In this document: piece after piece, positions 1 through 64,000 of the stretch
How the letters are laid out: the number at the start of each line of letters is the position of its first letter
How positions within the stretch are numbered: position 1 is the stretch's first letter
DNA from: Verrucomicrobiota bacterium
GTDB taxonomy: Bacteria > Verrucomicrobiota > Verrucomicrobiia > Opitutales > UBA953
Reading direction: 5' to 3'
Assembly: GCA_026397965.1 (NCBI GenBank)
Contig: JAPLTU010000048.1
Coordinates: forward strand, 1-64,000
DNA: 64,000 nt
The notes under the pieces: generated by a model
Seen by the model: only the letters and a program-made list of their open reading frames with translations
Database searches by the model: none
What the model was told of the DNA's origin: nothing
Program-made: the position numbers and the translations under genes

Positions 1-1176
1 GCCGACCTGGATGGCCTGCACCTCGACCTCGACGTCGCTTTTCTTAGCGATGAGGGCGTCAAGCAGGAGCGTCTCCTTGGCCCAGACCCAATCCTTATGG
101 GCAGGCGGACCCTTGATGCGCTCACGGGCTTCGGCGACACGCTCCGGTGCGGGAATGCGACGACGCACTTCCCATACCTTGTGATCGGCAGCAATCGGCA
201 CCTCGGCGGTACGGGTCTGCGACATGCTCAGCAGGACCTTCAAGGCCTCGGCGCCCACGCGGCCACCGACGAATTGCGACCAATCGTCGGAAGCCGGATT
301 GGCCTTCGGGTCGAGGTTGTTGACCTGGGTCACGTCGCCACAGGCGCCCTGCAGGAAGACGACCTTGGTGTCGGCCCCGTAATAACCTTGGATGACCTTC
401 TCGGTGTAGTAGATCCAGTTCGCGCCGATGCCGTCGGAATTCGTGGTGGCGTGGCAGGAGAAGTTGACGAGGCAGCCCGCGAGTTTTCCGTCCGCGCCCC
501 AGACGCCGATCACGCCGACCTCATCGTCGGTCGGATTGGCGAACTCGACCACATCGGGGTTATTCTTACCTGGATGCGAGAAAGTGAGGCCGTTCTTCAT
601 GCGGAGGCGGCGATTGAAGGCCACCTGGCTCTCATGGCCGACGCCGTAACCGACCGTGACCGCAGCCTTGGACTGATCCGCGGCGACGATGGCCTCGACC
701 GTGGCGGCGATGACCTTCTTGAGATAGCCCGCATCCGCGCAGGAGGACTTCTGGTAGGCCAGTTCCTGAATCTCGGAAGAAGCATGGTCGAACTCACCAG
801 GCAGGATCATCCCGATCGGGCCGGAGGAATGGGAATGCGAGGCGCCGATCATCACGTCGGTGATGCCCGTGGCGGCTTTCACCAGACCGCGGATTTCCTG
901 GACCGTCTCACGGCGGATCATCAGGGCGTCGATGCCGACGAGGGCCACCCGCTTCTGGCCATCGTCGAAGACGCTCGCGCGCACCTTGCACGGGTCGTGG
1001 ATCTTCTTCGAGTAGACTTTCCCATAGTTGCCCGGGACTTCCATGCCGATGTCGGGCGTGATATCGCGATCGGCGAACCCCACGCGGACGCCGGGCTTGG
1101 CCGGCGGCGCGGCGAAGAGCGCGGCACATGCCAGAACCAGCAACACATGACGGAAACCGAGCCGGGGAGAACTCAT
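1..1176 (-). CDS. Neutral/alkaline ceramidase-like secreted hydrolase (N-terminal part, runs off left edge)
   Basis: The minus strand is open from an ATG at 1176 to the window edge (392 codons, 3' end missing). It begins with a signal peptide (MSSPRLGFRH, then a hydrophobic stretch ending near AALFAAPPAKP). The mature part matches the N-terminal domain of neutral/alkaline non-lysosomal ceramidases and related bacterial proteins: VRVGFADRDITPDIGMEVPG near the start, a GASHSHSSGP histidine motif near residue 105, NFSCHATTN near residue 240, and FLQGACGDVTQVN near residue 275. In this family the histidines bind a catalytic zinc that cleaves amide bonds of ceramides. Many environmental homologues have unknown substrates, so the fold is fairly sure and the substrate is not. 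A 400-codon open frame on the other strand is a shadow. Confidence 0.82.
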   Translation of the reverse strand, partial: MSSPRLGFRHVLLVLACAALFAAPPAKPGVRVGFADRDITPDIGMEVPGNYGKVYSKKIHDPCKVRASVFDDGQKRVALVGIDALMIRRETVQEIRGLVKAATGITDVMIGASHSHSSGPIGMILPGEFDHASSEIQELAYQKSSCADAGYLKKVIAATVEAIVAADQSKAAVTVGYGVGHESQVAFNRRLRMKNGLTFSHPGKNNPDVVEFANPTDDEVGVIGVWGADGKLAGCLVNFSCHATTNSDGIGANWIYYTEKVIQGYYGADTKVVFLQGACGDVTQVNNLDPKANPASDDWSQFVGGRVGAEALKVLLSMSQTRTAEVPIAADHKVWEVRRRIPAPERVAEARERIKGPPAHKDWVWAKETLLLDALIAKKSDVEVEVQAIQVG

Positions 1177-1265
1177 AGGGGTATGAGCAGATATGTCGGG
1201 GGAAGGTTCCCGGGACAAGCCCTCGAGTATGGGGTCAGACCGCGTCAAGTCATAGCAGTCTTCAA

Positions 1266-1357
1266 GGTAGGGCTGACCGGCCCGGTCAGCAGCGGTTGAG
1301 CGGGCCGCTCAAGCCGACCCAGTAGCCCTAAGGGCAGCACGCGGTGCTGCCCCTACC
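1266..1357. repeat. Multi-hairpin intergenic repeat bounded by GGTAGGG/CCCTACC
   Basis: Outer arms GGTAGGG (1266-1272) and CCCTACC (1351-1357) enclose three near-perfect palindromes: GCTGACCGG-C-CCGGTCAGC (1272-1290), TTGAGCGG-G-CCGCTCAA (1296-1312) and GGGCAGCAC-GCG-GTGCTGCCC (1332-1352). Two of these modules recur at 4437-4547. It lies just downstream of umuC and could also stop its transcription. No transposase is near. It is best described as a dispersed palindromic repeat of this genome. Confidence 0.75.
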
Positions 1358-1363
1358 TCAAAC

Positions 1364-2668
1364 CTACTCATGAAACCTGATCCGTGGCTTCGGGCCGTCC
1401 TTGGCCTTGGGCAGATTGGCCGGATCGGAGAGCGAGGCTCCGGACTGGAGCTCGGACTTGCCCTTCCACTCCCGCTCGAAGCCGGTGCTGGCGAGGCGCA
1501 CGGCGTCGCGGCCGAGTTTATGGTTCAAGGCATCGACGGCCTTCATGAGGCGGTCCTTGTTCGGATCAGCCTCGCCACCCATGCCCGGCAAAGACGGCTG
1601 CACGACGTCGGCCGGCGTCAGTCCGTGGAGCATCACCCCTGCCCGCTTATACATATAACCATCGCGACGGATGCGAGTCAGCGCCCGGGCGGCGGCGGCG
1701 CAGATGGCACGGGCATCATCGGTCGGCGGATCGAGCGGCTCCATCTCATCGCCGCGATACTGCTCCTGGTCGATGCGGTGCTGGTTGGTACGAATGAATA
1801 CGACGATGGACGAAGCGATGAGGCCATCTTCGCGGAGTTTCTCCGCGGCGCGGGCCGCATGCGAAGCGATGGCCTCGGACAGCTCATGCGCGTCGGAGAT
1901 GGGACGTCCGAAGGAACGCGACACCAGCACGCTCTTCCGCGGGCCAGCATCTTCGACGATATCGTGGCAGGAGATACCGCGTAGCTCGAGGGCGAGACGT
2001 TCACCGACCACACCGGTGATGCGGCGGATGAAGCCGGGGTCGGCCGCCGCGAGATCGAGGGCGGAAAGAATGCCATGGGAGCGGAGCCGCGAAGCGAGGC
2101 CGGGGCCGACGCCCCAAATATCTTCCGCTTCGACGCCGCGGAGGAAGGCCGTACGCCCCTCGGCATCGGCCGGCACGACGATCACGCCGCCGCTGGCCTT
2201 ATCGGCTTTCGCCCGTTCGTTGGCCAATTTACAAAGAACCTTGGTTGCACCCATCCCCAATGAAATCGGGATGCCGGTCCGCTTCAGGACATCGGCGCGG
2301 ATACGGAGGCCTAAGGTATGCGCAGCGGCATCGGGCATGTCGGGAAAGCCCAGGAAAGCCTCGTCGACCGAATAGACTTCAAGATCACGGGCTTGCTCAG
2401 CCAAGGCTGCCATCACCCGTTCGGAAAAATCGCCATACACCGCGAAGTTGGAGGAGAAGATCCGCACCCCATGAGCTTCGCAGGTGCGACGTACTTCGAA
2501 ATACGGTGCCCCCATCGGGATACCGAGCGCCTTGGATTCTGCGGAGCGGGCGACCACGCAGCCATCGTTATTTGAGAGCACCACGATGGGCACCCCAACC
2601 AGCGAAGGGTCGAGGGCGCGTTCGCAGGAAGCGTAGAAATTATTACAGTCGGCGAGCGCGCGGAGCAT
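1364..2668 (-). CDS. umuC: Y-family error-prone DNA polymerase, UmuC type
   Basis: This 434-aa protein is the catalytic subunit of a translesion DNA polymerase of the UmuC branch, which copies past damaged bases during the SOS response. Visible motifs are the first metal-binding segment [14 protein letters not shown] (Asp7) and the second SVDEAFLGF (Asp102, Glu103). A helix-hairpin-helix region follows ([15 protein letters not shown]), then the little-finger domain and a UmuC-type C-terminal tail (PSLPGM). The start is placed at the ATG 4 nt after the umuD stop. An upstream in-frame start would add 44 unrelated residues overlapping umuD. It is cotranscribed with umuD and so probably controlled by the operator at 3108-3123. 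Confidence 0.93.
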
Positions 2669-2672
2669 GGCG

Positions 2673-3104
2673 TCAGCAACGGCGCACGACAGCGACCACC
2701 GTCCCCCAGATACGGCATTCGGGCGTGAAAGGTAAGGACCAGCCGGACCAGCGCGGACTATCGGCCCGCAAACTCCAGGCGCCCACGGCGTCGCGCTCAA
2801 GATGCTTCACCGTGAATTCACCGCCGACTTCGGCGACCACGATGGTGCCCGAGCGGGTCGGTGCAGCTTTATCGACCACGATGAGATCGCCGGAAAGAAT
2901 GCCCGCGCCTGACATTGAATCGCCGTCGACGCGCAGGAAGAAAGTCGAGATCGGGTTGCGGATGAGGTGTTCGTTTAAGTCGAGGCGGCGCTCCATGTGG
3001 TCGTCGGCTGGAGAGGGAAAACCCGCGACTGCCCGAGAGCCGAGTAATGGTAAGGCCAACGGCCGTCGGGCTTCGAAACCCTGCAATGTGCGCATATCCA
3101 ACAT
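2673..3104 (-). CDS. umuD: UmuD-like self-cleaving SOS mutagenesis protein (S24 peptidase)
   Basis: A 143-aa LexA/UmuD-family protein. The expected Ala-Gly cleavage site lies at [11 protein letters not shown] (between residues 27 and 28). The catalytic serine is Ser63 ([10 protein letters not shown]) and the general-base lysine Lys100 (GEFTVKHL). Their spacing of 37 residues equals that of E. coli UmuD (Ser60/Lys97). There is no DNA-binding domain, which separates it from LexA. RecA-stimulated self-cleavage would give the active UmuD' partner of UmuC, encoded 4 nt downstream. The start could be the ATG at 3104 or the one at 3095. The palindromic operator ends only a few bases before 3104. Confidence 0.92.
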
Positions 3105-3107
3105 GGA

Positions 3108-3128
3108 GTGAACGGATGTTCACTTATA
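3108..3128 (-). promoter_or_regulatory. Probable SOS operator and -10 element of umuDC
   Basis: On the minus strand a TATAAG hexamer (3123-3128) is followed at once by the perfect palindrome GTGAAC-ATCC-GTTCAC (3108-3123), ending 3 nt before the umuD ATG. The core GAAC-N4-GTTC has the form of Gram-positive-type LexA boxes. A repressor bound here would cover the transcription start. No convincing -35 is seen at normal spacing. Confidence 0.72.
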
Positions 3129-3161
3129 GGGGGAAGATTTCAAGGAGAAAGCGCGACGCGC

Positions 3162-3296
3162 GGCGGAGACGCGCGTTAGAGGCTCAGAGGCCCAGAGGCT
3201 CGGTTGATCAGAACGAGGCAGACACTAGTTGACCGGTTGACCAGTGGGCCAGTTGGCGAGGGAGGCAAGGGAGAGGCTCAGAGGCTCGGTTGATCA
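3162..3296. repeat. Left ~135-bp imperfect direct repeat flanking the DUF3800 locus
   Basis: This begins GGCGGAGACGCG and includes GTTAGAGGCTCAGAGGC, CTCGGTTGATCAGAACGAG, GTTGACCGGTTGACCAGTG and GGCCAGTTG, closing with GAGGCTCGGTTGATCA. The same blocks in the same order recur at 4145-4290. Each copy also carries an internal repeat of GAGGCTCAGAGGCTCGGTTG. No coding signal is seen here. Confidence 0.82.
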
Positions 3297-3383
3297 AAGC
3301 ACACAAAGATGCAGAATATCCTCAGGGAAAAGTGCTTAGGGCGAAGGAATTGCGCAGCAGAGAGCGTAGGTTGGGAATGGGGG

Positions 3384-3998
3384 ATGGAATCCACGCACCT
3401 TTACCTAGACGAAGCAGGCAATTTTGATTTCGGTCCTAATGGTACGCGATGGCTAGTCTTGACCTGCGTAAAAATACCTTGGGATAGCCAACGGATTGGC
3501 CATCTTGCACAGCTCAAACACGAACTCTTGCTCGAAGGAATCGGTCTCGAATATTTTCATGCGAGTGAAGATAATCGACGTGTCCGACAAAGGTTCTTTG
3601 AGTCAATCGCACCTTGGCTCCCTCCGGCATCGGTCAAAGCCCGTGCGCTCGACAAGCGAGAAATCGATGAATCCTTGAGGACACCCGAACGCTTCTATCC
3701 TGCGTTCGTCAGTCCCCTAGTCGAACGACATATTAGCCAGAACAAGGAGCGTGTCTTCGTCTTCAGCGACACCCTTCCAGTCAATAAGAAGCGACGCGGC
3801 TTAGAAAAGGCCGTCGCAGCCGAACTTGCATCAAGGTCGGCTGGACTCGGGACGCACACCTTTCTTCACCATGCATCGAAATCTAACTTTGACCTCCAAA
3901 TCGCGGATTACTGCTGTTGGGCGATTTGGAGATCACTGACCAAGGGCGATAATCAAGCCCTCGAAATCCTCGGCCAAGCCGTTGATTTAAAAATATGA
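3384..3998 (+). CDS. DUF3800 domain protein
   Basis: A 204-aa protein with both hallmark segments of the DUF3800 family: an N-terminal HLYLDEAGNF (Asp9, Glu10) and a C-terminal LQIADYCCWAIWR (Asp175). The family is predicted to have an RNase H-like fold with acidic active-site residues. No biochemical role is established to my knowledge, so nuclease activity is a prediction only. I chose the ATG at 3384 because the family normally begins close to the YLDE motif and a G-rich stretch precedes it. An upstream start at 3309 would add 25 residues of unlikely sequence. Codon use is less GC-biased than in neighbours. The gene sits alone between direct repeats and a structured RNA begins 9 nt after its stop, which suggests a small mobile or horizontally acquired unit. 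Confidence 0.85.
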   Translation: MESTHLYLDEAGNFDFGPNGTRWLVLTCVKIPWDSQRIGHLAQLKHELLLEGIGLEYFHASEDNRRVRQRFFESIAPWLPPASVKARALDKREIDESLRTPERFYPAFVSPLVERHISQNKERVFVFSDTLPVNKKRRGLEKAVAAELASRSAGLGTHTFLHHASKSNFDLQIADYCCWAIWRSLTKGDNQALEILGQAVDLKI

Positions 3999-4006
3999 AA
4001 AAATGA

Positions 4007-4059
4007 CCGCCCCAGCTATCCTAACGGAAGAGACCCTTGGTCTCTTATCACTGGGGCGG
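4007..4059 (+). ncRNA. Two-stem structured RNA element directly downstream of the DUF3800 gene
   Basis: A perfect 9-bp outer stem CCGCCCCAG/CTGGGGCGG (4007-4015 with 4051-4059) encloses a perfect 8-bp hairpin AAGAGACC-CTT-GGTCTCTT (4028-4046). The two are separated by an asymmetric internal loop of 12 and 4 nt. It starts 9 nt after the stop codon. Several published bacterial RNA motifs are named after DUF3800 because they occur beside such genes; I recall this but cannot check for a match. A rho-independent terminator is an alternative, but the T-run (TTTT at 4064-4067) is short and offset from the stem. Confidence 0.6.
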
Positions 4060-4144
4060 AACCTTTTCCGCAGGCCTTTCGACCCACAGCATAAGTAAAA
4101 CGTGCGACGATAATCTGAGCAAGCAGGGAAACTACTCAGGGCAC

Positions 4145-4290
4145 GGCGGAGATGCGAGTTAGAGGCTCAGAGGCTCGGTTGATCAGAACGAGACAACCAA
4201 TTAGTTGACCGGTTGATCAGTGGGCCAGTTGACAAGGGAGACAAGTTAGAGGCCCGGAGGCTCAGAGGCTCGGTTGATCAGAACGAGGCA
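4145..4290. repeat. Right ~135-bp imperfect direct repeat flanking the DUF3800 locus
   Basis: This begins GGCGGAGATGCGAG and carries the same ordered blocks as 3162-3296, with AGTTGACCGGTTGATCAGTG and GGCCAGTTGACAAGG in the middle and GAGGCTCGGTTGATCAG near the end. A further small hairpin, CGCGACC-AAA-GGTCGCG (4294-4310), follows at once. The 615 bases from 3999 to 4613 hold the RNA element, this repeat, the palindromes at 4409-4547 and the cysK terminator. I see no gene there. Confidence 0.82.
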
Positions 4291-4408
4291 GAGCGCGACC
4301 AAAGGTCGCGAGGGGGCACGTGGGCAAGGTGACATGGGGACACGGGGAGATACAGCGCACAAAGGGGGCAGCAGTGGGAGACCGGATGATTGGCTGGGCA
4401 GCATCAGA

Positions 4409-4547
4409 GGTAGGGGCGTGCGGCCCGCGCGCCCACGGATGACCGGGCCGGTCATCCCTACCAAAGACCCCAACATTAATCCCGGTTTCCGGTTTCCCTG
4501 TGAGTGGGTGAATCTAGGCAGCTAGGGCAGCATGTGGTGCTGCCCTA
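4409..4547. repeat. Second cluster of GGTAGGG/CCCTACC palindromic modules
   Basis: GGTAGGG (4409-4415) and CCCTACC (4456-4462) bracket two palindromes: GGGCGTGCGG-C-CCGCGCGCCC and GGATGACCG-GGC-CGGTCATCC (4437-4457). About 60 nt further is TAGGGCAGCA-TGTGG-TGCTGCCCTA (4523-4547). The TGACCGG and GGGCAGCA modules also occur at 1272-1352, so this is a repeat family with interchangeable hairpins. Confidence 0.75.
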
Positions 4548-4560
4548 CCCTCGAGACAAC

Positions 4561-4590
4561 AAAAAGGCCCGCGTCGTGAGACGCAGGCCT
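4561..4590 (-). terminator. Rho-independent terminator of cysK
   Basis: On the minus strand AGGCCTGCGTC-TCAC-GACGCGGGCCT forms a long stem with one mismatch, followed directly by TTTTT. It lies 24 nt after the cysK stop. Confidence 0.9.
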
Positions 4591-4613
4591 GAGGGACGAG
4601 CTGAGGTTTCGAA

Positions 4614-5591
4614 TTACGAAGCGGTCAGCGCGGTGACTTCAGCACGGACTTTCTCGGCCAAGGCAGTCGAGAGGTAGCGCTCGCTCGGGCTACAGGCGAT
4701 CGTCACGATACGCTTGCCGGCGTATTCCGGACGCTTGGCGAGCTGAAGCGCGGCCCAGATATTAGCACCGGCAGAGATACCAACCGCGAGGCCTTCGCGA
4801 ATCGAGACTTCCTGGGCCATGGCGAAGGCGTCTTCGTTGGAGACCAGAATGACTTCATCGATTAGGGAGATATCGCAGTTCTTCGGGACGAAACCGGCGC
4901 CGATGCCTTGGATCTTATGAGGAGCGGGCTGGACGGGCTGGCCGGCCATGGTCTGGGTGATGACTGGAGAGGCGGTGGGTTCGACGGCAATGGCGCGGAA
5001 CTTTGGGTTCTTACCTTTGATGACCGAAGCGATGCCGGTAATGGTGCCGCCGGTGCCGACGCCCGAGACGATGGCATCTACTTTGCCTTCGGTGTCTTCC
5101 CAGATTTCGACCGCCGTGGTGCGACGGTGCACTTCGGGGTTAGCAGGGTTGTCGAACTGCATGGGCATGTAAGCATTGGCACCGATTTCATCGCGGAGCT
5201 GCGTCGCACGCTCGATGGCACCGCGCATGCCCTTGGCCCCAGGCGTTAACACGATTTCAGCACCCAAGAGACGCAATAAAACCCGGCGCTCGATGGACAT
5301 CGTTTCAGGCATGGTGAGAACGCAGCGGTAACCGCGGGCGGCGGCCACGAAGGCCAAGGCAATACCGGTGTTACCCGAGGTTGGCTCGACGATCGTACCC
5401 CCTGGCTTGAGGCGCCCGTCACGCTCAGCGGCGTCGATCATGGCCCGACCGATGCGGTCCTTGACGCTCGAAAGCGGGTTAAAGAATTCGAGCTTTACCA
5501 AAACTTCGGCATGAAGGCCTTCGGTAACTTTATTGAGCCGCACGAGGGGCGTGTGACCGATGGTATCAAGGACGCTATTGTAGATGGCCAT
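4614..5591 (-). CDS. cysK: Cysteine synthase A (O-acetylserine sulfhydrylase)
   Basis: A 325-aa PLP enzyme that makes L-cysteine from O-acetylserine and sulfide in the cytoplasm. The pyridoxal-phosphate lysine is in [11 protein letters not shown]. The substrate loop [10 protein letters not shown], the phosphate-binding GTGGTITG and the C-terminal [11 protein letters not shown] segment are all present, and the length is normal for the family. The N-terminus [19 protein letters not shown] matches the usual CysK start. No Shine-Dalgarno sequence is visible. It is a single gene between its own terminator and that of infA, with about 90 nt upstream for a promoter. Confidence 0.96.
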
Positions 5592-5650
5592 AGGGATAAT
5601 GTTGGGTTGTTAAGTAATAATTAATAGATTTTGCCCGAAATAGGGGCAAG

Positions 5651-5673
5651 AAAAAACCCGGGGGCACCGGGTT
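5651..5673 (-). terminator. Rho-independent terminator of infA
   Basis: On the minus strand AACCCGG-TGCCC-CCGGGTT is followed by a TTTT run, 8 nt after the infA stop codon. Confidence 0.88.
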
Positions 5674-5680
5674 GTGGAAA

Positions 5681-5941
5681 TTAACGGCGGCGAGGCGGTG
5701 GAGCGCCTAACCTTGGGGCGGAATCCCGTAAGCGGAAAACAATGCGAGCTTGCGTAAGATCGGAGGGACTCATCTCGACCTTGACGCGATCTCCGGGATT
5801 AATCCGAATGAAATTCTTGCGCAGACGGCCAGAAATACGTCCCAGCACCACGTGCTTATTAGGGAGCTCAATCCGAAACATGGTGCCAGGAAGCACTTGC
5901 AGGATTTTGCCTTCGAGTTCGATAACGGGTTCTTCAGCCAT
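5681..5941 (-). CDS. infA: Translation initiation factor IF-1 with an extended basic C-terminus
   Basis: An 86-aa S1/OB-fold protein that binds the 30S ribosomal A site during initiation. The family core is clear: [20 protein letters not shown], then [18 protein letters not shown] and [20 protein letters not shown]. Typical IF-1 has about 72 residues. This one has an extra tail [15 protein letters not shown], rich in proline and arginine. The gene is monocistronic, divergent from tadA, with its own terminator. A TATAAG hexamer lies only 2 nt before the ATG and no Shine-Dalgarno is seen. Confidence 0.92.
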
Positions 5942-6045
5942 GCCTTATAGGGACGCACTCCATCTCCTTCGCCCAAAGGAGTCAATCTCCGTAGTAAACT
6001 CGCCTCCCCGCTTGCTTCCTACCCTTGGACGGCAAATCTCATCCT

Positions 6046-6591
6046 ATGGATGGCGATACGCCCACTCCCCGCCCCGGCTTAATTTGTCCCTTTGAAAAGC
6101 TACGACCTTCCCAGTTGGTGCGGGACGATGCTTTTTACATGTCATTGGCCTTTAACCTAGCTGTGGATGCATGGAGAATCGATGAAGTGCCGATTGGGGC
6201 GATCATCGAACGCGGAGGAGAGATCATCGCGGCGGCGCACAATGAGGTCGAACGTGCCAACGACCCCACCGCTCACGCCGAGATGCTGGCCATCACCCAA
6301 GCGGCGAAGAAAATCGGGGACTGGCGGCTCAACGAGTGCAACCTTTACGTCACCAAGGAGCCCTGCCCCATGTGTTCGGGGGCGACGATCATGAGCCGGC
6401 TCAACCGGGTGATCTACGCCTGGGGCGACCCCAAAATGGGCTGCATGGGTGGGGCGACCGAACTCCATAGCCTGCCCAAGCTCAATCACCGCGTACAAGT
6501 GACCTCTGGCGTCCTCGAAGCACCGTGTCGCGAGATTCTCCAAGCCTACTTCAACATGAAGCGAGGGCGCGATTCTTCCGCCCCGGCTTGA
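6046..6591 (+). CDS. tadA: tRNA-specific adenosine deaminase, TadA family
   Basis: A 181-aa zinc-dependent deaminase, predicted to convert adenosine to inosine at the wobble position of tRNA-Arg(ACG). The zinc and catalytic motifs are in place: TAHAEM (His77, Glu79) and EPCPMCSGA (Cys107, Cys110). The lines [23 protein letters not shown] and [12 protein letters not shown] closely follow TadA and not cytidine or guanine deaminases. The N-terminus is about 25 residues longer than in E. coli TadA and its start is uncertain; a TTG at 6025 is also possible. It is divergent from infA. Confidence 0.88.
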
Positions 6592-6620
6592 CCCCCGCCA
6601 CAAATCATCAACCTATAAGC

Positions 6621-7355
6621 ATGCTTCGACGCGACTTCATCGGGAAAGCTTCGCTCGCCGCCGCCGCCCTCGGAGCCACTTCCCTTTCCGCCCAAACCTC
6701 TTCCACCAAAACCATGAGCTACACCCTCGCCCCCCTGCCTTACCCACATACCGCCCTGGAGCCGCACATCGATCAAGCGACGATGGAGATCCACCACGGT
6801 AAGCACCACAACGCCTACGTGACCAACCTCAACGCCGCGCTGGCTAAAGAAGCCGGCTTCAGTGCCCCGGCCGACGTCGAAGTCTTGATTGCCGATCTCA
6901 CCAAAGTACCTGATGCGATTCGCACCGCTGTCCGCAACAACGCCGGCGGCCACGCTAATCACACCTTCTTCTGGAACATCCTCTCTCCGAATGGTGGGGG
7001 TGAGCCCGTTGGCGCTTTGGGTGAAGCCCTCCAAAAAGCCTTTGGCGGACTTGAAGGTGAGAATGGATTAAAGGCGAAATTCAAAACCGCCGCGACCACG
7101 CGTTTCGGTTCCGGCTGGGCTTGGCTGATTGTCAAAGCCGACAAATCTCTCGCCGTCGTTTCCACCCCTAACCAAGACAGCCCGCTCATGAAAGGCATTG
7201 CCGACGTCAACGGAACGCCCGTCCTGGCGCTCGACGTCTGGGAACACGCTTATTATCTTAAATATCAGAATCGCCGTCCGGATTACGTCGACGCCTTCTG
7301 GAAGCTGGTTGATTGGAAGAAGGCGGACGCGATCTACGCGCAGGCCATCGCCTAA
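6621..7355 (+). CDS. Superoxide dismutase (Mn/Fe type) with a twin-arginine signal
   Basis: A 244-aa protein. Residues 1-24 ([20 protein letters not shown] onward) form a Tat signal: RR followed by DFIGK, a weakly hydrophobic Ala-rich stretch, then LSA. The mature part is a complete Fe/Mn superoxide dismutase, with metal ligands in [12 protein letters not shown] (His58), [10 protein letters not shown], and LDVWEHAYY (Asp and His). The NQDSPLM segment carries the Gln seen in manganese-type enzymes. Tat export would put a folded, metal-loaded enzyme in the periplasm. An in-frame ATG at residue 32 ([12 protein letters not shown]) could give a cytoplasmic form. A strong terminator follows. Confidence 0.93.
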
Positions 7356-7377
7356 GGCACTTAGTCAGAGCGGTCTT

Positions 7378-7405
7378 AAGAAGCGGCCCCTCGGCCGCTT
7401 CTTTG
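7378..7405 (+). terminator. Rho-independent terminator after the superoxide dismutase gene
   Basis: AAGAAGCGGCC-CCTC-GGCCGCTTCTT is a perfect 11-bp stem running into TTTG. Confidence 0.92.
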
Positions 7406-7447
7406 TTTGGCACATCCGTCAAGGTATGTTGTCTTAGCCTTACCCCG

Positions 7448-8320
7448 ATGCGTTTCCTCCCGCTCCTTGTCCTGGCTTTGGCGACTTCCGCCAGCGTCGC
7501 CGAAACCGTCCTGCCACTTTGGCCCGAAGGCGTGCCAGGCAAGCGCGTGACACCCTCGAAGAGCACACTCGATAAGATCGGTCCAAAGGGCAGCACTGCG
7601 GGTCACGAAACTTTCATTAACGACCCCTCGATCATGGTCTACCCGGCGGCTAACCCCAACGGCGCGGCGGTCATCGTCTGTCCGGGCGGCGGCTACTGGT
7701 TCCTCTCGACGAACAACGAAGGTACCGGCGTTTGCGAGTGGCTGAACAGCATCGGCGTCACGGGCATCCTCCTGCGCTACCGCACGCCGACGTCGGACGA
7801 GACCTTGCCCTACAACTACCCCGTCCAAGACCTGCAGCGCTCGCTCGGCCTCGTGCGCGCCCACGCCAAGACATGGTACATTGACCCGAAGCGCGTCGGC
7901 GTGATTGGCTTTTCCGCCGGCGGCAATCTCGTCGGCCACGCTTCATGGGATCGTACGCCCCGCACCTACGAACAGAAGTCCGGCGTCGACGACCCGCGCG
8001 GACCCGCCTTCACAATCTTCGTCTATGGCGGCGGCTTCATCGATAAGGAAGACGCAACCAAGTTCCGCGAAGGCTTCAGCGTCCCCGCCGACGCTCCGCC
8101 CTGCTTTTTCGCAGTCGCCCATAACGATCGTACCAACCCGATTGAAGCCGCGAAACTCTACCTCGAATACAAACGTCAGAACATTCAGGCTGAGCTCCAC
8201 ATCTACTCCAAGGGCGGCCACGGTTTCGGCACGCGCCAGACCAAGATGCCAGTCGACGGCTGGACCAAATCCGCCGGAGAATGGATGGCTGCCGAAGGTT
8301 TCACGAAGGCCGCCCAATAA
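7448..8320 (+). CDS. Secreted alpha/beta-hydrolase esterase (acetyl-xylan-esterase-like)
   Basis: A 290-aa protein with a signal peptide (MRFLPLLVLALATSASVAET). The alpha/beta-hydrolase fold shows an oxyanion-hole motif CPGGGYW, the nucleophile elbow VGVIGFSAGGNL (Ser in GFSAG) and a C-terminal catalytic His in KGGHGFGTR. The family includes esterases that remove acetyl or other acyl groups from plant polysaccharides. It ends 3 nt before a secreted right-handed beta-helix protein, so the pair likely act together on exported or environmental polysaccharide. Substrate specificity cannot be read from sequence. Confidence 0.87.
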   Translation: MRFLPLLVLALATSASVAETVLPLWPEGVPGKRVTPSKSTLDKIGPKGSTAGHETFINDPSIMVYPAANPNGAAVIVCPGGGYWFLSTNNEGTGVCEWLNSIGVTGILLRYRTPTSDETLPYNYPVQDLQRSLGLVRAHAKTWYIDPKRVGVIGFSAGGNLVGHASWDRTPRTYEQKSGVDDPRGPAFTIFVYGGGFIDKEDATKFREGFSVPADAPPCFFAVAHNDRTNPIEAAKLYLEYKRQNIQAELHIYSKGGHGFGTRQTKMPVDGWTKSAGEWMAAEGFTKAAQ

Positions 8321-8323
8321 AAG

Positions 8324-9676
8324 ATGCGCAGCCTCATTTCATGGCTCGCATTGACCGCGGCGACCGTGGCCCAGACGCTCGTCGGTGACGGCGTAGCCGA
8401 TGATACCGCCGCACTCCAAAAACTTGTCGACACCCAAGGTTCGGTCCATCTCGCCAAGGGACGCTATCGCCTGACAAAGACGGTAACCGTCGACCTCGCC
8501 AAGACAGGTTACGCCGCAATCAGCGGAGATGGTACGGCCCAGATCATCATGGCCGGTTCCGGCCCAGCCCTTCATTTCATCGGCACACATGGAGGCACCG
8601 CCGCGCCAGCTACGGTTAAGCCGGACGTTTGGAAGACCCAACGTTCCCCAACGGTTTCAGGCATCGAGATTATTGGCACGCATGCGAAAGCCAACGGCAT
8701 CGAGGCTACAGGCGTCATGCAACTTACCCTTGATAAAGTTGTCGTTCGCGAATGCCAGCACGCCGTGCACCTGACCCAGCGCAATCGCAACATCATCCTC
8801 AACGCTTGCAACCTCTACCATAATTCCGGCATCGGCGTGTTCTATGATCACGTCAACCTTCACCAATCAAACATCATCGGATGTCATATCAGTTACAATG
8901 GCGGCGGAGGCATCGTCGCTGTTGGCGGCGAGATCCGTAACGTGCAAATCGGCACCTGCGACATCGAGGCTAACCACGCCGAAAAAGGCCCACCCAGCGC
9001 GAACATCTTCCTAGATTCCACGGCCGGATCCATCGATGAAGTCACCATCACAGGTTGCACGCTACAACACACCCACAAGTCCGCCGACTCGGCCAATATT
9101 CGCATCTTAGGTGCAGGCTATGACCCCAGCCTGTTGCGCCGCGGAGGCAAAGACCATACCCGTGAAGGTAATATCCCGATTACCGGCAACGTCATGAGCG
9201 ACGTCCAGATCAACGTCGAGATCAAGACCGCTCGCGGCATCACCCTTACCGGCAATACTTTCTGGGAAGGCTTCAGCCACGACCTCGTCATCGAGGACAG
9301 TTCCAATATCGTGGTCACGGGCAATAACTTCGACCGCAATCCCCGCTACCTCGTGAACGGCTTCGACCTCTCTGAAAAGGACGGCGTCGTGATCAACCGC
9401 ACCGAAGATTCCAGCTTCTCCAATAACATCGTCTCAGGGGTCTGGAAAAAAGAAGCCGCCGTAGATATTAAGGACTGCGTGCGACTACAGGTTTCCCATA
9501 ACAGCATACTCGATTCGGACGGCATTGCGCTCCGTCTTGCAAACTCACGCCAATGCGTCGTAATGGGTAACATCCTTCGCGACGATCGACCGGCGGATAA
9601 ACGAAGCCCTTCGGCGTCCCTTGAAACCAGCGGCGAAGACAACCTGATCGGACCGAATCAACTAAGCCGAAAGTGA
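8324..9676 (+). CDS. Secreted right-handed parallel beta-helix protein (pectate-lyase-like fold)
   Basis: A 450-aa protein with a signal peptide (MRSLISWLALTAATVAQT), then the pectate-lyase-superfamily opening DGVADDTAALQKLVD and repeated short beta coils typical of right-handed parallel beta-helices (NRNIILNACNLYHNSGIGVF; ITGNVMSDVQINVEI; SNNIVSGVW). Such folds bind or cleave polyuronides and other polysaccharides. I see no diagnostic catalytic motif, so the activity is unknown. It forms an operon with the esterase 3 nt upstream. Its stop is 1 bp from the stop of the convergent gene, leaving no room for a terminator. Confidence 0.83.
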   Translation: MRSLISWLALTAATVAQTLVGDGVADDTAALQKLVDTQGSVHLAKGRYRLTKTVTVDLAKTGYAAISGDGTAQIIMAGSGPALHFIGTHGGTAAPATVKPDVWKTQRSPTVSGIEIIGTHAKANGIEATGVMQLTLDKVVVRECQHAVHLTQRNRNIILNACNLYHNSGIGVFYDHVNLHQSNIIGCHISYNGGGGIVAVGGEIRNVQIGTCDIEANHAEKGPPSANIFLDSTAGSIDEVTITGCTLQHTHKSADSANIRILGAGYDPSLLRRGGKDHTREGNIPITGNVMSDVQINVEIKTARGITLTGNTFWEGFSHDLVIEDSSNIVVTGNNFDRNPRYLVNGFDLSEKDGVVINRTEDSSFSNNIVSGVWKKEAAVDIKDCVRLQVSHNSILDSDGIALRLANSRQCVVMGNILRDDRPADKRSPSASLETSGEDNLIGPNQLSRK

Positions 9677-9677
9677 T

Positions 9678-10883
9678 TTAGGATCCGCCGCGGCGAATTT
9701 CCGAGCCTTCGAAGCGGATTGATACGCGCCAGACCTTTTTGACCCGGGTAATAATCTTACCCGAAGCCACCACCAGGGTTTCGGGGATTTCGATCCGATG
9801 CTGATCGACGACCGCATGGAAGCCCCGTTCGGAGAAAATATCGATGAACATCGAGATGGCCAAGGGATCATTGAAGACATCGGTCTCGATATTGACGTGT
9901 GCCTGACCTGAGATCGCATGGGCCTTGATGATGGGCAGGAACTTATCTTGGATCAGATCGATGACGGAACGGAAGGCCGGCGTATTGCGTTCCGCATAGT
10001 CGTCCAAACGGCGGACCAAGTCTTGGCGGGCGTGCTGGACGATTTGCGAGGCCAAGGGGATGGGCGAAATCAGATCGTAAGTCTCTTCCGCCAATTCCAG
10101 GGAGCTTTGATACTGGAGTTCCTTGATGATCCGGGCCTGCACTTCGGGCAAGGAACCCTGGGCGTTGATGAAGTGATAGTGAAAAATGTCCCGTAACGAC
10201 TGCAACGGCTCATAGGTACGCTCCTTGAAAACCCGGTAGCGATTACGGGCTGCCTCGGCGCTTAAGTCGGTCTTGCGTACCTCTACCTCTACCCCGCCCT
10301 CTTTTTTGACCTTATCATTATGCGCGACGCATTCCTGGCCACGTTTGAGCTGACGACGCACCGATTCATTCTCATCGACAAAGAGTACCAAGATGTGGAA
10401 ATGCGGCTTGGCGAAACGCACGGCCGTCGAAGACAGGCGGAACTCCTGACGCAGGTCATTCAGGCGGGCGAAGAGATGCTTTAAACATTCGACCTGCACC
10501 ATCGAGCGCGGAAAACCGTCGACGACGGCACCGGTCTCATATTGGGGCAGCAACAAGCGCCGGAAAAGAATTTCCACCACCTCGCGGTCGCCCACCAGCA
10601 TCCCCGCATCGATGCGTTTCTTGGCTTCAGGACTCGAAAGGATATCACTGACCACGATGGGTTCGGCCCCATAATCGCGATACTGTAAGATAAACTGGGT
10701 GTTAGTCCCCTTACCGGCGCCGGGGGCCCCGTTTAACCAGAAGATTTCGCGAGGAAAAACCAGCTTTTCGCGGCCAAGTTCCCGCTCCAGGCTCGTCCAG
10801 ACGGAGTCAAAGATGATCTGACCATCTTTGACTTCTAAATCGCTGATGCCGGGACTGGCGGGTCTGGATTGAGCTTCGCTCAT
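9678..10883 (-). CDS. Adenylate-kinase-like nucleotide kinase with an extra C-terminal domain
   Basis: A 401-aa protein. Residues ~40-240 form a nucleoside monophosphate kinase domain with P-loop LNGAPGAGKGT, an NMP-binding region SDILSSPEAKKRID and VVDGFPRSMVQVE, as in adenylate kinase. Phosphoryl transfer from ATP to a nucleotide is predicted. The remaining ~150 residues are not part of standard adenylate kinases (~215 aa), contain no motif I recognise, and end in mixed beta segments (KKVWRVSIRFEGSEIRRG). A canonical adk may exist elsewhere, so I give no symbol. It is the last gene of a minus-strand series. Confidence 0.8.
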   Translation of the reverse strand: MSEAQSRPASPGISDLEVKDGQIIFDSVWTSLERELGREKLVFPREIFWLNGAPGAGKGTNTQFILQYRDYGAEPIVVSDILSSPEAKKRIDAGMLVGDREVVEILFRRLLLPQYETGAVVDGFPRSMVQVECLKHLFARLNDLRQEFRLSSTAVRFAKPHFHILVLFVDENESVRRQLKRGQECVAHNDKVKKEGGVEVEVRKTDLSAEAARNRYRVFKERTYEPLQSLRDIFHYHFINAQGSLPEVQARIIKELQYQSSLELAEETYDLISPIPLASQIVQHARQDLVRRLDDYAERNTPAFRSVIDLIQDKFLPIIKAHAISGQAHVNIETDVFNDPLAISMFIDIFSERGFHAVVDQHRIEIPETLVVASGKIITRVKKVWRVSIRFEGSEIRRGGS

Positions 10884-10910
10884 GGGCTTTAACTGTTTTT
10901 GATAAAACCA

Positions 10911-10930
10911 ACCTCGCCGTTCTGCGAGGT
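10911..10930 (-). terminator. Possible terminator hairpin between unknown gene and kinase-like gene
   Basis: ACCTCGC-AGAACG-GCGAGGT (minus strand) is a 7-bp stem followed by TGGTTTT. The T-run is interrupted, so it may be only a partial terminator. Confidence 0.5.
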
Positions 10931-10940
10931 AAAAACCTGC

Positions 10941-11792
10941 TTATTTCCCTCCAGAACCCTTCGTTTGAACCTGATCGGAGCCAGGTTTAACAAAGGGCAT
11001 ACCGGGCTCGTCGGAGCGATTTCGGCGAAATTGATAACGATTAATATCCTGCATGGACAACTGATCAAGGGACTTAGGGGCCAAACGATCGGCAGCCGAT
11101 TGGCCTTTCACTTCATAGGAGCTATTCCGCTCGGTCGTCATCCGGCCATCGATGCCTTTAATTTCCGCCGGCGCCAGCGTCACGTTCGACGGCGCCTTCT
11201 CGATCGACTTCACTTCGATCATATCTTTCGAGCGAACCGTCGCACCGAGCGAATCTTCCAACTTTATATCCGAGCGGCGGCGGCCGATGGTGTCATATTT
11301 CCCGTGCCACGTATCTAGGGTGAGAAGATTTTCACGCGAATAAACCATGTCTTTACCGAGCGGCGCCTGGGAAGTCTCGAAGCGCTTCTCCATGAGATTA
11401 CTCGTCTTGCTGACCTTCTTCAGGCTGGAATCGAAATCGACATTATTATCGACGCGCTTAACCCCGCCGCCATCCAAAGCGAACGGAAGTTTTCGGCCAT
11501 CCGGGGTCGACATCGAGGCAGCGGGGGCGGCTTTGGCAGTTTTTTCGGCAGCCTGAGGAACGACCTCACCGGCCGGCGGGGGAGTCGGTCGGAGCGCTTT
11601 GGGCAGCGGCAAAGGCACATTGCCGTCGATCGCTTTTCCATCGACATCATAGTGAATGACTTGCTTGCCCTCGATGCCACCCTCGGCGCTTACCGTGAAG
11701 CCGGACAACTTAGGACGCTCATTAGATTGGGCGCAAAGCACCCCCGTCGTAAGGGCGACGATGAGACACAATTGGGTAGCACGAATAGCCAA
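10941..11792 (-). CDS. Exported protein of unknown function
   Basis: A 283-aa protein I do not recognise. It begins with a likely signal peptide (MAIRATQLCLIVALTTGVLC, then AQS). A Pro/Ala-rich linker (PLPKALRPTPPPAGEVVPQA) follows, then a charged, low-complexity mature part rich in Lys, Ser and Asp with no membrane segment. The C-terminus FVKPGSDQVQTKGSGGK looks disordered. It is probably periplasmic. It lies 44 nt after glgP on the same strand and may be cotranscribed, but nothing links it to glycogen. Confidence 0.72.
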   Translation of the reverse strand: MAIRATQLCLIVALTTGVLCAQSNERPKLSGFTVSAEGGIEGKQVIHYDVDGKAIDGNVPLPLPKALRPTPPPAGEVVPQAAEKTAKAAPAASMSTPDGRKLPFALDGGGVKRVDNNVDFDSSLKKVSKTSNLMEKRFETSQAPLGKDMVYSRENLLTLDTWHGKYDTIGRRRSDIKLEDSLGATVRSKDMIEVKSIEKAPSNVTLAPAEIKGIDGRMTTERNSSYEVKGQSAADRLAPKSLDQLSMQDINRYQFRRNRSDEPGMPFVKPGSDQVQTKGSGGK

Positions 11793-11836
11793 GCATCCTC
11801 ACCTTGGAGGGACTTGGCGTAAATCTCAACCCTGAG

Positions 11837-14401
11837 TTAGCGGGGAATCGGGTGAGATTTGGTCTTCCAGATAAGCCGGGCGTAATCCCCGATGGATCGA
11901 TCTGAAGAGAATTTAGCACAGCGGGCGACGTTCCGAATCGCCATGGCGGCCCACCGACGACGGTCTAAGAAGGCTTTTTCGGCCCGCGATTGCGCTTCCA
12001 CGTAACTCCGGAAGTCAGCCAAGACCAAATAAGGATCGCCGCCCTCGATCAAGGAATCGACCACCGGGGAGAGCGCACCCGCCTGTTCCGGCGTAAAGGT
12101 ATCCGAGCGGAGCCAATCCAAGAGCGCAGCGAGCTCGGAATCGGCCTCCAGGACCGCCCGAGGGTGATAGCCACGCGACCAAAGCGCTTCGACCTCTTCG
12201 ACTTCGAGTCCGAAGATAAAGATATTTTCGTCGCCAACTTCTTCGGCGATTTCGACATTGGCGCCGTCCAAGGTACCGATGGTCACGGCACCATTGAGGG
12301 CTAATTTCATATTACCGGTGCCGGAGGCTTCCTTGCCCGCGGTTGAAATCTGTTCTGATAAGTCGGCGGCCGGGATAATGACCTCGGCTAAGGAAACGCG
12401 ATAGTCCGGTAAGAACACGACTTTCAGCTGACCCTTGATCCGCGCGTCGGAATTAATCACGGCACCGACGCGGTTGATCGCGTGGATGATATGCTTCGCC
12501 AAGGCGTAGCCTGGGGCGGCCTTCGCGCCGAAGATACAAACCCGCGGGGTAAACTGGGTGTGGGGCTCGTTCAACATCCGCCGATACAGGTGCAAGATGT
12601 GGAGCAAGTTAAGGTGCTGGCGTTTGTATTCGTGCAAACGCTTGATTTGCACGTCGAACAAGGCATCGGGCGAAACTTCGACGCCGACGAGTTCCCGGAT
12701 ACGAGCCGCGAGGCGGACCTTGTTCTCACGTTTAATGGCCAAGAAGCGGTCTTGGAAGAGCGGGCGTTCGGCCACGGCATCGAGCTTACGGAGCTTGCTC
12801 AAATCGACTTCCCACCCCGGACCGGCGACTTCATCGCAAAGCGTGCTGAGGCGGGGATTACAACCACGCACCCAGCGACGGGGGGTCACGCCATTGGTGA
12901 CATTAATAAATTTACCTTTCCACAACTCATCGAAGGCCGGGAACAAGTGTGCCCGGAGCAGTCGCGTGTGTAATTCCGCGACACCATTGACATGATGCGA
13001 ACCAACGACGGCCAGATGCGCCATCCGAATGCGCTTAGGCTGACCTTCCTGAATAATCGAAAGCTCCATCTTTTTGGCATCGTCCCCGGGCCATTGACGT
13101 TCGACCTCATCCAAGTGCCGGCGGTTGATTTCGTAAATGATTTCAAGTTGGCGGGGCAACACCTTTTCAAACAGCGGCACCGACCAAGTTTCCAAGGCTT
13201 CGGGTAATAAAGTATGGTTGGTGTAACTGAAAACGCGGGAGACGATGGCCCAAGCCTGATCCCAGTGCATCCGCTCGGTATCGACCAGCAAGCGCATCAA
13301 CTCGGCAACGGCGATGGCTGGGTGCGTGTCGTTCAACTGGATGGCGACCTTATCGGGGAAATTAGCCCAGCTCGGGTTCAGGCGCAGGTGGCGACGAAGG
13401 ATGTCTTGCAAGGAACAGGACACGAAGAAGATCTGTTGAACGAGGCGTAATTCCTTACCGCTCTCCGTGTTGTCATTCGGGTAGAGCACCTTGGAGACTG
13501 TCTCACTGGCATCGCGATCGCGCACGGCTTCGACGTAGCCGCCACGGTCGAAGGCTCGGAAATCAAACTCACTGGTGGCTTTCGATTCCCACAGGCGCAA
13601 GAAGTTGACGCTGCTGGCATTGAAGCCGGCGATCGGAATATCCCACGGCACCCCGAGCAGATCCTTGGTCTCCGTCAGGGAGGCATGGTGATTACCGCGG
13701 TCATCGGTAGTATGGATAACGTGGCCGTAGAGGGGCACAGTGACGCGGAAGTTTGGGCGGCGGATTAGCCAGGGGTTATTATTGGATAACCAGTTATCGG
13801 CGACCTCCACCTGTCTGCCGTTAACAAAAGTCTGCCGGAATAAGCCGAACTCGTAGTGAATCCCGTAACCGACGGCGGGGATGTCCAAGGTGGCGAGCGA
13901 ATCGAGGAAGCAAGCGGCCAAACGGCCTAAGCCACCGTTACCTAACCCCATGTCGGCTTCCTCTTCCGTGACCGCCTCGAGATCTTGTCCAAGGTCGGCC
14001 AAGGCCCGGGTGGCCACGTCGCGCAAACCGAGATTAACTAAATTATTACTCAGCACGCGGCCCATCAAATATTCTAACGAGAAGTAATAGACCCGGCGGA
14101 CGTTCTGGCTCGAATGCTGGGATTGGGTATCGATATAACGGGCGAGCAACTGATCACGTACGGCCATACAGGTCGCCAGCCACCAATCATTTTTGGTGGC
14201 GGTAATCGGATCGCGGGCGAACGAACTTTTTAAGTGCCGCAAGATGGCTTCCTTAAAAAGCTTCACCGGCTGGGCACTACCGCTCGGCGGCACCGTGGCG
14301 GCGGGGCGGGCCTTTGCCTTGGGCTTAGACTTGGGGGCGATTTTTTTGCGACCCACTCCGGCGCGGGATGACTTCAAAAGGGTCTTCTTCTTTTTAGGCA
14401 T
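11837..14401 (-). CDS. glgP: Glycogen/starch/alpha-glucan phosphorylase
   Basis: An 854-aa enzyme that phosphorolyses alpha-1,4-glucan chains to glucose-1-phosphate using pyridoxal phosphate. The pyridoxal lysine is in [20 protein letters not shown]. Other family blocks include [40 protein letters not shown] and the [18 protein letters not shown] segment. The start is the ATG at 14401; it gives a Lys-rich N-terminal extension ([13 protein letters not shown], then [10 protein letters not shown]) before the core. It follows the aas-type gene by about 50 nt. The matching synthase (glgA) is about 10 kb away on the other strand. Confidence 0.96.
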
Positions 14402-14452
14402 AATCGTAACTAAGGACAATAACCCTGAAGCCACAAGCGAGCCAAAACCGCT

Positions 14453-16786
14453 TCAGCTCTGTGCCAACTCGCGTAACTTGGTCAAATCCAGCTTACCCGT
14501 GCCCAAAATAGGGATGACGGGCACCTTTTTGAACACCTTGGGAATCCAAAGATTGGCGAGGCCTTCGGCGGCCAGCGCGTTACGAACGGTTTCGACATCA
14601 AGATCATCGACGTGCAAGACCACCAGTTGTTCGCCCTTGATCGCTTCGGCGGCGCTGGAGACCGCGATTTTGACTTCCAGGGAAGCGATTAGGCCTAAGA
14701 CCTTTCGCAAAGCATCTTCGACTGTGCCGTGTGGGACCATTTCGCCACCGATCTTGGAAAACCGGGAAAGCCGGCCGGCCAGATGTAAAAACCCTTCGTC
14801 ATCCATCCGACCCAGATCTCCGGTGCGATACCAACCATCGGGGGTCATCGCCTTGGCGGTTTGCTCGGCATCGAGATAACCCATAAAAATATTAGCCCCA
14901 CGGACTTCGAGCAGACCAACCTGATCGCTCGGCAAGACCGCTTCGGTCGTCGGATCAATGAACCGGACGGCGACACCGATCACCGGGCGACCCACCGAAC
15001 CACGCACCGCACCCACCCAAACGCCGCCGGGGGCCTCTCCTGGATCAGGACGATCAGGGACATTTACGGAGAGTACCGGGCTGGTTTCGGTGATACCATA
15101 GCCCTCAAGCATGGGCGTCTCGAGCGTATCGTTGAACGTATCGATGAGATCGGCCGGACATTTCTCGGCACCGACTACCGCCCAATTTAGGGTGGCAAAA
15201 TCTGACGCCGACGCACGTCGTACATACGGGCGGAGGAAGGTCGGCGTGCCCACCACCACGGTGACTTTTTCTTCCTTGATCGCCTTGACTGCCGCGGCTG
15301 AATCTAAAGGCGAAGGCAAAGTCACCAGACGAGGGGAACGCGAAAGGCAGTACCAGAGACCGATGGTGAATCCGAAACTATGAAAGACCGGCAGACTGCT
15401 GAGGAAAACTCCGTCTTCGGGCAAGATTTCGGCATTTTCGATCTGGCGGAGATTCGCCAAAAGATTGCGGTGCGATAAACGGACTCCCTTAGGCTGACCG
15501 GAACTTCCACTGGTAAAGAGTAAGGCGGCTTCGGTTTCCCCTCCCCGCTTCGGCAGACCCATGCATAGCGGAAGCCAAGAACCTGGAAGACAACGAATCA
15601 GACCGACGCGCCACCCGAGACTGAGGCGCGAAGATTTCGTCATGAAATCAGCGACATCGAGCACCTGATCTCCCCAAGGAAAATCTGGCGAACGTTCGGA
15701 AAGTTTCTCGCGGAAAGCTCCCGCCGTGATCACGCTGTCGACTTGGGCGCGTTGAAGACACGATACAGCCTGCTCGCGGCCGAGCGAGAAATTCAGGTTC
15801 ACGGGGACTTTGTCGGCCAAAAGACATCCCAGATTGGCGACCGTGGCGCAGATACCCGGCGGCAAGACAATCGCCACGCGCTGCGCGGTCGTGCGGCGCT
15901 TAAGTTCGCCAGCGAAGGCCCAACTCAACGCCAGCAAAGTGGAAGCGGCGAACTCCCGCCGGCCAGACGCCAGGTCGACCATGGCGATTTTGCCACCCTT
16001 CTGGGCGAGCCCTCGGACCATTTCGCGACTGAGGTGACCCTCGAGCGAAGGCCGCATCGCAAAAGCCTCGGAGGCAAGCTCCAGCATGCGGAGGCGAGTC
16101 TGCGCATGTTCTTCGGCCAGAAAAGGCTTACCGATAACCACGCCAATCGGTCGAGGAAAGTGCTGTGGCAATTTCCAGAAAAACTTACCTTCGCTGAAAC
16201 TCAGGAACGAACCCCACATGCCATCGATGGCGATGGGTAAGATCGGAGCACCCCCGCGTCGAGCGATCAGTTCAAATCCCTTGCGCAGCTGCATGAGACT
16301 GCCATTGCGCGTCAAACTACCCTCGGGGAAGATGCAGACAATCTCGCCACGCTTGAGCGCTTCAGCCGATTTATAAATGGCATCCTTGGCTTTGGATTCT
16401 GAAACCGGAATCGTCCCCATCAGGCGGCACATAAAGCCCAAGAATTTCTGGCTCTCGAAACCTTCCCAAGAAAGAAACCGCACCGGACGAGGCGAAAGCA
16501 CGCCGACGACCAACACGTCGGCGTACGCAACGTGATTCGAGAGTACCAAAGCCGGACCGGTTTCGGGGATGTTCTCGAGGCCGCGCACCCGAATCTTATA
16601 AAAGCACTTCAAGACCAGCCAACAGAAGGTCTGCAGGGCGCAATAACCCATAGACATCGACGCATGGCGACGCGGGGCTCGCCAGGCGAAGGCCAGCAAG
16701 AAGACAATCACCGCGAAAGCCGCCCCGGAGGCCAGCGCGACGAGCACCATCTGTAATAAAGATAAGATAAAACTAAGGAGGGGCAC
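14453..16786 (-). CDS. aas: Bifunctional acyltransferase / acyl-ACP synthetase (Aas-like)
   Basis: A 777-aa fusion. Two N-terminal membrane segments precede a PlsC-type 1-acylglycerophosphate acyltransferase domain with the HX4D motif SNHVAYADV (His85, Asp90) and FPEGSLTRNG. The C-terminal ~500 residues are an AMP-forming acyl ligase with LLFTSGSSGQPKG, VVGAEKCP, GYGITETSPV and DGWYRTGDLGRMDDEGF. E. coli Aas has the same order and re-acylates lysophospholipids via acyl-ACP. The start codon is a GTG at 16786; an ATG 12 codons in is possible. It is divergent from the peptide-transport operon and upstream of glgP. Confidence 0.92.
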   Translation of the reverse strand: MPLLSFILSLLQMVLVALASGAAFAVIVFLLAFAWRAPRRHASMSMGYCALQTFCWLVLKCFYKIRVRGLENIPETGPALVLSNHVAYADVLVVGVLSPRPVRFLSWEGFESQKFLGFMCRLMGTIPVSESKAKDAIYKSAEALKRGEIVCIFPEGSLTRNGSLMQLRKGFELIARRGGAPILPIAIDGMWGSFLSFSEGKFFWKLPQHFPRPIGVVIGKPFLAEEHAQTRLRMLELASEAFAMRPSLEGHLSREMVRGLAQKGGKIAMVDLASGRREFAASTLLALSWAFAGELKRRTTAQRVAIVLPPGICATVANLGCLLADKVPVNLNFSLGREQAVSCLQRAQVDSVITAGAFREKLSERSPDFPWGDQVLDVADFMTKSSRLSLGWRVGLIRCLPGSWLPLCMGLPKRGGETEAALLFTSGSSGQPKGVRLSHRNLLANLRQIENAEILPEDGVFLSSLPVFHSFGFTIGLWYCLSRSPRLVTLPSPLDSAAAVKAIKEEKVTVVVGTPTFLRPYVRRASASDFATLNWAVVGAEKCPADLIDTFNDTLETPMLEGYGITETSPVLSVNVPDRPDPGEAPGGVWVGAVRGSVGRPVIGVAVRFIDPTTEAVLPSDQVGLLEVRGANIFMGYLDAEQTAKAMTPDGWYRTGDLGRMDDEGFLHLAGRLSRFSKIGGEMVPHGTVEDALRKVLGLIASLEVKIAVSSAAEAIKGEQLVVLHVDDLDVETVRNALAAEGLANLWIPKVFKKVPVIPILGTGKLDLTKLRELAQS

Positions 16787-16886
16787 GGGCGGAGATTGTC
16801 AGTCGAAAATTAATTGTGCAAGGAGAGTCCACGCTCGCTTTCGGGGTTGACCCCTCCCGTTCCGTGCTTGCCCTATAGATACCCTG

Positions 16887-18119
16887 ATGCGCGACTACGT
16901 CCTCAGACGGTTGTTGCTCGTCCCACTGACGTTCGTGGGCATCACGTTCGTCGCGTTTTGCTTCACCCGTTTCGTACCCGGCGGTCCGATTGAGCAAGCC
17001 CTCGCCGAGCGTCAACAAGCCGACCGTAAACGCAGTGCGGCGGCCCGACCGAGCGGCCCCGCTTCGCCGGAGGAACTGGATAATCTTAAACGCCGTTATG
17101 GCTTTGATCGCCCGCTGACCGAAGCTTACGCCATCTGGCTGGGCATCATGCCCGGTCCAGCGGACTGGACCACAGTGCGCCTCGACAAAGAGGGCAAAGC
17201 GGAAGCCGAAGTCGCCGACGATCAGCGTGTCGACCAATCTTTTAAACTCGCCATCAAGCTGAACGGAAAAGCCTTCGCGGTCACCACCCTCGACGGCAAA
17301 CCCCGTGAGCCTTGGCGAGCCGAGCCCGCTCCCCTGTCCGATGACGCGGACACCGCCACCCGCGTCCTCGTCTATCGCAAAGCTTACTCGGGCTTACTTC
17401 AAGGCCAGCTGGGTGACTCTACGGGCAGCGACAAACCTGTATGGAACGAAATCAAATCCCGCTTACCGATCTCGGCTTGGTTCGGTGGTTGGTCTCTTCT
17501 ACTCGCCTACGCCATCTCCATTCCTTTGGGCGTGGCCAAAGCCTTGCGCCGCGATGGGTGGTTCGATCGGATATCTTCCCAGGGCCTCTTCATCCTTTAT
17601 TCCATTCCTGGCTTCATCCTCGCGGTGGTGTTACTGCAACTGCTGTGTTTCAAACTGGGGTGGTTTCCGACCATGGGCTTTGATTGGTCGCGCCCATTTT
17701 ATCACTCTTTCCTTCCACTCTGTTGCGAAATGATTGGCGCCTTCACCGCCCTCACGCTTTTTACCCGCAACGGTTTGCTGGATAATCTGGCCGCTGACTA
17801 TGTGCGCACCGCCAAAGCCAAAGGGCTCAGTAATGGTCGCATCGTGTTCGTCCACGCCTTGCGTAACTCCATCATCCCCTTGGCGGCGACCTTCGGAGGG
17901 AATCTTGGTTTCTTCCTCACGGGTTCATTCCTCATCGAATTCACTTTTAATATTCCTGGTTTGGGCCTGTTGGGCTATGATTCGCTGGTTCATCGCGACT
18001 TCCCGGTCTTCCTCGGCCTCCTCACCCTTTCGAGCCTGGCGATGCTTCTGGGCAACATCCTCTCTGATCTCTGTGTTGCCGCCGTCGACCCGCGCATCCG
18101 GTTCGATAAAAAAACATGA
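16887..18119 (+). CDS. yejB: Peptide ABC transporter permease, YejB/OppB type, with long periplasmic insert
   Basis: A 410-aa inner-membrane permease. The first membrane helix and FVPGGPIEQAL are followed by a large non-membrane insert (about residues 45-185) before five more helices. The binding-protein-dependent transport signature is ADYVRTAKAKGLSNGRIVFV. The family (YejB) imports peptides such as microcin C in E. coli. The TM1-TM2 insert is longer than in OppB and agrees with the Yej/long-insert subgroup. It is first in an operon where each gene overlaps or nearly touches the next. TATAGAT lies 6 nt before the ATG. Confidence 0.88.
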   Translation: MRDYVLRRLLLVPLTFVGITFVAFCFTRFVPGGPIEQALAERQQADRKRSAAARPSGPASPEELDNLKRRYGFDRPLTEAYAIWLGIMPGPADWTTVRLDKEGKAEAEVADDQRVDQSFKLAIKLNGKAFAVTTLDGKPREPWRAEPAPLSDDADTATRVLVYRKAYSGLLQGQLGDSTGSDKPVWNEIKSRLPISAWFGGWSLLLAYAISIPLGVAKALRRDGWFDRISSQGLFILYSIPGFILAVVLLQLLCFKLGWFPTMGFDWSRPFYHSFLPLCCEMIGAFTALTLFTRNGLLDNLAADYVRTAKAKGLSNGRIVFVHALRNSIIPLAATFGGNLGFFLTGSFLIEFTFNIPGLGLLGYDSLVHRDFPVFLGLLTLSSLAMLLGNILSDLCVAAVDPRIRFDKKT

Positions 18120-19408
18120 GCACATTCGACCCAATCACCGTTAAGCGTTTCCAGCGCTTTCGCGCCAATCGAATGGGATGGTGGTCTCTGCTCACCCTAA
18201 TCGTTCTCGCCGGCCTTGCCGCCTTAGGCCCTTTACTGGTGGGCAAACGGCCGCTGGTTTTGCGCCTCGATGGCCAATGGCGGTTTCCGGTATTGGCCGG
18301 CTTTATCTCCGGCCAGGATCTCGGACTCGCGACGATTGCCGAACCTAACTATCGCCACCTCGAGCGCGAGCTCAGCGTCAACCGTCGCGGCTGGTTGATG
18401 ATGCCACTCGTGCCATTCGCCGCTGATGAAGTCTGCGAAGTCATGCCTCAAGTCAGCCAAGACCGCGAAGGCCGCTGGTGCGACCCCAGAGGAGTGATTG
18501 CCGAAGGACGCATTTTTAGGCTGAACAGCCAGGGCAGGCGCGAACAAGTCTGGTCGGTCATCAATGGCAGGCTCAACGGGGATGCCCGCCGATTTGAAAA
18601 CGGGATCGGCGTCGCCCGCGCTAAACTCGTGGATGACCAAGTGGTGCTTAGCCTACCGGAAAAAGCGGCGAGCGACTGGAAGCCCCAAGGAGCACTGGCT
18701 ACCTTGATCCCTTCGCCGTGCCCTCCTGGACTGGACGGACATTGGTTGGGCACCGATGAATCCGGGCATGATATCGTCGCCCGGCTTTTTGGTGGTTTCC
18801 GCATCCTCTTACTGGCCGCCCTGATTTACCTGCCGGCGGTCTATGCCGTGGGCCTCATCTTAGGAGCATCGATGGGCTACTTCGGCGGTTGGTTCGACAT
18901 GTTCTGGCAGCGTGCCATGGAAATTTGGTCGAACATCCCCTTCCTCTACGCGGTCATCTTCCTGGCCAGCCTGCTGGAGCCGTCCCTCGCGATTCTCATC
19001 CTCATTCTCGTCGCCTTTTCTTGGATTGGCTTGGCGCAACAGCTCCGCGCCTCGGCCTACCAAGTTTCCGCGCGCGACTACGTGACCGCTTCGAAATCCT
19101 TAGGCGCCGGACATGCGCGCATCATCTGGCGGCATATCTTACCTAATTGTGCGACCGTCATCCTCACCACCCTTCCCTTCAGTTTGCACGGGCTCGTCTT
19201 CTCGCTCTCCGCGCTTGATTATCTTGGATTTGGGTTGCCACCTACGGAACCCTCTTGGGGTGACTTGCTCCATCAAGCAAAGGAGAATTGGCACGCTTGG
19301 TGGATTCTTGGACCCACGATTTTCTGCCTGGTTGGCACGATGGTCATGATCAACTCGGTGGGCGAAGCGTTGCAAGACGCCTTCGACCTTCGCCGCTCCC
19401 AACGATGA
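18116..19408 (+). CDS. yejE: Peptide ABC transporter permease, YejE/OppC type
   Basis: A 430-aa permease, partner of the preceding one, overlapping it by 4 nt (ATGA). One N-terminal helix is followed by a ~150-residue periplasmic insert, then GTDESGHDIVARLFGGFRIL and the ARDYVTASKSLGAGHARII loop that docks on the ATPases. Five more helices follow. The insert is typical of YejE-like proteins and longer than in OppC/DppC. Together the two permeases form the channel. Confidence 0.88.
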   Translation: MSTFDPITVKRFQRFRANRMGWWSLLTLIVLAGLAALGPLLVGKRPLVLRLDGQWRFPVLAGFISGQDLGLATIAEPNYRHLERELSVNRRGWLMMPLVPFAADEVCEVMPQVSQDREGRWCDPRGVIAEGRIFRLNSQGRREQVWSVINGRLNGDARRFENGIGVARAKLVDDQVVLSLPEKAASDWKPQGALATLIPSPCPPGLDGHWLGTDESGHDIVARLFGGFRILLLAALIYLPAVYAVGLILGASMGYFGGWFDMFWQRAMEIWSNIPFLYAVIFLASLLEPSLAILILILVAFSWIGLAQQLRASAYQVSARDYVTASKSLGAGHARIIWRHILPNCATVILTTLPFSLHGLVFSLSALDYLGFGLPPTEPSWGDLLHQAKENWHAWWILGPTIFCLVGTMVMINSVGEALQDAFDLRRSQR

Positions 19409-21288
19409 AAATTCTACTGACATTTTTCGGCCTACTGACCTTGGCGAACGGTGAAACTTACCGGGACCCCAAAGCTGCGGCCTATTACGCCGAGCACTCG
19501 GACTTCTTCCATTTCGCCACCCCGGCAGACTTGCCCAAAGACCTGGTCTGGCACGATGGCGCCGAGCAAACGGAATTTGCCTCGGCCCAGGCGGTCCGCG
19601 GCGGGACACTGCGTCAGTTTACGCCGGCGACGCCTCCGACGCTTCGCCGGGTGGGTCCCAATGCGAACAACGGTTTTCGCGGCGAACTTTACGATAACAA
19701 CGATTTCGGACTACTCTCCTCGCACCCTAACACCGACGAACCCATTCCGGCGCTGGCCATGAGTTGGGCGATGTCAGCCGACGGCCTGACCGCCTACTTC
19801 CGGCTCGATCCGAACGCCCAATTCACGGATGGGCAGCCGATCACCGCGGATGATTTCTTTTTCGCCTTCTATTTCTATCGGTCGCCCTGGATCAACGCGG
19901 AGTGGTATGTTGATTATTACACCCGCGAATGGGGCGGCATCACCCGGTTCGACGACCACACGATCGCCGTGAAGGCTCCGCGCCAACGCCCGATGCAACT
20001 CGAGAACCTGGGCGAGCTGCGCCCGATCCCGCGCGATTTCTTCAAAGACTTTGGGCCGAATTACGAAAAAATCTATAACGACCGCTTCCAGCCGACCACC
20101 GGAGCTTACTTCGTCGCGCAAGCAGGTTTTCAGCGGGAGAAATCAGTGACCCTCACCCGCGTGAAAGATTGGTGGGGAGACCGGCGTAAATATTACCGGC
20201 ACCGCTACAATCCGGATGCGATCGACTATACGGTGATTCGGGAAATCGACAGCGCCTATGAATCCTTCCTCGCCGGCCAGATTGATTTCATGCCCATCGG
20301 CATGCCGCGCTACTGGTATGGCATCAACGAAAAGAACCCCACCCTCCAGGGTTACGTCACCAAGGTCCAATTCTTTAACGATATACCCCGCCCGCCTTAT
20401 GGGCTTTATATCAATACCCAGAAGCCTTTGCTTGACGACCTCAACGTCCGCTTGGGCCTGCAGCATGCGACCGACTTCCAGCGTGTGATTGATGGATTTT
20501 ACCGGGGCGACTATGAACGGCTCAACCAATTCAGCGAAGGCCTTGGCAAGTATACCGACCCCTCCATCCGCGCCCGCCAATATTCTCCGGAGCTTGCGCG
20601 CGCCGCCTTCGCCCGAGCCGGCTTTACCAAGACTGGCGCTGACGGCATCCTCGTAAACGCTGCGGGTGAACGGCTTTCCTTTCGGCTAACCTTTGATAAT
20701 TCCGATCGCCGCAAATACTTGGCCACCTTGGTCGAATCCGCAAGGCGTTGCGGACTGGAATACCGTCCCGAGACCCTGGAGCACACGACCATGTACCGAA
20801 AAGTCATGGAAAAGAACCACGATATCGCCTTTTGGGCCTGGTCGGTTTCGAGTCGCTTACCGGCACTCTGGGAATCTCATCATGGCGATAATGCCGTCGA
20901 CAAATTAGGCGACGGGCGAAAAGTCCCGAAACGGCAGACCAACAACATCACCGGCATCGATGATCCGGAATTATCTAAGCTCATCGACCGGTTCCGGGCG
21001 TCGACGGATGAAACTGAAATGATTGGGCTTTCTCATCAGATGCAAAGACGCATCCACGACAATGCCGACTTCATTCCTGGCTTTCGGGTGCCCGGATACC
21101 GTTATGCTTTCTGGGAATGGGTCAAATTCCCGTCAGGATTCGACGTTCGTTCGGCGGAAGACCCGGGAACTTTCGGACTTTTCTGGATTGATCCGCGCCA
21201 ACGCGAAAGTGACCTCAAAGATTTTAGAGCGGGTAAGACGCACGGGGCACCCAAGACCTTGATTGAAGATCGTTGGCGGACCGAATGA
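19405..21288 (+). CDS. yejA: Extracellular solute-binding protein family 5 (peptide), YejA-like
   Basis: A 627-aa periplasmic binding protein. The signal peptide is MKILLTFFGLLTLANGET. The mature part has the family-5 features: GGTLRQF near the start, PALAMSWAMSADGLTAYFRL, DGQPITADDFFFAFY, then domain II with YESFLAGQIDFMPIG. It overlaps yejE by 4 nt. The order permease-permease-binding protein-ATPases differs from E. coli yejABEF. Likely cargo is oligopeptides, inferred from the family. Confidence 0.9.
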   Translation: MKILLTFFGLLTLANGETYRDPKAAAYYAEHSDFFHFATPADLPKDLVWHDGAEQTEFASAQAVRGGTLRQFTPATPPTLRRVGPNANNGFRGELYDNNDFGLLSSHPNTDEPIPALAMSWAMSADGLTAYFRLDPNAQFTDGQPITADDFFFAFYFYRSPWINAEWYVDYYTREWGGITRFDDHTIAVKAPRQRPMQLENLGELRPIPRDFFKDFGPNYEKIYNDRFQPTTGAYFVAQAGFQREKSVTLTRVKDWWGDRRKYYRHRYNPDAIDYTVIREIDSAYESFLAGQIDFMPIGMPRYWYGINEKNPTLQGYVTKVQFFNDIPRPPYGLYINTQKPLLDDLNVRLGLQHATDFQRVIDGFYRGDYERLNQFSEGLGKYTDPSIRARQYSPELARAAFARAGFTKTGADGILVNAAGERLSFRLTFDNSDRRKYLATLVESARRCGLEYRPETLEHTTMYRKVMEKNHDIAFWAWSVSSRLPALWESHHGDNAVDKLGDGRKVPKRQTNNITGIDDPELSKLIDRFRASTDETEMIGLSHQMQRRIHDNADFIPGFRVPGYRYAFWEWVKFPSGFDVRSAEDPGTFGLFWIDPRQRESDLKDFRAGKTHGAPKTLIEDRWRTE

Positions 21289-21338
21289 GGTGGTTTCTTT
21301 CTTCCCCTCACCCCACCCCCTGACCTAACGTGTTGCCC

Positions 21339-22184
21339 ATGTCCGCCGAGCCCCTCCTGAAAGTACAGGACCTCTGCATCACCTTCCACGCCGGTGACAG
21401 TGCCACCGTCGCCGCTCAGGATGTCACCTTCTCGATTGCCGCGGGTGAAGTCTTGGCGGTCGTCGGCGAATCGGGTTCGGGCAAGTCAGTCACCGCGCTT
21501 GCCCTGACCCGGCTTCTCCCACCCCCGCCCACCTGCACGGTGACGGGGAGTGTCATGCTTGGGGGCGTCGACTTATTAAAACTGCCCGACGACAAACTCG
21601 CCAAAGTCCGCGGGGGGTCCATCGCCTACATCTTCCAAGAACCCGGCACCTCACTTAATCCCGTCTATACGATTGGATTTCAGATTGGGGAAGCGATTGC
21701 ACTCCATCGCCCGGAGGTGAAGGACATCAAAAGTGAAATCCAACGCGCCTTGCAGGAAGTGCGGATCACCGAACCCGAACGGGTGGCGAACCAGTACCCG
21801 CACGAACTTTCGGGCGGGATGCAGCAACGCGCGATGATTGCCATGGCCCTGGCCTGCAATCCGAAGATCTTGGTAGCCGACGAACCGACCACCGCCCTCG
21901 ACGTCACCATTCAGAAAGAAATCATGGACTTGCTGGCGCGCCTGCGACGCGAGCGGGGGATGAGCATCCTGCTGATCACCCACAATTTCGGCATCGTGGC
22001 CAACTTTGCCGATCAGGTGCAAGTGATGTGGAAAGGCCGCATCGTCGAACATGGTCCGGTCAGCGAAATCATGCGGACGCAAGCCCATCCCTACACCCGC
22101 GCGCTCATCGCCTGCATCCCCCGACTCGGGCAACGTCGTCGTCGACTCACGACCTTAACCGAAGAACTCAAAGTTTCGCCATGA
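21339..22184 (+). CDS. Peptide ABC transporter ATPase (DppD/OppD type)
   Basis: A 281-aa ATPase with Walker [13 protein letters not shown], signature [15 protein letters not shown], Walker [13 protein letters not shown] and the C-terminal oligopeptide-transporter extension ([14 protein letters not shown]). I chose the ATG at 21339, three codons after a GTG. It corresponds to the N-terminal half of E. coli YejF, which here is split into two genes. The stop overlaps the next start (ATGA). Confidence 0.92.
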
Positions 22185-22978
22185 GCCACGCCGACAACCT
22201 GCTGGAAGTGCGCGGCCTGGCGGTTCACTACCCAGGTCGGGCCAACTGGTTCTTCCAGAAAGGCGTCCCTAAAAAAGCCGTCGACGACATCTCGTTCGTC
22301 ATCCCGAAAGGTAAGACTGTGGGCTTAGTGGGCGAATCAGGTTCGGGCAAGACCACGACGGGTCGGGCAATTGTGAAACTCGCCCCGCTCACCGCGGGCC
22401 AGATCTTCTACCAAGGCACGGACATTGGTAGCCTCTCGAACGCGGAGTTCCTGCCTTGGCGCAAAAAAATCCAGATGATTTTCCAGGATCCTTATAACTC
22501 CCTTAACCCGCGAGCTGATATCCTCAGCATCCTTTCCGAACCTCTGGAAATCCATTTCCCGCAGATGTCACGAAGCGACCGCGCCGAACGGTGCGTGGAA
22601 TTACTACGCTGCGTCCAATTGCCCGCCGAACACCTCCGTCGCCACCCGCATGAATTTTCCGGCGGACAACGTCAGCGGATCGGCATCGCCCGCGCTTTGG
22701 CCGTCCAACCGGAACTCATCATCTGCGACGAACCGGTTTCGGCCCTGGATGTCTCCGTGCAGGCCGAAGTCGTCAATTTGCTTCAAGATCTGCAAGAACA
22801 GCTTGGCCTGACTTACCTGTTCATCGCGCACGATCTCGCCGTCGTCGAACACGTGAGCGACCATATTCTCGTGATGTCAAAAGGCGGAATTGTCGAACAA
22901 GGCAGTCCCGCTGAAATCCTTGGAAATCCGCAGGAGGCGTACACGAAAACCTTACTCGCGGCGGTGCCGCGCTTTTGA
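22181..22978 (+). CDS. Peptide ABC transporter ATPase (DppF/OppF type)
   Basis: A 265-aa ATPase with GESGSGKTTTGRAIVKL, FSGGQRQRIGIARAL, IICDEPVSALD and the C-terminal AYTKTLLAAVPRF segment. It is the second ATPase of the importer and overlaps the first by 4 nt. Its own TGA overlaps the next gene's ATG (TGATG), showing translational coupling to the exosortase. Confidence 0.92.
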   Translation: MSHADNLLEVRGLAVHYPGRANWFFQKGVPKKAVDDISFVIPKGKTVGLVGESGSGKTTTGRAIVKLAPLTAGQIFYQGTDIGSLSNAEFLPWRKKIQMIFQDPYNSLNPRADILSILSEPLEIHFPQMSRSDRAERCVELLRCVQLPAEHLRRHPHEFSGGQRQRIGIARALAVQPELIICDEPVSALDVSVQAEVVNLLQDLQEQLGLTYLFIAHDLAVVEHVSDHILVMSKGGIVEQGSPAEILGNPQEAYTKTLLAAVPRF

Positions 22979-24015
22979 TGTCCGAAGAAGCTCCAGCCCG
23001 CGCATCTGACGTTAAGCTTGATGCCAACACCGTTGGCTTAGGTCTGCTGCTCGTTGGGATGGCGGGCATCGCGACCTGGGATCAATGGGCCATCTGGAGC
23101 ACGAAAGACGATTACACCTTCGGCTACCTGGTCCCGATCTTTTCTGGCTACGTGCTCTGGGACCGTTGGGCGAACATCCGGGCCTATTTAACCGGACAGC
23201 AAAGCCCCATTTCTCCGCCGGCCTCGCCGGTTTTGCTGCGCATCATCGCCGCGATGGGTTATCTTTCACTTTTGATGTTCGGCTTTGGCGGGGCGGGTCG
23301 GGCGATTTTTGGTACGGGCGTAATCCCCACCCTTTTAATCGCCTTTGGCTTAGTAGGTTCGGCCTGGGCATTCACCTTCTTATCCGTCCGCGGACCCGAC
23401 CAAACCGAAGCCACCGCGCACGCCCGCTGGCAGGCCGTTGGACTGATGATTTTTCCGGCAGGCGTCTGGATTATCTCCGGCCCTTTTCTTTACCTGGTCG
23501 ACAATCAGATTAAAGGCGAACTGCTTTCCAATGTGACCGACATCGTTTCGGGGATTTTACGCGTCACCGACCATGTCATCCGCGTCAACGGTAACACCAT
23601 TATCTTCGCAAATGGAGACGGCGTGGGCATCGCCGACGCCTGTTCAGGCATCCGGTCGCTTTCCGCCTGCGTGTTTGCGGGCGCATTCCTGGGAGCGACT
23701 TTTCTTGAAGGCGGCTTTCCGGGTGCCCTGCTTCGCCGGACGGGGATGATCCTCCTCTCCGGATTGATTGCGATCCTCCTAAACATCGGACGGAATACTT
23801 TTCTCGCTTTCTATGCGCTCAATCATGGCTCGCGCTCCATTGACCGAGATTGGTCAGGCATCGAACATGGGCAGCCGAACTTTTCGACTTTCGGCAGTAT
23901 CCATGATTTAGCTGGTAACGTCGCCATGGGGCTAGCCCTGCTCGCTCTACTGGCCTGCTTGCCGCTGATTAATCGCATCGGGCGCGGGACCAGATCGCCT
24001 TCCTCTGTTCTATGA
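22978..24015 (+). CDS. Exosortase/archaeosortase family transpeptidase
   Basis: A 345-aa multi-spanning inner-membrane protein (about eight helices). The exosortase catalytic triad is visible: Cys222 in IADACSGIRSLSA, Arg272 in LLNIGRNTFLAF, and His309 in SIHDLAGNV. Exosortases cleave C-terminal PEP-CTERM-like signals (short motif, one helix, basic tail) and anchor or release surface proteins. None of the complete secreted proteins in this window carries such a tail. The giant repeat protein at the right edge is the obvious candidate substrate, but its C-terminus is outside the window. The gene is sandwiched between peptide-transporter genes and glgA, overlapping both. Confidence 0.9.
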   Translation: MSEEAPARASDVKLDANTVGLGLLLVGMAGIATWDQWAIWSTKDDYTFGYLVPIFSGYVLWDRWANIRAYLTGQQSPISPPASPVLLRIIAAMGYLSLLMFGFGGAGRAIFGTGVIPTLLIAFGLVGSAWAFTFLSVRGPDQTEATAHARWQAVGLMIFPAGVWIISGPFLYLVDNQIKGELLSNVTDIVSGILRVTDHVIRVNGNTIIFANGDGVGIADACSGIRSLSACVFAGAFLGATFLEGGFPGALLRRTGMILLSGLIAILLNIGRNTFLAFYALNHGSRSIDRDWSGIEHGQPNFSTFGSIHDLAGNVAMGLALLALLACLPLINRIGRGTRSPSSVL

Positions 24016-25463
24016 AGATTTTACATATCACCCCCGAACTCGCGCCATGGTCCAAAGCCGGAGGACTCGGTGATGCCACCATTGCGTTATGTAAGGCGTT
24101 GGCGGCACAGGGTCATGAAGTCCGCGTCGTCACGCCACTCTACGGTTCGGTTCCGGGGCGGGAGAACATGGAAACCCGATTGGAAGTGCTCAAAGTGGGC
24201 GTGCATGGCAATCCGGCCAAAGCCGCGTGTCGCGTGCGCTCGTTAGCGATCTGCTCGGGATTAGAAGCCTGGTTCATCGAACACGAAGATTACTACGGCG
24301 GCCGGGAAATCTACCCCACCCGGGAAGACGTCGGCGAACGGGCGGCATTTTACGGGCGAGCCGCGTTGGACATTTGTCTAAACACGGGTTGGACGCCCGA
24401 CATCATTCACGGTCACGACTGGACGGCCGGATTAGTGCCGGTACTGCTCAATACCGTCGTCAAAGGCACGCCCTTAGGAAAGTGCGCCTCGGTGATGACC
24501 ATCCACAACTTACAGCATCAGGGATTAATGAGCCGGCGGGTCATGGGTTTCTTGGGCTTGCCGGAGCATCTGTGGAGTCCGCTGGAACTCGAATGCCTCG
24601 GGGGACTTAACTTCCTCAAAGGGGGGATTCTTCATGCGACCCGCGTCATCACCGTCAGCCCCACGTATGCCCGCGAAATTCTGACCCCCGAATTTGGCTA
24701 TGGCCTGGATGATGTCGTTCGCCGCCGCCAGCCCGAGCTCGAAGGCATCCTTAATGGCGTCGATAACGCCGAATGGAATCCGAGTACCGACCCGCATCTT
24801 AAAAAGAATTATGGCGCCAAAGATCTCGGCGGCAAAAGCGCCTGCAAAGCCGAGTTGCAGCACGAACTCGGCTTAGCCATAGAGGTAAAAATACCGCTCG
24901 TCGGGGTCATCTCGCGCCTCTGGGAGCAAAAAGGCCTCGACCTCGCCGTGCGGGTCTTACCTAAATTTTTGCGGGCTGGTCAGATGCAATTCGTTTTACT
25001 GGGTAGCGGCGATGCGCAGCTGGAAAATGAGTTTCGCCGGCTGGCCGCCGATTTCCCCGAACTTTGCGCGGTGCGAATCGGTTACGATAATGGCCTCTCG
25101 CATCGCATCGAGGCAGGGGCCGACTTCTTCCTCATGCCCAGCCGTTTCGAACCCTGTGGTCTTAATCAGTTATACTCGATGGCTTATGGCACCTTGCCCA
25201 TCGTACGTGCCACGGGCGGACTGGCTGATACCGTCAAACACTGGAGTCGCACGACCGCCCAAGGGACTGGCATCGTCTTTCAACACGCCGACGTCAGCGG
25301 CATCGATTGGGCGATTCAGCAAGCCCTGGAGCTCTTCGCTCGACCAGCCGATTTCCAATCCGTTCAGGTTCAAGCGATGCAACATGAGTTTAGTTGGGCA
25401 AAATCCGCCGACCGGCATTTGTCGTGCTATCGGAAAGCGCTGACGCAGAGACTTGCAGGTTAA
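24012..25463 (+). CDS. glgA: Glycogen synthase (ADP-glucose type)
   Basis: A 483-aa GT5 glycosyltransferase extending alpha-1,4-glucan with ADP-glucose. The KAGGLGDA motif (residues 15-22) binds the nucleotide sugar. The C-terminal SRFEPCGLNQLYSMAYGT carries the catalytic glutamate, and VISRLWEQKGLDL starts the second Rossmann domain. Length is normal. It overlaps the exosortase gene by 4 nt and ends the operon, followed by the inverted repeat at 25483-25519. Confidence 0.96.
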   Translation: MKILHITPELAPWSKAGGLGDATIALCKALAAQGHEVRVVTPLYGSVPGRENMETRLEVLKVGVHGNPAKAACRVRSLAICSGLEAWFIEHEDYYGGREIYPTREDVGERAAFYGRAALDICLNTGWTPDIIHGHDWTAGLVPVLLNTVVKGTPLGKCASVMTIHNLQHQGLMSRRVMGFLGLPEHLWSPLELECLGGLNFLKGGILHATRVITVSPTYAREILTPEFGYGLDDVVRRRQPELEGILNGVDNAEWNPSTDPHLKKNYGAKDLGGKSACKAELQHELGLAIEVKIPLVGVISRLWEQKGLDLAVRVLPKFLRAGQMQFVLLGSGDAQLENEFRRLAADFPELCAVRIGYDNGLSHRIEAGADFFLMPSRFEPCGLNQLYSMAYGTLPIVRATGGLADTVKHWSRTTAQGTGIVFQHADVSGIDWAIQQALELFARPADFQSVQVQAMQHEFSWAKSADRHLSCYRKALTQRLAG

Positions 25464-25482
25464 GATTTAACAGCCTTGCCAC

Positions 25483-25519
25483 TTTTTGAACAAAATCAGG
25501 AAAAAGATTTGTTCAAAAA
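25483..25519. terminator. A/T-rich 12-bp inverted repeat downstream of glgA
   Basis: TTTTTGAACAAA (25483-25494) and TTTGTTCAAAAA (25508-25519) are perfect inverted arms with a 13-nt loop, 19 nt after the glgA stop. It can act as a bidirectional terminator, or as an operator for the porin gene starting at 25588. The sequence does not decide between these. Confidence 0.6.
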
Positions 25520-25587
25520 ACACCTTTTAAATGGCCGCCAGGTGGAAATGGGTGACTTGGCACAAAGCGAGTTAGAGAGGAGTCGCA

Positions 25588-26271
25588 ATGAAGCACTCCC
25601 TCCTCCTCACCTCCCTCACCCTCATCGCTGCATCCGGGCTCGCCCAGGCTGCGGCAGCGCCTGCCTCGGCGTTCACCACCACGGGCAACCTGTCGTTCAC
25701 CAGCGATTACGTCTTCCGCGGCATCACGCAGAATGGCGGCAAGACTGCCCTCCAGGGCGGCTTCGACGTTTCCCATACCGACGGCCTTTCGGCTGGCGTC
25801 TGGGCTGCGAACGTCAACTGGGCTAACACCACCCTCGAAGTCGATGCCTATGCGGCCTACGGCTTCAGCCTCACGAAGGACATCACTGCCTCCGTCGGCT
25901 ACATCGGCTACATCTACGAAGGCAACTCCGCGCTCAACACCAGCGAATTGAACGTCTCGGCGACCGCCTACGGCCTCACCGCCAAGATCTCCTATGCCAC
26001 CACCCATTACTTCGGTATCGCTGGCTCCGGCACCAAGTACTACGAATTGAACTACGCTTACGACATCGCCGCTGTGAAGGGGCTCTCCCTCGCCCTCCAC
26101 TACGGGCTCACCGACGGCAAGAGCGCAGCCTCGAACGACAAAGATTACGCCATCGCCCTGTCCTACCCAGTACTCGGCTTCACTGGCACCCTGGCCTACT
26201 CCAACGGTAGCGGCTCCTACGCCGGTATCTACGAAGGCATCACGGCCGTGTCGCTGAAGAAGACCTTCTAA
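25588..26271 (+). CDS. TorF-family putative outer-membrane porin
   Basis: A 227-aa beta-barrel protein with a signal peptide (MKHSLLLTSLTLIAASGLAQ, then A-rich). The family hallmark SFTSDYVFRGITQ starts the mature part. Alternating amphipathic strands follow and the protein ends in a terminal Phe (SLKKTF), the outer-membrane insertion signal. The preceding GAGAGGAG is an unusually good Shine-Dalgarno for this window. It is a single gene with a strong terminator, suggesting high expression. Transport specificity is unknown. Confidence 0.88.
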   Translation: MKHSLLLTSLTLIAASGLAQAAAAPASAFTTTGNLSFTSDYVFRGITQNGGKTALQGGFDVSHTDGLSAGVWAANVNWANTTLEVDAYAAYGFSLTKDITASVGYIGYIYEGNSALNTSELNVSATAYGLTAKISYATTHYFGIAGSGTKYYELNYAYDIAAVKGLSLALHYGLTDGKSAASNDKDYAIALSYPVLGFTGTLAYSNGSGSYAGIYEGITAVSLKKTF

Positions 26272-26304
26272 TTTAGGAAACTAAATTAGGATATAGCATA
26301 GCAA

Positions 26305-26334
26305 AGGGGCGTCTTCCGCGAGGGAGGCGCCCCT
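26305..26334 (+). terminator. Rho-independent terminator of the porin gene
   Basis: A 13-bp stem with two G-T wobbles, AGGGGCGTCTTCC-GCGA-GGGAGGCGCCCCT, is followed by TCTTGTTTGTT. Confidence 0.9.
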
Positions 26335-26388
26335 TCTTGTTTGTTAGGTTGAAAATCTACGAGATTGGGCAATGTTGGGCGGCTACCG

Positions 26389-27276
26389 ATGATTGAGTCC
26401 GCCCGCAAACCCGATTGGCTTCGTGCCAAGCTGCCGACTGGCCCCGACTTTCTCGAGACCAAGAAAAACGTCGACGAGCATAAGCTACACACCGTCTGCC
26501 AATCCGCCCAATGCCCCAACATGGGCGAATGCTGGTCTCGCGGCACGGCAACGGTGATGATCTTAGGCAACATCTGCACCCGCTCCTGCACCTTCTGCGC
26601 CGTGCTCTCGGGTCGACCCACCGAACTGGACCTCGGCGAGCCCGCTCGCGTCGCCGAATCCATCGCGCAGATGAAACTACGTCACGTGGTGATCACCTCC
26701 GGGGCCCGCGACGACCTCAGGGACGGTGGTGCTTCCGTCTGGGCGGCCACGATTCGCGCCACTCGGCACCGCAACCCAACGACGACAATCGAAGTCTTGC
26801 CGGCCGACTTCCGCGGCGAACAAGTCCACCTCGACACGCTCCTCGACGCGCAGCCTGATATTTTAAATCATAACTTGGAAACGGTCGAACGCCTCCAACG
26901 CCCCGTCCGTAAGACCGCGCGCTATGACCGTTCCTTCGGGGTCCTCAAACATGCCAAAGCGCGGCAATTTATCACCAAGACCGGCCTCATGCTTGGGATC
27001 GTCGAACAAAAAGAGGAAGTCGCCCAACTCCTGCGCGATATCGCTGAAGCCCAAGTCGATATCGTAACCATCGGCCAATACCTTTCGCCCAGCAAAGAGC
27101 ACGCCCCCATCGATCGCTGGGTCCACCCCGACGAATTCGCCGAATGGAAAGCCTTCGCCCTCGCCGCCGGCGTCAAGCATGTCGAATCCGGTCCGCTGGT
27201 CCGCTCCTCTTATAAAGCCGACGAACAAGTGGTGAAATTCAGTTTGCTGGACCGCCGTTCGCAACTCGGCCGCTGA
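26389..27276 (+). CDS. lipA: Lipoyl synthase
   Basis: A 295-aa radical-SAM enzyme that inserts two sulfurs into octanoyl groups on lipoate-dependent enzymes. The auxiliary cluster motif CQSAQCPNMGEC and the radical-SAM motif CTRSCTFC are both complete, and the C-terminal RSSY that ligates the auxiliary cluster is present (VRSSYKAD). The usual TSVDRDDL appears as TSGARDDL. The ATG at 26389 is preferred; a TTG at 26365 is possible. Its stop lies 3 nt before the helicase GTG. Confidence 0.95.
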   Translation: MIESARKPDWLRAKLPTGPDFLETKKNVDEHKLHTVCQSAQCPNMGECWSRGTATVMILGNICTRSCTFCAVLSGRPTELDLGEPARVAESIAQMKLRHVVITSGARDDLRDGGASVWAATIRATRHRNPTTTIEVLPADFRGEQVHLDTLLDAQPDILNHNLETVERLQRPVRKTARYDRSFGVLKHAKARQFITKTGLMLGIVEQKEEVAQLLRDIAEAQVDIVTIGQYLSPSKEHAPIDRWVHPDEFAEWKAFALAAGVKHVESGPLVRSSYKADEQVVKFSLLDRRSQLGR

Positions 27277-27279
27277 ACC

Positions 27280-29331
27280 GTGGAAGGCCTGCCTCCTGTC
27301 GATTTTCGCGGCGACCTCAATGATGAGCAGTTCGCCGCGGTCACGTCGCCCCGGGGCCCGGCCCTCGTGCTGGCGGGCGCCGGCTCGGGGAAGACGCGCA
27401 CCCTCACTTACCGGGTCGCCTGGTTGCTCCATCAAGGCGCGCGGCCTTGGGACATCCTCCTGCTAACCTTCACCAATAAATCCGCCAAGGAAATGCTCGA
27501 GCGGGTCGAAGACCTGACCGGTATCCCGCGCGGGCAGTTCTGGGGCGGCACGTTCCATTCCATCGGGCAACGCATCCTGCGACGTAATGCGGCCGTCGCC
27601 AGCCGCTCACCCGACTTCACCATCCTTGACCAAAAAGAATCCGAACACCTTTTTTCCGAAATCGTCAAAGCCGCCGACGGGGCTTTTATCAAAGATAAGA
27701 CTAACCCGAAGGCCGCGGTCATTCTGGACGCCTATTCGCATGCCCGCAACACCCTGCGGCCCCTGCCCGACGTCCTCACCGAACGGCTCGACTGGATGAA
27801 AGGCGGCACGGAAAAACTGCTCAAATTCTGCGCCGACTACGAAGCCGCCAAGAAGGAACGGAACCTCTGCGACTTCGACGACCTGCTGTCGCTCTGGCTC
27901 TTCGTCCTCGAAAACGACCCGACCGTTTTGGCGCACTATCGCCAACGCTTTCAACATATCTTGGTCGACGAATTCCAGGATACGAACCGGCTCCAAAGCC
28001 GCATCATCGACCTCTTGGCGAGCGAACACCAAATCATGGCGGTCGGCGACGACGCCCAGTGCATCTACACTTGGCGCGGGGCCGACTGGGAAAACATCAT
28101 GGCCTTCCCGCAACGGCACCCGGGAACCCAGTTCCACACCATCGACATCAACTATCGCTCGACGCCCGAGATCCTCGATTTCGCCAACGAGATCCTGCGG
28201 CATCGCCCCCAGGTCGATGGCTTTGAACGTAAATTACGTTCGGTCCGCCCGGGCGGGGCCCAACCGACCGTCTTCACCGTCGGCGACACCTCGCAGCAGG
28301 CCAAACTCGTCGGCCGCAAGATCCTGCAACTGCACCACGAGGGACATGCCCTGGCCGATATCCATGTGCTCTACCGGGCGCACTACCAGTCGCTGGAATT
28401 ACAGATGGAACTCAACGCCTTGGGCGTGCCGTTCGTCATCACCAGCGGGCATAAATTCTTCGACCTCATCCATATTAAAGATATTTTAGCACACCTCCGC
28501 TTCGTCCATAATCCGCCCGATCAAGTCGCCCTTTCCCGCCTGCTCTGCTTATTGCCTAAAGTCGGACCGGTCGCGGCCGAGAAGATTGCCAAAGCGGCAA
28601 AGGAAGTGAACGAAGCGCAGGGGCGCGGCCTGGTCCGGGCCTTACGCGATCCCGCGGTGCTCAAACGCGTCCCCGAAACCGCGAAAGACGATTTCAACGA
28701 CCTGACCATCACCCTGGAAGACATGTTAGAAGGCTTGGAAGCGGCCAAGAGCAAGCCGGCGCCGACCAGGCTGGACGCCGACCTCTTCCGGGCCGCCGCC
28801 GACGCCACTTCGCATAAAGTCGCCCGGACTCCCGCGGAAACCGTCCGGGTATGCATCGAAGGCTGGTACGGATCCTTTATCAAAACGATCTTTCCGGACT
28901 GGCGGGAGCGCGAACAAGACCTGCAAGGCCTGATCGGATTTGCCGCCAAATTCGAAGACATCGGCGACCTCGTAGCCCAGGTGGCTTTACTGAACGGCGA
29001 ATCCTCCGACAAGAAAGCGGAACCAGAGGAGGACATGTTACGCCTGACGACCATCCACCAATCCAAAGGTTTGGAGTTCCCCATCGTCTTCCTGCTGGGC
29101 GTCGCGGACGGACTGCTTCCCCTCACCCGGGCCATTGACGATGGCGACGTGGAGGAAGAACGCCGCCTGTTCTACGTGGCCTGTACCCGGGCCGAAAACT
29201 TGCTATACCTTTTCTCCCCTCGTTTTGCGGTATCCGGCGAGGGGTATCGCCCCCTTGACCCTTGCCGTTTCCTTGAGGAAATGAACCCAGATTGCTACGA
29301 ATTGGCGGATTATGCCCATCGGAGGCTATAG
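27280..29331 (+). CDS. UvrD/Rep/PcrA-family superfamily I DNA helicase
   Basis: A 683-aa 3'-5' helicase starting at GTG, 3 nt after lipA. Motifs: NDEQFAAVTSPRGPALVLAG (Q motif region), GAGSGKTRTL (Walker A), LVDEFQDTN (Walker B), VGDDAQCIYTWRGA (III), NYRSTPEIL (IV), TIHQSKGLEFPIVF (V) and YVACTRAENLLYLF (VI). The family acts in excision repair, mismatch repair and removal of recombination intermediates. Which member this is cannot be assigned from sequence alone. Size is near PcrA/UvrD. Confidence 0.93.
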   Translation: MEGLPPVDFRGDLNDEQFAAVTSPRGPALVLAGAGSGKTRTLTYRVAWLLHQGARPWDILLLTFTNKSAKEMLERVEDLTGIPRGQFWGGTFHSIGQRILRRNAAVASRSPDFTILDQKESEHLFSEIVKAADGAFIKDKTNPKAAVILDAYSHARNTLRPLPDVLTERLDWMKGGTEKLLKFCADYEAAKKERNLCDFDDLLSLWLFVLENDPTVLAHYRQRFQHILVDEFQDTNRLQSRIIDLLASEHQIMAVGDDAQCIYTWRGADWENIMAFPQRHPGTQFHTIDINYRSTPEILDFANEILRHRPQVDGFERKLRSVRPGGAQPTVFTVGDTSQQAKLVGRKILQLHHEGHALADIHVLYRAHYQSLELQMELNALGVPFVITSGHKFFDLIHIKDILAHLRFVHNPPDQVALSRLLCLLPKVGPVAAEKIAKAAKEVNEAQGRGLVRALRDPAVLKRVPETAKDDFNDLTITLEDMLEGLEAAKSKPAPTRLDADLFRAAADATSHKVARTPAETVRVCIEGWYGSFIKTIFPDWREREQDLQGLIGFAAKFEDIGDLVAQVALLNGESSDKKAEPEEDMLRLTTIHQSKGLEFPIVFLLGVADGLLPLTRAIDDGDVEEERRLFYVACTRAENLLYLFSPRFAVSGEGYRPLDPCRFLEEMNPDCYELADYAHRRL

Positions 29332-29420
29332 CCTAATTATGACAGTCAGACGGGGGTAGGTGCTTGCCTTTACCAAGGGGTGGCATTTATCAATTAAACC
29401 AAACTTTATACGCCATCGCC

Positions 29421-31010
29421 ATGCCCAAGGTACTCGTTGCTGACAAGATTTCGCCCACCGGAGTCGCCCTCCTCAAAGCCCAACCGGGCTATGAGGTCGT
29501 CGAAGCCTATGGCTCAACTCCCGAACAGGTGCTGAACCTGGTCGCGGATGTGGACGCCATCTTGGTCCGTTCCGAGACCCAGATCACCAAAGAGGTGCTC
29601 GCCGCCGCCAGCCGGCTGGTCTGCGTTGGTCGCGCCGGGGTCGGCGTTGACAATATCGACGTGGATGCCGCCACCGACCGCGGCGTGATCGTCATGAACA
29701 CCCCTTCGGGCAATACCATCGCCACGGCGGAACTTACCTTCACCCACCTGCTCTCGCTCGCCCGTCCAGTCCCCGAAGCCATTCAATCCATGCGCGAAGG
29801 AAAGTGGGATCGTAAGAATCTTTCGGGTACGGAGCTTTTCGGCAAAACTTTGGGCGTGCTTGGACTGGGTCGCATTGGCGCCGAAGTTTCGAAGCGGGCG
29901 CTGGCTTTCGGCATGAAAGTCTCGGCGTACGATCCTTATCTGACGGAAGCACGCGCTAAATCGCTGGGCGTCACCATGGCCACGCTGGATGAAGTCTTTG
30001 CTTTAGCGGATTACATCACGGTGCACATGCCCTTGACCGAACAGACGGAAGGCATGGTCAATACCGCTGCTTTTGCGAAGATGAAGAAAGGCGTAAAAAT
30101 CGTGAACTGCGCCCGGGGTGGCATCGTCGATGAAGCCGCCCTCGCGACCGCTCTGGCTTCTGGCCAATGCGGTGGCTGCGGTTTTGACGTCTTTGTCGAA
30201 GAGCCTCTCACCAAGGATCATCCCTTACGCTCTTTGCCCAAGGCCCACCTCTCACCTCACCTCGGAGCTTCGACCGCCGAAGCTCAGGAGAATGTCGGCG
30301 TCGAAGTAGCCGAAGCCTGCATCACCGTGCTCAGTGGCGGCTCGCCGGCCAACGCGGTGAATCTCCCCTCCGTTGACTCGCAGACTCTCTCGACGATCCG
30401 GCCTTTTCTCAGCCTCGCGGAAAAACTGGGTTCACTCGCCCGCCAGCTGGCCGCCCCCGGACGCATCGAGTCCCTCCGCCTGACCACCTTTGGCGCTGGC
30501 TCGGAACAAGGGGCTTCCGCCATCTCCCGCTCGATTCAACGGGGTTACCTGCGCGGCATCAGCGAGGGCGTCAACGACGTCAACGCTCCGAGCAAACTCA
30601 AAGCTCTCGGCGTGGAAGTCCAATCGATCCGCTCCACCGCCGAAGCCGACTATAAGGAACTTATCTTGATTGAAGTCATCTTGGCGGGAGGAAAATCTGT
30701 CTCCGTCGCCGGTACGATTTTAGGCAAAGCCCAATCACCACGGATCGTCTCCATTAATGGACGGACCTTGGAATTCATCCCTGAAGGCAAACTCTTGCTC
30801 ATCGAAAACCAAGATCAGCCCGGGATCATTGGTTCGCTGGGAACCCTGCTCTCCAAGGATCGCGTGAACATCGCCAACATGGCGCTGAGTCGCACGGGCG
30901 GAGCGAATGCGCTGGCCGTCTACCAACTCGACACCGCGCCTAGCGCCGCCACTCTCGCCGAGATCTTGCGCAATCCGGCGATTGTCAGCGCCAAGTTGCT
31001 CGACGCCTAA
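29421..31010 (+). CDS. serA: D-3-phosphoglycerate dehydrogenase
   Basis: A 529-aa enzyme that oxidises 3-phosphoglycerate with NAD, the first step of serine synthesis. The NAD site is GVLGLGRIGAEVSKRA. Catalytic Arg, Glu and His lie in NCARGGIVDEAAL, VFVEEPL and LSPHLGAST. An intervening regulatory domain and a C-terminal ACT domain (LLIENQDQPGIIGSLGTLL) make it the long form, which is often serine-inhibited. The start is set at ATG 29421 (MPKVLVADKISPTG). It heads the long run of biosynthetic genes to 40753. Confidence 0.96.
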   Translation: MPKVLVADKISPTGVALLKAQPGYEVVEAYGSTPEQVLNLVADVDAILVRSETQITKEVLAAASRLVCVGRAGVGVDNIDVDAATDRGVIVMNTPSGNTIATAELTFTHLLSLARPVPEAIQSMREGKWDRKNLSGTELFGKTLGVLGLGRIGAEVSKRALAFGMKVSAYDPYLTEARAKSLGVTMATLDEVFALADYITVHMPLTEQTEGMVNTAAFAKMKKGVKIVNCARGGIVDEAALATALASGQCGGCGFDVFVEEPLTKDHPLRSLPKAHLSPHLGASTAEAQENVGVEVAEACITVLSGGSPANAVNLPSVDSQTLSTIRPFLSLAEKLGSLARQLAAPGRIESLRLTTFGAGSEQGASAISRSIQRGYLRGISEGVNDVNAPSKLKALGVEVQSIRSTAEADYKELILIEVILAGGKSVSVAGTILGKAQSPRIVSINGRTLEFIPEGKLLLIENQDQPGIIGSLGTLLSKDRVNIANMALSRTGGANALAVYQLDTAPSAATLAEILRNPAIVSAKLLDA

Positions 31011-31015
31011 ATCCG

Positions 31016-31666
31016 ATGGACGGCGCCCTCATTCTCTTAGGCGTATTCGCCGTCTTGGGCTACCTCATCGGTTCGGTCAACTTCGCGGTGCTCGTGGCGA
31101 AGAAGCATGGCGTCGACATCCTGAAAGAAGGCTCGGGTAATCCTGGGGCGACGAACGTCAAACGCGTGCTCGGCAAAGGCCCAGGTAATCTGGTCTTCGG
31201 GCTCGATGTCCTCAAAGGAGCCGTGGGCACGGGCCTTTGCCTGATTCTCGTAAAATTCATCGACGTGCCTAATGCCACCGAAATTGTCTTCCGACTCTCG
31301 ATCGCCGGCTTTGCAGGTACGCTCCTCGGACATTGTTTTTCCTGTTTCCTGAAATTCAAAGGCGGCAAGGGCGTGGCTTCAACGATTGGTGGTCTGCTCG
31401 TCCTGCTGCCGATTCCGATCCTGATCGGTGCCATCCTCTGGCTCACGGCGTTTGCGCTCACGCGCTATGTTTCCGTCGCTTCGCTCCTGCTCGGCATTTC
31501 CCTTCCACTCAGTTGCTGGATGCTCCCGCTCTTCACCTCTCTAAAATTTTTGCCCGCTGAATTTTGGTTCGCTGCGGCCATCGCCGCTTTCAACATCTGG
31601 ACGCACCGCTCGAACATCGGTCGCCTCTTAAATGGTACCGAGAACCGCTTCGTCCAAAAAGCCTAA
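31016..31666 (+). CDS. plsY: Acyl-phosphate:glycerol-3-phosphate acyltransferase
   Basis: A 216-aa integral membrane enzyme making lysophosphatidic acid from acyl-phosphate and glycerol-3-phosphate. The conserved cytoplasmic motifs GSGNPGATNVKRVLGKGPG (active-site loop) and FLKFKGGKGVAST are present among five or six helices. It lies 5 nt after serA. Confidence 0.94.
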   Translation: MDGALILLGVFAVLGYLIGSVNFAVLVAKKHGVDILKEGSGNPGATNVKRVLGKGPGNLVFGLDVLKGAVGTGLCLILVKFIDVPNATEIVFRLSIAGFAGTLLGHCFSCFLKFKGGKGVASTIGGLLVLLPIPILIGAILWLTAFALTRYVSVASLLLGISLPLSCWMLPLFTSLKFLPAEFWFAAAIAAFNIWTHRSNIGRLLNGTENRFVQKA

Positions 31667-31676
31667 CTTTACCGCT

Positions 31677-33008
31677 ATGACCACCCCACGCACCCTCGGC
31701 ATTGGAATACTTGGCTTCGGCACCGTCGGCCAGGGGGTCTGGAAACACCTGACCGAAAAACAGTCCGACCTCGAGTCGCGTCTGGGCGTCAAACTTGACC
31801 TACGCAAAGCGGCCGTCCGTGATTTGAAGAAAAAACGCGGGGTAAAAATCGCTGCTTCCAAGTTAACCAAGAATCCGCTGGAAGTCATCGAAGACCCGAA
31901 TGTCCACGTCGTCTGCGAACTCATCGGCGGCACCACCAAAGCCCGCGAGCTCACCCTGCGGGCCTTGAGCTTGGGCAAAGTCGTGGTCTCCGCCAACAAG
32001 GCCCTCCTTTGCGAACACGGTCCCGAAATCTTCGCCGCGGTCCGCAAGCATGGTGGACAATTCCTCTTCGAAGCCAGCGTCGCCGGCGGCATCCCGATTA
32101 TCAAAGCCATCCGCGAAGGCCTCGTCGCCAACCGTTTCGACCTCATTGTCGGCATCCTAAACGGCACCTGTAACCACATCCTCACGCGCATGGGCGAAGA
32201 TGGTTTATCTTTCGAAGATGCGCTTAAAGAAGCCCAGACCCTTGGTTATGCTGAAGCCGATCCGACCCTCGACGTCGACGGGATTGATGCTTGGCATAAA
32301 GCTTCGATTCTCGCCTGGCTGGCCCACGGTAAATGGGCACCCGCCGCCCGCACCTTGGTCGAAGGCATTCGTAAGATCGGGCCGGCCGATATCGACTTTG
32401 CGCGCAGGTTCGGTTTCGCCCTCAAACACCTCGCGGTGATTCGGCGCGACTTCAAAGCCGGCTGGATGACCGTCGGCGTCTACCCTGCCCTCGTTCCTAA
32501 TCGCGACATCTTAGCCCGGGTTTCCGGAGTTAATAATGGCATCACCTTACGCGGTGACGTCGCGGGGGCTACGACCCTTACCGGCCGCGGCGCCGGCGGT
32601 GATGCTACCGCTTCGGCCGTCATCGGCGACATCGTCGATGCGATTGCAGCCCTTACGGGTGCCGCTCCTCAAGGCCTTTCCAGCGAAGCCCTCGCAACCC
32701 GCGAGAAAGCCGGCCGCGCCCTCCGCATGGCCGACCTCGATGAGATCGTCTCGCCCTTCTATCTCCGACTTTCGCTCCTCGACAAGGCGGGCGTCTCGGA
32801 AGGGGTTTACCGGATTTTCTCCAAGCACAAAGTGTCGATTGCCCGGGTCATCCAATACGAACACCCCAACCAGGGCCGCGGGACCGTCACGCTTTCGACT
32901 TACCCCGTGAGTGAACGCAAAATGTCGGCCGTCCTCATTGAATTGCGCCGCCTCAAAACGGTACTCGAAGAACCCGTCATTCTCCGCATCTTCTCTCCTG
33001 AATCCTAA
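31677..33008 (+). CDS. hom: Homoserine dehydrogenase
   Basis: A 443-aa enzyme reducing aspartate semialdehyde to homoserine, the branch to threonine and methionine. It shows GILGFGTVGQGVW (NAD(P) binding), ANKALL, GTCNHILTRM, and the signature GYAEADPTLDVDGIDAWHK, with a C-terminal ACT regulatory domain. The ATG at 31677 fits the family start; an upstream frame overlapping plsY is rejected. It is 2 nt before lysC, so two steps of the aspartate pathway are coupled. Confidence 0.95.
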   Translation: MTTPRTLGIGILGFGTVGQGVWKHLTEKQSDLESRLGVKLDLRKAAVRDLKKKRGVKIAASKLTKNPLEVIEDPNVHVVCELIGGTTKARELTLRALSLGKVVVSANKALLCEHGPEIFAAVRKHGGQFLFEASVAGGIPIIKAIREGLVANRFDLIVGILNGTCNHILTRMGEDGLSFEDALKEAQTLGYAEADPTLDVDGIDAWHKASILAWLAHGKWAPAARTLVEGIRKIGPADIDFARRFGFALKHLAVIRRDFKAGWMTVGVYPALVPNRDILARVSGVNNGITLRGDVAGATTLTGRGAGGDATASAVIGDIVDAIAALTGAAPQGLSSEALATREKAGRALRMADLDEIVSPFYLRLSLLDKAGVSEGVYRIFSKHKVSIARVIQYEHPNQGRGTVTLSTYPVSERKMSAVLIELRRLKTVLEEPVILRIFSPES

Positions 33009-33010
33009 GG

Positions 33011-34228
33011 ATGTCGCTTATCGTCCAGAAATACGGCGGGACTTCCGTCGGCTCCGTTGACCGCATCCAGAACGTTGCGGCCAAAATCAAAGAGCAGTGG
33101 TCGCAAGGCCATAAGTTAGTTGTCGTGGTGTCCGCCCGCAGTGGCGTCACGAACGACCTGATTGCCCGGGCTAAAGCCCTGTCAAAATTACCAGATGAAC
33201 GCGAAATGGACGTACTTATGTCCCTCGGCGAACAAGAAACCATCGCCCTGACGGTCATGGCCCTGCACGCCATCGGCGTACCGGCGATTTCCCGCACGGG
33301 CGCCCAAGCGGGCATCTTCACCGACGACATCCATACCCGCGCCCGCATCACCCGCATCAGCGGGGGCGACCTTTTGCAACGCCTGGAAGAAGGTAAAGTC
33401 GTGGTGGTCGCCGGCTTCCAAGGCGTCACCGAACTCGGCGAAGTCACGACCCTCGGCCGCGGCGGCTCTGACCTGACGGCTATCGCGGTGGCGGCAGCGA
33501 TCAAAGCCGACCTCTGCCAGATTTTTACCGATGTCGATGGCGTCTACACCGCCGACCCTCGGATCGTTCTGAATGCCAAGAAAATGCCTGAAATCTCCTA
33601 CGAAGAGATGCTCGAACTTGCCTCCAGCGGCTCTAAGGTCATGCAATCACGCTCCGTAGAATTTGCCCAAAAATACAACGTTCCCTTCGAAGTAAGATCC
33701 TCCTTTAACGACCTACCCGGTACCCTTGTGAAAGCCATCGATAAAACCCTCGAAGACGCCGCGATTGCCGGTGTCGCCCTCGACCGTCTCCAGACTCGCG
33801 TCACCGTGAACGACCTGCCGGACAACCCTCAGGCGATCGCCTCGCTCTTCGACGACCTCGGCGAAGCTGGCCTGAGCGTTGACATGATTATTAAAAATCT
33901 TGGAAATGGAGGGAAATCCAACCTCACCTTCTCCGTCACGACGGAGCAATACAGTCGCGTCGAAAAAGTGGTGGGTGACACGCTCAAGAAACTCGGTTCG
34001 GGCTCGGTGCGGTCGGCCGGTGAAATCTCCAAGCTTTCCATCGTCGGCGTCGGGATGATTTCCCACCCCGGCGTGGCGGGTACACTTTTCAAAGCTTTGG
34101 CCTCGGTGGGGATTAACAGCGAATTAATCACGACCTCGGAGATTAAGATCTCGATCGCTCTCGACCCCGCCAAAGCGGATGCGGCGGTGCGGGCGGTTCA
34201 TACGGCCTTCGGTCTCGATAAAGCCTAG
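33011..34228 (+). CDS. lysC: Aspartate kinase
   Basis: A 405-aa monofunctional aspartokinase, first step of the aspartate family. Motifs: IVQKYGGTSVGSVDRIQ at the start, RTGAQAGIFTDD, and GRGGSDLTAIAVAAAI, then DVDGVYTADPRI. Two C-terminal ACT domains (about residues 265-405) indicate feedback control by lysine and/or threonine. Its start is 2 nt after hom. Confidence 0.96.
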   Translation: MSLIVQKYGGTSVGSVDRIQNVAAKIKEQWSQGHKLVVVVSARSGVTNDLIARAKALSKLPDEREMDVLMSLGEQETIALTVMALHAIGVPAISRTGAQAGIFTDDIHTRARITRISGGDLLQRLEEGKVVVVAGFQGVTELGEVTTLGRGGSDLTAIAVAAAIKADLCQIFTDVDGVYTADPRIVLNAKKMPEISYEEMLELASSGSKVMQSRSVEFAQKYNVPFEVRSSFNDLPGTLVKAIDKTLEDAAIAGVALDRLQTRVTVNDLPDNPQAIASLFDDLGEAGLSVDMIIKNLGNGGKSNLTFSVTTEQYSRVEKVVGDTLKKLGSGSVRSAGEISKLSIVGVGMISHPGVAGTLFKALASVGINSELITTSEIKISIALDPAKADAAVRAVHTAFGLDKA

Positions 34229-34280
34229 GAACGGCACTCGCCTCTTGCCCGTCAGGCCTTCCCCAATCACAGTGGCGGGA

Positions 34281-37070
34281 ATGCGACGGTTCACCTTGGC
34301 CACCCTCCTAGCCTGCGCCGGACTTTTCGTGCCCAACGTTCGGGCGCAAGACCTCCCGCCTTCGCTGATCGCTCGCAATGCCGACCTTTCTGGCGGCGAA
34401 CAACCGGAGAGGCGCACCACCCTTGAATTAGCCGAAGAGGCCCTGGCGGCGGGATTATCTTCGACTGCGTCGATGCTCTTCACCCAAGGCCTTGCGGACG
34501 CGCGCCTGAACGAGGCTGACCGGGAAAGGGCAGGACTGGGACTCTCGGCCGCATGCATCGAAAGAACCCGCACCGCGGAAGCTAAAGCTGCCTTAAAGTT
34601 CCTGCCGGCTTCCAGCCGTAAAGCCCTGCGCGAAGCCTTGGTGGCACTCCTTGATAACGATCTCGCCGCTGCCAAACTGCGCGTTGCGGAGATCAATCTG
34701 ACGGAAATCCCTCCACCAGAACTTGCGTGGGTCTATGCGCTCAAATGGATGCTCGCCGCCGCTGAGGGGGATAACTTCGGGATTAACGTCAACTTGGAGG
34801 CCGTCGGAAAAACCTCGGTCTCAGAGGAACAGCGCCAACGCATCGAGATCTTGGGCTATCGAGCCTCCATCATCGCTGGTCAGGTCGAAGAACGGACGGT
34901 TTCAGCGCTCAAAGAACTCTCCGCCGCCGCCAAGAACACCCCGCTGGCTTTCGCCTACTCCCGTAATCTTGCTTTGGCTTTAGCACATCTCAAGCGCCCG
35001 ACCGAAGCCGCCCGGGCTCTGGCCGAAAGCGGCCCGCTGCCCGCCAATCGGCAAGCCGAAGCGGACCTTTTAGCGGGACTCATCCTCGGACCCAATACCA
35101 CGGCCGGACGCGATCGCCTGAAAGACGCCGCCAAGAACCCGGCCAATCCTTCGGTCCGCATCACCGCGATTCATGCCCTCGTTTTTGCCGCCGAAGATGA
35201 ACAAGCGAAGAACAACCCCATCGAAGCCAAGGCCATCAGTAATGAAGTCTACGACTTCCTGATGCGTCATAACGAAGGACAGCTTGCCTTCCTTTGCCCG
35301 CGTGACCCCAAGATTCTTGACGCCATCCACTTAGCCCGCGCGCAACTCATGTTGGTGGCGGGTAATCGCGAAAAAGCCCGCCAAGCGGCGGAAGACTTGC
35401 TCCACGACGTACCGGCCAGCCCGCTCGCCCGAGAAGCGACTCGCACCTTAGCGTTGGCCGCTTGGGGTGATGGTTCTTTTCGATTAGCGGCGAATCACAT
35501 TACGACGCTCTCCGAAGGCACCATCGACACCCGACGCGACAAACTCCGCACGGTGGCCGCCGACTGTCTTTTCTTAGCCAAAGATTACGTGTTAGCCGAA
35601 AAAGCTTATGCCATCATCCAAACCGAGACCACCCTCCCAGACTTAGCCTTTACGGCCTTTCACCAGCGGGTGCAGTGCCTCCTGCTCCAAGGCGATGAAC
35701 CCGCCTTATGGAATCGCACCGCTGAAGTCATCGAAGACGCGTCTCGTAAAAATCGTTTCATTCCGCGCGAACGCCTCTGGATGGCCGTATGGAATCTCAT
35801 CAATGATGCCCGCAAGGCCAATCAGCCGGCGGAAGCGACCCAATTACTCACCCGCCTGACGCCAATCATCAATGACACAAAGATCGATTTCACGCTCCGT
35901 TTCGATTGGCTAAAAGCCTTGATTGCGCTGAGTAACCACCAGCCCGACCAGGCCGCCAAGATTGCGGACAGTATCGCGACTCGCCTGGAAAAACTTCCGC
36001 CCGAAGCCTCGGACGAACTTCGCAAGGCTATCCCGGAACTGAGAGGTCATGTGGCCTTATTAAAAGCCCGCTCCGCCCTCGATACGGGCTCGCTCAAAGG
36101 CATGGAAGAATTGATCTCGTTGCGGAAGAAGTATGGCAAGGTCGCCGCCACGGCCGCCTCCTACCTCGTCGAAGGCCGACACCTCGCCGCCGCAGGAAAA
36201 AATGCCGAAGCGCAGGCTCGCTTCGAAGCCTTAGCGAAAGAATTCCAAGGTGACGCCGCCCTAGCGGAGTTCGCGCAACTCGGGCTCTACGAAGCCGCCG
36301 AGCAAGCCGCGCTCCAAGCCCCCACCGAAGGCGAAGCCAAACTCAAAGATGCGGTCGAACTTTTGGAACGCTTCACCGATAGTTATCCGCTCAGCCCGCT
36401 GATGTTCCGCGTGGCGATGCGCCGGGCCGAAATTCTCCGTTCTTTAGGTGATTTTGATAAAGCGCTTTTAGTGCTCGAAGGCCTGATCCGGAGCAAACCT
36501 TCCGACCCCTCGCGCCCCCAAGCCGAGATGGCCCGGGCTGATTCGCTTTTCGGCTTAGCCGAGCTTCGCCGCGATCGCAATGGTCAGATCGACCGCCAAC
36601 GCATCGCCCGCGCCGCCGCCGCCTATGAACGCGTCGCCGAAGCTTGGTCCAAAGATTCCGACGAAATCCGAATCGAGGCCTGGTACAAATGGTCACTCGC
36701 CTTGATCGAACGGGCCAAAACCGAAACGAACAGTGAAGCGGCGGTAACTCGGCGCGAAGCCCGCACGACTTTGATTCGCCCCCTCAATTTATTACGGTCG
36801 GCCGTCGCCGGTCCAGGTTCGCTCAACACTACGCAACGTTTCAATTCCGCAAGTAAGCTTTGGCTGGCGCGGTCCATCCTGCTCTTAGGAGAAATCAGCG
36901 AACAAGACAACGACCTCGAAGAGGCCTTGGCGGCATACCGAATCATCCCTGAATTAAACCGCAACCTCGCGCCCGGCGAAACCCGCCTCCCCGGTCAAGC
37001 TACGGCCGAAAGCAAACTTGCGACCTTACGCAACTCCGCTTCCAATAACCCCACGAACAAACCCCAATGA
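34281..37070 (+). CDS. Large exported helical-repeat (TPR-like) protein
   Basis: A 929-aa protein with a signal peptide (MRRFTLATLLACAGLFVPNV, then RAQ). The rest is all-alpha, made of Ala-, Leu- and Glu-rich helical pairs typical of tetratricopeptide repeats (AYSRNLALALAHLKRPTEAA; YPLSPLMFRVAMRRAEILR; ALLVLEGLIRSKPSDPSRPQ). It probably scaffolds other proteins in the periplasm. It overlaps the ExbB-like gene by 4 nt, suggesting a partnership with that membrane pair. No enzymatic motif is seen. The ATG at 34281 follows GGCGGG. Confidence 0.78.
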   Translation: MRRFTLATLLACAGLFVPNVRAQDLPPSLIARNADLSGGEQPERRTTLELAEEALAAGLSSTASMLFTQGLADARLNEADRERAGLGLSAACIERTRTAEAKAALKFLPASSRKALREALVALLDNDLAAAKLRVAEINLTEIPPPELAWVYALKWMLAAAEGDNFGINVNLEAVGKTSVSEEQRQRIEILGYRASIIAGQVEERTVSALKELSAAAKNTPLAFAYSRNLALALAHLKRPTEAARALAESGPLPANRQAEADLLAGLILGPNTTAGRDRLKDAAKNPANPSVRITAIHALVFAAEDEQAKNNPIEAKAISNEVYDFLMRHNEGQLAFLCPRDPKILDAIHLARAQLMLVAGNREKARQAAEDLLHDVPASPLAREATRTLALAAWGDGSFRLAANHITTLSEGTIDTRRDKLRTVAADCLFLAKDYVLAEKAYAIIQTETTLPDLAFTAFHQRVQCLLLQGDEPALWNRTAEVIEDASRKNRFIPRERLWMAVWNLINDARKANQPAEATQLLTRLTPIINDTKIDFTLRFDWLKALIALSNHQPDQAAKIADSIATRLEKLPPEASDELRKAIPELRGHVALLKARSALDTGSLKGMEELISLRKKYGKVAATAASYLVEGRHLAAAGKNAEAQARFEALAKEFQGDAALAEFAQLGLYEAAEQAALQAPTEGEAKLKDAVELLERFTDSYPLSPLMFRVAMRRAEILRSLGDFDKALLVLEGLIRSKPSDPSRPQAEMARADSLFGLAELRRDRNGQIDRQRIARAAAAYERVAEAWSKDSDEIRIEAWYKWSLALIERAKTETNSEAAVTRREARTTLIRPLNLLRSAVAGPGSLNTTQRFNSASKLWLARSILLLGEISEQDNDLEEALAAYRIIPELNRNLAPGETRLPGQATAESKLATLRNSASNNPTNKPQ

Positions 37071-37708
37071 GCCGCGCCTTCTCTTTCCCTTTTGATGCCG
37101 GTCCGTTCGTCTGGCTCCTGCTTATCCTCGCCTTTCTCGCCCTGGTCTTCGTCGTCGAACGGGCTATGTTCCTCCATCGCGGCTTGGTCCTTTCTTCCGA
37201 CTTCATCGAAGGCGTCCGCAACAACCTGCGCGCAGGTCGACCCTTAGAAGCACTCGCCGCTTGCGAAGAATCGCCGGGGCCGGTCCCCCGCGTCGTCAAA
37301 GCTGCTCTGCTCCGAGCTGCCAACGGCGACGTCGCCATGCGCGATGCGGCCACCGAAGCGGCCTTGCTCGAATTACCCGTCTTAGAGCGTCGGCTTGGCA
37401 CTATTTCTGCGATCGGGCGCATCGCCCCTCTCCTGGGCTTAGCTGGGGCCGTGTTTTCAGGATTTCACCTCGCCACTGCCCTGCGCGACGGAAGCGTCTA
37501 TGCCTCTGCCGACTTCTTACTGCTCGACGTCCAAGCCGCGCTGGCGACCGCTGGCTTCTCGTTGGTCATCGCTGCCGCTTGTTCACTCTCTCATCATTTC
37601 CTCGTCGGCCGCGTCCGCTCCATCGTGATGGAAATGGAAATCGCTGCTCATGCAATTATCACCTTTGTACGGCACGAACTTCCCGCTGACAAAACCAAGC
37701 CCATCTAA
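37067..37708 (+). CDS. exbB: MotA/TolQ/ExbB-family membrane protein
   Basis: A 213-aa protein with three membrane segments in ExbB order (residues ~12-32, ~122-145, ~158-182). The conserved block reads RIAPLLGLAGAVFSGFHLA. In E. coli ExbB the matching GTV carries Thr148, a proton-path residue; here it is GAV, so that Thr is Ala. The second Thr position (ALATAG, compare EALLATA) is kept. With the downstream ExbD-like protein it should form a small ion-driven or structural inner-membrane complex. Confidence 0.8.
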   Translation: MSRAFSFPFDAGPFVWLLLILAFLALVFVVERAMFLHRGLVLSSDFIEGVRNNLRAGRPLEALAACEESPGPVPRVVKAALLRAANGDVAMRDAATEAALLELPVLERRLGTISAIGRIAPLLGLAGAVFSGFHLATALRDGSVYASADFLLLDVQAALATAGFSLVIAAACSLSHHFLVGRVRSIVMEMEIAAHAIITFVRHELPADKTKPI

Positions 37709-37710
37709 TC

Positions 37711-38172
37711 GTGCGCACCCCGCTTGGAGTTCTTGAGAAAGTCCGCCCCACCGAAAGAGGGATCGACTTCATCCCTTTGACCCTCGCCTTGGTCTGCGCC
37801 GGCTTGGTCTCAGTACTGGCTTCTGATTTTGTTTATTCACCAGGGTTGTATGTGGGATTTGATCAACGCCAAGTCGCCGTTTCTCGCAATCTTAAGACTC
37901 CCAAGGCGACCCTCGGAGATATGGCGCGGACCTCCTTGACTGTCACCCTCGTCTCGGCCCGTGGCACGGGAGTTTTTGTCGTCGCCGGGCGGGTCGTTGA
38001 CCGGGCCGGATTGGGCACCGAATTACGACGCGTGGCCGCCGCCGGCGGCGCCTCTCGGCCACTCTTAATCAAGGCCGACGCCTCCTTGACCATGCAAAGT
38101 TTTCTCGAAGTCTGCGAACTGGCCCGCACCGCTGGTTTCCCTGGAGTGATGATTGCGGCGGACGAGCGTTGA
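37711..38172 (+). CDS. exbD: ExbD/TolR-like protein lacking the conserved membrane Asp
   Basis: A 153-aa protein starting at GTG, 2 nt after exbB. One N-terminal membrane helix is followed by a periplasmic domain ending LEVCELARTAGFPGVMIAAD, which is the ExbD fold (compare VxDxxRxAGFxxVxLxT). The helix reads IDFIPLTLALVCAGLV, whereas ExbD/TolR read INVTPxIDVxxVLL. The proton-carrying Asp is thus replaced by Leu. The pair may have lost energy coupling or work differently. Confidence 0.72.
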   Translation: MRTPLGVLEKVRPTERGIDFIPLTLALVCAGLVSVLASDFVYSPGLYVGFDQRQVAVSRNLKTPKATLGDMARTSLTVTLVSARGTGVFVVAGRVVDRAGLGTELRRVAAAGGASRPLLIKADASLTMQSFLEVCELARTAGFPGVMIAADER

Positions 38173-38217
38173 TTCGCGGTTGCCAGAGGGATTAGAGGTA
38201 ATTCATTCTGCCCCTTC

Positions 38218-38979
38218 GTGCTCGACCCCCTGCCCACTTCCACCCTCAAACCAGACGTTCCTCGGCATATCGGGATCATCATGGATGGTAATGGTCGTTG
38301 GGCGGCCGCCCGCAACCTTCCCCGACTGGAAGGCCATCGTCGCGGTGGAGAACGGTTGATTGAAATTGTCGACGCCTGCATCGACTTAGGCGTAAGCACG
38401 CTGACCGTTTTCGCCTTTTCCGCCGAAAACTGGAAACGACCTCCGGAAGAAATTAGCGGGTTATTCAAACTCGGAGAATGGATTTTGCGGGCCCACCTCG
38501 CCCGACTGGAACGGCGCAACGTCCGCCTCCGGGCCATCGGCGACCTTTCGGCGATGCCTGATTTTATCCGCCGGCCGCTCACGGATGTCATCGAGTCGAG
38601 CAAGCACAACACTGCCTTTACGCTCGTCGTCGCTCTCAATTACGGCGCTCGCCAAGAAATCGTCCGCGCCGCCCAAGCCATCGCTGAAGACACCGCCGCC
38701 GGAAAAATCGACCCGACCAAAGTTGACTGGTCCACAGTTGAAAGCCGCCTTTCGACCGCCGGTATGCCTGATCCGGATTTGATCATTCGCACCTCCGGCG
38801 AATTCAGACTGAGCAACTTCCTCCTCTTGCAATCCGCCTACGCTGAGATTGTTTTTTCCACCGTCTTCTGGCCCGACTTTACGAAAGAACAACTCCAGTT
38901 GGCCCTCACTGAATTCAGTAAACGGGAACGTCGGTTCGGCATGACTCGCGAACAGATTCAGGCCACCCCCACCGCATGA
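38218..38979 (+). CDS. uppS: Isoprenyl transferase (undecaprenyl diphosphate synthase)
   Basis: A 253-aa cis-prenyltransferase making the C55 lipid carrier for peptidoglycan. Motifs: IGIIMDGNGRWAAARNLPRL (catalytic Asp), TVFAFSAENWKRP, and DPDLIIRTSGEFRLSNFLL with SAYAEIVF. The start is a GTG at 38218. It overlaps cdsA by 4 nt, an arrangement common across bacteria. Confidence 0.95.
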   Translation: MLDPLPTSTLKPDVPRHIGIIMDGNGRWAAARNLPRLEGHRRGGERLIEIVDACIDLGVSTLTVFAFSAENWKRPPEEISGLFKLGEWILRAHLARLERRNVRLRAIGDLSAMPDFIRRPLTDVIESSKHNTAFTLVVALNYGARQEIVRAAQAIAEDTAAGKIDPTKVDWSTVESRLSTAGMPDPDLIIRTSGEFRLSNFLLLQSAYAEIVFSTVFWPDFTKEQLQLALTEFSKRERRFGMTREQIQATPTA

Positions 38980-39863
38980 TCAACCGCACCTTAAGTACCG
39001 TCGGCCTCTGGGTCGTTGTCGGGGTCGTCATTTGGATTGGCGGGCTATTCTCCGTCGCCGAACAAGCTGCATTCGGACTACTCGCGCTTCTGTCCTCCGT
39101 CGCGCAATATGAATTTTATCAACTGGCCGAAAAAATCCCGGGCGTCACCAAGCCCAGGCTCAATGGACTCCTTGCCGGTCTTGTCCTGCTCTTTTGCTTA
39201 TTCTTTTTCGCGAACGCGCGAGCCCAAGCGAACTACTTCCTGACCGCGGCATCGTTGGCCATCGGCCTGCACTTGATCCTCTTTCTGCGCCATCCGGCCG
39301 AAGTCCCGCTCTTACTTCGTCGGATGCCGACATTATATGGCTTCCTCTACATTCCTTTCATGCTTTCGGCGCTGGTGGCCATCGCCCGGATGGAAGACGG
39401 ACAATTATTGAGCCGCCAACCCGTCGGGCTTTATTACGTCGTCTGGGTGATCATCGCGACCAAGTTCACGGACGTCGGTGGGCTTCTCATCGGCGTGCCC
39501 TTCGGAAAGCATAAAGTCGCCCCGAAGATCAGTCCGGCCAAAAGCTGGGAAGGTTGCCTCGGCGGCCTGGTCTTCTCCGCTCTGGCCTCGGCAGGTTTTG
39601 CTTGGCTGTGCAACGGCCCGTTAGCTCTCGCGTTCATGACCCCTTGGAAAGCCGCCGTTCTGGCCTTACCCTTGGCCCTCCTCAGCATTCCCTCCGACTT
39701 AGCAGAATCCGCCTTCAAGCGTCTCGCGGGCGTCAAAGATTCCGGCGCCACCATCCCTGGTATCGGCGGCGCGCTTGATCTCATTGATAGCCTTATCCTG
39801 ACGGCACCGACGGCCCTCATCTTACTGTCCTACTGCTTAACCTGGGCCAAACAAGCGGGATGA
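38976..39863 (+). CDS. cdsA: Phosphatidate cytidylyltransferase
   Basis: A 295-aa multi-spanning enzyme that makes CDP-diacylglycerol from phosphatidate and CTP. The signature near residues 165-195 is FTDVGGLLIGVPFGKHK and ISPAKSWEGCLGG. A second block is SDLAESAFKRLAGVKDSG, then IPGIGGALDLIDSL, the CDP-alcohol metal site. It overlaps uppS upstream and miaA downstream by 4 nt each. Confidence 0.95.
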   Translation: MINRTLSTVGLWVVVGVVIWIGGLFSVAEQAAFGLLALLSSVAQYEFYQLAEKIPGVTKPRLNGLLAGLVLLFCLFFFANARAQANYFLTAASLAIGLHLILFLRHPAEVPLLLRRMPTLYGFLYIPFMLSALVAIARMEDGQLLSRQPVGLYYVVWVIIATKFTDVGGLLIGVPFGKHKVAPKISPAKSWEGCLGGLVFSALASAGFAWLCNGPLALAFMTPWKAAVLALPLALLSIPSDLAESAFKRLAGVKDSGATIPGIGGALDLIDSLILTAPTALILLSYCLTWAKQAG

Positions 39864-40753
39864 GCGGCGTCGCGCCACTCCACATCATCACCGGCCCCAC
39901 CGCGGTCGGGAAGACGGAGGCAGCGCTGGCTTGGGCGGAAAAGCATGATGCCGAGATTCTCTCCTGCGATTCGGTCTGCGTCTATCGGCACATGGATATT
40001 GGTTCGGCTAAGCCCAACGCGGCGCAACAAGCCCGCATCCGCCACCATGGCATCGACCTCGTCGAACCGACCGAACGTTATTCCGTTTTGCAATTCATCA
40101 CGCTGGCCCGCAACGCCATCGCAGCGGCGGAGGCCCGGGGTAAAAAAATCCTGATCACGGGCGGCAGTGGTTTTTATCTGGCGGCTTTTTTTGGTCCCGT
40201 GACCGACGAGGTGCCGATCAGCGACGAAATCGTCGCCGAGGTTCGCGAACTGTTGCGGCAAGGCCTACCCGCGTTGTTAGCTCGCTTGACCGCCCTCGAG
40301 AGCGGCCCACTTCCCGCTTGGCTCGATATTCAAAACCCCATCCGCGTGGCGAAAGCCTTGGAACGGCGTCTGGCCACCGATCGGGATCTCAATTCGCTCC
40401 GAGATGAATTTCTTTCCCAACGAGGCCCGTTCGCCGACCACTCCCTCACCTTTGACCTCCTTGAGCGCCCGGACCCCGAACTTCGCCTAAGAATAGGCCA
40501 GCGGACCGAGGTGATGCTGCGCGATGGCTTGATCGAAGAGGCCAGCTACCTCCTATCTCTTAAGCTTAACCCTGAACTGGCATCCTCACGTGCCGTGGGC
40601 TACCGGGCGACCATGGACTGGTTAGCCGAGGGCCGTAAGGTCGCCCTCGACGGCCTCGCTGAGCGCATCAATCTCGACACCTGGGCTTTAGTTAGAAAAC
40701 AGCATAAATGGTTTAAAAGGCTAGGATTAGCGAAAGACGGCTCACAACCTTGA
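39860..40753 (+). CDS. miaA: tRNA dimethylallyltransferase
   Basis: A 297-aa enzyme adding a dimethylallyl group to A37 of tRNAs reading UNN codons. It has P-loop ITGPTAVGKTEAALAW, CDSVCVYRHMDIGSAKPN (usual form DSxxVYxxxDIGTAKP), TGGSGFYLAAFF, and the C-terminal SRAVGYRATMDWL and RKQHKWFKRL. It is the last gene of the overlapping uppS-cdsA-miaA set. No terminator is seen after it. Confidence 0.94.
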   Translation: MSGVAPLHIITGPTAVGKTEAALAWAEKHDAEILSCDSVCVYRHMDIGSAKPNAAQQARIRHHGIDLVEPTERYSVLQFITLARNAIAAAEARGKKILITGGSGFYLAAFFGPVTDEVPISDEIVAEVRELLRQGLPALLARLTALESGPLPAWLDIQNPIRVAKALERRLATDRDLNSLRDEFLSQRGPFADHSLTFDLLERPDPELRLRIGQRTEVMLRDGLIEEASYLLSLKLNPELASSRAVGYRATMDWLAEGRKVALDGLAERINLDTWALVRKQHKWFKRLGLAKDGSQP

Positions 40754-40897
40754 AGGTCTGAATTACGGGCTTTAAGTGCCTAAACCTCCGATCGATTGCG
40801 AAAAAATGACCATTTAGTGGCATAATTGAGCCTCCGTTCTTGCTCTTGGGTTATCTTTTGGCTTATTCGTATGTCCTTAACCCTCACCCCCCTACCC

Positions 40898-41383
40898 ATG
40901 CCCCTCAAAGTTGGCCAGCCCCTCCCTGAAATTAGCCTTAAGCAAAAAACCGATGCCGGACTCGTCGAAGTCAGCCTCCGCCGTAATGTCGGCAAAGGTT
41001 CGACCGTCATCCTCTTCGTCCCGCTCGCCTTTACGGGAGTTTGCACTGATGAGCTCTGTAAGTTCTCGGGTTTACTCGAAGAGTATAAGTCCCTTAAGGC
41101 CGATATTATCGCCATTTCCGTCGATAGCCCCTTCGCCCAAGAAGCCTGGGTTAAAGCGAACGCTATCAGCGTAACCCTCGTCTCCGACTTTAACCGCGTG
41201 GCCGTCAAAGCCTTCAAGGTGAAGGATACGCGCGTCATTCCTGAAAAGACTGGCCTCCTCAACGTCGCCAAGCGCTCGGTCTTCGTCGCCGATAAGAACG
41301 GCAATGTCGTTCACTCGGAAGTTAAACGCGACCCGGCCTCGATGCCTAACTTCGCCAAGATCAAGAAGGCCATCGAAGCCTAA
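40898..41383 (+). CDS. Peroxiredoxin (AhpC/TSA, AhpE-like)
   Basis: A 161-aa thiol peroxidase. The peroxidatic cysteine is Cys49 in LAFTGVCTDELC, with a nearby Cys54 that may act in resolution. The thioredoxin-like fold continues with ADIIAISVDSPFAQEAWVK and SVFVADKNGNVVHSEV. The ATG at 40898 is preferred; one at 40871 is in frame. Like acnA, its start is preceded by CTACCC and lacks a Shine-Dalgarno. It has a strong terminator and stands alone. Confidence 0.92.
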   Translation: MPLKVGQPLPEISLKQKTDAGLVEVSLRRNVGKGSTVILFVPLAFTGVCTDELCKFSGLLEEYKSLKADIIAISVDSPFAQEAWVKANAISVTLVSDFNRVAVKAFKVKDTRVIPEKTGLLNVAKRSVFVADKNGNVVHSEVKRDPASMPNFAKIKKAIEA

Positions 41384-41402
41384 GCGAAATTCAGGCTTAT
41401 TT

Positions 41403-41436
41403 GAAGGCGGTCGGGCTTGCCCCGACCGCCTTCTTT
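41403..41436 (+). terminator. Rho-independent terminator of the peroxiredoxin gene
   Basis: GAAGGCGGTCGGG-CTTGC-CCCGACCGCCTTC is a perfect 13-bp stem followed by TTTG. Confidence 0.94.
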
Positions 41437-41499
41437 GCTTTTGGCTATTCCCTCGCTTGGGCCTAAGCCCCGCGAACACTTTTCTCACATCACCTACCC

Positions 41500-44193
41500 A
41501 TGGCCGCCCAAGATCCCTTTAAAGCCCTCCGCCCGTTTTCCGCCGGAGGCAAATCCGGACAGATTTACTCCCTACCCGCCCTCGAACAATCCGGCCACGC
41601 CAAGATTTCTCGCCTGCCCGTTTCCATTCGGCTGGTTCTCGAATCCGTCCTGCGTAACTGCGATGGCGTCGCCGTCACCGAGAACGATGTTAAAACCCTC
41701 GTAAAATGGAACGCCTCCAAGCCCGTCGACACCGAAATCCCCTTCGTCGTCGCCCGAATCGTTCTGCAAGATTTTACCGGTGTCCCTCTGCTGGTCGACT
41801 TGGCGGCGATGCGCGAAGCCGTGGCCAAACTCGGCAAAGATAGCGCCGTCATCGAGCCCCTCGTCCCGGTTGACCTCGTAGTCGACCACTCCGTCCAAGT
41901 CGACCGGGCCGGCACCGCGACTTCCTTCCTCGAAAATCTACGCGAAGAGTTCGGCCGCAACACCGAGCGTTATGAATTCCTGAAATGGGGTATGCAAGCG
42001 TTCAAGACCTTTGGCGTCGTCCCTCCGGCCATCGGCATCGTCCACCAAGTAAACTTGGAGTTCCTGGCCAAGCTGGTCTTTGAAAAGAACGGGGTCTTTT
42101 ACCCTGACACATTGGTCGGGACCGATTCGCACACGACCATGATTAATGGCATCGGCGTCGTGGGCTGGGGCGTGGGCGGCATCGAAGCCGAAGCCGGTAT
42201 GCTCGGCCAACCGGTCTACTTCCAGACCCCCGAAGTCATCGGCGTCAATCTGACGGGTCGTCTCCGTGAAGGCGTCACCGCCACCGACCTTACGCTCCGT
42301 CTGACCGAAATCCTCCGCAAAGCCAAAGTGGTCGGTAAATTCGTCGAATTCTATGGCGAAGGCACCGAAGCGCTCTCCCTTGCCGACCGGGCGACGATTG
42401 CGAACATGGCCCCGGAATATGGCGCCACCATGGGCTTCTTCCCCGTCGACGAAAAATCCCTCGATTACCTCCGTCAAACCGGACGCGAAGAATCGCACAT
42501 CGAATTAGTTAAGGAATATTACCAGGCCCAAGGTCTCTTCGGCATCCCTAAGGCTGGGAGCATCGATTACACGCAGACCATCGACTTGGACATCAGCACG
42601 GTCGTCCCGTGCGTCTCGGGCCCCAAGCGCCCCCAGGACCGCATCGATCTCCCGAAGCTGAAAGAGTCTTTCAATACGCTCTTCGTCGCGGGCAAGGACA
42701 AGAACGGCTTCGGCAAGACGGTCGCTGACCGCTCGATCTCGGCCGCCGTCGGCGCCACTGGCCGCACCCTCCAGCACGGTTCCGTCGTCATCGCCGCGAT
42801 CACTTCCTGCACCAACACTTCCAACCCTTCCGTGATGGTCGCCGCTGGCCTGGTCGCCAAAAAGGCCGTCGAAAAAGGCCTCACCGTTAACGCCAACGTG
42901 AAATGTTCGCTGGCCCCAGGGTCGCGTGTCGTGACGGATTATTTGAACGAGATCAATCTTTCGACCTACCTGGATAAACTGGGCTTCAATCTCGTGGGTT
43001 ACGGTTGCACGACGTGTATCGGTAACTCCGGCCCGCTCGATGCCGACATCGAAGGCGCCATCAAGCAAGGCGACCTCGTGACCGCTTCGGTCCTCTCTGG
43101 TAACCGCAACTTCGAAGCCCGCGTCCATGGCGCCGTGAAAGCGAACTTCCTAATGTCGCCTCCGTTGGTCGTGGCCTTCGCGCTCGCGGGACGGGTCGAC
43201 ATCGACCTCGACACCGAAGCGCTCGGTACCGGTAAAGATGGCCAGCCGGTCTTCCTCAAGGATCTCTGGCCAACGCAGGCCGAAGTCGCGGAGCACGTCG
43301 CCCGCGGGCTCAAGCCGGAGATGTTCAAATCCAAATATGCCGCCGACTCGCTGGCCAATGCCACGGCCGAATGGAAAGGCGTCCAAGGCGGCACCGGCGC
43401 ACGCTTCAGTTGGAAAGAGTCGTCGACCTATATCCAGGAACCGCCGTTCTTCCAAAACTTTTCGATGACGCCGCCGCCGGTGCCTTCCCTGACGAAACTT
43501 CGTCCGATGGCGATCCTGGGCGACTCCGTCACGACCGACCACATTTCGCCCGCCGGCGCTTTTAAGGAAGAAACTCCCGCTGGGAAATTCCTGCTCGCCG
43601 CGGGCGTCAGCAAAAAAGATTTCAATTCCTACGGTTCCCGTCGCGGCAATGACCGCATCATGACTCGCGGCACGTTTGCCAACACGCAGGTCAAGAACCT
43701 CATGGCCGAAGGCAAAGAAGGCGGTTTCACCAAGGTGCAGCCGGAAGGAAAAATCGAGGCAATCTACGACGCCTGCAAAATCTATGAAAGCCGGCAGGAA
43801 GGCATGATCGTCTTCGGCGGCGTCGACTACGGCATGGGCTCGTCGCGCGATTGGGCCGCGAAAGGCACCGCGCTCCTCGGCATCCGTGCCGTGGTCGCCC
43901 AGTCCTTCGAGCGCATCCACCGCTCTAACCTCCTCGGCATGGGCGTGCTCCCACTCGAATTCACCGACGGTAAGAACGCCGCCTCGTATAACCTCGATGG
44001 CACCGAGACTTTCGACCTCGAGGGTCTCTCCAGCCCGATCAAGCCAAAGACACCGGTCACGCTCTTGATTCGTCGTACCAACGGCAGCGTCGACCAGGCC
44101 CCGCTCGTGGCCCGGATCGATACCGCCATCGAAGGCGAATACTACCGCCATGGCGGCATCCTCCCCTACGTCCTCCGTCAGATCTTAAAGTAA
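41500..44193 (+). CDS. acnA: Aconitate hydratase
   Basis: An 897-aa [4Fe-4S] enzyme of the TCA cycle interconverting citrate and isocitrate, AcnA/IRP type. Cluster cysteines are in [15 protein letters not shown] and [11 protein letters not shown]. Active-site blocks include [31 protein letters not shown] and [19 protein letters not shown]. Length matches AcnA. It starts at the ATG after CACCTACCC, without a Shine-Dalgarno, and is monocistronic. Confidence 0.97.
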
Positions 44194-44216
44194 GTCAGGA
44201 CCCCAAGGGGTGACCC

Positions 44217-44243
44217 AGGGCGACCGCTCAAGTCGCCCTTTTT
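44217..44243 (+). terminator. Rho-independent terminator of acnA
   Basis: AGGGCGAC-CGCTCAA-GTCGCCCT is followed by TTTT, 23 nt after the stop. Confidence 0.92.
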
Positions 44244-44303
44244 CGTGGCCGTTGCCCCCGATTGCTTCTTGAGCCAGCCATGCCCTCCCGCTAAAGATTG
44301 CCT

Positions 44304-44780
44304 ATGGAAATCGGCGTCATCAACGGACCTAACCTCGATCGGCTCGGCAAGCGCGAGCCGGAGGTCTACGGCAAGCAGACGCTTGCTGACCTTGAAAAAC
44401 TCATCGCCGCGCACGCGAAAGCTGCGGGCGCCCAGACGCGCTTCTTCCAATCCAACCACGAAGGTAAACTCATCGATACGATCGCGAAGTGGGCCGACGA
44501 CGGCGTAAAATTTCTTGTCATCAATCCCGGTGGTCACACCCACGTCAGCGTCGCCCTGCGCGACAGTATCGCCGGCAGCAGCATGCAGGCCGTCGAGGTG
44601 CATATTTCGAATATCTACAAGCGGGAAGAATTCCGGCATAAATCCGTAACGGCCTCCGCCTGCGAAGGCGTGATCACCGGTCTGGGATTTGACGGCTACT
44701 TACTCGCCGTCGATTTCCTCGTCGGCACGAAGGCCCCACCGGCGAAAGCCGCGAAGGGTGCGAAGTCGAAAAAGAAGTAA
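44304..44780 (+). CDS. aroQ: Type II 3-dehydroquinate dehydratase
   Basis: A 158-aa shikimate-pathway enzyme. The catalytic tyrosine segment is NGPNLDRLGKREPEVYG. Substrate loops INPGGHTHVSVALRDSI and EVHISNIYKREEFRHKS follow the family, with HTH in place of the usual AYTHT and NIYKRE in place of NPHARE. A basic tail (PPAKAAKGAKSKKK) extends beyond the usual ~145 residues. The ATG at 44304 is used. Confidence 0.94.
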   Translation: MEIGVINGPNLDRLGKREPEVYGKQTLADLEKLIAAHAKAAGAQTRFFQSNHEGKLIDTIAKWADDGVKFLVINPGGHTHVSVALRDSIAGSSMQAVEVHISNIYKREEFRHKSVTASACEGVITGLGFDGYLLAVDFLVGTKAPPAKAAKGAKSKKK

Positions 44781-44834
44781 GCGTACCGTCGGTCACGGCA
44801 TAAATCCGGCCGCGATCTTCGGCTGCCCGTTGCC

Positions 44835-45884
44835 CTACCCGACCGTTCGGCTCAGTTTGCGACGGACGTCACATTCGGGCCGGATCGGACGGCCGTCGAC
44901 AAGGTAGGCCACCATCTCGATGACGGCCGTCGGCGCCCACACGGTTCCCCGCGGGCCCAGCCCATTTAAGATATGCACCCGTGGCCTCGTCGGATGCGTT
45001 CCGAGAAAGGGATGATTATCCGCCGTACACGGGCGAACACCGGCGACATGAGCGGTGACATCCACCCCTACTGGATGGGCAAAATACCCTTGGAAGCGGG
45101 CGATGAGCTTTGTCTTTTGCGCTTCGGTCGGGGTCTCATCCAGCTGATCCCATTGCCAGTTCGTACCGGTCCGCCAGCGGCCGCCGCCGAGCGGCAAGGC
45201 CCAACCCTCGCGATTAAGGATAAAAGCGCCCTGCGGGGCATCGGAGGTGATATTTAGAGCCTCTCCTTTGGCGGGCTGCCAAGCCAAATCCTTAAAGGGG
45301 CCACGAAGGGCCGATTTATAGCCGTCACAGAAAATGATGCCACCCGCTCTGACCCCCTTCCATGCGATGCCAGCAGGATGATCCCGCATCTCTTCGGGCT
45401 CAAAAATATCCTCTATCATGCAACCAGCGGCCTTAAGTTCGGCGCGAGCATCGGCCAGCAGCTTAGGCAGATCAACCCACGCACCCTGCATCATGGCACC
45501 GCCGAAAGCATCGGTTAGGCTCGCATCGAACTCACCCTGATGTTGGGTGATTTTTCGGATAAATGGCTGATAGCTGCCGCACTCGGCTCGCTTCAGTCCT
45601 TTCGACCGTTGTTCCTCGTCCACGAACATCCGATAAACATCCAGCGGACGGAAGACCTCCGCGACGGTCAACGCTTGACGTGCCGTGGCAAATAATTGCG
45701 GGTAATCTTTCGTCAGGGTGAAACGACGGCCGGTCAACGGCGTCATCAGCCCTGCGGCCACCTGTGAGGCGGAAGACTTCCAACCATCATCGACGACGCG
45801 CACCGTTTTGCCGCGGGCACGCAACCCCTTGGCGAGCAACGAGCCAGCCAAGCCTTGTCCAACGATTAAAAAATCAACCTGCAT
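44835..45884 (-). CDS. FAD-dependent amino-acid-oxidase-like oxidoreductase
   Basis: A 349-aa DAO-family flavoprotein. FAD binding is at FLIVGQGLAGSLLAKGLRAR, and the C-terminal part has the family's GVRPCTADNHPFLG and LNGLGPRGTVWAP. Relatives include glycine oxidase (ThiO), D-amino-acid dehydrogenases and the C-terminal half of MnmC. It lacks a membrane segment. Substrate is not predictable. It is convergent with aroQ and 52 nt after the lpoB-like gene on the same strand. Confidence 0.85.
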   Translation of the reverse strand: MQVDFLIVGQGLAGSLLAKGLRARGKTVRVVDDGWKSSASQVAAGLMTPLTGRRFTLTKDYPQLFATARQALTVAEVFRPLDVYRMFVDEEQRSKGLKRAECGSYQPFIRKITQHQGEFDASLTDAFGGAMMQGAWVDLPKLLADARAELKAAGCMIEDIFEPEEMRDHPAGIAWKGVRAGGIIFCDGYKSALRGPFKDLAWQPAKGEALNITSDAPQGAFILNREGWALPLGGGRWRTGTNWQWDQLDETPTEAQKTKLIARFQGYFAHPVGVDVTAHVAGVRPCTADNHPFLGTHPTRPRVHILNGLGPRGTVWAPTAVIEMVAYLVDGRPIRPECDVRRKLSRTVG

Positions 45885-45936
45885 CTCCTTAAGAAGAAGC
45901 AGGTTGGTAGATGGCAGGCTGACTGGCGAGGGTTTA

Positions 45937-46482
45937 TCAGAAGCCGACCGAGTTCTTGGAACCTTGCTTGGTCACAATCTTTTCGTCCTTCCAAATGGCG
46001 ACGCTGCGCTTCACTTCGACGAGCGTGAGTTGAAACACAAAGGATGACTGCCGGGTCGAGCCCGCATTCGAACGATCCTCGAGGATCTTACCAGAAAGCA
46101 CAAAGTCAGGCTGGGGAACCTTCGCACTGGATCCGGCGTTCTTGCGGGCGGCGCTCGCTACCGCGTCGCTTTCGATCAAGGTAACCCGACCGGCATTGAC
46201 CAGGGGCACGGTCATCTTGGAAAGCAAGACGCTCGTATCGAAATTCGTTCCGGTATCGTTGGTGATTTGGCCAACTTGTAAAACGGGCGAGGCGCCCGCG
46301 GCGTTAAAGGCCGGGGACGTGATCATCGATTGCAACATCGCGTTGCCGGCCGTGGCGAAATCCTGGATGTTGATCTTCTCGAGACTGACGACGAGCTGAC
46401 GCCCTTCGGAATCCTTATAACTGGCAGGGGTGTCGCAGCCGACGATGAGTGCGGCCATAGCGAGGAGGGAGATTTTGTTCAT
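45937..46482 (-). CDS. lpoB: LpoB-like outer-membrane lipoprotein (penicillin-binding protein activator)
   Basis: A 181-aa lipoprotein. The lipobox LLAMAALIVGC puts the lipidated cysteine at residue 16. The mature part resembles LpoB/CsgG-like domains: VLQVGQITNDTGTNFDTSVL, VTLIESDA, PDFVLSGKILEDRSN and FVFQLTLVEVKRSVAIWKDE. In E. coli LpoB spans the periplasm to activate the peptidoglycan synthase PBP1b. It follows the YcfL-like gene by 9 nt, the same neighbour as in enterobacteria. Confidence 0.85.
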   Translation of the reverse strand: MNKISLLAMAALIVGCDTPASYKDSEGRQLVVSLEKINIQDFATAGNAMLQSMITSPAFNAAGASPVLQVGQITNDTGTNFDTSVLLSKMTVPLVNAGRVTLIESDAVASAARKNAGSSAKVPQPDFVLSGKILEDRSNAGSTRQSSFVFQLTLVEVKRSVAIWKDEKIVTKQGSKNSVGF

Positions 46483-46491
46483 GGGGATAAA

Positions 46492-46923
46492 TTAGCGAGA
46501 GATGACGCGCAGGCGGCATTCGGCGGACGTGGATTTAAGCGCGGTCGCGGTGACCGTGGTCAAGGCCCCTGGCTCTAAAGGAGTGACCATCCAATTACCT
46601 TGGCGTTCGGTGATCGAACCATCCGCCGCCAGCCATTCAAAGCTGACGTTCGCAGTCTGCCCGAGGTACGAACCATTACGTAAATCAAATTGAACCTGCG
46701 TGAAGCCGCCCGCGGTCTTCGACTTACGGGCCGCCAGTAATTCGAGCTTATTGCCGAAACGGTTATCGTTGATCTGCGTCGAGAAACCACCCTCGGGACG
46801 CGTGGTCGCGTAGTTGACCGCATCAGGCGGCGTCAAGGCGCGTTCGATTTTGTCGCCAGTGTTAATGACCGACGTGCAACCGGCCAGAAAGCCGAGGGCG
46901 AGCAGAGGGAGGAGTTTGTTCAT
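46492..46923 (-). CDS. ycfL: YcfL-like lipoprotein (DUF1425)
   Basis: A 143-aa lipoprotein with lipobox LALGFLAGC. The mature domain (RKSKTAGGFTQVQFDLRNGS; VSFEWLAADGSITERQGN) matches the small immunoglobulin-like YcfL family, whose role is unknown. It overlaps the COG3014 gene by 4 nt and precedes lpoB. Its conserved company suggests a shared envelope function. Confidence 0.82.
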   Translation of the reverse strand: MNKLLPLLALGFLAGCTSVINTGDKIERALTPPDAVNYATTRPEGGFSTQINDNRFGNKLELLAARKSKTAGGFTQVQFDLRNGSYLGQTANVSFEWLAADGSITERQGNWMVTPLEPGALTTVTATALKSTSAECRLRVISR

Positions 46924-48311
46924 GGGACGAGAGTCGTGCAGCGTAAGGTGAGGGGCTTATTTTCCCCTGTGCTCTTGAGGCTTACAAGCAGAACCTTGCC
47001 CGCCGGTAGGTTTAAAGAGAGTTCGGGGTGGCCGGGAATCGTCAAAGAAGCGCCCACCGGGGCCGTCACCCTTGCGAGGGAAAAGCGGGCGGGTAAACCG
47101 CTCCAATTCCGAAGGTCGGCCTTAGTTGTGCCGACGGTATAGACCGCGGTCCCGATCTTGGTCGCCAGGGCGAAAAGCGCCGCCCCGGAACTAATATTTT
47201 GCCGATTAGCCGACACTTCCGCTGATTTATTAAGAATATAACTCGCGGTGGATTTCACCGCCGCCGAAGTAAAAGCCTGGGCTTTGATGCCCGGCAAGGC
47301 GGCCTCAAAATGCTTGGCGATCAGCCCCTCGGTCCGGGACGCCAGGGCCAAAGCCACCGGCTTGCCCTCCAATTGGACGCGCAGTTTATAATCGTAACCC
47401 ACGGGTCGCAGGGCCGGCAAGGCGACCGAAACATAGGGCACGCGCGGGGCGACGACGAAGAGCGGAATGTCCACGCGTTGCTCCCGCCATTCCGGACAGT
47501 TGCCGGTTTCGGAAATGACATAGACGACGCGGGACGTCGGCGAACCCCCGGCCAAGACCGCCTCACACTCAGCCAGGTCAGCCTCGATTGTTGGGCAACC
47601 CTTGGTCAACGCATGGGCGGCCGTAAATTCCTTACGGGCTCTTTCTAGATCGCTGGCACCGTCTCCCATCCGGAAAAAATACAAGCCTTGGAGCCAATGG
47701 CTGAACGCGTCGTCGTAGGCGGCCCCCGGCGTCAGACCATCGAGCTCCTCTTTAATAATCGAAAGCCCTTCCTGGGTGCGGTCATCTTGGGTCGCCTTAT
47801 CCAGGTTATATTTTTCGGATTTGATTTCTTTCTGATAAAGCAGACCGGAACCAAAAGTTTCTTGCACGAAGCGCAGGCGATTCACGGAAACACGGGCCGC
47901 AGCGCGATTGCCTGACTCGAGGTGATTCAACACCTGATAGGTGGAAGCGTAAATCCGGTCATACGGCTTGGCCCGATAGGCTTGGGCGTAGTTATTGGAA
48001 AACGCGGCCAAACCTTCGCCGGCCAGCGAAAAGTCAGGTCGCCCTTCTTCCGCCCGGAGTCGGTCTTCCACTTCTTCCAAGACCTTGATGCTGCCTTTTA
48101 AATCCCCTTGGGCGCGTAAGGCTGCACCCTCCTCCAGCTTCCAAACCAAAGCATCGTTGGGCTGATCCTCGGCCGAGGCCGACGCCACGCGGCTCACCAT
48201 CTCGTAATCCCCTTCGACGTTAGCGGAACGAACCCGCGGTCCTTTCTCCACATAGGCCGCGCAACCCACCAAGAGGGCCAAGCTGGGAATGATTAATAAG
48301 GTCGAACGCAC
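46920..48311 (-). CDS. COG3014-family lipoprotein
   Basis: A 463-aa lipoprotein with lipobox LALLVGC (Cys16). The N-terminal ~200 residues look like helical repeats (LVWKLEEGAALRAQGDLKGS; YAQAYRAKPYDRIYASTY). A beta-rich C-terminal half follows (RVVYVISETGNCPEWREQRV; GYDYKLRVQLEGKPVALAL). This family is known next to ycfL and lpoB in other proteobacterial and verrucomicrobial genomes. Its function is not established. It is first in the trio. Confidence 0.82.
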   Translation of the reverse strand: MRSTLLIIPSLALLVGCAAYVEKGPRVRSANVEGDYEMVSRVASASAEDQPNDALVWKLEEGAALRAQGDLKGSIKVLEEVEDRLRAEEGRPDFSLAGEGLAAFSNNYAQAYRAKPYDRIYASTYQVLNHLESGNRAAARVSVNRLRFVQETFGSGLLYQKEIKSEKYNLDKATQDDRTQEGLSIIKEELDGLTPGAAYDDAFSHWLQGLYFFRMGDGASDLERARKEFTAAHALTKGCPTIEADLAECEAVLAGGSPTSRVVYVISETGNCPEWREQRVDIPLFVVAPRVPYVSVALPALRPVGYDYKLRVQLEGKPVALALASRTEGLIAKHFEAALPGIKAQAFTSAAVKSTASYILNKSAEVSANRQNISSGAALFALATKIGTAVYTVGTTKADLRNWSGLPARFSLARVTAPVGASLTIPGHPELSLNLPAGKVLLVSLKSTGENKPLTLRCTTLVP

Positions 48312-48379
48312 AAAAATAGTGAGATGAAAATTAGCCTCAACTCAGGAGCGTGTAAAGCGGGAGATGCAAGCGGCGAAGA

Positions 48380-49333
48380 TTACAAGCCGAGCCAACGGGA
48401 GCCGACGTAAAGCCAGAGCGGAGTGATAATCGGGCAAAACACAACGGTCACGACGGCCACTCGCAGAGCCACCGAGACATCCCCCTTATAGAGCTCAACG
48501 ATGAGAAACGTAAAAATACCTGCCGGCATGGCCGCCTGCACCATCATGACCTTCCGGAGCGCGGGGTCGGGAATGAACCAGCAGGCCACGCTGAGCAAAA
48601 TGACCGGCATCACCAACCAGCGGACGGCCATCACGCCGAAACTCACCCGCGCATCGGCGATGAACTTAAACCCTTGCAGAGTCTCGTGGAGATAGATGCC
48701 CGTCAGGATAGTCCCGATCGGGATGGCGCATTCGCCAATGGTGTGACAGAACTGGCCGGCGAAATGAATCGCCGTGGTTTCACCCAGACCCGCAAAATTG
48801 ATGGCAAGCGCTACCGCGAGCGCCACCGTCATGGGCTGGGCAAGTTGCTTGAGGCTCTTACCGGGAGGGGCGCCGGAAAGAAACGCGACCCCGAACGTCC
48901 AGACCGCCGCTTCGACCCCGACATTGTGTACCAATAAAACCCCGACGACGTCTTGGTCGAAAAGCGCCGCGGTCACCGGAATACCCAGGTAACCGAAATT
49001 ATTGATGCCGGATGCATAGGCAAAAGTTCGTTTCGCATCGCCCGGCGGAAAACGAAACAAAGCGGCGACCGCTCGCCCGACCAAAATCCCGACGATAATC
49101 ATGAGGAAACCCGCGCCTAAATAGAGCAAGGCGGTCGGACCCGAATGAATCAGCGGATTACTGCTGACCCGATCGAAGATCATCGCCGGAAAGAAAACCC
49201 ACAGCCCCAGACGCATCAAAGGTTGGCGGGCATGCGGACCGACCCAGCTGCGATGGGCCAAAAACCAACCCAGTAAAATCAATAAGCCTAAGCGGGCGAT
49301 GGCCAGCGCGACATCGGCGGAAAATACATTCAT
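48380..49333 (-). CDS. AEC-family transporter (auxin efflux carrier superfamily)
   Basis: A 317-aa protein with about ten membrane helices in two five-helix halves. The family pattern is seen in FAYASGINNFGYLGIPVTAAL (first crossing helix) and VVTVVFCPIITPLW near the C-terminus. Members move organic acids or other small anions. The substrate is unknown. It is divergent from ssrA. Confidence 0.85.
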   Translation of the reverse strand: MNVFSADVALAIARLGLLILLGWFLAHRSWVGPHARQPLMRLGLWVFFPAMIFDRVSSNPLIHSGPTALLYLGAGFLMIIVGILVGRAVAALFRFPPGDAKRTFAYASGINNFGYLGIPVTAALFDQDVVGVLLVHNVGVEAAVWTFGVAFLSGAPPGKSLKQLAQPMTVALAVALAINFAGLGETTAIHFAGQFCHTIGECAIPIGTILTGIYLHETLQGFKFIADARVSFGVMAVRWLVMPVILLSVACWFIPDPALRKVMMVQAAMPAGIFTFLIVELYKGDVSVALRVAVVTVVFCPIITPLWLYVGSRWLGL

Positions 49334-49407
49334 ACCGACAACACCCCACCGACATAAGGACGGTTAGGAAAGAGAAAAATGCGGTTTAGGGGCATTACCC
49401 CCTTCCC

Positions 49408-49435
49408 TTGACTTCCCACCGTTATCGTGGACAAT
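49408..49435 (+). promoter_or_regulatory. Probable ssrA promoter
   Basis: TTGACT (49408-49413) and GACAAT (49430-49435) are 16 nt apart, about 50 nt before the mature tmRNA 5' end, leaving a precursor leader. Confidence 0.5.
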
Positions 49436-49485
49436 GATGAATGTTCCTTCTCAGTCGGACCCGATAATGACCGACTAACCATTTC

Positions 49486-49853
49486 GGGGGTGTTCCGGAT
49501 TCGATTCCAATCAAGATATCGCGACGGCATGCAGAGGGTAGTCAGTAACCTCTTAAATCCAACTGGCAGCACTATAACTGCTAAAAACACCATCACGTTC
49601 GAGAACGACAACGTTCTCGCGCTCGCAGCCTAAGTACTGCGACAAGCCCCAAGGTACGCCTACAGCCTTGGATCAGCTTGGTTAACGTGGGCAATCCCCT
49701 CCTCTAGTTGTTATCTCCAGGGTAAGTGAGAATACAGATAGGCCGCACGGGTGCTCATCTCCAAACGCGGTCGAGATCAATGATGAAGCTACGCATGTAG
49801 AAGTTACGACGTAAGGATAGGAAGACGCGGGTTCGACTCCCGCCACCTCCACC
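49486..49853 (+). ncRNA. ssrA: Transfer-messenger RNA (tmRNA)
   Basis: The ends fold as a tRNA-like acceptor: GGGGGTG (49486-49492) pairs with CACCTCC (49844-49850). A GGGTTCGACTCCC T-arm (49830-49842) is next to the 3' end, and the 5' end carries the usual TTCCGGATTCGA. Inside, a reading frame resumes at GCT (49580) and encodes AKNTITFENDNVLALAA before TAA (49631-49633), a typical proteolysis tag ending in LAA. The full CCA is not encoded (ACC followed by C). It rescues stalled ribosomes with SmpB. The small open frame starting upstream at 49427 is not a separate gene. Confidence 0.96.
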
Positions 49854-49867
49854 CTTTGAGAAGTTAC

Positions 49868-49898
49868 CAGCTCGCGCCCACCCGGTCGCGGGCTGTTT
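49868..49898 (+). terminator. Probable terminator of ssrA
   Basis: CAGCTCGCG and CGCGGGCTG (49868-49876, 49887-49895) form a 9-bp stem with one G-T pair, followed by TTT, between ssrA and a convergent gene. Confidence 0.7.
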
Positions 49899-49908
49899 CC
49901 GTTTATAC

Positions 49909-51441
49909 CTAGCGCTTACGATAGACTTCCACGCGGCATTCGTAACCGCCGAGATCCACCGCAAAACGGGTTTCCAAACGAAGGGTGGGATCGGTCGATT
50001 CGAGCCGGAGTGGATTCACGAAAACTAAGCGGCCACCTGGACGGAGCACTTCAGAGGACAATCGGAAAAGATCCGCAAAGAGCCCGTGCATGTTAGGTAC
50101 CCGCACGCGGCGACCCAGCGGTGGATTCGAAATCACCAAAGATACTTTACCCCGGTCAAGTTCGGGAATCTTGGCGACGTCCCGGAAGTCACAGGCGTAG
50201 AACGCGGCCTTGGTGCCGGCGATCTTCGCCGCAGCAAAATTCTTCTGACCGATTGCCAGAGCCTCCGGATCAATATCGGTACCGATCACCTGATCGACTC
50301 CGCCCATCAAGGCAACTTCAGCTAACTCCAAGGCCGAACCGCAGAACGGATCCCAGACGATTTCGTGCGGCATCCGGCCGGCCAGACGGGCGAGGCAGGC
50401 CGCGAGCGGCGGATGCGAAGCGGCATTAATGACATCGGTCCGATAATATAAACGAGGGTTCGGGCTAATCTTCGGGCGCAATTCAACCGAAGCGCTAATT
50501 TCGTTAAACAGCACGTCGATGGACCACGGAGCCTCGCGAGCATCGTTTAATAGCTTGGGGTTCAGCTGATAGGCCAAAGTCGTGACCTTCTCGACCGCGA
50601 CGTCATGATTACCCTCGGCCAACATACTCAGCCGGTAACGCAAGGCGCCATCGGTCAGCACACTCATCAGTTTTTCGGTCAAAGGTGCGGCCACCAATTT
50701 CGCCAAGCCTTCCAAGGCGACGACGGATTCCGGATTGCGCACTAAGCCCAAGACAAAGCTGGCCGTATCAAAACAACGCAGCTTATAAAGTTCGGCTAAA
50801 GTAAAAGCCTCCTTGGGCTCGATGACCACGCAGCAACCGCGCACCTCGACCACTCGGAACTTACCCCGTTGGGCTTCCGCTTCGCGCACTTCGTTCGCGA
50901 CGATATTCTCCAAGCCCATCCGGCAACGCAGGTGTAGCTTCAAGCCGGGCTGCTTGGGGAGGACCGTCTCCATTTTCACCGAACCCGCATTTTCTTGGCG
51001 GGCCACGCTGGCCCGTAATTTCTGTTCGTTGACTAATTTTTCGCCGGATTGCGCCACCACCTTGAGCGTCGCCGCCCCGCCGATTTTCTCCAAAGCGGAG
51101 GCGACCTTTTTCTTCTCCCGCTCCACTTCGGTCGTTTGTAAGATGTCCAAGAGTTTCTGTTCCGAGGCCTCATCTCCCCCTAATTTGGGAATGGCCGCCG
51201 TGGCATACCGACGGATTTTCTCGGAGGGGTCCTGCAACAGCCCGATCATCCAAGCTTTGACGGCCGCCTTCATTTCGGGGTTGCGCGAGGTCGAGAAGAC
51301 GACCCCGACCGCGCGGACGAGGGCCACCTGCTGGTTGCGCTCCTTGGCCCCGAGCTGGTTGAACTTGGGCACCTCTTCATTCCAAAGCTGGGCCGCCGGC
51401 AACTCGCGCAATTGGCGGTAAAGGTCGTTGTCGGCTTTCAT
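49909..51441 (-). CDS. THUMP-type RNA N2-guanine methyltransferase-like protein with N-terminal helical-repeat domain
   Basis: A 510-aa protein. Residues ~1-145 are helical and HEAT-like (KAWMIGLLQDPSEKIRRYAT; AAIPKLGGDEASEQKLLDIL). A THUMP-like RNA-binding region follows. The C-terminal ~170 residues are a Rossmann methyltransferase with VWDPFCGSALELAEVAL (SAM site), GTDIDPEALAIGQKN and the catalytic SNPPLGRR (NPP). The last two parts match the RlmL/TrmN/Trm14 group that methylates guanine N2 in rRNA or tRNA. The helical N-terminus is not standard for that group. Start is ATG 51441. Confidence 0.85.
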   Translation of the reverse strand: MKADNDLYRQLRELPAAQLWNEEVPKFNQLGAKERNQQVALVRAVGVVFSTSRNPEMKAAVKAWMIGLLQDPSEKIRRYATAAIPKLGGDEASEQKLLDILQTTEVEREKKKVASALEKIGGAATLKVVAQSGEKLVNEQKLRASVARQENAGSVKMETVLPKQPGLKLHLRCRMGLENIVANEVREAEAQRGKFRVVEVRGCCVVIEPKEAFTLAELYKLRCFDTASFVLGLVRNPESVVALEGLAKLVAAPLTEKLMSVLTDGALRYRLSMLAEGNHDVAVEKVTTLAYQLNPKLLNDAREAPWSIDVLFNEISASVELRPKISPNPRLYYRTDVINAASHPPLAACLARLAGRMPHEIVWDPFCGSALELAEVALMGGVDQVIGTDIDPEALAIGQKNFAAAKIAGTKAAFYACDFRDVAKIPELDRGKVSLVISNPPLGRRVRVPNMHGLFADLFRLSSEVLRPGGRLVFVNPLRLESTDPTLRLETRFAVDLGGYECRVEVYRKR

Positions 51442-51649
51442 AGCCGTAAGTAAGTCGAGCGGGCTGGAAACAAAGTCAAGGGAGACGGACTGCGCTCGCC
51501 GGTTCGGTGGCGAAATCCCGCCCAAAAAACCCTGCGAATGGCTGATTTATCGGCATATCTTTATTAAAATGATGGAGCCGCTCGCCGAGACGTCGACCCC
51601 GCAGCCGACACCCGCCTAAACGAGCCATCCGACTATCGTTAAGTTGCCT

Positions 51650-51728
51650 TTGACAGGGGGGGATTATTGTTCACTAGGTTTAACCTCCGTATGGCTGTCT
51701 CCACAGCCTCTGGTGGCTCTCGACCACC
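51650..51728 (+). promoter_or_regulatory. Probable gltB promoter and structured leader
   Basis: TTGACA (51650-51655) and a weak TAGGTT (19-nt spacing) precede a leader with two hairpins: GGCTGT-CTCC-ACAGCC (51693-51708) and GGTGG-CTCTCGA-CCACC (51712-51728), then a pyrimidine-rich stretch before the ATG at 51765. The rest of 51442-51649 shows no gene. I could not match the leader to a known riboswitch. Confidence 0.5.
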
Positions 51729-51764
51729 CCCGTAACTTTCTAAGCCTTTTTCCCTACACCAGAA

Positions 51765-54700
51765 ATGAAGAATCCCGGACTTCCCGAAAAACAGGGTCTC
51801 TACGACCCCCAGTTCGAGCATGATGCCTGTGGCGTCGGCTTCGTTTGCCAGATGAAGGGCAAACGTTCCCACGACATCATTCAGCAAGCGCTGACCATTC
51901 TGGTAAACCTCGATCACCGGGGCGCCTGCGGTTGCGAACCCAATACGGGCGACGGCGCGGGCATCCTGCTCCAGCTTCCCCACGGTTTCTTTACCAAAGT
52001 GGCGCCAGCCGCCGGCATCGCTACCCTCCCCCAGCCCGGACATTACGGCGTTGGCATGCTCTATTTCTCCCCAGACGCCAAGATTCGCGCCGAAAGCGAA
52101 CGCGTGTTCGTCGAGTTGCTGCAAGCCGAAGGGCTCACCCTCCTCGGCTGGCGCACCGTCCCGACCCGGAACACGACCCTGGGCCAGACGGCCGTGAAGA
52201 GCGAACCCTGCGTGCGCCAAGCTTTCATCGGTCGCCCGGCCTCTTGCGCCACCGATCAGGACTTTGAACGCAAATTATTCATCGTCAGCAAACAGGCCCA
52301 CTTCCGTCTGCGCGCTTCCGGCCAAGACAATTTCTACTACGCCTGCAGTCTCTCCTGCCGGACGATCATCTACAAAGGTATGTTGATGCCTGAACAGGTC
52401 GGCCAATATTTCCCGGACCTCGGCGATGCTGCGATGGATACGGCGCTTGCCCTCGTCCACTCGCGCTTCTCGACCAACACTTTCCCCAGCTGGGAACGTT
52501 CGCACCCCTACCACTACATCGCCCACAACGGAGAAATTAATACTCTGCGCGGTAATGTAAACTGGATGAAGGCCCGCGAGCCCCTGTTGGCCAGCCCTCT
52601 CTTCGGTAAGGATATCGCCAAAGTCCAACCCGTCGTGAACCCCAACGGTTCCGACTCGGCGATGTTTGATAACGTCTTCGAACTTCTCGTGATGGGCGGC
52701 CGCTCGCTGCCCCAAGCGATGATGATGATGATTCCTGAGCCCTGGAATGGCCACGAATCGATGAGCGAAGAGAAGAAGGCTTTTTACGAATTCAATTCCT
52801 GCCTGATGGAGCCTTGGGATGGCCCCGCCTCCGTCGTCTTTACCGACGGCACGATGATCGGCGCCACGCTCGACCGTAACGGTCTGCGCCCTTCCCGCTA
52901 TTACGTGACCAAGGATGACCTTGTCATCATGGCATCAGAGGCCGGCGTCTTGACCATCCCGCCCGAACGCATCGCGAGCAAGGGCCGCCTGCAACCCGGC
53001 CGCATGTTCCTGGTCGACATGGAAAAAGGCCGCATCGTCGCCGACGACGAAATCAAGCAGCAGATCGCCTCGGAAAAACCCTATCGTCAATGGCTCGATG
53101 ACAAACTCATCAAACTCGCGGACATCGCCGACGCCCCAAAGGCCCCCTCCGAAGCGCACGGCACGGTTGTCCAACGCCAGTTAGCCTTCGGTTACACCTT
53201 CGAAGACCAACGCAAGCTGCTCGTCCCGATGGCCAAAGATGGCGTCGAAGCCATGGGCTCGATGGGTACCGACATCCCGCTCGCCGTCTTGTCGAACAAG
53301 TCGAAGCTCCTCTACGATTACTTCAAACAGCTTTTCGCACAGGTCACCAATCCGCCGATCGACTGTATCCGCGAAGAAATCGTCACCTCCTCTGTCACGA
53401 CCATCGGTCCTGAACGCAATCTGTTGGATCCTAATCCATCGAGTTGCCACCTGATCGAACTGCAGACCCCGATTTTGACTAACGAAGAGTTGGCCAAGCT
53501 CCGGCACGTCGCCCAAGGTGAATTCCGTTCGGTCACCATCCCGACGCTCTTTGACGCTAAACAAGGCGCCAAAGGACTCGAAGCCGCCATGGACGAAGTC
53601 TGCCGCCAGGCCGGTCTCCATATCGACGCCGGGATTAATCTTATCATCCTGAGCGACCGCAAAGTTGATCGCACTAACGCCGCCATCCCTCCCCTGCTCG
53701 CCGTCTCCGGCCTGCACCATTATCTGATCCGCGAAGGTAAGCGGACCAAGGTCGGCCTGATCCTCGAATCCGGCGAACCCCGCGAAGTGCATCACTTCTG
53801 TACGCTGATCGGCTACGGCTGCGCTGGCATCAATCCTTACCTGGCCTTCGAAACCCTCGACGACATGATCCATCAAGGACTGCTCGTCGGCGTCGACCAC
53901 TACACGGCTTGCAAGAATTACGTAAAGGCCGCGACCAAGGGTATCGTTAAAGTCGCCTCCAAGATTGGCATCTCGACCATCCAGAGCTACCTCGGCGCCC
54001 AGATCTTCGAATGCGTTGGTCTGCAACAGAAAGTCGTTGATAAATACTTCACCGGCACGGCGACCCGTATCGAAGGCGCCGACCTGAATGCCATCGCCGA
54101 AGAAGCCTTGGAACGTCACGGCCGCGCCTTCCCTCAGAGCATGGAACATGCGGCGACCCTCGAGGTCGGCGGCGATTACCAATGGCGCAACGAAGGCGAA
54201 GGCCACCTCTTCAGTCCGCAGGTCATCCACTCGCTCCAAAAGGCCGTCCGCACGAACAACTACGACACCTTCAAGACCTACACCCGACTGGTCGACGACC
54301 AGATGCAGCAGATTTTCACACTGCGCGGCTTGCTTCAATTCAAAGCCCAAAAGGCCATCCCGCTCGAAGAAGTCGAGTCCCTCGAAAATATCTTCAAACG
54401 CTTCAAGACGGGCGCGATGAGCTACGGCTCCATCTCGACCGAGGCCCACGAGGCTCTCGCGATCGCGATGAACCGTCTCGGCGGTAAATCCAACACGGGC
54501 GAAGGCGGCGAAAATCCGGAGCGCTACACCTGGACCAACGAACAAGGCGACTCCAAGAACTCCGCCATCAAGCAGGTCGCTTCCGGCCGTTTCGGCGTCA
54601 CGAGTCTCTACCTCCCCCGCACCACGACATCTACTCCATCGAGGATTTGTCCGAGTTGATTCACGATTTGAAAAACTCGAATCGGGCAGCCCGCGTCAGC

Positions 54701-56215
54701 GTTAAGCTCGTTTCCGAAGTCGGGGTCGGCACCATCGCCGCTGGCGTCGCCAAAGCGCACGCCGACGTCGTCCTCATCTCTGGCTTCGACGGCGGAACCG
54801 GCGCTTCTCCACAGACTTCGATCAAGCACGCCGGTCTGCCCTGGGAACTCGGCTTAGCCGAAACCCACCAGACCCTCGTCCTGAATAACTTGCGTTCCCG
54901 GATTGTCGTCGAAACCGACGGACAGCTGAAGACCGGTCGTGACGTCGTCATCGCCGCCTTGCTGGGAGCTGAAGAGTTCGGCTTCGCCACGGCCCCACTG
55001 GTGACCCTCGGTTGCATCATGATGCGCGTCTGCCACCTCAACACTTGCCCGGTTGGCGTTGCGACCCAGGACCCCGAGCTGCGCAAGAACTTCACGGGCG
55101 ACCCAGCTGACACGGTTAATTTCATGCGCTTCATCGCCCAAGAGGTGCGCGAAATCATGGCCTCTCTCGGCTTCCGTTCGCTGAATGAAATGGTCGGCCG
55201 TACGGACATCCTCGAAGCGCGTCATGCCGTCGATCACTGGAAGGCCAAGGGCATCGACCTCTCCAAGCTTCTTTACTCGCCGAAGGCCGGACCCGAAGTC
55301 GGCCGCTTCTGCACCGAAATCCAAGACCACGGCCTCGACAAGGGACTGGATCTCTCGGTCCTGTTGGCCCAATGCCAACCGGCCATCGAGAAAGGCCAGA
55401 AAGTCCGCATCGAGATGGAGATTAAGAACACGCACCGCGTGGTCGGGACCATCATCGGCAATGAAATCACCAAGAAGCACTGGAAGGGTCTGCCTGACGA
55501 CACCATCCACTTGAAGTTCAAAGGGAGCGCCGGACAGAGCCTCGGTGCTTTCGTGCCTCCGGGCGTGACCATCGAACTCGAAGGCGATGCCAATGACTAC
55601 GTCGGCAAAGGCCTCAGCGGCGGACGTATCATCGTCTACCCTGATGCCAAAGCCACCTTCGCGGCCGAAGATAACATCCTCCTCGGCAATGTCGCCCTGT
55701 ACGGCGCGACCTCCGGCGAAGCCTACTTCCGCGGTGTCGCCGGCGAACGTTTCTGCGTCCGTAATTCCGGAGTGAGCACCGTCGTCGAAGGCGTGGGCGA
55801 CCACGGTTGCGAATACATGACCGGAGGCAAAGTCGTCGTCCTCGGCACGACGGGCCGTAATTTCGCCGCCGGCATGAGCGGTGGGGTTGCTTATATCTTA
55901 GATGAGAAAGGCGATTTCGCCACCCGCTGTAACAAGCAGATGGTCGGACTCGAAAAGCTTGAAGCGGCCGATGCCGCCGAACTCCGCGACCTCATCCAAC
56001 GGCACGCTAACTTCACGGGCAGCGAAAAAGCCAAACGCCTCCTAGCAAACTGGGATGCGAGCTTGAAGCAGTTTGTGAAAGTCATGCCGAAGGACTACAA
56101 GCGCGTCCTCCAAGCGATCGCTGCCGCCGAAGCCAAAGGCCTCAGCGGTGATGCCGCCCTGAACGAAGCCTTCGAAATCAATGCCCGCGACGCCGCCCGC
56201 GTCGGTGGCGGTTGA
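51765..56215 (+). pseudogene. gltB: Glutamate synthase large subunit, disrupted by internal deletion and frameshift
   Basis: The gene should encode the ~1530-aa GOGAT alpha subunit, making glutamate from glutamine and 2-oxoglutarate. The 5' part (51765-54604) is intact: nucleophile Cys22 in EHDACGVGF, class-II glutaminase domain, central domain and the start of the FMN domain up to [12 protein letters not shown]. There the frame breaks. The sequence resumes one frame over at [19 protein letters not shown] (from about 54605) and stays open to 56215 with the 3Fe-4S motif [15 protein letters not shown] and the C-terminal beta-helix. About 48 residues that include KPGEGGQLPG in homologues are missing; the deletion is 1 mod 3. 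The upstream product would end at TAG/TGA near 54659 after 964 aa. Either a real recent lesion or an assembly error. Confidence 0.9.
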
Positions 56216-56253
56216 TCAACCTCACGGACACTCTCTACCAAACTTATTGAACC

Positions 56254-57738
56254 ATGGGAAAACCAACCGGATTCTTTGAATATCAGCGCGAACTACCCGC
56301 CGATCGCGATGCCCTCACCCGCATCGGAGATTGGAAGGAAATTCACCACCACCACTCGGATGAAAAACTCCAGAAGCAAGGCGCCCGTTGCATGGATTGC
56401 GGCGTCCCTTTCTGCCATACGGGTAAGCTCATCAGCGGCATGGCCAGCGGCTGCCCGATCAACAACCTCATCCCCGAGTGGAATGATTTAGTCTACCGCG
56501 GTCTTTGGCGCGAAGCACTGGAACGCCTGCACAAGACGAACAACTTCCCCGAATTCACGGGCCGCGTCTGCCCTGCCCCCTGCGAAGGCTCCTGCGTGCT
56601 CGGCATGAACAAGCCCGCCGTGACGATCAAGAACATCGAGGTCTCGATCATCGATAAGGGTTGGGAAAACGGCTGGGTCATCCCCAAGCCACCCACGAAA
56701 CGTTCCGGTAAGAAAGTCGCCGTGATTGGTTCGGGTCCGGCTGGCCTTTCCGCCGCCGCCCAGCTTAACCATGCCGGACATAACGTCACGGTCTTTGAAC
56801 GCGCCGATCGCCCCGGCGGCCTGCTCATGTATGGCATCCCCAACATGAAGTTGGACAAGAAGGAAGTCGTACTTCGACGCATTCAGCTCCTTGCAGACGA
56901 AGGCGTCAAATTCGTCTGCAACACGAACATCGGCACCGACCTCGCCGTCGAAAAACTCCGCCAGGATTTCGATGCTGTGGTCATCTGCACCGGAGCCACC
57001 AAGGCCCGCGACCTCCCGATTCCTGGCCGTGAAGCCAAAGGCATCTACGTCGCGATGGACTTCCTGTCCGCCAATACCAAATCCCTCCTCGACGGCAAAT
57101 CCACGGCCAACTTCATCGATGCCAAAGGAAAAGATGTCGTGATCATCGGCGGCGGCGATACTGGGACCGACTGCGTAGGCACTTCCCTTCGCCATGGTTG
57201 CACCTCGGTAGTCCAAGTCGAAATCATGCCCAAAGCCCCGCTCACCCGGGCCAAGGACAATCCGTGGCCCGAATGGCCTAAGACTTACAAGATGGACTAC
57301 GGCCAGGAAGAGGCGGCGGCCAAATATGGTTCCGACCCACGCGTCTACCTCACCACCGCGACCAAATTCGAAGCCGATGACAAGGGTAACATCAAAGCCG
57401 TCCATACCGTCCAAGTCCAATGGGGCAAAAACGATAAAGGTCAGTTCGTCCCCCAACCCGTAGCTGGCACCGAAAAGGTAATGCCAGCGCAACTCGTTTT
57501 GCTCGCCATGGGTTTCATCGGCCCGGAACAACCGATCCTGGAGGCGCTGAACGTCGAACGCGACGCCCGTACCAACGTCAAAGCCGAACACGATAAATAC
57601 ACTACCAGCATACCCGGTGTCTTTGCGGCTGGAGATTGCCGTCGTGGTCAGTCGCTGGTCGTCTGGGCTTTCAACGAAGGCCGCGGCGCCGCGCGCGAGT
57701 GCGACAAGTTCTTGATGGGCCGGACAGAGCTTCCGTAA
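56254..57738 (+). CDS. gltD: Glutamate synthase small subunit
   Basis: A 494-aa FAD/NADPH subunit that feeds electrons to GltB. The N-terminal iron-sulfur region has [24 protein letters not shown] and [15 protein letters not shown] binding is at [17 protein letters not shown] and NADPH binding at [19 protein letters not shown]. The C-terminal [19 protein letters not shown] closes the FAD site. It is complete and 38 nt after gltB, so it is likely still transcribed with the broken gene. It has its own terminator. Confidence 0.96.
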
Positions 57739-57759
57739 GCATCCGTTCAGCTCGTTACC

Positions 57760-57789
57760 GAAGCCCGACTCCTTGAGTCGGGCTTCTTT
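57760..57789 (+). terminator. Rho-independent terminator of the gltBD operon
   Basis: GAAGCCCGACT-CCTTG-AGTCGGGCTTC is a perfect 11-bp stem followed by TTT. Confidence 0.92.
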
Positions 57790-57801
57790 GTGTCGGAAGC
57801 G

Positions 57802-57911
57802 TGACTCGCGGAGTCATGCCATCGACACCTTCGCGTGTAAAAATGTCACGCGCATGCGACTTAAGTGAACAAAACTAACCACGTACGTGACGCTTTCAGC
57901 GCACTTCACTT
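57802..57911. promoter_or_regulatory. Cluster of inverted repeats upstream of the giant surface-protein gene
   Basis: The intergenic region 57790-58025 contains TGACTC-GCG-GAGTCA (57802-57816), the perfect palindrome CACGTACGTG (57880-57889), and the outer pair AAGTGAA (57863-57869) and TTCACTT (57905-57911). GTGAC/GTCAC is repeated four or five times. These look like protein-binding sites controlling the adhesin gene, but no known operator is recognised. Confidence 0.45.
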
Positions 57912-58016
57912 ATCCGTCACAAAATAAAACTGAAACCGCCACAACTGCATAACATTCCGACACCTTGCCGACCAATAATCTTAACTTTCCGCCGCCCGAA
58001 CTTTCGTGCAAGCCTC

Positions 58017-58020
58017 GAGG
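58017..58020 (+). promoter_or_regulatory. Ribosome-binding site deciding a GTG start
   Basis: GAGG lies 5 nt before the GTG at 58026, while the ATG at 58041 has no such sequence at the right distance. This favours the GTG. Confidence 0.5.
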
Positions 58021-58025
58021 TAATC

Positions 58026-61000
58026 GTGAGATTCGACGCCATGCGCAAACCGTCGTCGATCACCTGGCTCCTGGCCGCCGCGCGTCTGATCGGTTCCCAT
58101 CCCCTGCCCCGCACCGCACTGATCGCCGGCGCAGTCCTCGCCGCAACGGTGATTCCACAAGAAGCAAAGGCGGCACTCGTGTATTGGAATCAAGCCGGAA
58201 CAGGTGGAACTTGGACGAGTTCACTTTGGGGCACGAGTGCTAGCGGACCTTTTACGGGCGCGTGGGTTGCAAGTAATGATGTCGTGTTTGGCGGGTCAAC
58301 TGCTGCAACCATCACATTTGCAACGACAACGGTTGGAAACATTACGGTTGATACGGATACGACGGTTAGCCAAGCCGGCACGGCGACGTGGAAGGTAGGC
58401 GGAAGCACTGTAACTGTTGCGGCAGGAAAAACCCTTACTTGGATTACTCAAGGATGGTCGCAAGCAGCTGCTCAAATTATTACTAAAAGTGGATCGGGAA
58501 CATGGAACATCGGGGCCCAAGGTAACGCCCTCATTGCTGGAAGTAGCTTTACTCTGAGTGCAGGAACGGTGATTTTAACCGGAAACAATAGTTTGGGTGG
58601 AAGCAATTCTGCCTTAAATATTAACGGTGGGACTATTCAATCCACCGGCACAAGAGCTTTTGCAAACTCTGCAGTAACCATAGGGGCTGATTTCACTAAT
58701 CAGGGGACCGGAAATGCAACCTACTCTGGTACCGTTGCGCTCGGTGGGGCTCTTAGAACGATAACAAATGACACCGCCTCAGGCAGTCGTGTTTACTCGG
58801 GCGTTGTCTCAAACACTGGATCAAATGGTATCACGTTCACGGCAACAACACAGGGGGCGACCGGTAGTGGCAGCACGAACTTTACCAACGCAACCAATAC
58901 TTTTACAGGCCCAATAACGATATCCAACGGTGAAGTGATCTTCGCGAGCGCGAACTCGCTTGGAAACGTCAATAACGCCATCGTGATTGATGCAGGTCGC
59001 CTGACGATGACGACGGGAGATATTGCGTCAACTCACTCCATTTCACTTGGGTCGACCCTCTCTTCTGCAACAGCCACGGGGACCTCGATCAGCGTACAAA
59101 CTGGCGGCACTACCAATTACACGGGGGTACTCACAGACCTAACTACTGGAGGGATTTTAGCCAAACAAGCCACCGGCACATTGATTCTTGGCGGTGTGAG
59201 TACTTACACTGGGCAAACTTACATCAATAATGGCACTTTGAAAATAGCTGTTGGTAGCAATCGGTTACCTACCACAACTATTCTCAACTTGGGCCAGGCC
59301 TCCAGCAATAACCTGGGGACTTTCGACCTTAATGCATTCAGCCAGACGGTGGCGGGTTTAGTTTCCACTTCCGGTACAAGCGTCTCCACTACCCTTTTAA
59401 ATACTGTCACATCCGCCTCGGCCGCTACCCTAACCATCAATACGGGAGCTTCGACTTCTTATACTTATAGCGCAGGTACCGCGGCGAATTCCGGTATCAT
59501 CACCGGTGCGGTTTCCATTATCAAAAGCGGCAGTGGAACGCAGACCTTCGGGGGCGCGAATACCTACAATGGCACGACGACGATCAACGGCGGCACCCTA
59601 AGTGTAGGCTCGATCGGGAATGGCGGCGTGACCGGCAATCTCGGCGCGGCGTCCAACGCGGCTGCCAATCTCGTGCTGAACGGGGGTACGTTGCAATACA
59701 CGGGGACGGGGACGACTTCCTCCGACCGTAACTTCACCCTCGGAACTTATGGCGGTACGTTCGATGCCGCGGGCGCTTCGGGCACCTTCACGCTTTCAGG
59801 TAGCGCTACCCTTTCCGGCACCGATACGGCCCGCACACTGACACTGACTTCCTCTTCAGGGACGCAAGATGGCGCACTCTCGGGTACCCTCGGAAATAAT
59901 GGCACCGGCGCCACGGCGTTAACAAAGACGGGGAGTAGCACCTGGACGCTGTCCGGGAACAACACCTACTCCGGCGCGACCTCGGTCTCGGCCGGTATCC
60001 TGACCGCCGGCCATGCTGCCGCTTTCGGAACGAGCACGGTTACAATCAATGGCGGCACGCTCGCCCTTGGCGCCTTCATCATCACCAATAACGTCACGCT
60101 CACTTCCGGCACCCTCTCCTCCACCACAGGCTCGATCGCAGCCAACAAGGTCACCCCGGCAGCCGGCACCATTTCGGCCATCCTTTCCGGCAGTAGTAAC
60201 TTCGCTAAGTCGGCGGCCGGCACGCTGACTCTCTCGGGCGTCAACACCTTCACGGGCACGACCACGGTCTCGAGCGGTACGCTGATTGCCAACACCGGCA
60301 CCCTGGCCACCACGAGCGGCATCATCGTCAACGGCGCCACCTTCACGGCGGTCGATTATAATTCCGCCGCCACCCTTGACCTCAATGCCAGCGGTACGGC
60401 CACGATCTCAAGCATTGCCGGCCTCTCCGTCGGCGCCGTGTCCAACTTAAACACCACCGCCGACTCCTTGGATTTCAACGGGGCCTCCGGCACGATCACC
60501 CTGGCTTCACTCTCCGGAGCCGGCAAGACGCGCTTCCGCTCTGCGGCCACGATCACCTCAAACGGTATCTCCGCCGGAACCGTCGACGTCGCCGGTCTGC
60601 TCACGGGCACCCTGGGCGGCGGCACGGTCAACGCCGGCTCGCTCACCTCGACCTCCATCACCGGCGGTACAAACACCATCACGGGCGCCGCAGGTATCAC
60701 CACCTTTAACTCCTCCAGCGGCTCGACGACCGTCGGCGGCGTGGCGACCATCACCACCCTGACGACCGGCACGCTCAATCTGAACGGACTCACGTCTTCG
60801 ATTGCCACGCTCAACGGCGGCGCGATTACCCTTGGCACCACCGCCCTCACCGTCTCGGCCGGCACCAGCTCGACCGGCATCTCGGGCGCAAGCGGTAGTC
60901 TCGTCAAAAACACCAGCGGCACCCTCACCCTTTCGGGTACCCACACCTACGGCGGAACCACGACCGTCAGTGCTGGCTCCCTGATCGTCAACGGTGCTCT

Positions 61001-64000
61001 CGCCAGCGGCTCAGCCGTAAGCGTCAATAACACCGGCACCTTGGGCGGCTCTGGCACGGTCGGCGCCGTGACCGTTAACTCCGGCGGTACGATCAGCCCT
61101 GGCAATAGCCCGGGAACGCTCACCACGGGCAATATGACCTTCGCCACCGGCGGTAATTACAACTGGCAACTCCTCAATTCGGGTAGCGCCGCAGGCACGG
61201 GTTATGACTTCATCAGCAGCACGGGTAGCTTGACCATCAACGCTACCTCGGTAACGCCCTTTAAAATCAACCTTTGGTCGCTCTCGGGCAGCTCGACGAG
61301 TGGGAATGCGACCTTCAACGCGAATGCGAATCTGACTTTGACCTTGGGAACTTTCGCCACCGGCATCTCGGGTTTTGACGCGGCCAAGTTCTCCATCGTC
61401 ACCATCGCTGCGAACGGGACCGATGGTTTTTCTAACACCCTGAACGGCGCCTTCACGGTCGCGCAGAGCGGCAATAACCTCAATCTCGTCTACACCACGA
61501 ACTACGTCGCCTCTGCCGATTCGACCTACACCGGCGGCGCGGGCAACTGGAGCACTGTGGGTAATTGGAGTGGCGGAGCTGGAGCGACCAACGGCAACGC
61601 GCTTATCTTCTCCGGCACTGGCGGCGGCGTGACGTCCAATGACGTGACGCTTGACCCTATCCCGAGCCTCACTTTCTCCGCCGCCGCCGGAGCCTACACG
61701 CTCAACGGCAACGCCTTGACCTTCGGAACCAACGGTATTCTGAACAGCTCGGCCTCCACCCAGACCATCGGCTTAAACCTGACCCAAGGAGCTAACTCCT
61801 CGATCACCGCCACGGGCGGAGCGCTCGTTCTCAATGGTTCATTAGATAACGCGGGCTTCACCCTCAGCCTCACCGGTGCGAGCAATCTCACCACCGGGAG
61901 TCTCCTGGGCTCGGGCGCGATTACCAAATCGGGGGACGGCACCTTGACGCTTAACGGCACCGTCGCGACCAACACTTTCAATGTCTCCCAAGGCACCTTG
62001 CTCCTGGGAGCAGCTGATCGCCTGGCTAATACGGCCACCCTGACCGGCTCGGGCTCGGCCACCATCAATCTGGGTGGCTACACCGACACGATCGCGACCT
62101 ATAATCAGTCAGGCACCGCGACGCTGACCAACGGCACGCTCACCGCCGCAAACTACAACCTCACCGGCGGTACCATAAGCGGCAACTTGGGCGACGGCAC
62201 CCTGACCGCCGCGAGCGGTACCACGACGCTCTCGGGCAGCATCGGAGCCACCACCGTCAATGTTTCCGGCGGCACCCTCAGCACCTCCGCCGCCAATCGC
62301 CTCGCGGATACCGCGACCATCAATCTCTCCTCCGGCACTTTGACGCTGGGCGGCAATGACACCATCGGTGCATTGGCCCTTTCCGGCGGTACCCTCAGCG
62401 GCACCTCCTACGTGCTCACTGCCGCCACCTATGCCCTCACCGGCGGCACCGTCAACGCCCAGCTCGGCGCTGGAGCCATCACCGTCACCACCGGCACGAC
62501 CACCCTCGGTTCGGCCGGACGACTCAACTCTACCGCCACCCTCGCGATCAACAGCGGCACCCTTTCACTCGGCGGCAACGAAACCGTCAGCACGCTGACT
62601 TTGGCGGGCGGCACCCTCAGCGGCACCGGCACCCTCACCGCGACGACCTACGACCTCAATAGCGGCACCCTGAGCGCGAACACCGGAACTGGTACACTGA
62701 ACTTTAATGGCACCCTGACACTTTCAGTCACTTCCTCCGCCACCGTGGTCAACGTGACCGCCGGCACCATTACGCTTGGTTCCGCGAACCGCTTCACCGG
62801 GACGCCGGCGGTCACGCTCTCGGCCGGTACGACCCTGAACCTCGGTGGCAACCAAACCATGGGTTCGTTGGCTGGCACGGGCTCGCTGGCCAACGCCGTC
62901 GCGAGTTCGATTCTAACCACGGGCGGAGCTAATACCTCGACCGACTTCGGCGGCACCCTCAGCGGCGTCGGCGGCCTAACCAAGACCGGCAGCGGTAATC
63001 AGACCCTTTCCCAAGCCAATACCTTTGGCGGAGCGACTCTCATCTCTGGCGGTACCCTGACGGCAAGCATCACCGGTGCCCTGGGCAGCACGAGCGGCAT
63101 CACGGTCAACGGCGCAATTCTTAGCGCGCTTGATTACAATACTTCCGCCACCCTTACGCTCGACACTACGGGAACGGCGACGATCAGCGGAACCGGTCTC
63201 ACGATTGCGGGTGCGGTCACGAACGCCAATACCACCGCCAGTGCCCTTAATTTCAATAACGGCTCGGGCACGATCACCCTCGCCTCGCTCACAGGAGCTG
63301 GCTCGACCCGCTTCGGCAGTAACGCAACCATTACTGGCGGCGTCAGCGCCGGTACCGTCACCGTCGCCGGCCTCCTCACTGCGGCGGTCTCGAGTGGCAC
63401 CGTCACCGCCGGCACCCTCACCGGCAACATCACCGGCGGCAACGTCACCTCCACCGGACTGCTGACGGGCACGCTGGGTGGCGGCACGGTCAACGCCGGC
63501 TCGCTCAGTTCCACCTCCGTCACCGGCGGCACGAACACCATCACCGGCGCCGCTTCGATCACCACCTTCAACTCCTCCAGCGGTTCGACGACCGTTAACG
63601 GCGTGGCGACCATCACCACCCTGACCACCGGCACGCTCAACCTGAACGGTGCGACGTCTTCGATCGCGACGCTCAACGGCGGCACCATCACCCTTGGAAC
63701 CACCGCCCTCACCGTCTCGGCCGGCACCAGTGCGGGTAGCATCAGCGGCGCCACCGGTAGCCTGATCTTCAGCGGGAGCACCACTCTTTCCGGCACCAAT
63801 ACCTATGGCGGCGGCACGACGGTCAATACCGGGACCCTCACGGTCGGCGCGACCACCGCCCTGCCGACCAGCGGCGCCATCGCCATCAACTCCGCCAGCT
63901 TACTCACCCTGAATATCGCGGGGACATTCGGCGGAGTCGGCCAGACCCTTACGCTCAATGCCAATCAGGCCAACAGCCCGATCCTCGGTTCGCTGAGTAA
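58026..64000 (+). CDS. Giant autotransporter-type beta-strand-repeat surface protein (partial, runs off right edge)
   Basis: Open from GTG 58026 (or ATG 58041) to the edge, at least 1991 codons. A long signal peptide (core LIAGAVLAATVI, cleavage near AKA-A, residue ~50) precedes a Gly/Thr/Ser/Asn-rich passenger made of autotransporter-associated beta-strand repeats of the form L-x-K-x-G-x-G-T-x-T-L-S-G-x-N-T-Y-x-G, for example TLSGNNTYSGATSVSAGIL and TLTLSGTHTYGGTTTVSAG. A unit-ending block (GGSGTVGAVTVNSGGTISPG, then NSPGTL and NLNLVY) occurs near 61050-61490 and is followed by a new GNWSTVGNWSGG start block. The C-terminus, with a barrel or a PEP-CTERM signal, is not visible. Predicted role: adhesion or surface matrix. 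All minus-strand frames here are shadows. Confidence 0.9.
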   Translation, partial: MRFDAMRKPSSITWLLAAARLIGSHPLPRTALIAGAVLAATVIPQEAKAALVYWNQAGTGGTWTSSLWGTSASGPFTGAWVASNDVVFGGSTAATITFATTTVGNITVDTDTTVSQAGTATWKVGGSTVTVAAGKTLTWITQGWSQAAAQIITKSGSGTWNIGAQGNALIAGSSFTLSAGTVILTGNNSLGGSNSALNINGGTIQSTGTRAFANSAVTIGADFTNQGTGNATYSGTVALGGALRTITNDTASGSRVYSGVVSNTGSNGITFTATTQGATGSGSTNFTNATNTFTGPITISNGEVIFASANSLGNVNNAIVIDAGRLTMTTGDIASTHSISLGSTLSSATATGTSISVQTGGTTNYTGVLTDLTTGGILAKQATGTLILGGVSTYTGQTYINNGTLKIAVGSNRLPTTTILNLGQASSNNLGTFDLNAFSQTVAGLVSTSGTSVSTTLLNTVTSASAATLTINTGASTSYTYSAGTAANSGIITGAVSIIKSGSGTQTFGGANTYNGTTTINGGTLSVGSIGNGGVTGNLGAASNAAANLVLNGGTLQYTGTGTTSSDRNFTLGTYGGTFDAAGASGTFTLSGSATLSGTDTARTLTLTSSSGTQDGALSGTLGNNGTGATALTKTGSSTWTLSGNNTYSGATSVSAGILTAGHAAAFGTSTVTINGGTLALGAFIITNNVTLTSGTLSSTTGSIAANKVTPAAGTISAILSGSSNFAKSAAGTLTLSGVNTFTGTTTVSSGTLIANTGTLATTSGIIVNGATFTAVDYNSAATLDLNASGTATISSIAGLSVGAVSNLNTTADSLDFNGASGTITLASLSGAGKTRFRSAATITSNGISAGTVDVAGLLTGTLGGGTVNAGSLTSTSITGGTNTITGAAGITTFNSSSGSTTVGGVATITTLTTGTLNLNGLTSSIATLNGGAITLGTTALTVSAGTSSTGISGASGSLVKNTSGTLTLSGTHTYGGTTTVSAGSLIVNGALASGSAVSVNNTGTLGGSGTVGAVTVNSGGTISPGNSPGTLTTGNMTFATGGNYNWQLLNSGSAAGTGYDFISSTGSLTINATSVTPFKINLWSLSGSSTSGNATFNANANLTLTLGTFATGISGFDAAKFSIVTIAANGTDGFSNTLNGAFTVAQSGNNLNLVYTTNYVASADSTYTGGAGNWSTVGNWSGGAGATNGNALIFSGTGGGVTSNDVTLDPIPSLTFSAAAGAYTLNGNALTFGTNGILNSSASTQTIGLNLTQGANSSITATGGALVLNGSLDNAGFTLSLTGASNLTTGSLLGSGAITKSGDGTLTLNGTVATNTFNVSQGTLLLGAADRLANTATLTGSGSATINLGGYTDTIATYNQSGTATLTNGTLTAANYNLTGGTISGNLGDGTLTAASGTTTLSGSIGATTVNVSGGTLSTSAANRLADTATINLSSGTLTLGGNDTIGALALSGGTLSGTSYVLTAATYALTGGTVNAQLGAGAITVTTGTTTLGSAGRLNSTATLAINSGTLSLGGNETVSTLTLAGGTLSGTGTLTATTYDLNSGTLSANTGTGTLNFNGTLTLSVTSSATVVNVTAGTITLGSANRFTGTPAVTLSAGTTLNLGGNQTMGSLAGTGSLANAVASSILTTGGANTSTDFGGTLSGVGGLTKTGSGNQTLSQANTFGGATLISGGTLTASITGALGSTSGITVNGAILSALDYNTSATLTLDTTGTATISGTGLTIAGAVTNANTTASALNFNNGSGTITLASLTGAGSTRFGSNATITGGVSAGTVTVAGLLTAAVSSGTVTAGTLTGNITGGNVTSTGLLTGTLGGGTVNAGSLSSTSVTGGTNTITGAASITTFNSSSGSTTVNGVATITTLTTGTLNLNGATSSIATLNGGTITLGTTALTVSAGTSAGSISGATGSLIFSGSTTLSGTNTYGGGTTVNTGTLTVGATTALPTSGAIAINSASLLTLNIAGTFGGVGQTLTLNANQANSPILGSLS
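60301..60962 (+). repeat. Internal duplicated segment, copy 1
   Basis: This part of the giant gene, from ACGAGCGGCATCATCGTCAA to the segment coding TLGTTALTVSAGTS, reappears with clear nucleotide similarity at 63076-63800. Shared runs include GGCACGGTCAACGCCGGCTC and ACCGCCCTCACCGTCTCGGC. Confidence 0.75.
63076..63800 (+). repeat. Internal duplicated segment, copy 2
   Basis: Second copy of 60301-60962, about 2.8 kb downstream and in frame. It carries roughly 75 extra bases near 63370-63450 made of additional short GTC/GGC-rich coils. The two copies lie at similar places in the two passenger units. Confidence 0.75.

Follow-up and report, generated by a model that had tools for sequence, protein, structure and literature searches.

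A conserved three-way-junction RNA convergent on DUF3800 genes, with gene-less copies in phages, suggests an RNA-restrained nuclease module

What is the structured element that directly follows a DUF3800 gene in a 64,000-nt stretch of a Verrucomicrobiota genome (JAPLTU010000048.1, positions 1 to 64,000; hereafter the window), and what might it do for that gene? RNAs associated with DUF3800 genes, reportedly described in 2017, are known only computationally, and no function is known to be established for them. A sequence-only reading of the window had described a strong two-stem RNA with an asymmetric internal loop past the stop codon, beside a gene for a predicted RNase H-like protein, and had offered a guide, a substrate or a toxin-antitoxin-like arrangement as possible roles.

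The stems were confirmed in the 3′ flank of the gene, with P1 starting 8 nt past the stop codon TGA (3996-3998) and the arms of P2 at 4029-4035 and 4039-4045 (Table 1). The plus strand of the element had a folding energy of -31.1 kcal/mol (z -3.2), which 1 of 200 shuffles equalled, and the minus strand, taken from 3988 to 4092 to include the extra hairpin P0, at -48.1 kcal/mol (z -4.9; none of 200 shuffles as good). Because the minus-strand fold is the stronger, the Rfam match described below lies on the minus strand, and R1, a model made from the RNAs of homologues of the window's DUF3800 gene, scored 91 bits on the minus strand versus 14 on the plus strand, the functional strand is the minus strand, read from 4066 to 3998 and convergent on the DUF3800 stop codon. 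The plus-strand reading was ruled out by these three results together with the GNRA loops of relatives. The element is a three-way junction of P1, P2 and P3: the outer and inner stems of the sequence-only reading stood, but its asymmetric internal loop holds a third hairpin (4019-4021 paired with 4026-4028), and the opposite strand, the convergence on the gene and the junction had all been missed. From 5′ to 3′ the core consists of AAAGGUU, the P1 arm CCGCCCCAGU, GAUA, the P2 hairpin, the P3 hairpin, UA, the returning P1 arm GCUGGGGCGG and the terminal UCAUUUUUU. Hairpins like P0, with GAGA, GAAA or GCAA loops, also occur in other genomes of the source genus. The element occurs once in the source genome, and a multi-copy interspersed repeat was thus ruled out.

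Table 1. Positions of the DUF3800 gene, the RNA and associated features in the window.
Feature	Position	Strand	Evidence or remark
Inserted unit absent from related genomes	3153..4556		Empty sites in at least eight same-genus genomes
Direct repeat, left copy, about 140 bp	3158..3296	+	80% identical to 4141-4280
DUF3800 gene	3309..3998	+	Pfam PF12686, E 1.4e-10; 229 aa from ORF start; conserved part from ATG 3384
Small RNA core (R1 family)	3998..4066	-	R1 91.3 bits; sub-threshold full-length match to RF02968; covariation
P1 3′ arm GCUGGGGCGG	4007..4016	-	Covariation
P3 hairpin UCC-GUUA-GGA	4019..4028	-	3/3 pairs with two-sided changes; GNRA tetraloop in most relatives
P2 hairpin AGAGACC-AAG-GGUCUCU	4029..4045	-	5/7 pairs with two-sided changes
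P1 5′ arm CCGCCCCAGU	4050..4059	-	8/10 P1 pairs with two-sided changes (49 distinct sequences)
P0, extra 5′ hairpin of this genus (UGUGGGUC-GAAA-GGCCUGCG)	4069..4088	-	Minus-strand fold
Weak candidate promoter TTGCTC-17-TTTACT	4094..4122	-	p 0.455 in the window, not significant alone
Direct repeat, right copy	4141..4280	+	80% identical to 3158-3296

Comparison with the Rfam DUF3800 motifs, which had been suggested from the sequence, proved relevant. At a permissive threshold, the minus strand of the window matched DUF3800-IX (RF02968) over the entire model (positions 1-67 of 67) at 26.3 bits (E 9e-4), short of the curated gathering cut-off of 36.8 bits, which was reached by none of the homologous loci tested; R1, in turn, picked out the exact position in true DUF3800-IX loci, although with low scores (13-18 bits). 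Because of the sub-cut-off score and the weak R1 scores on true members, the RNA family of the window is, on sequence scores, a sister of DUF3800-IX and not a member of it. The two families share the three-way-junction layout, a full-length register and a UAG ahead of the P1 3′ arm, and in the window and nearly all homologues the RNA 3′ end lies at the stop codon of a convergent DUF3800 gene, as it does in the true DUF3800-IX members examined (L029, L143-L145 and L147); however, the partner protein belongs to another DUF3800 clade. DUF3800-V (RF02964) is also convergent on a DUF3800 stop codon but is a 96-nt motif of unlike sequence, unmatched by R1. In one Elusimicrobia locus (L060:1501-1690), an R1 RNA is directly preceded on its own strand by a DUF3800-V RNA (67.3 bits), both behind one promoter; it looks as though a more recent module had displaced an older gene and kept the older gene's RNA. 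The sole match in the window at the Rfam gathering threshold was a tmRNA gene (49486-49854, plus strand).

To place the element among its relatives, 27 DUF3800 homologues were drawn from a species-level genome set; these span over a dozen phyla (Verrucomicrobiota, Planctomycetota, Proteobacteria, Desulfobacterota, Actinobacteria, Chloroflexi, Ignavibacteria, Campylobacterota, Saccharibacteria, Gracilibacteria, Caldisericota, Elusimicrobia and others). For each homologue with a long enough flank, the RNA was found directly past the stop codon on the opposite strand, which, with the Pfam assignment of the gene, bears out the earlier claim of a conserved structured RNA tied to DUF3800; in two loci (L015 and L023) the flank runs off the contig. 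The exception, L026, carries the RNA upstream of the gene and in the same direction, behind a TTGACA-17-TATAAT promoter. The same combination of DUF3800 and RNA was recovered from ten viral contigs, two Phaeobacter plasmids, the Ruegeria TM1040 megaplasmid and Gordonia phage Kenna (among these, the RNA of L107 is recognisable by eye only and L108 is cut); most loci come from metagenome-assembled genomes, and viral assignments are those of the source collection. Copies of the RNA are mostly one per genome. In a Thermoleophilia genome (L076), two R1 RNAs lie 9 kb apart (7243-7311 and 16145-16213) with a third elsewhere in the genome, and one R1 RNA there converges on no DUF3800 gene; in L094 (7172-9028), the neighbours of an R1 RNA are a uracil-DNA-glycosylase-family gene, on which it converges, and a DUF3800 of another clade, from which it diverges.

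Covariation in the flanks of homologues, proposed as a check in the sequence-only reading, was strong. In a MAFFT alignment of 24 homologues, 14 of the 20 pairs had two-sided changes, and RNAalifold independently recovered the identical 20 pairs of the hand-drawn structure. Among 52 relatives (49 distinct), 97.8% of pair cells were paired and 16/20 pairs showed two-sided changes, none of 500 shuffles matching on any measure, and sliding the partner column by one lowered pairing to 50-58%; the 24-sequence result is the cleaner test because the larger alignment was fitted to the R1 model. The single-stranded letters GAYAAGA and UAG are conserved across phyla, and in the 49 distinct cores most of the unpaired sequence is conserved, while variation falls in the paired parts. 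An intrinsic terminator common to converging genes would account for the GC-rich stem and the T run on the RNA strand, but this origin is extremely improbable: a simple terminator scan found none, the junction with its GAYAAGA and UAG letters is conserved across phyla, as are the termini, relatives have a promoter of their own for the RNA, and solo copies occur in phage tRNA clusters. The element is thus something other than a plain terminator, and neither outcome named in the sequence-only reading as refuting it, a lack of covariation or conservation and plain terminator behaviour, was observed.

Relatives also fix the strand. P3 tetraloops on the minus strand were GNRA in 25 of 39 cases and UNCG in 2, versus 1 and 0 on the complement, and 15 of 32 relatives, with 1.6 expected (binomial about 8e-12), have just ahead of AAAGG a sigma70-like promoter with p<=0.05 relative to composition shuffles; the candidate promoter of the L002 RNA has p 0.05. 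These loops and promoters therefore set the RNA strand as minus. In L041 (1501-1566), R1 scored 31.9 bits on a tRNA gene, the GGUUC end and stem of the RNA resembling a tRNA arm, perhaps by chance, and R1 matches below about 40 bits were therefore trusted only beside a DUF3800 gene. Since the RNA converges on the gene and ends at its stop codon in the R1 family, in DUF3800-IX and in DUF3800-V, the transcript could conceivably dampen the DUF3800 mRNA in cis by interference or pairing, with the fold merely stabilising it. We consider such an antisense role improbable: the RNA of L026 lies upstream and runs in the direction of the gene, the solo RNAs of phages and genomes have no gene to oppose, and compensatory changes over most of the 20 pairs, together with the conserved junction letters, exceed what pairing with the mRNA needs.

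The window protein was modelled with AF2 at pLDDT 90 and pTM 0.89. The best fold match of this predicted model was RNase HII (1eke_B; Z 11.7, 162 residues aligned, 3.1 Å), followed by RNase HIII and, at Z about 9, by the PIWI domains of Argonaute, in agreement with the RNase H-like protein anticipated from the sequence; Foldseek alone gave weak matches, an NCBIfam search returned no match, and a sequence search of solved structures found no relative. Invariant in 20 homologues were D9, G12, EYFHASE (56-62), D175 and W179, with E10 nearly so, and the DE-[AGS]-G of this family is taken by us to resemble the DEAGRG of RNase HII; three homologues (L022, L027 and L028) lack the acidic residue after the fourth core strand. 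On this model, the window DUF3800 adopts an RNase HII fold, and the protein is a probable nuclease. An RNase H fold of DUF3800 was noted earlier, and DUF3800 has been found with Cas12a2 (PMC10910872). The source genome has a second DUF3800 gene of another clade (G000:C53:594-1277; L101), and no R1 or Rfam RNA was found beside it.

In the window, the DUF3800 gene and its RNA were inserted together between umuD and cysK, as one module. The gap between these genes is 30-125 bp in the empty-site genomes, and the window holds a 1.4 kb insert with the gene, the RNA and two direct repeats, which may have mediated insertion; sequence related to these repeats was found elsewhere in the genus. Homology between the window and L002 extends only from the start codon to just past the upstream region of the RNA (3382-4140). 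The insertion, the start-to-stop swap of the ORF between conserved flanks in L135 and the copies on both sides of the gene in L002 and L135 are compatible with a DNA recombination site or mobile-element end, whose hairpin DUF3800 would recognise as a recombinase. This is nevertheless quite improbable, given that genomes usually have one copy, that terminal inverted repeats are absent and the flanking copies in L002 are different RNA types, that GNRA loops and promoters indicate an RNA, and that in phage tRNA clusters the solo copies sit immediately next to tRNAs. A transposon terminal inverted repeat, as which the two inward-facing copies of L002 might be read, was likewise rejected; the upstream copy there is the remnant of another DUF3800 module. 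In Gordonia phage Kenna (L114), DUF3800 (gene 54) and the RNA immediately follow the immunity repressor, within a cassette that related phages exchange. An exact empty site in Gordonia phage Getalong was considered and rejected; because the entire immunity cassette is swapped there, no unit border can be read.

The neighbours of the window module are umuDC and cysK, with no restriction-modification (R-M) gene, but a large subset of relatives is embedded in R-M loci in the manner of PrrC. The order HsdS-DUF3800-RNA-HsdR was found in L072 and L074, and a type III-like mod-DUF3800-RNA-res order in L071; the module lies ahead of HsdR in L077, after HsdS in L073, and after Eco57I-type methylases in L084 and L086, in one case with Mrr or helicase genes. 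Other neighbours include HsdM (L082), a DNA methylase (L083) and a MutH-like nuclease (L087). Among 16 HsdR genes in 23 genomes, 5 were within 5 kb of the RNA versus 0.06 expected (P about 7e-9), although three of these five genomes are Syntrophaceae and so not fully independent. Roughly half of the loci, the window included, are away from R-M genes; further settings are a Mu-like prophage (L091) and the vicinity of the immunity repressor in Gordonia phages.

Gene and RNA are not lost equally. A second clade in the source genus, DUF3800-b (33% identical), has its own RNA-b, which is 97-100% identical between genomes whose DUF3800-b coding sequences are 66-92% identical. RNA-b is intact where only the last 8-19 codons of the gene are left (the upstream copy of L002, the second copy of L135, L137 and L097); in L093, too, the RNA is intact and the DUF3800 gene reduced to a remnant, and L095 and L081 have broken DUF3800 genes with intact RNAs. 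An intact gene of the R1-associated clade lacking the RNA was not found among loci with enough flank. This asymmetry is supportive and not proof, because the gene, about ten times the length of the RNA, is the larger target for damage. In L135 (5250-6310), the leader is identical and RNA-a is the same, and the whole ORF between them, from start to stop codon, has been exchanged for a DUF3800 of another clade. In a Caldisericota locus (L099), CRISPR repeats (4472-4633 and 6092-6155) lie 1.5 kb from a solo R1 RNA.

Solo RNAs were also obtained from phages. Viral contigs were scanned with a pattern demanding the conserved 5′ end of the RNA and then with R1, and elements above 40 bits were kept. 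In total, 20 elements were recovered, 19 of them solo, with no DUF3800 of the R1-associated clade in the fetched flanking DNA and no nearby ORF with a DE(S/A/G)G motif; collapsing near-identical phages left about 14 lineages with a solo RNA. The viral solo RNAs covary by themselves (97.6% paired, 13 of 20 pairs two-sided, 0/500 shuffles). Some neighbour genes for SSB, a DNA methyltransferase, terminase or head-tail proteins, and others are in or near tRNA clusters (L199, L200 and L213). Corynebacterium phage phi16 has two in a tRNA cluster, ending where tRNA-Asn and tRNA-Arg begin, and Corynebacterium phage PSonyx has one in a tRNA cluster ahead of tRNA-Arg; no DUF3800 was found near the RNAs of either phage. 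Two viral elements (L201 and L207) are less certain because each falls within a long ORF. The core pattern GAYAAGAR...AGGRTAG had no match in the viral contigs.

That phages carry the RNA without the enzyme suggests a defence system in which the RNA is the off-switch. Our main reading, to which we assign a probability of about one half, is that the DUF3800 protein is a putative nuclease held in check by the RNA, that the module serves defence and that phages carry the RNA as counter-defence. A small RNA gene of about 70-100 nt would be transcribed against DUF3800 and end at its stop codon; gene and RNA would be inherited as a single module, with the RNA binding and restraining the nuclease in the manner of a type III antitoxin. 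The module would serve for defence or addiction and, within R-M loci, often as a second line, its back-up nuclease firing, like PrrC, in response to phage disturbance of the cell; phages would neutralise it by carrying the RNA alone, some within tRNA clusters. From the comparative evidence we infer the binding of RNA to protein, the inhibition, the nuclease activity and its target, the toxicity and the phage counter-defence. Covariation, strand evidence, the constant link to the gene, the predicted RNase HII fold, the proximity to hsdR, the loss asymmetry and the solo phage RNAs all favour this reading. Against it stand the identical RNA beside another DUF3800 clade in L135, unexpected for a strictly specific inhibitor; the absence of tandem repeats and the usually downstream, convergent RNA, unlike type III systems; the roughly half of loci away from R-M genes; the two solo RNAs inside long ORFs; and the homologues without the acidic residue. 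Of the roles offered in the sequence-only reading, an antitoxin-like one is the direction in which the evidence leans, because gene-less RNAs occur in phages and genomes and RNA-less genes were not found.

The main rival would make the RNA a required cofactor, with DUF3800 active only as an RNA-protein complex, comparable to a small effector with a guide or scaffold RNA, and the phage copies acting as decoys that capture or redirect the protein. The constant one-to-one link and joint movement of gene and RNA would fit such a complex, as would the fold likeness to the Argonaute PIWI domain (Z about 9) and the occurrence of DUF3800 with Cas12a2 (PMC10910872). We nonetheless regard it as unlikely: no variable unpaired stretch resembling the guide of an OMEGA/TnpB-like RNA is apparent in the 49 distinct cores, the ends and junction of the RNA being conserved and its variable parts mostly base-paired, and the RNA is intact where the gene is down to its last 7-19 codons, although a cofactor alone would be useless after loss of the protein. 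The phage RNA would be a counter-defence under the inhibitor and the cofactor reading alike; what separates the two is whether DUF3800 can act on its own. Returning to the inhibitor reading, its extension to a widespread class of defence, in which a convergent three-way-junction RNA would restrain DUF3800, often as a guard of restriction, and many phage lineages would counter with solo RNAs, is put forward tentatively, as somewhat short of an even chance. The phage solo RNAs, the gene-loss asymmetry and the restriction setting lead to a testable function, an RNA-held nuclease with phage RNA counter-defence, and the named carriers (Phaeobacter piscinae plasmids, Ruegeria TM1040 and Corynebacterium phages phi16 and PSonyx) make a laboratory test possible.

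Among known systems, the proposed logic of a nuclease held by a structured RNA would be analogous to type III toxin-antitoxin systems (ToxIN, CptIN and TenpIN); an RNA mimic is a known phage countermeasure against such a system. The antitoxin there is a tandem repeat, whereas here one element accompanies each gene and usually each genome; the RNA there is upstream of the toxin, with a terminator between and one promoter, whereas here it is mostly downstream and convergent, with its own promoter, the type III-like order occurring in L026 only. In comparison with type III toxins (PMC5086642), the R1-linked protein has a predicted RNase HII-like fold; the best matches of the window protein were RNase HII/HIII and PIWI, and ToxN was absent from the match list, which does not exclude a ToxN fold. 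The accessory nuclease gene prrC is embedded within an hsd locus (PMC12707154), and the DUF3800 module may be likened to the anticodon nucleases PrrC and RloC, guardians of restriction, by its placement in R-M loci and not by sequence or fold; DUF3800, however, carries an RNA gene, and many copies are outside R-M loci. Finally, the TPR-DUF3800 protein found with Cas12a2 (PMC10910872) shares the DUF3800 domain, the RNase H fold and a setting of RNA-based defence, whereas the DUF3800 described here stands alone, without TPR or a CRISPR array, and comes with an RNA gene of its own.
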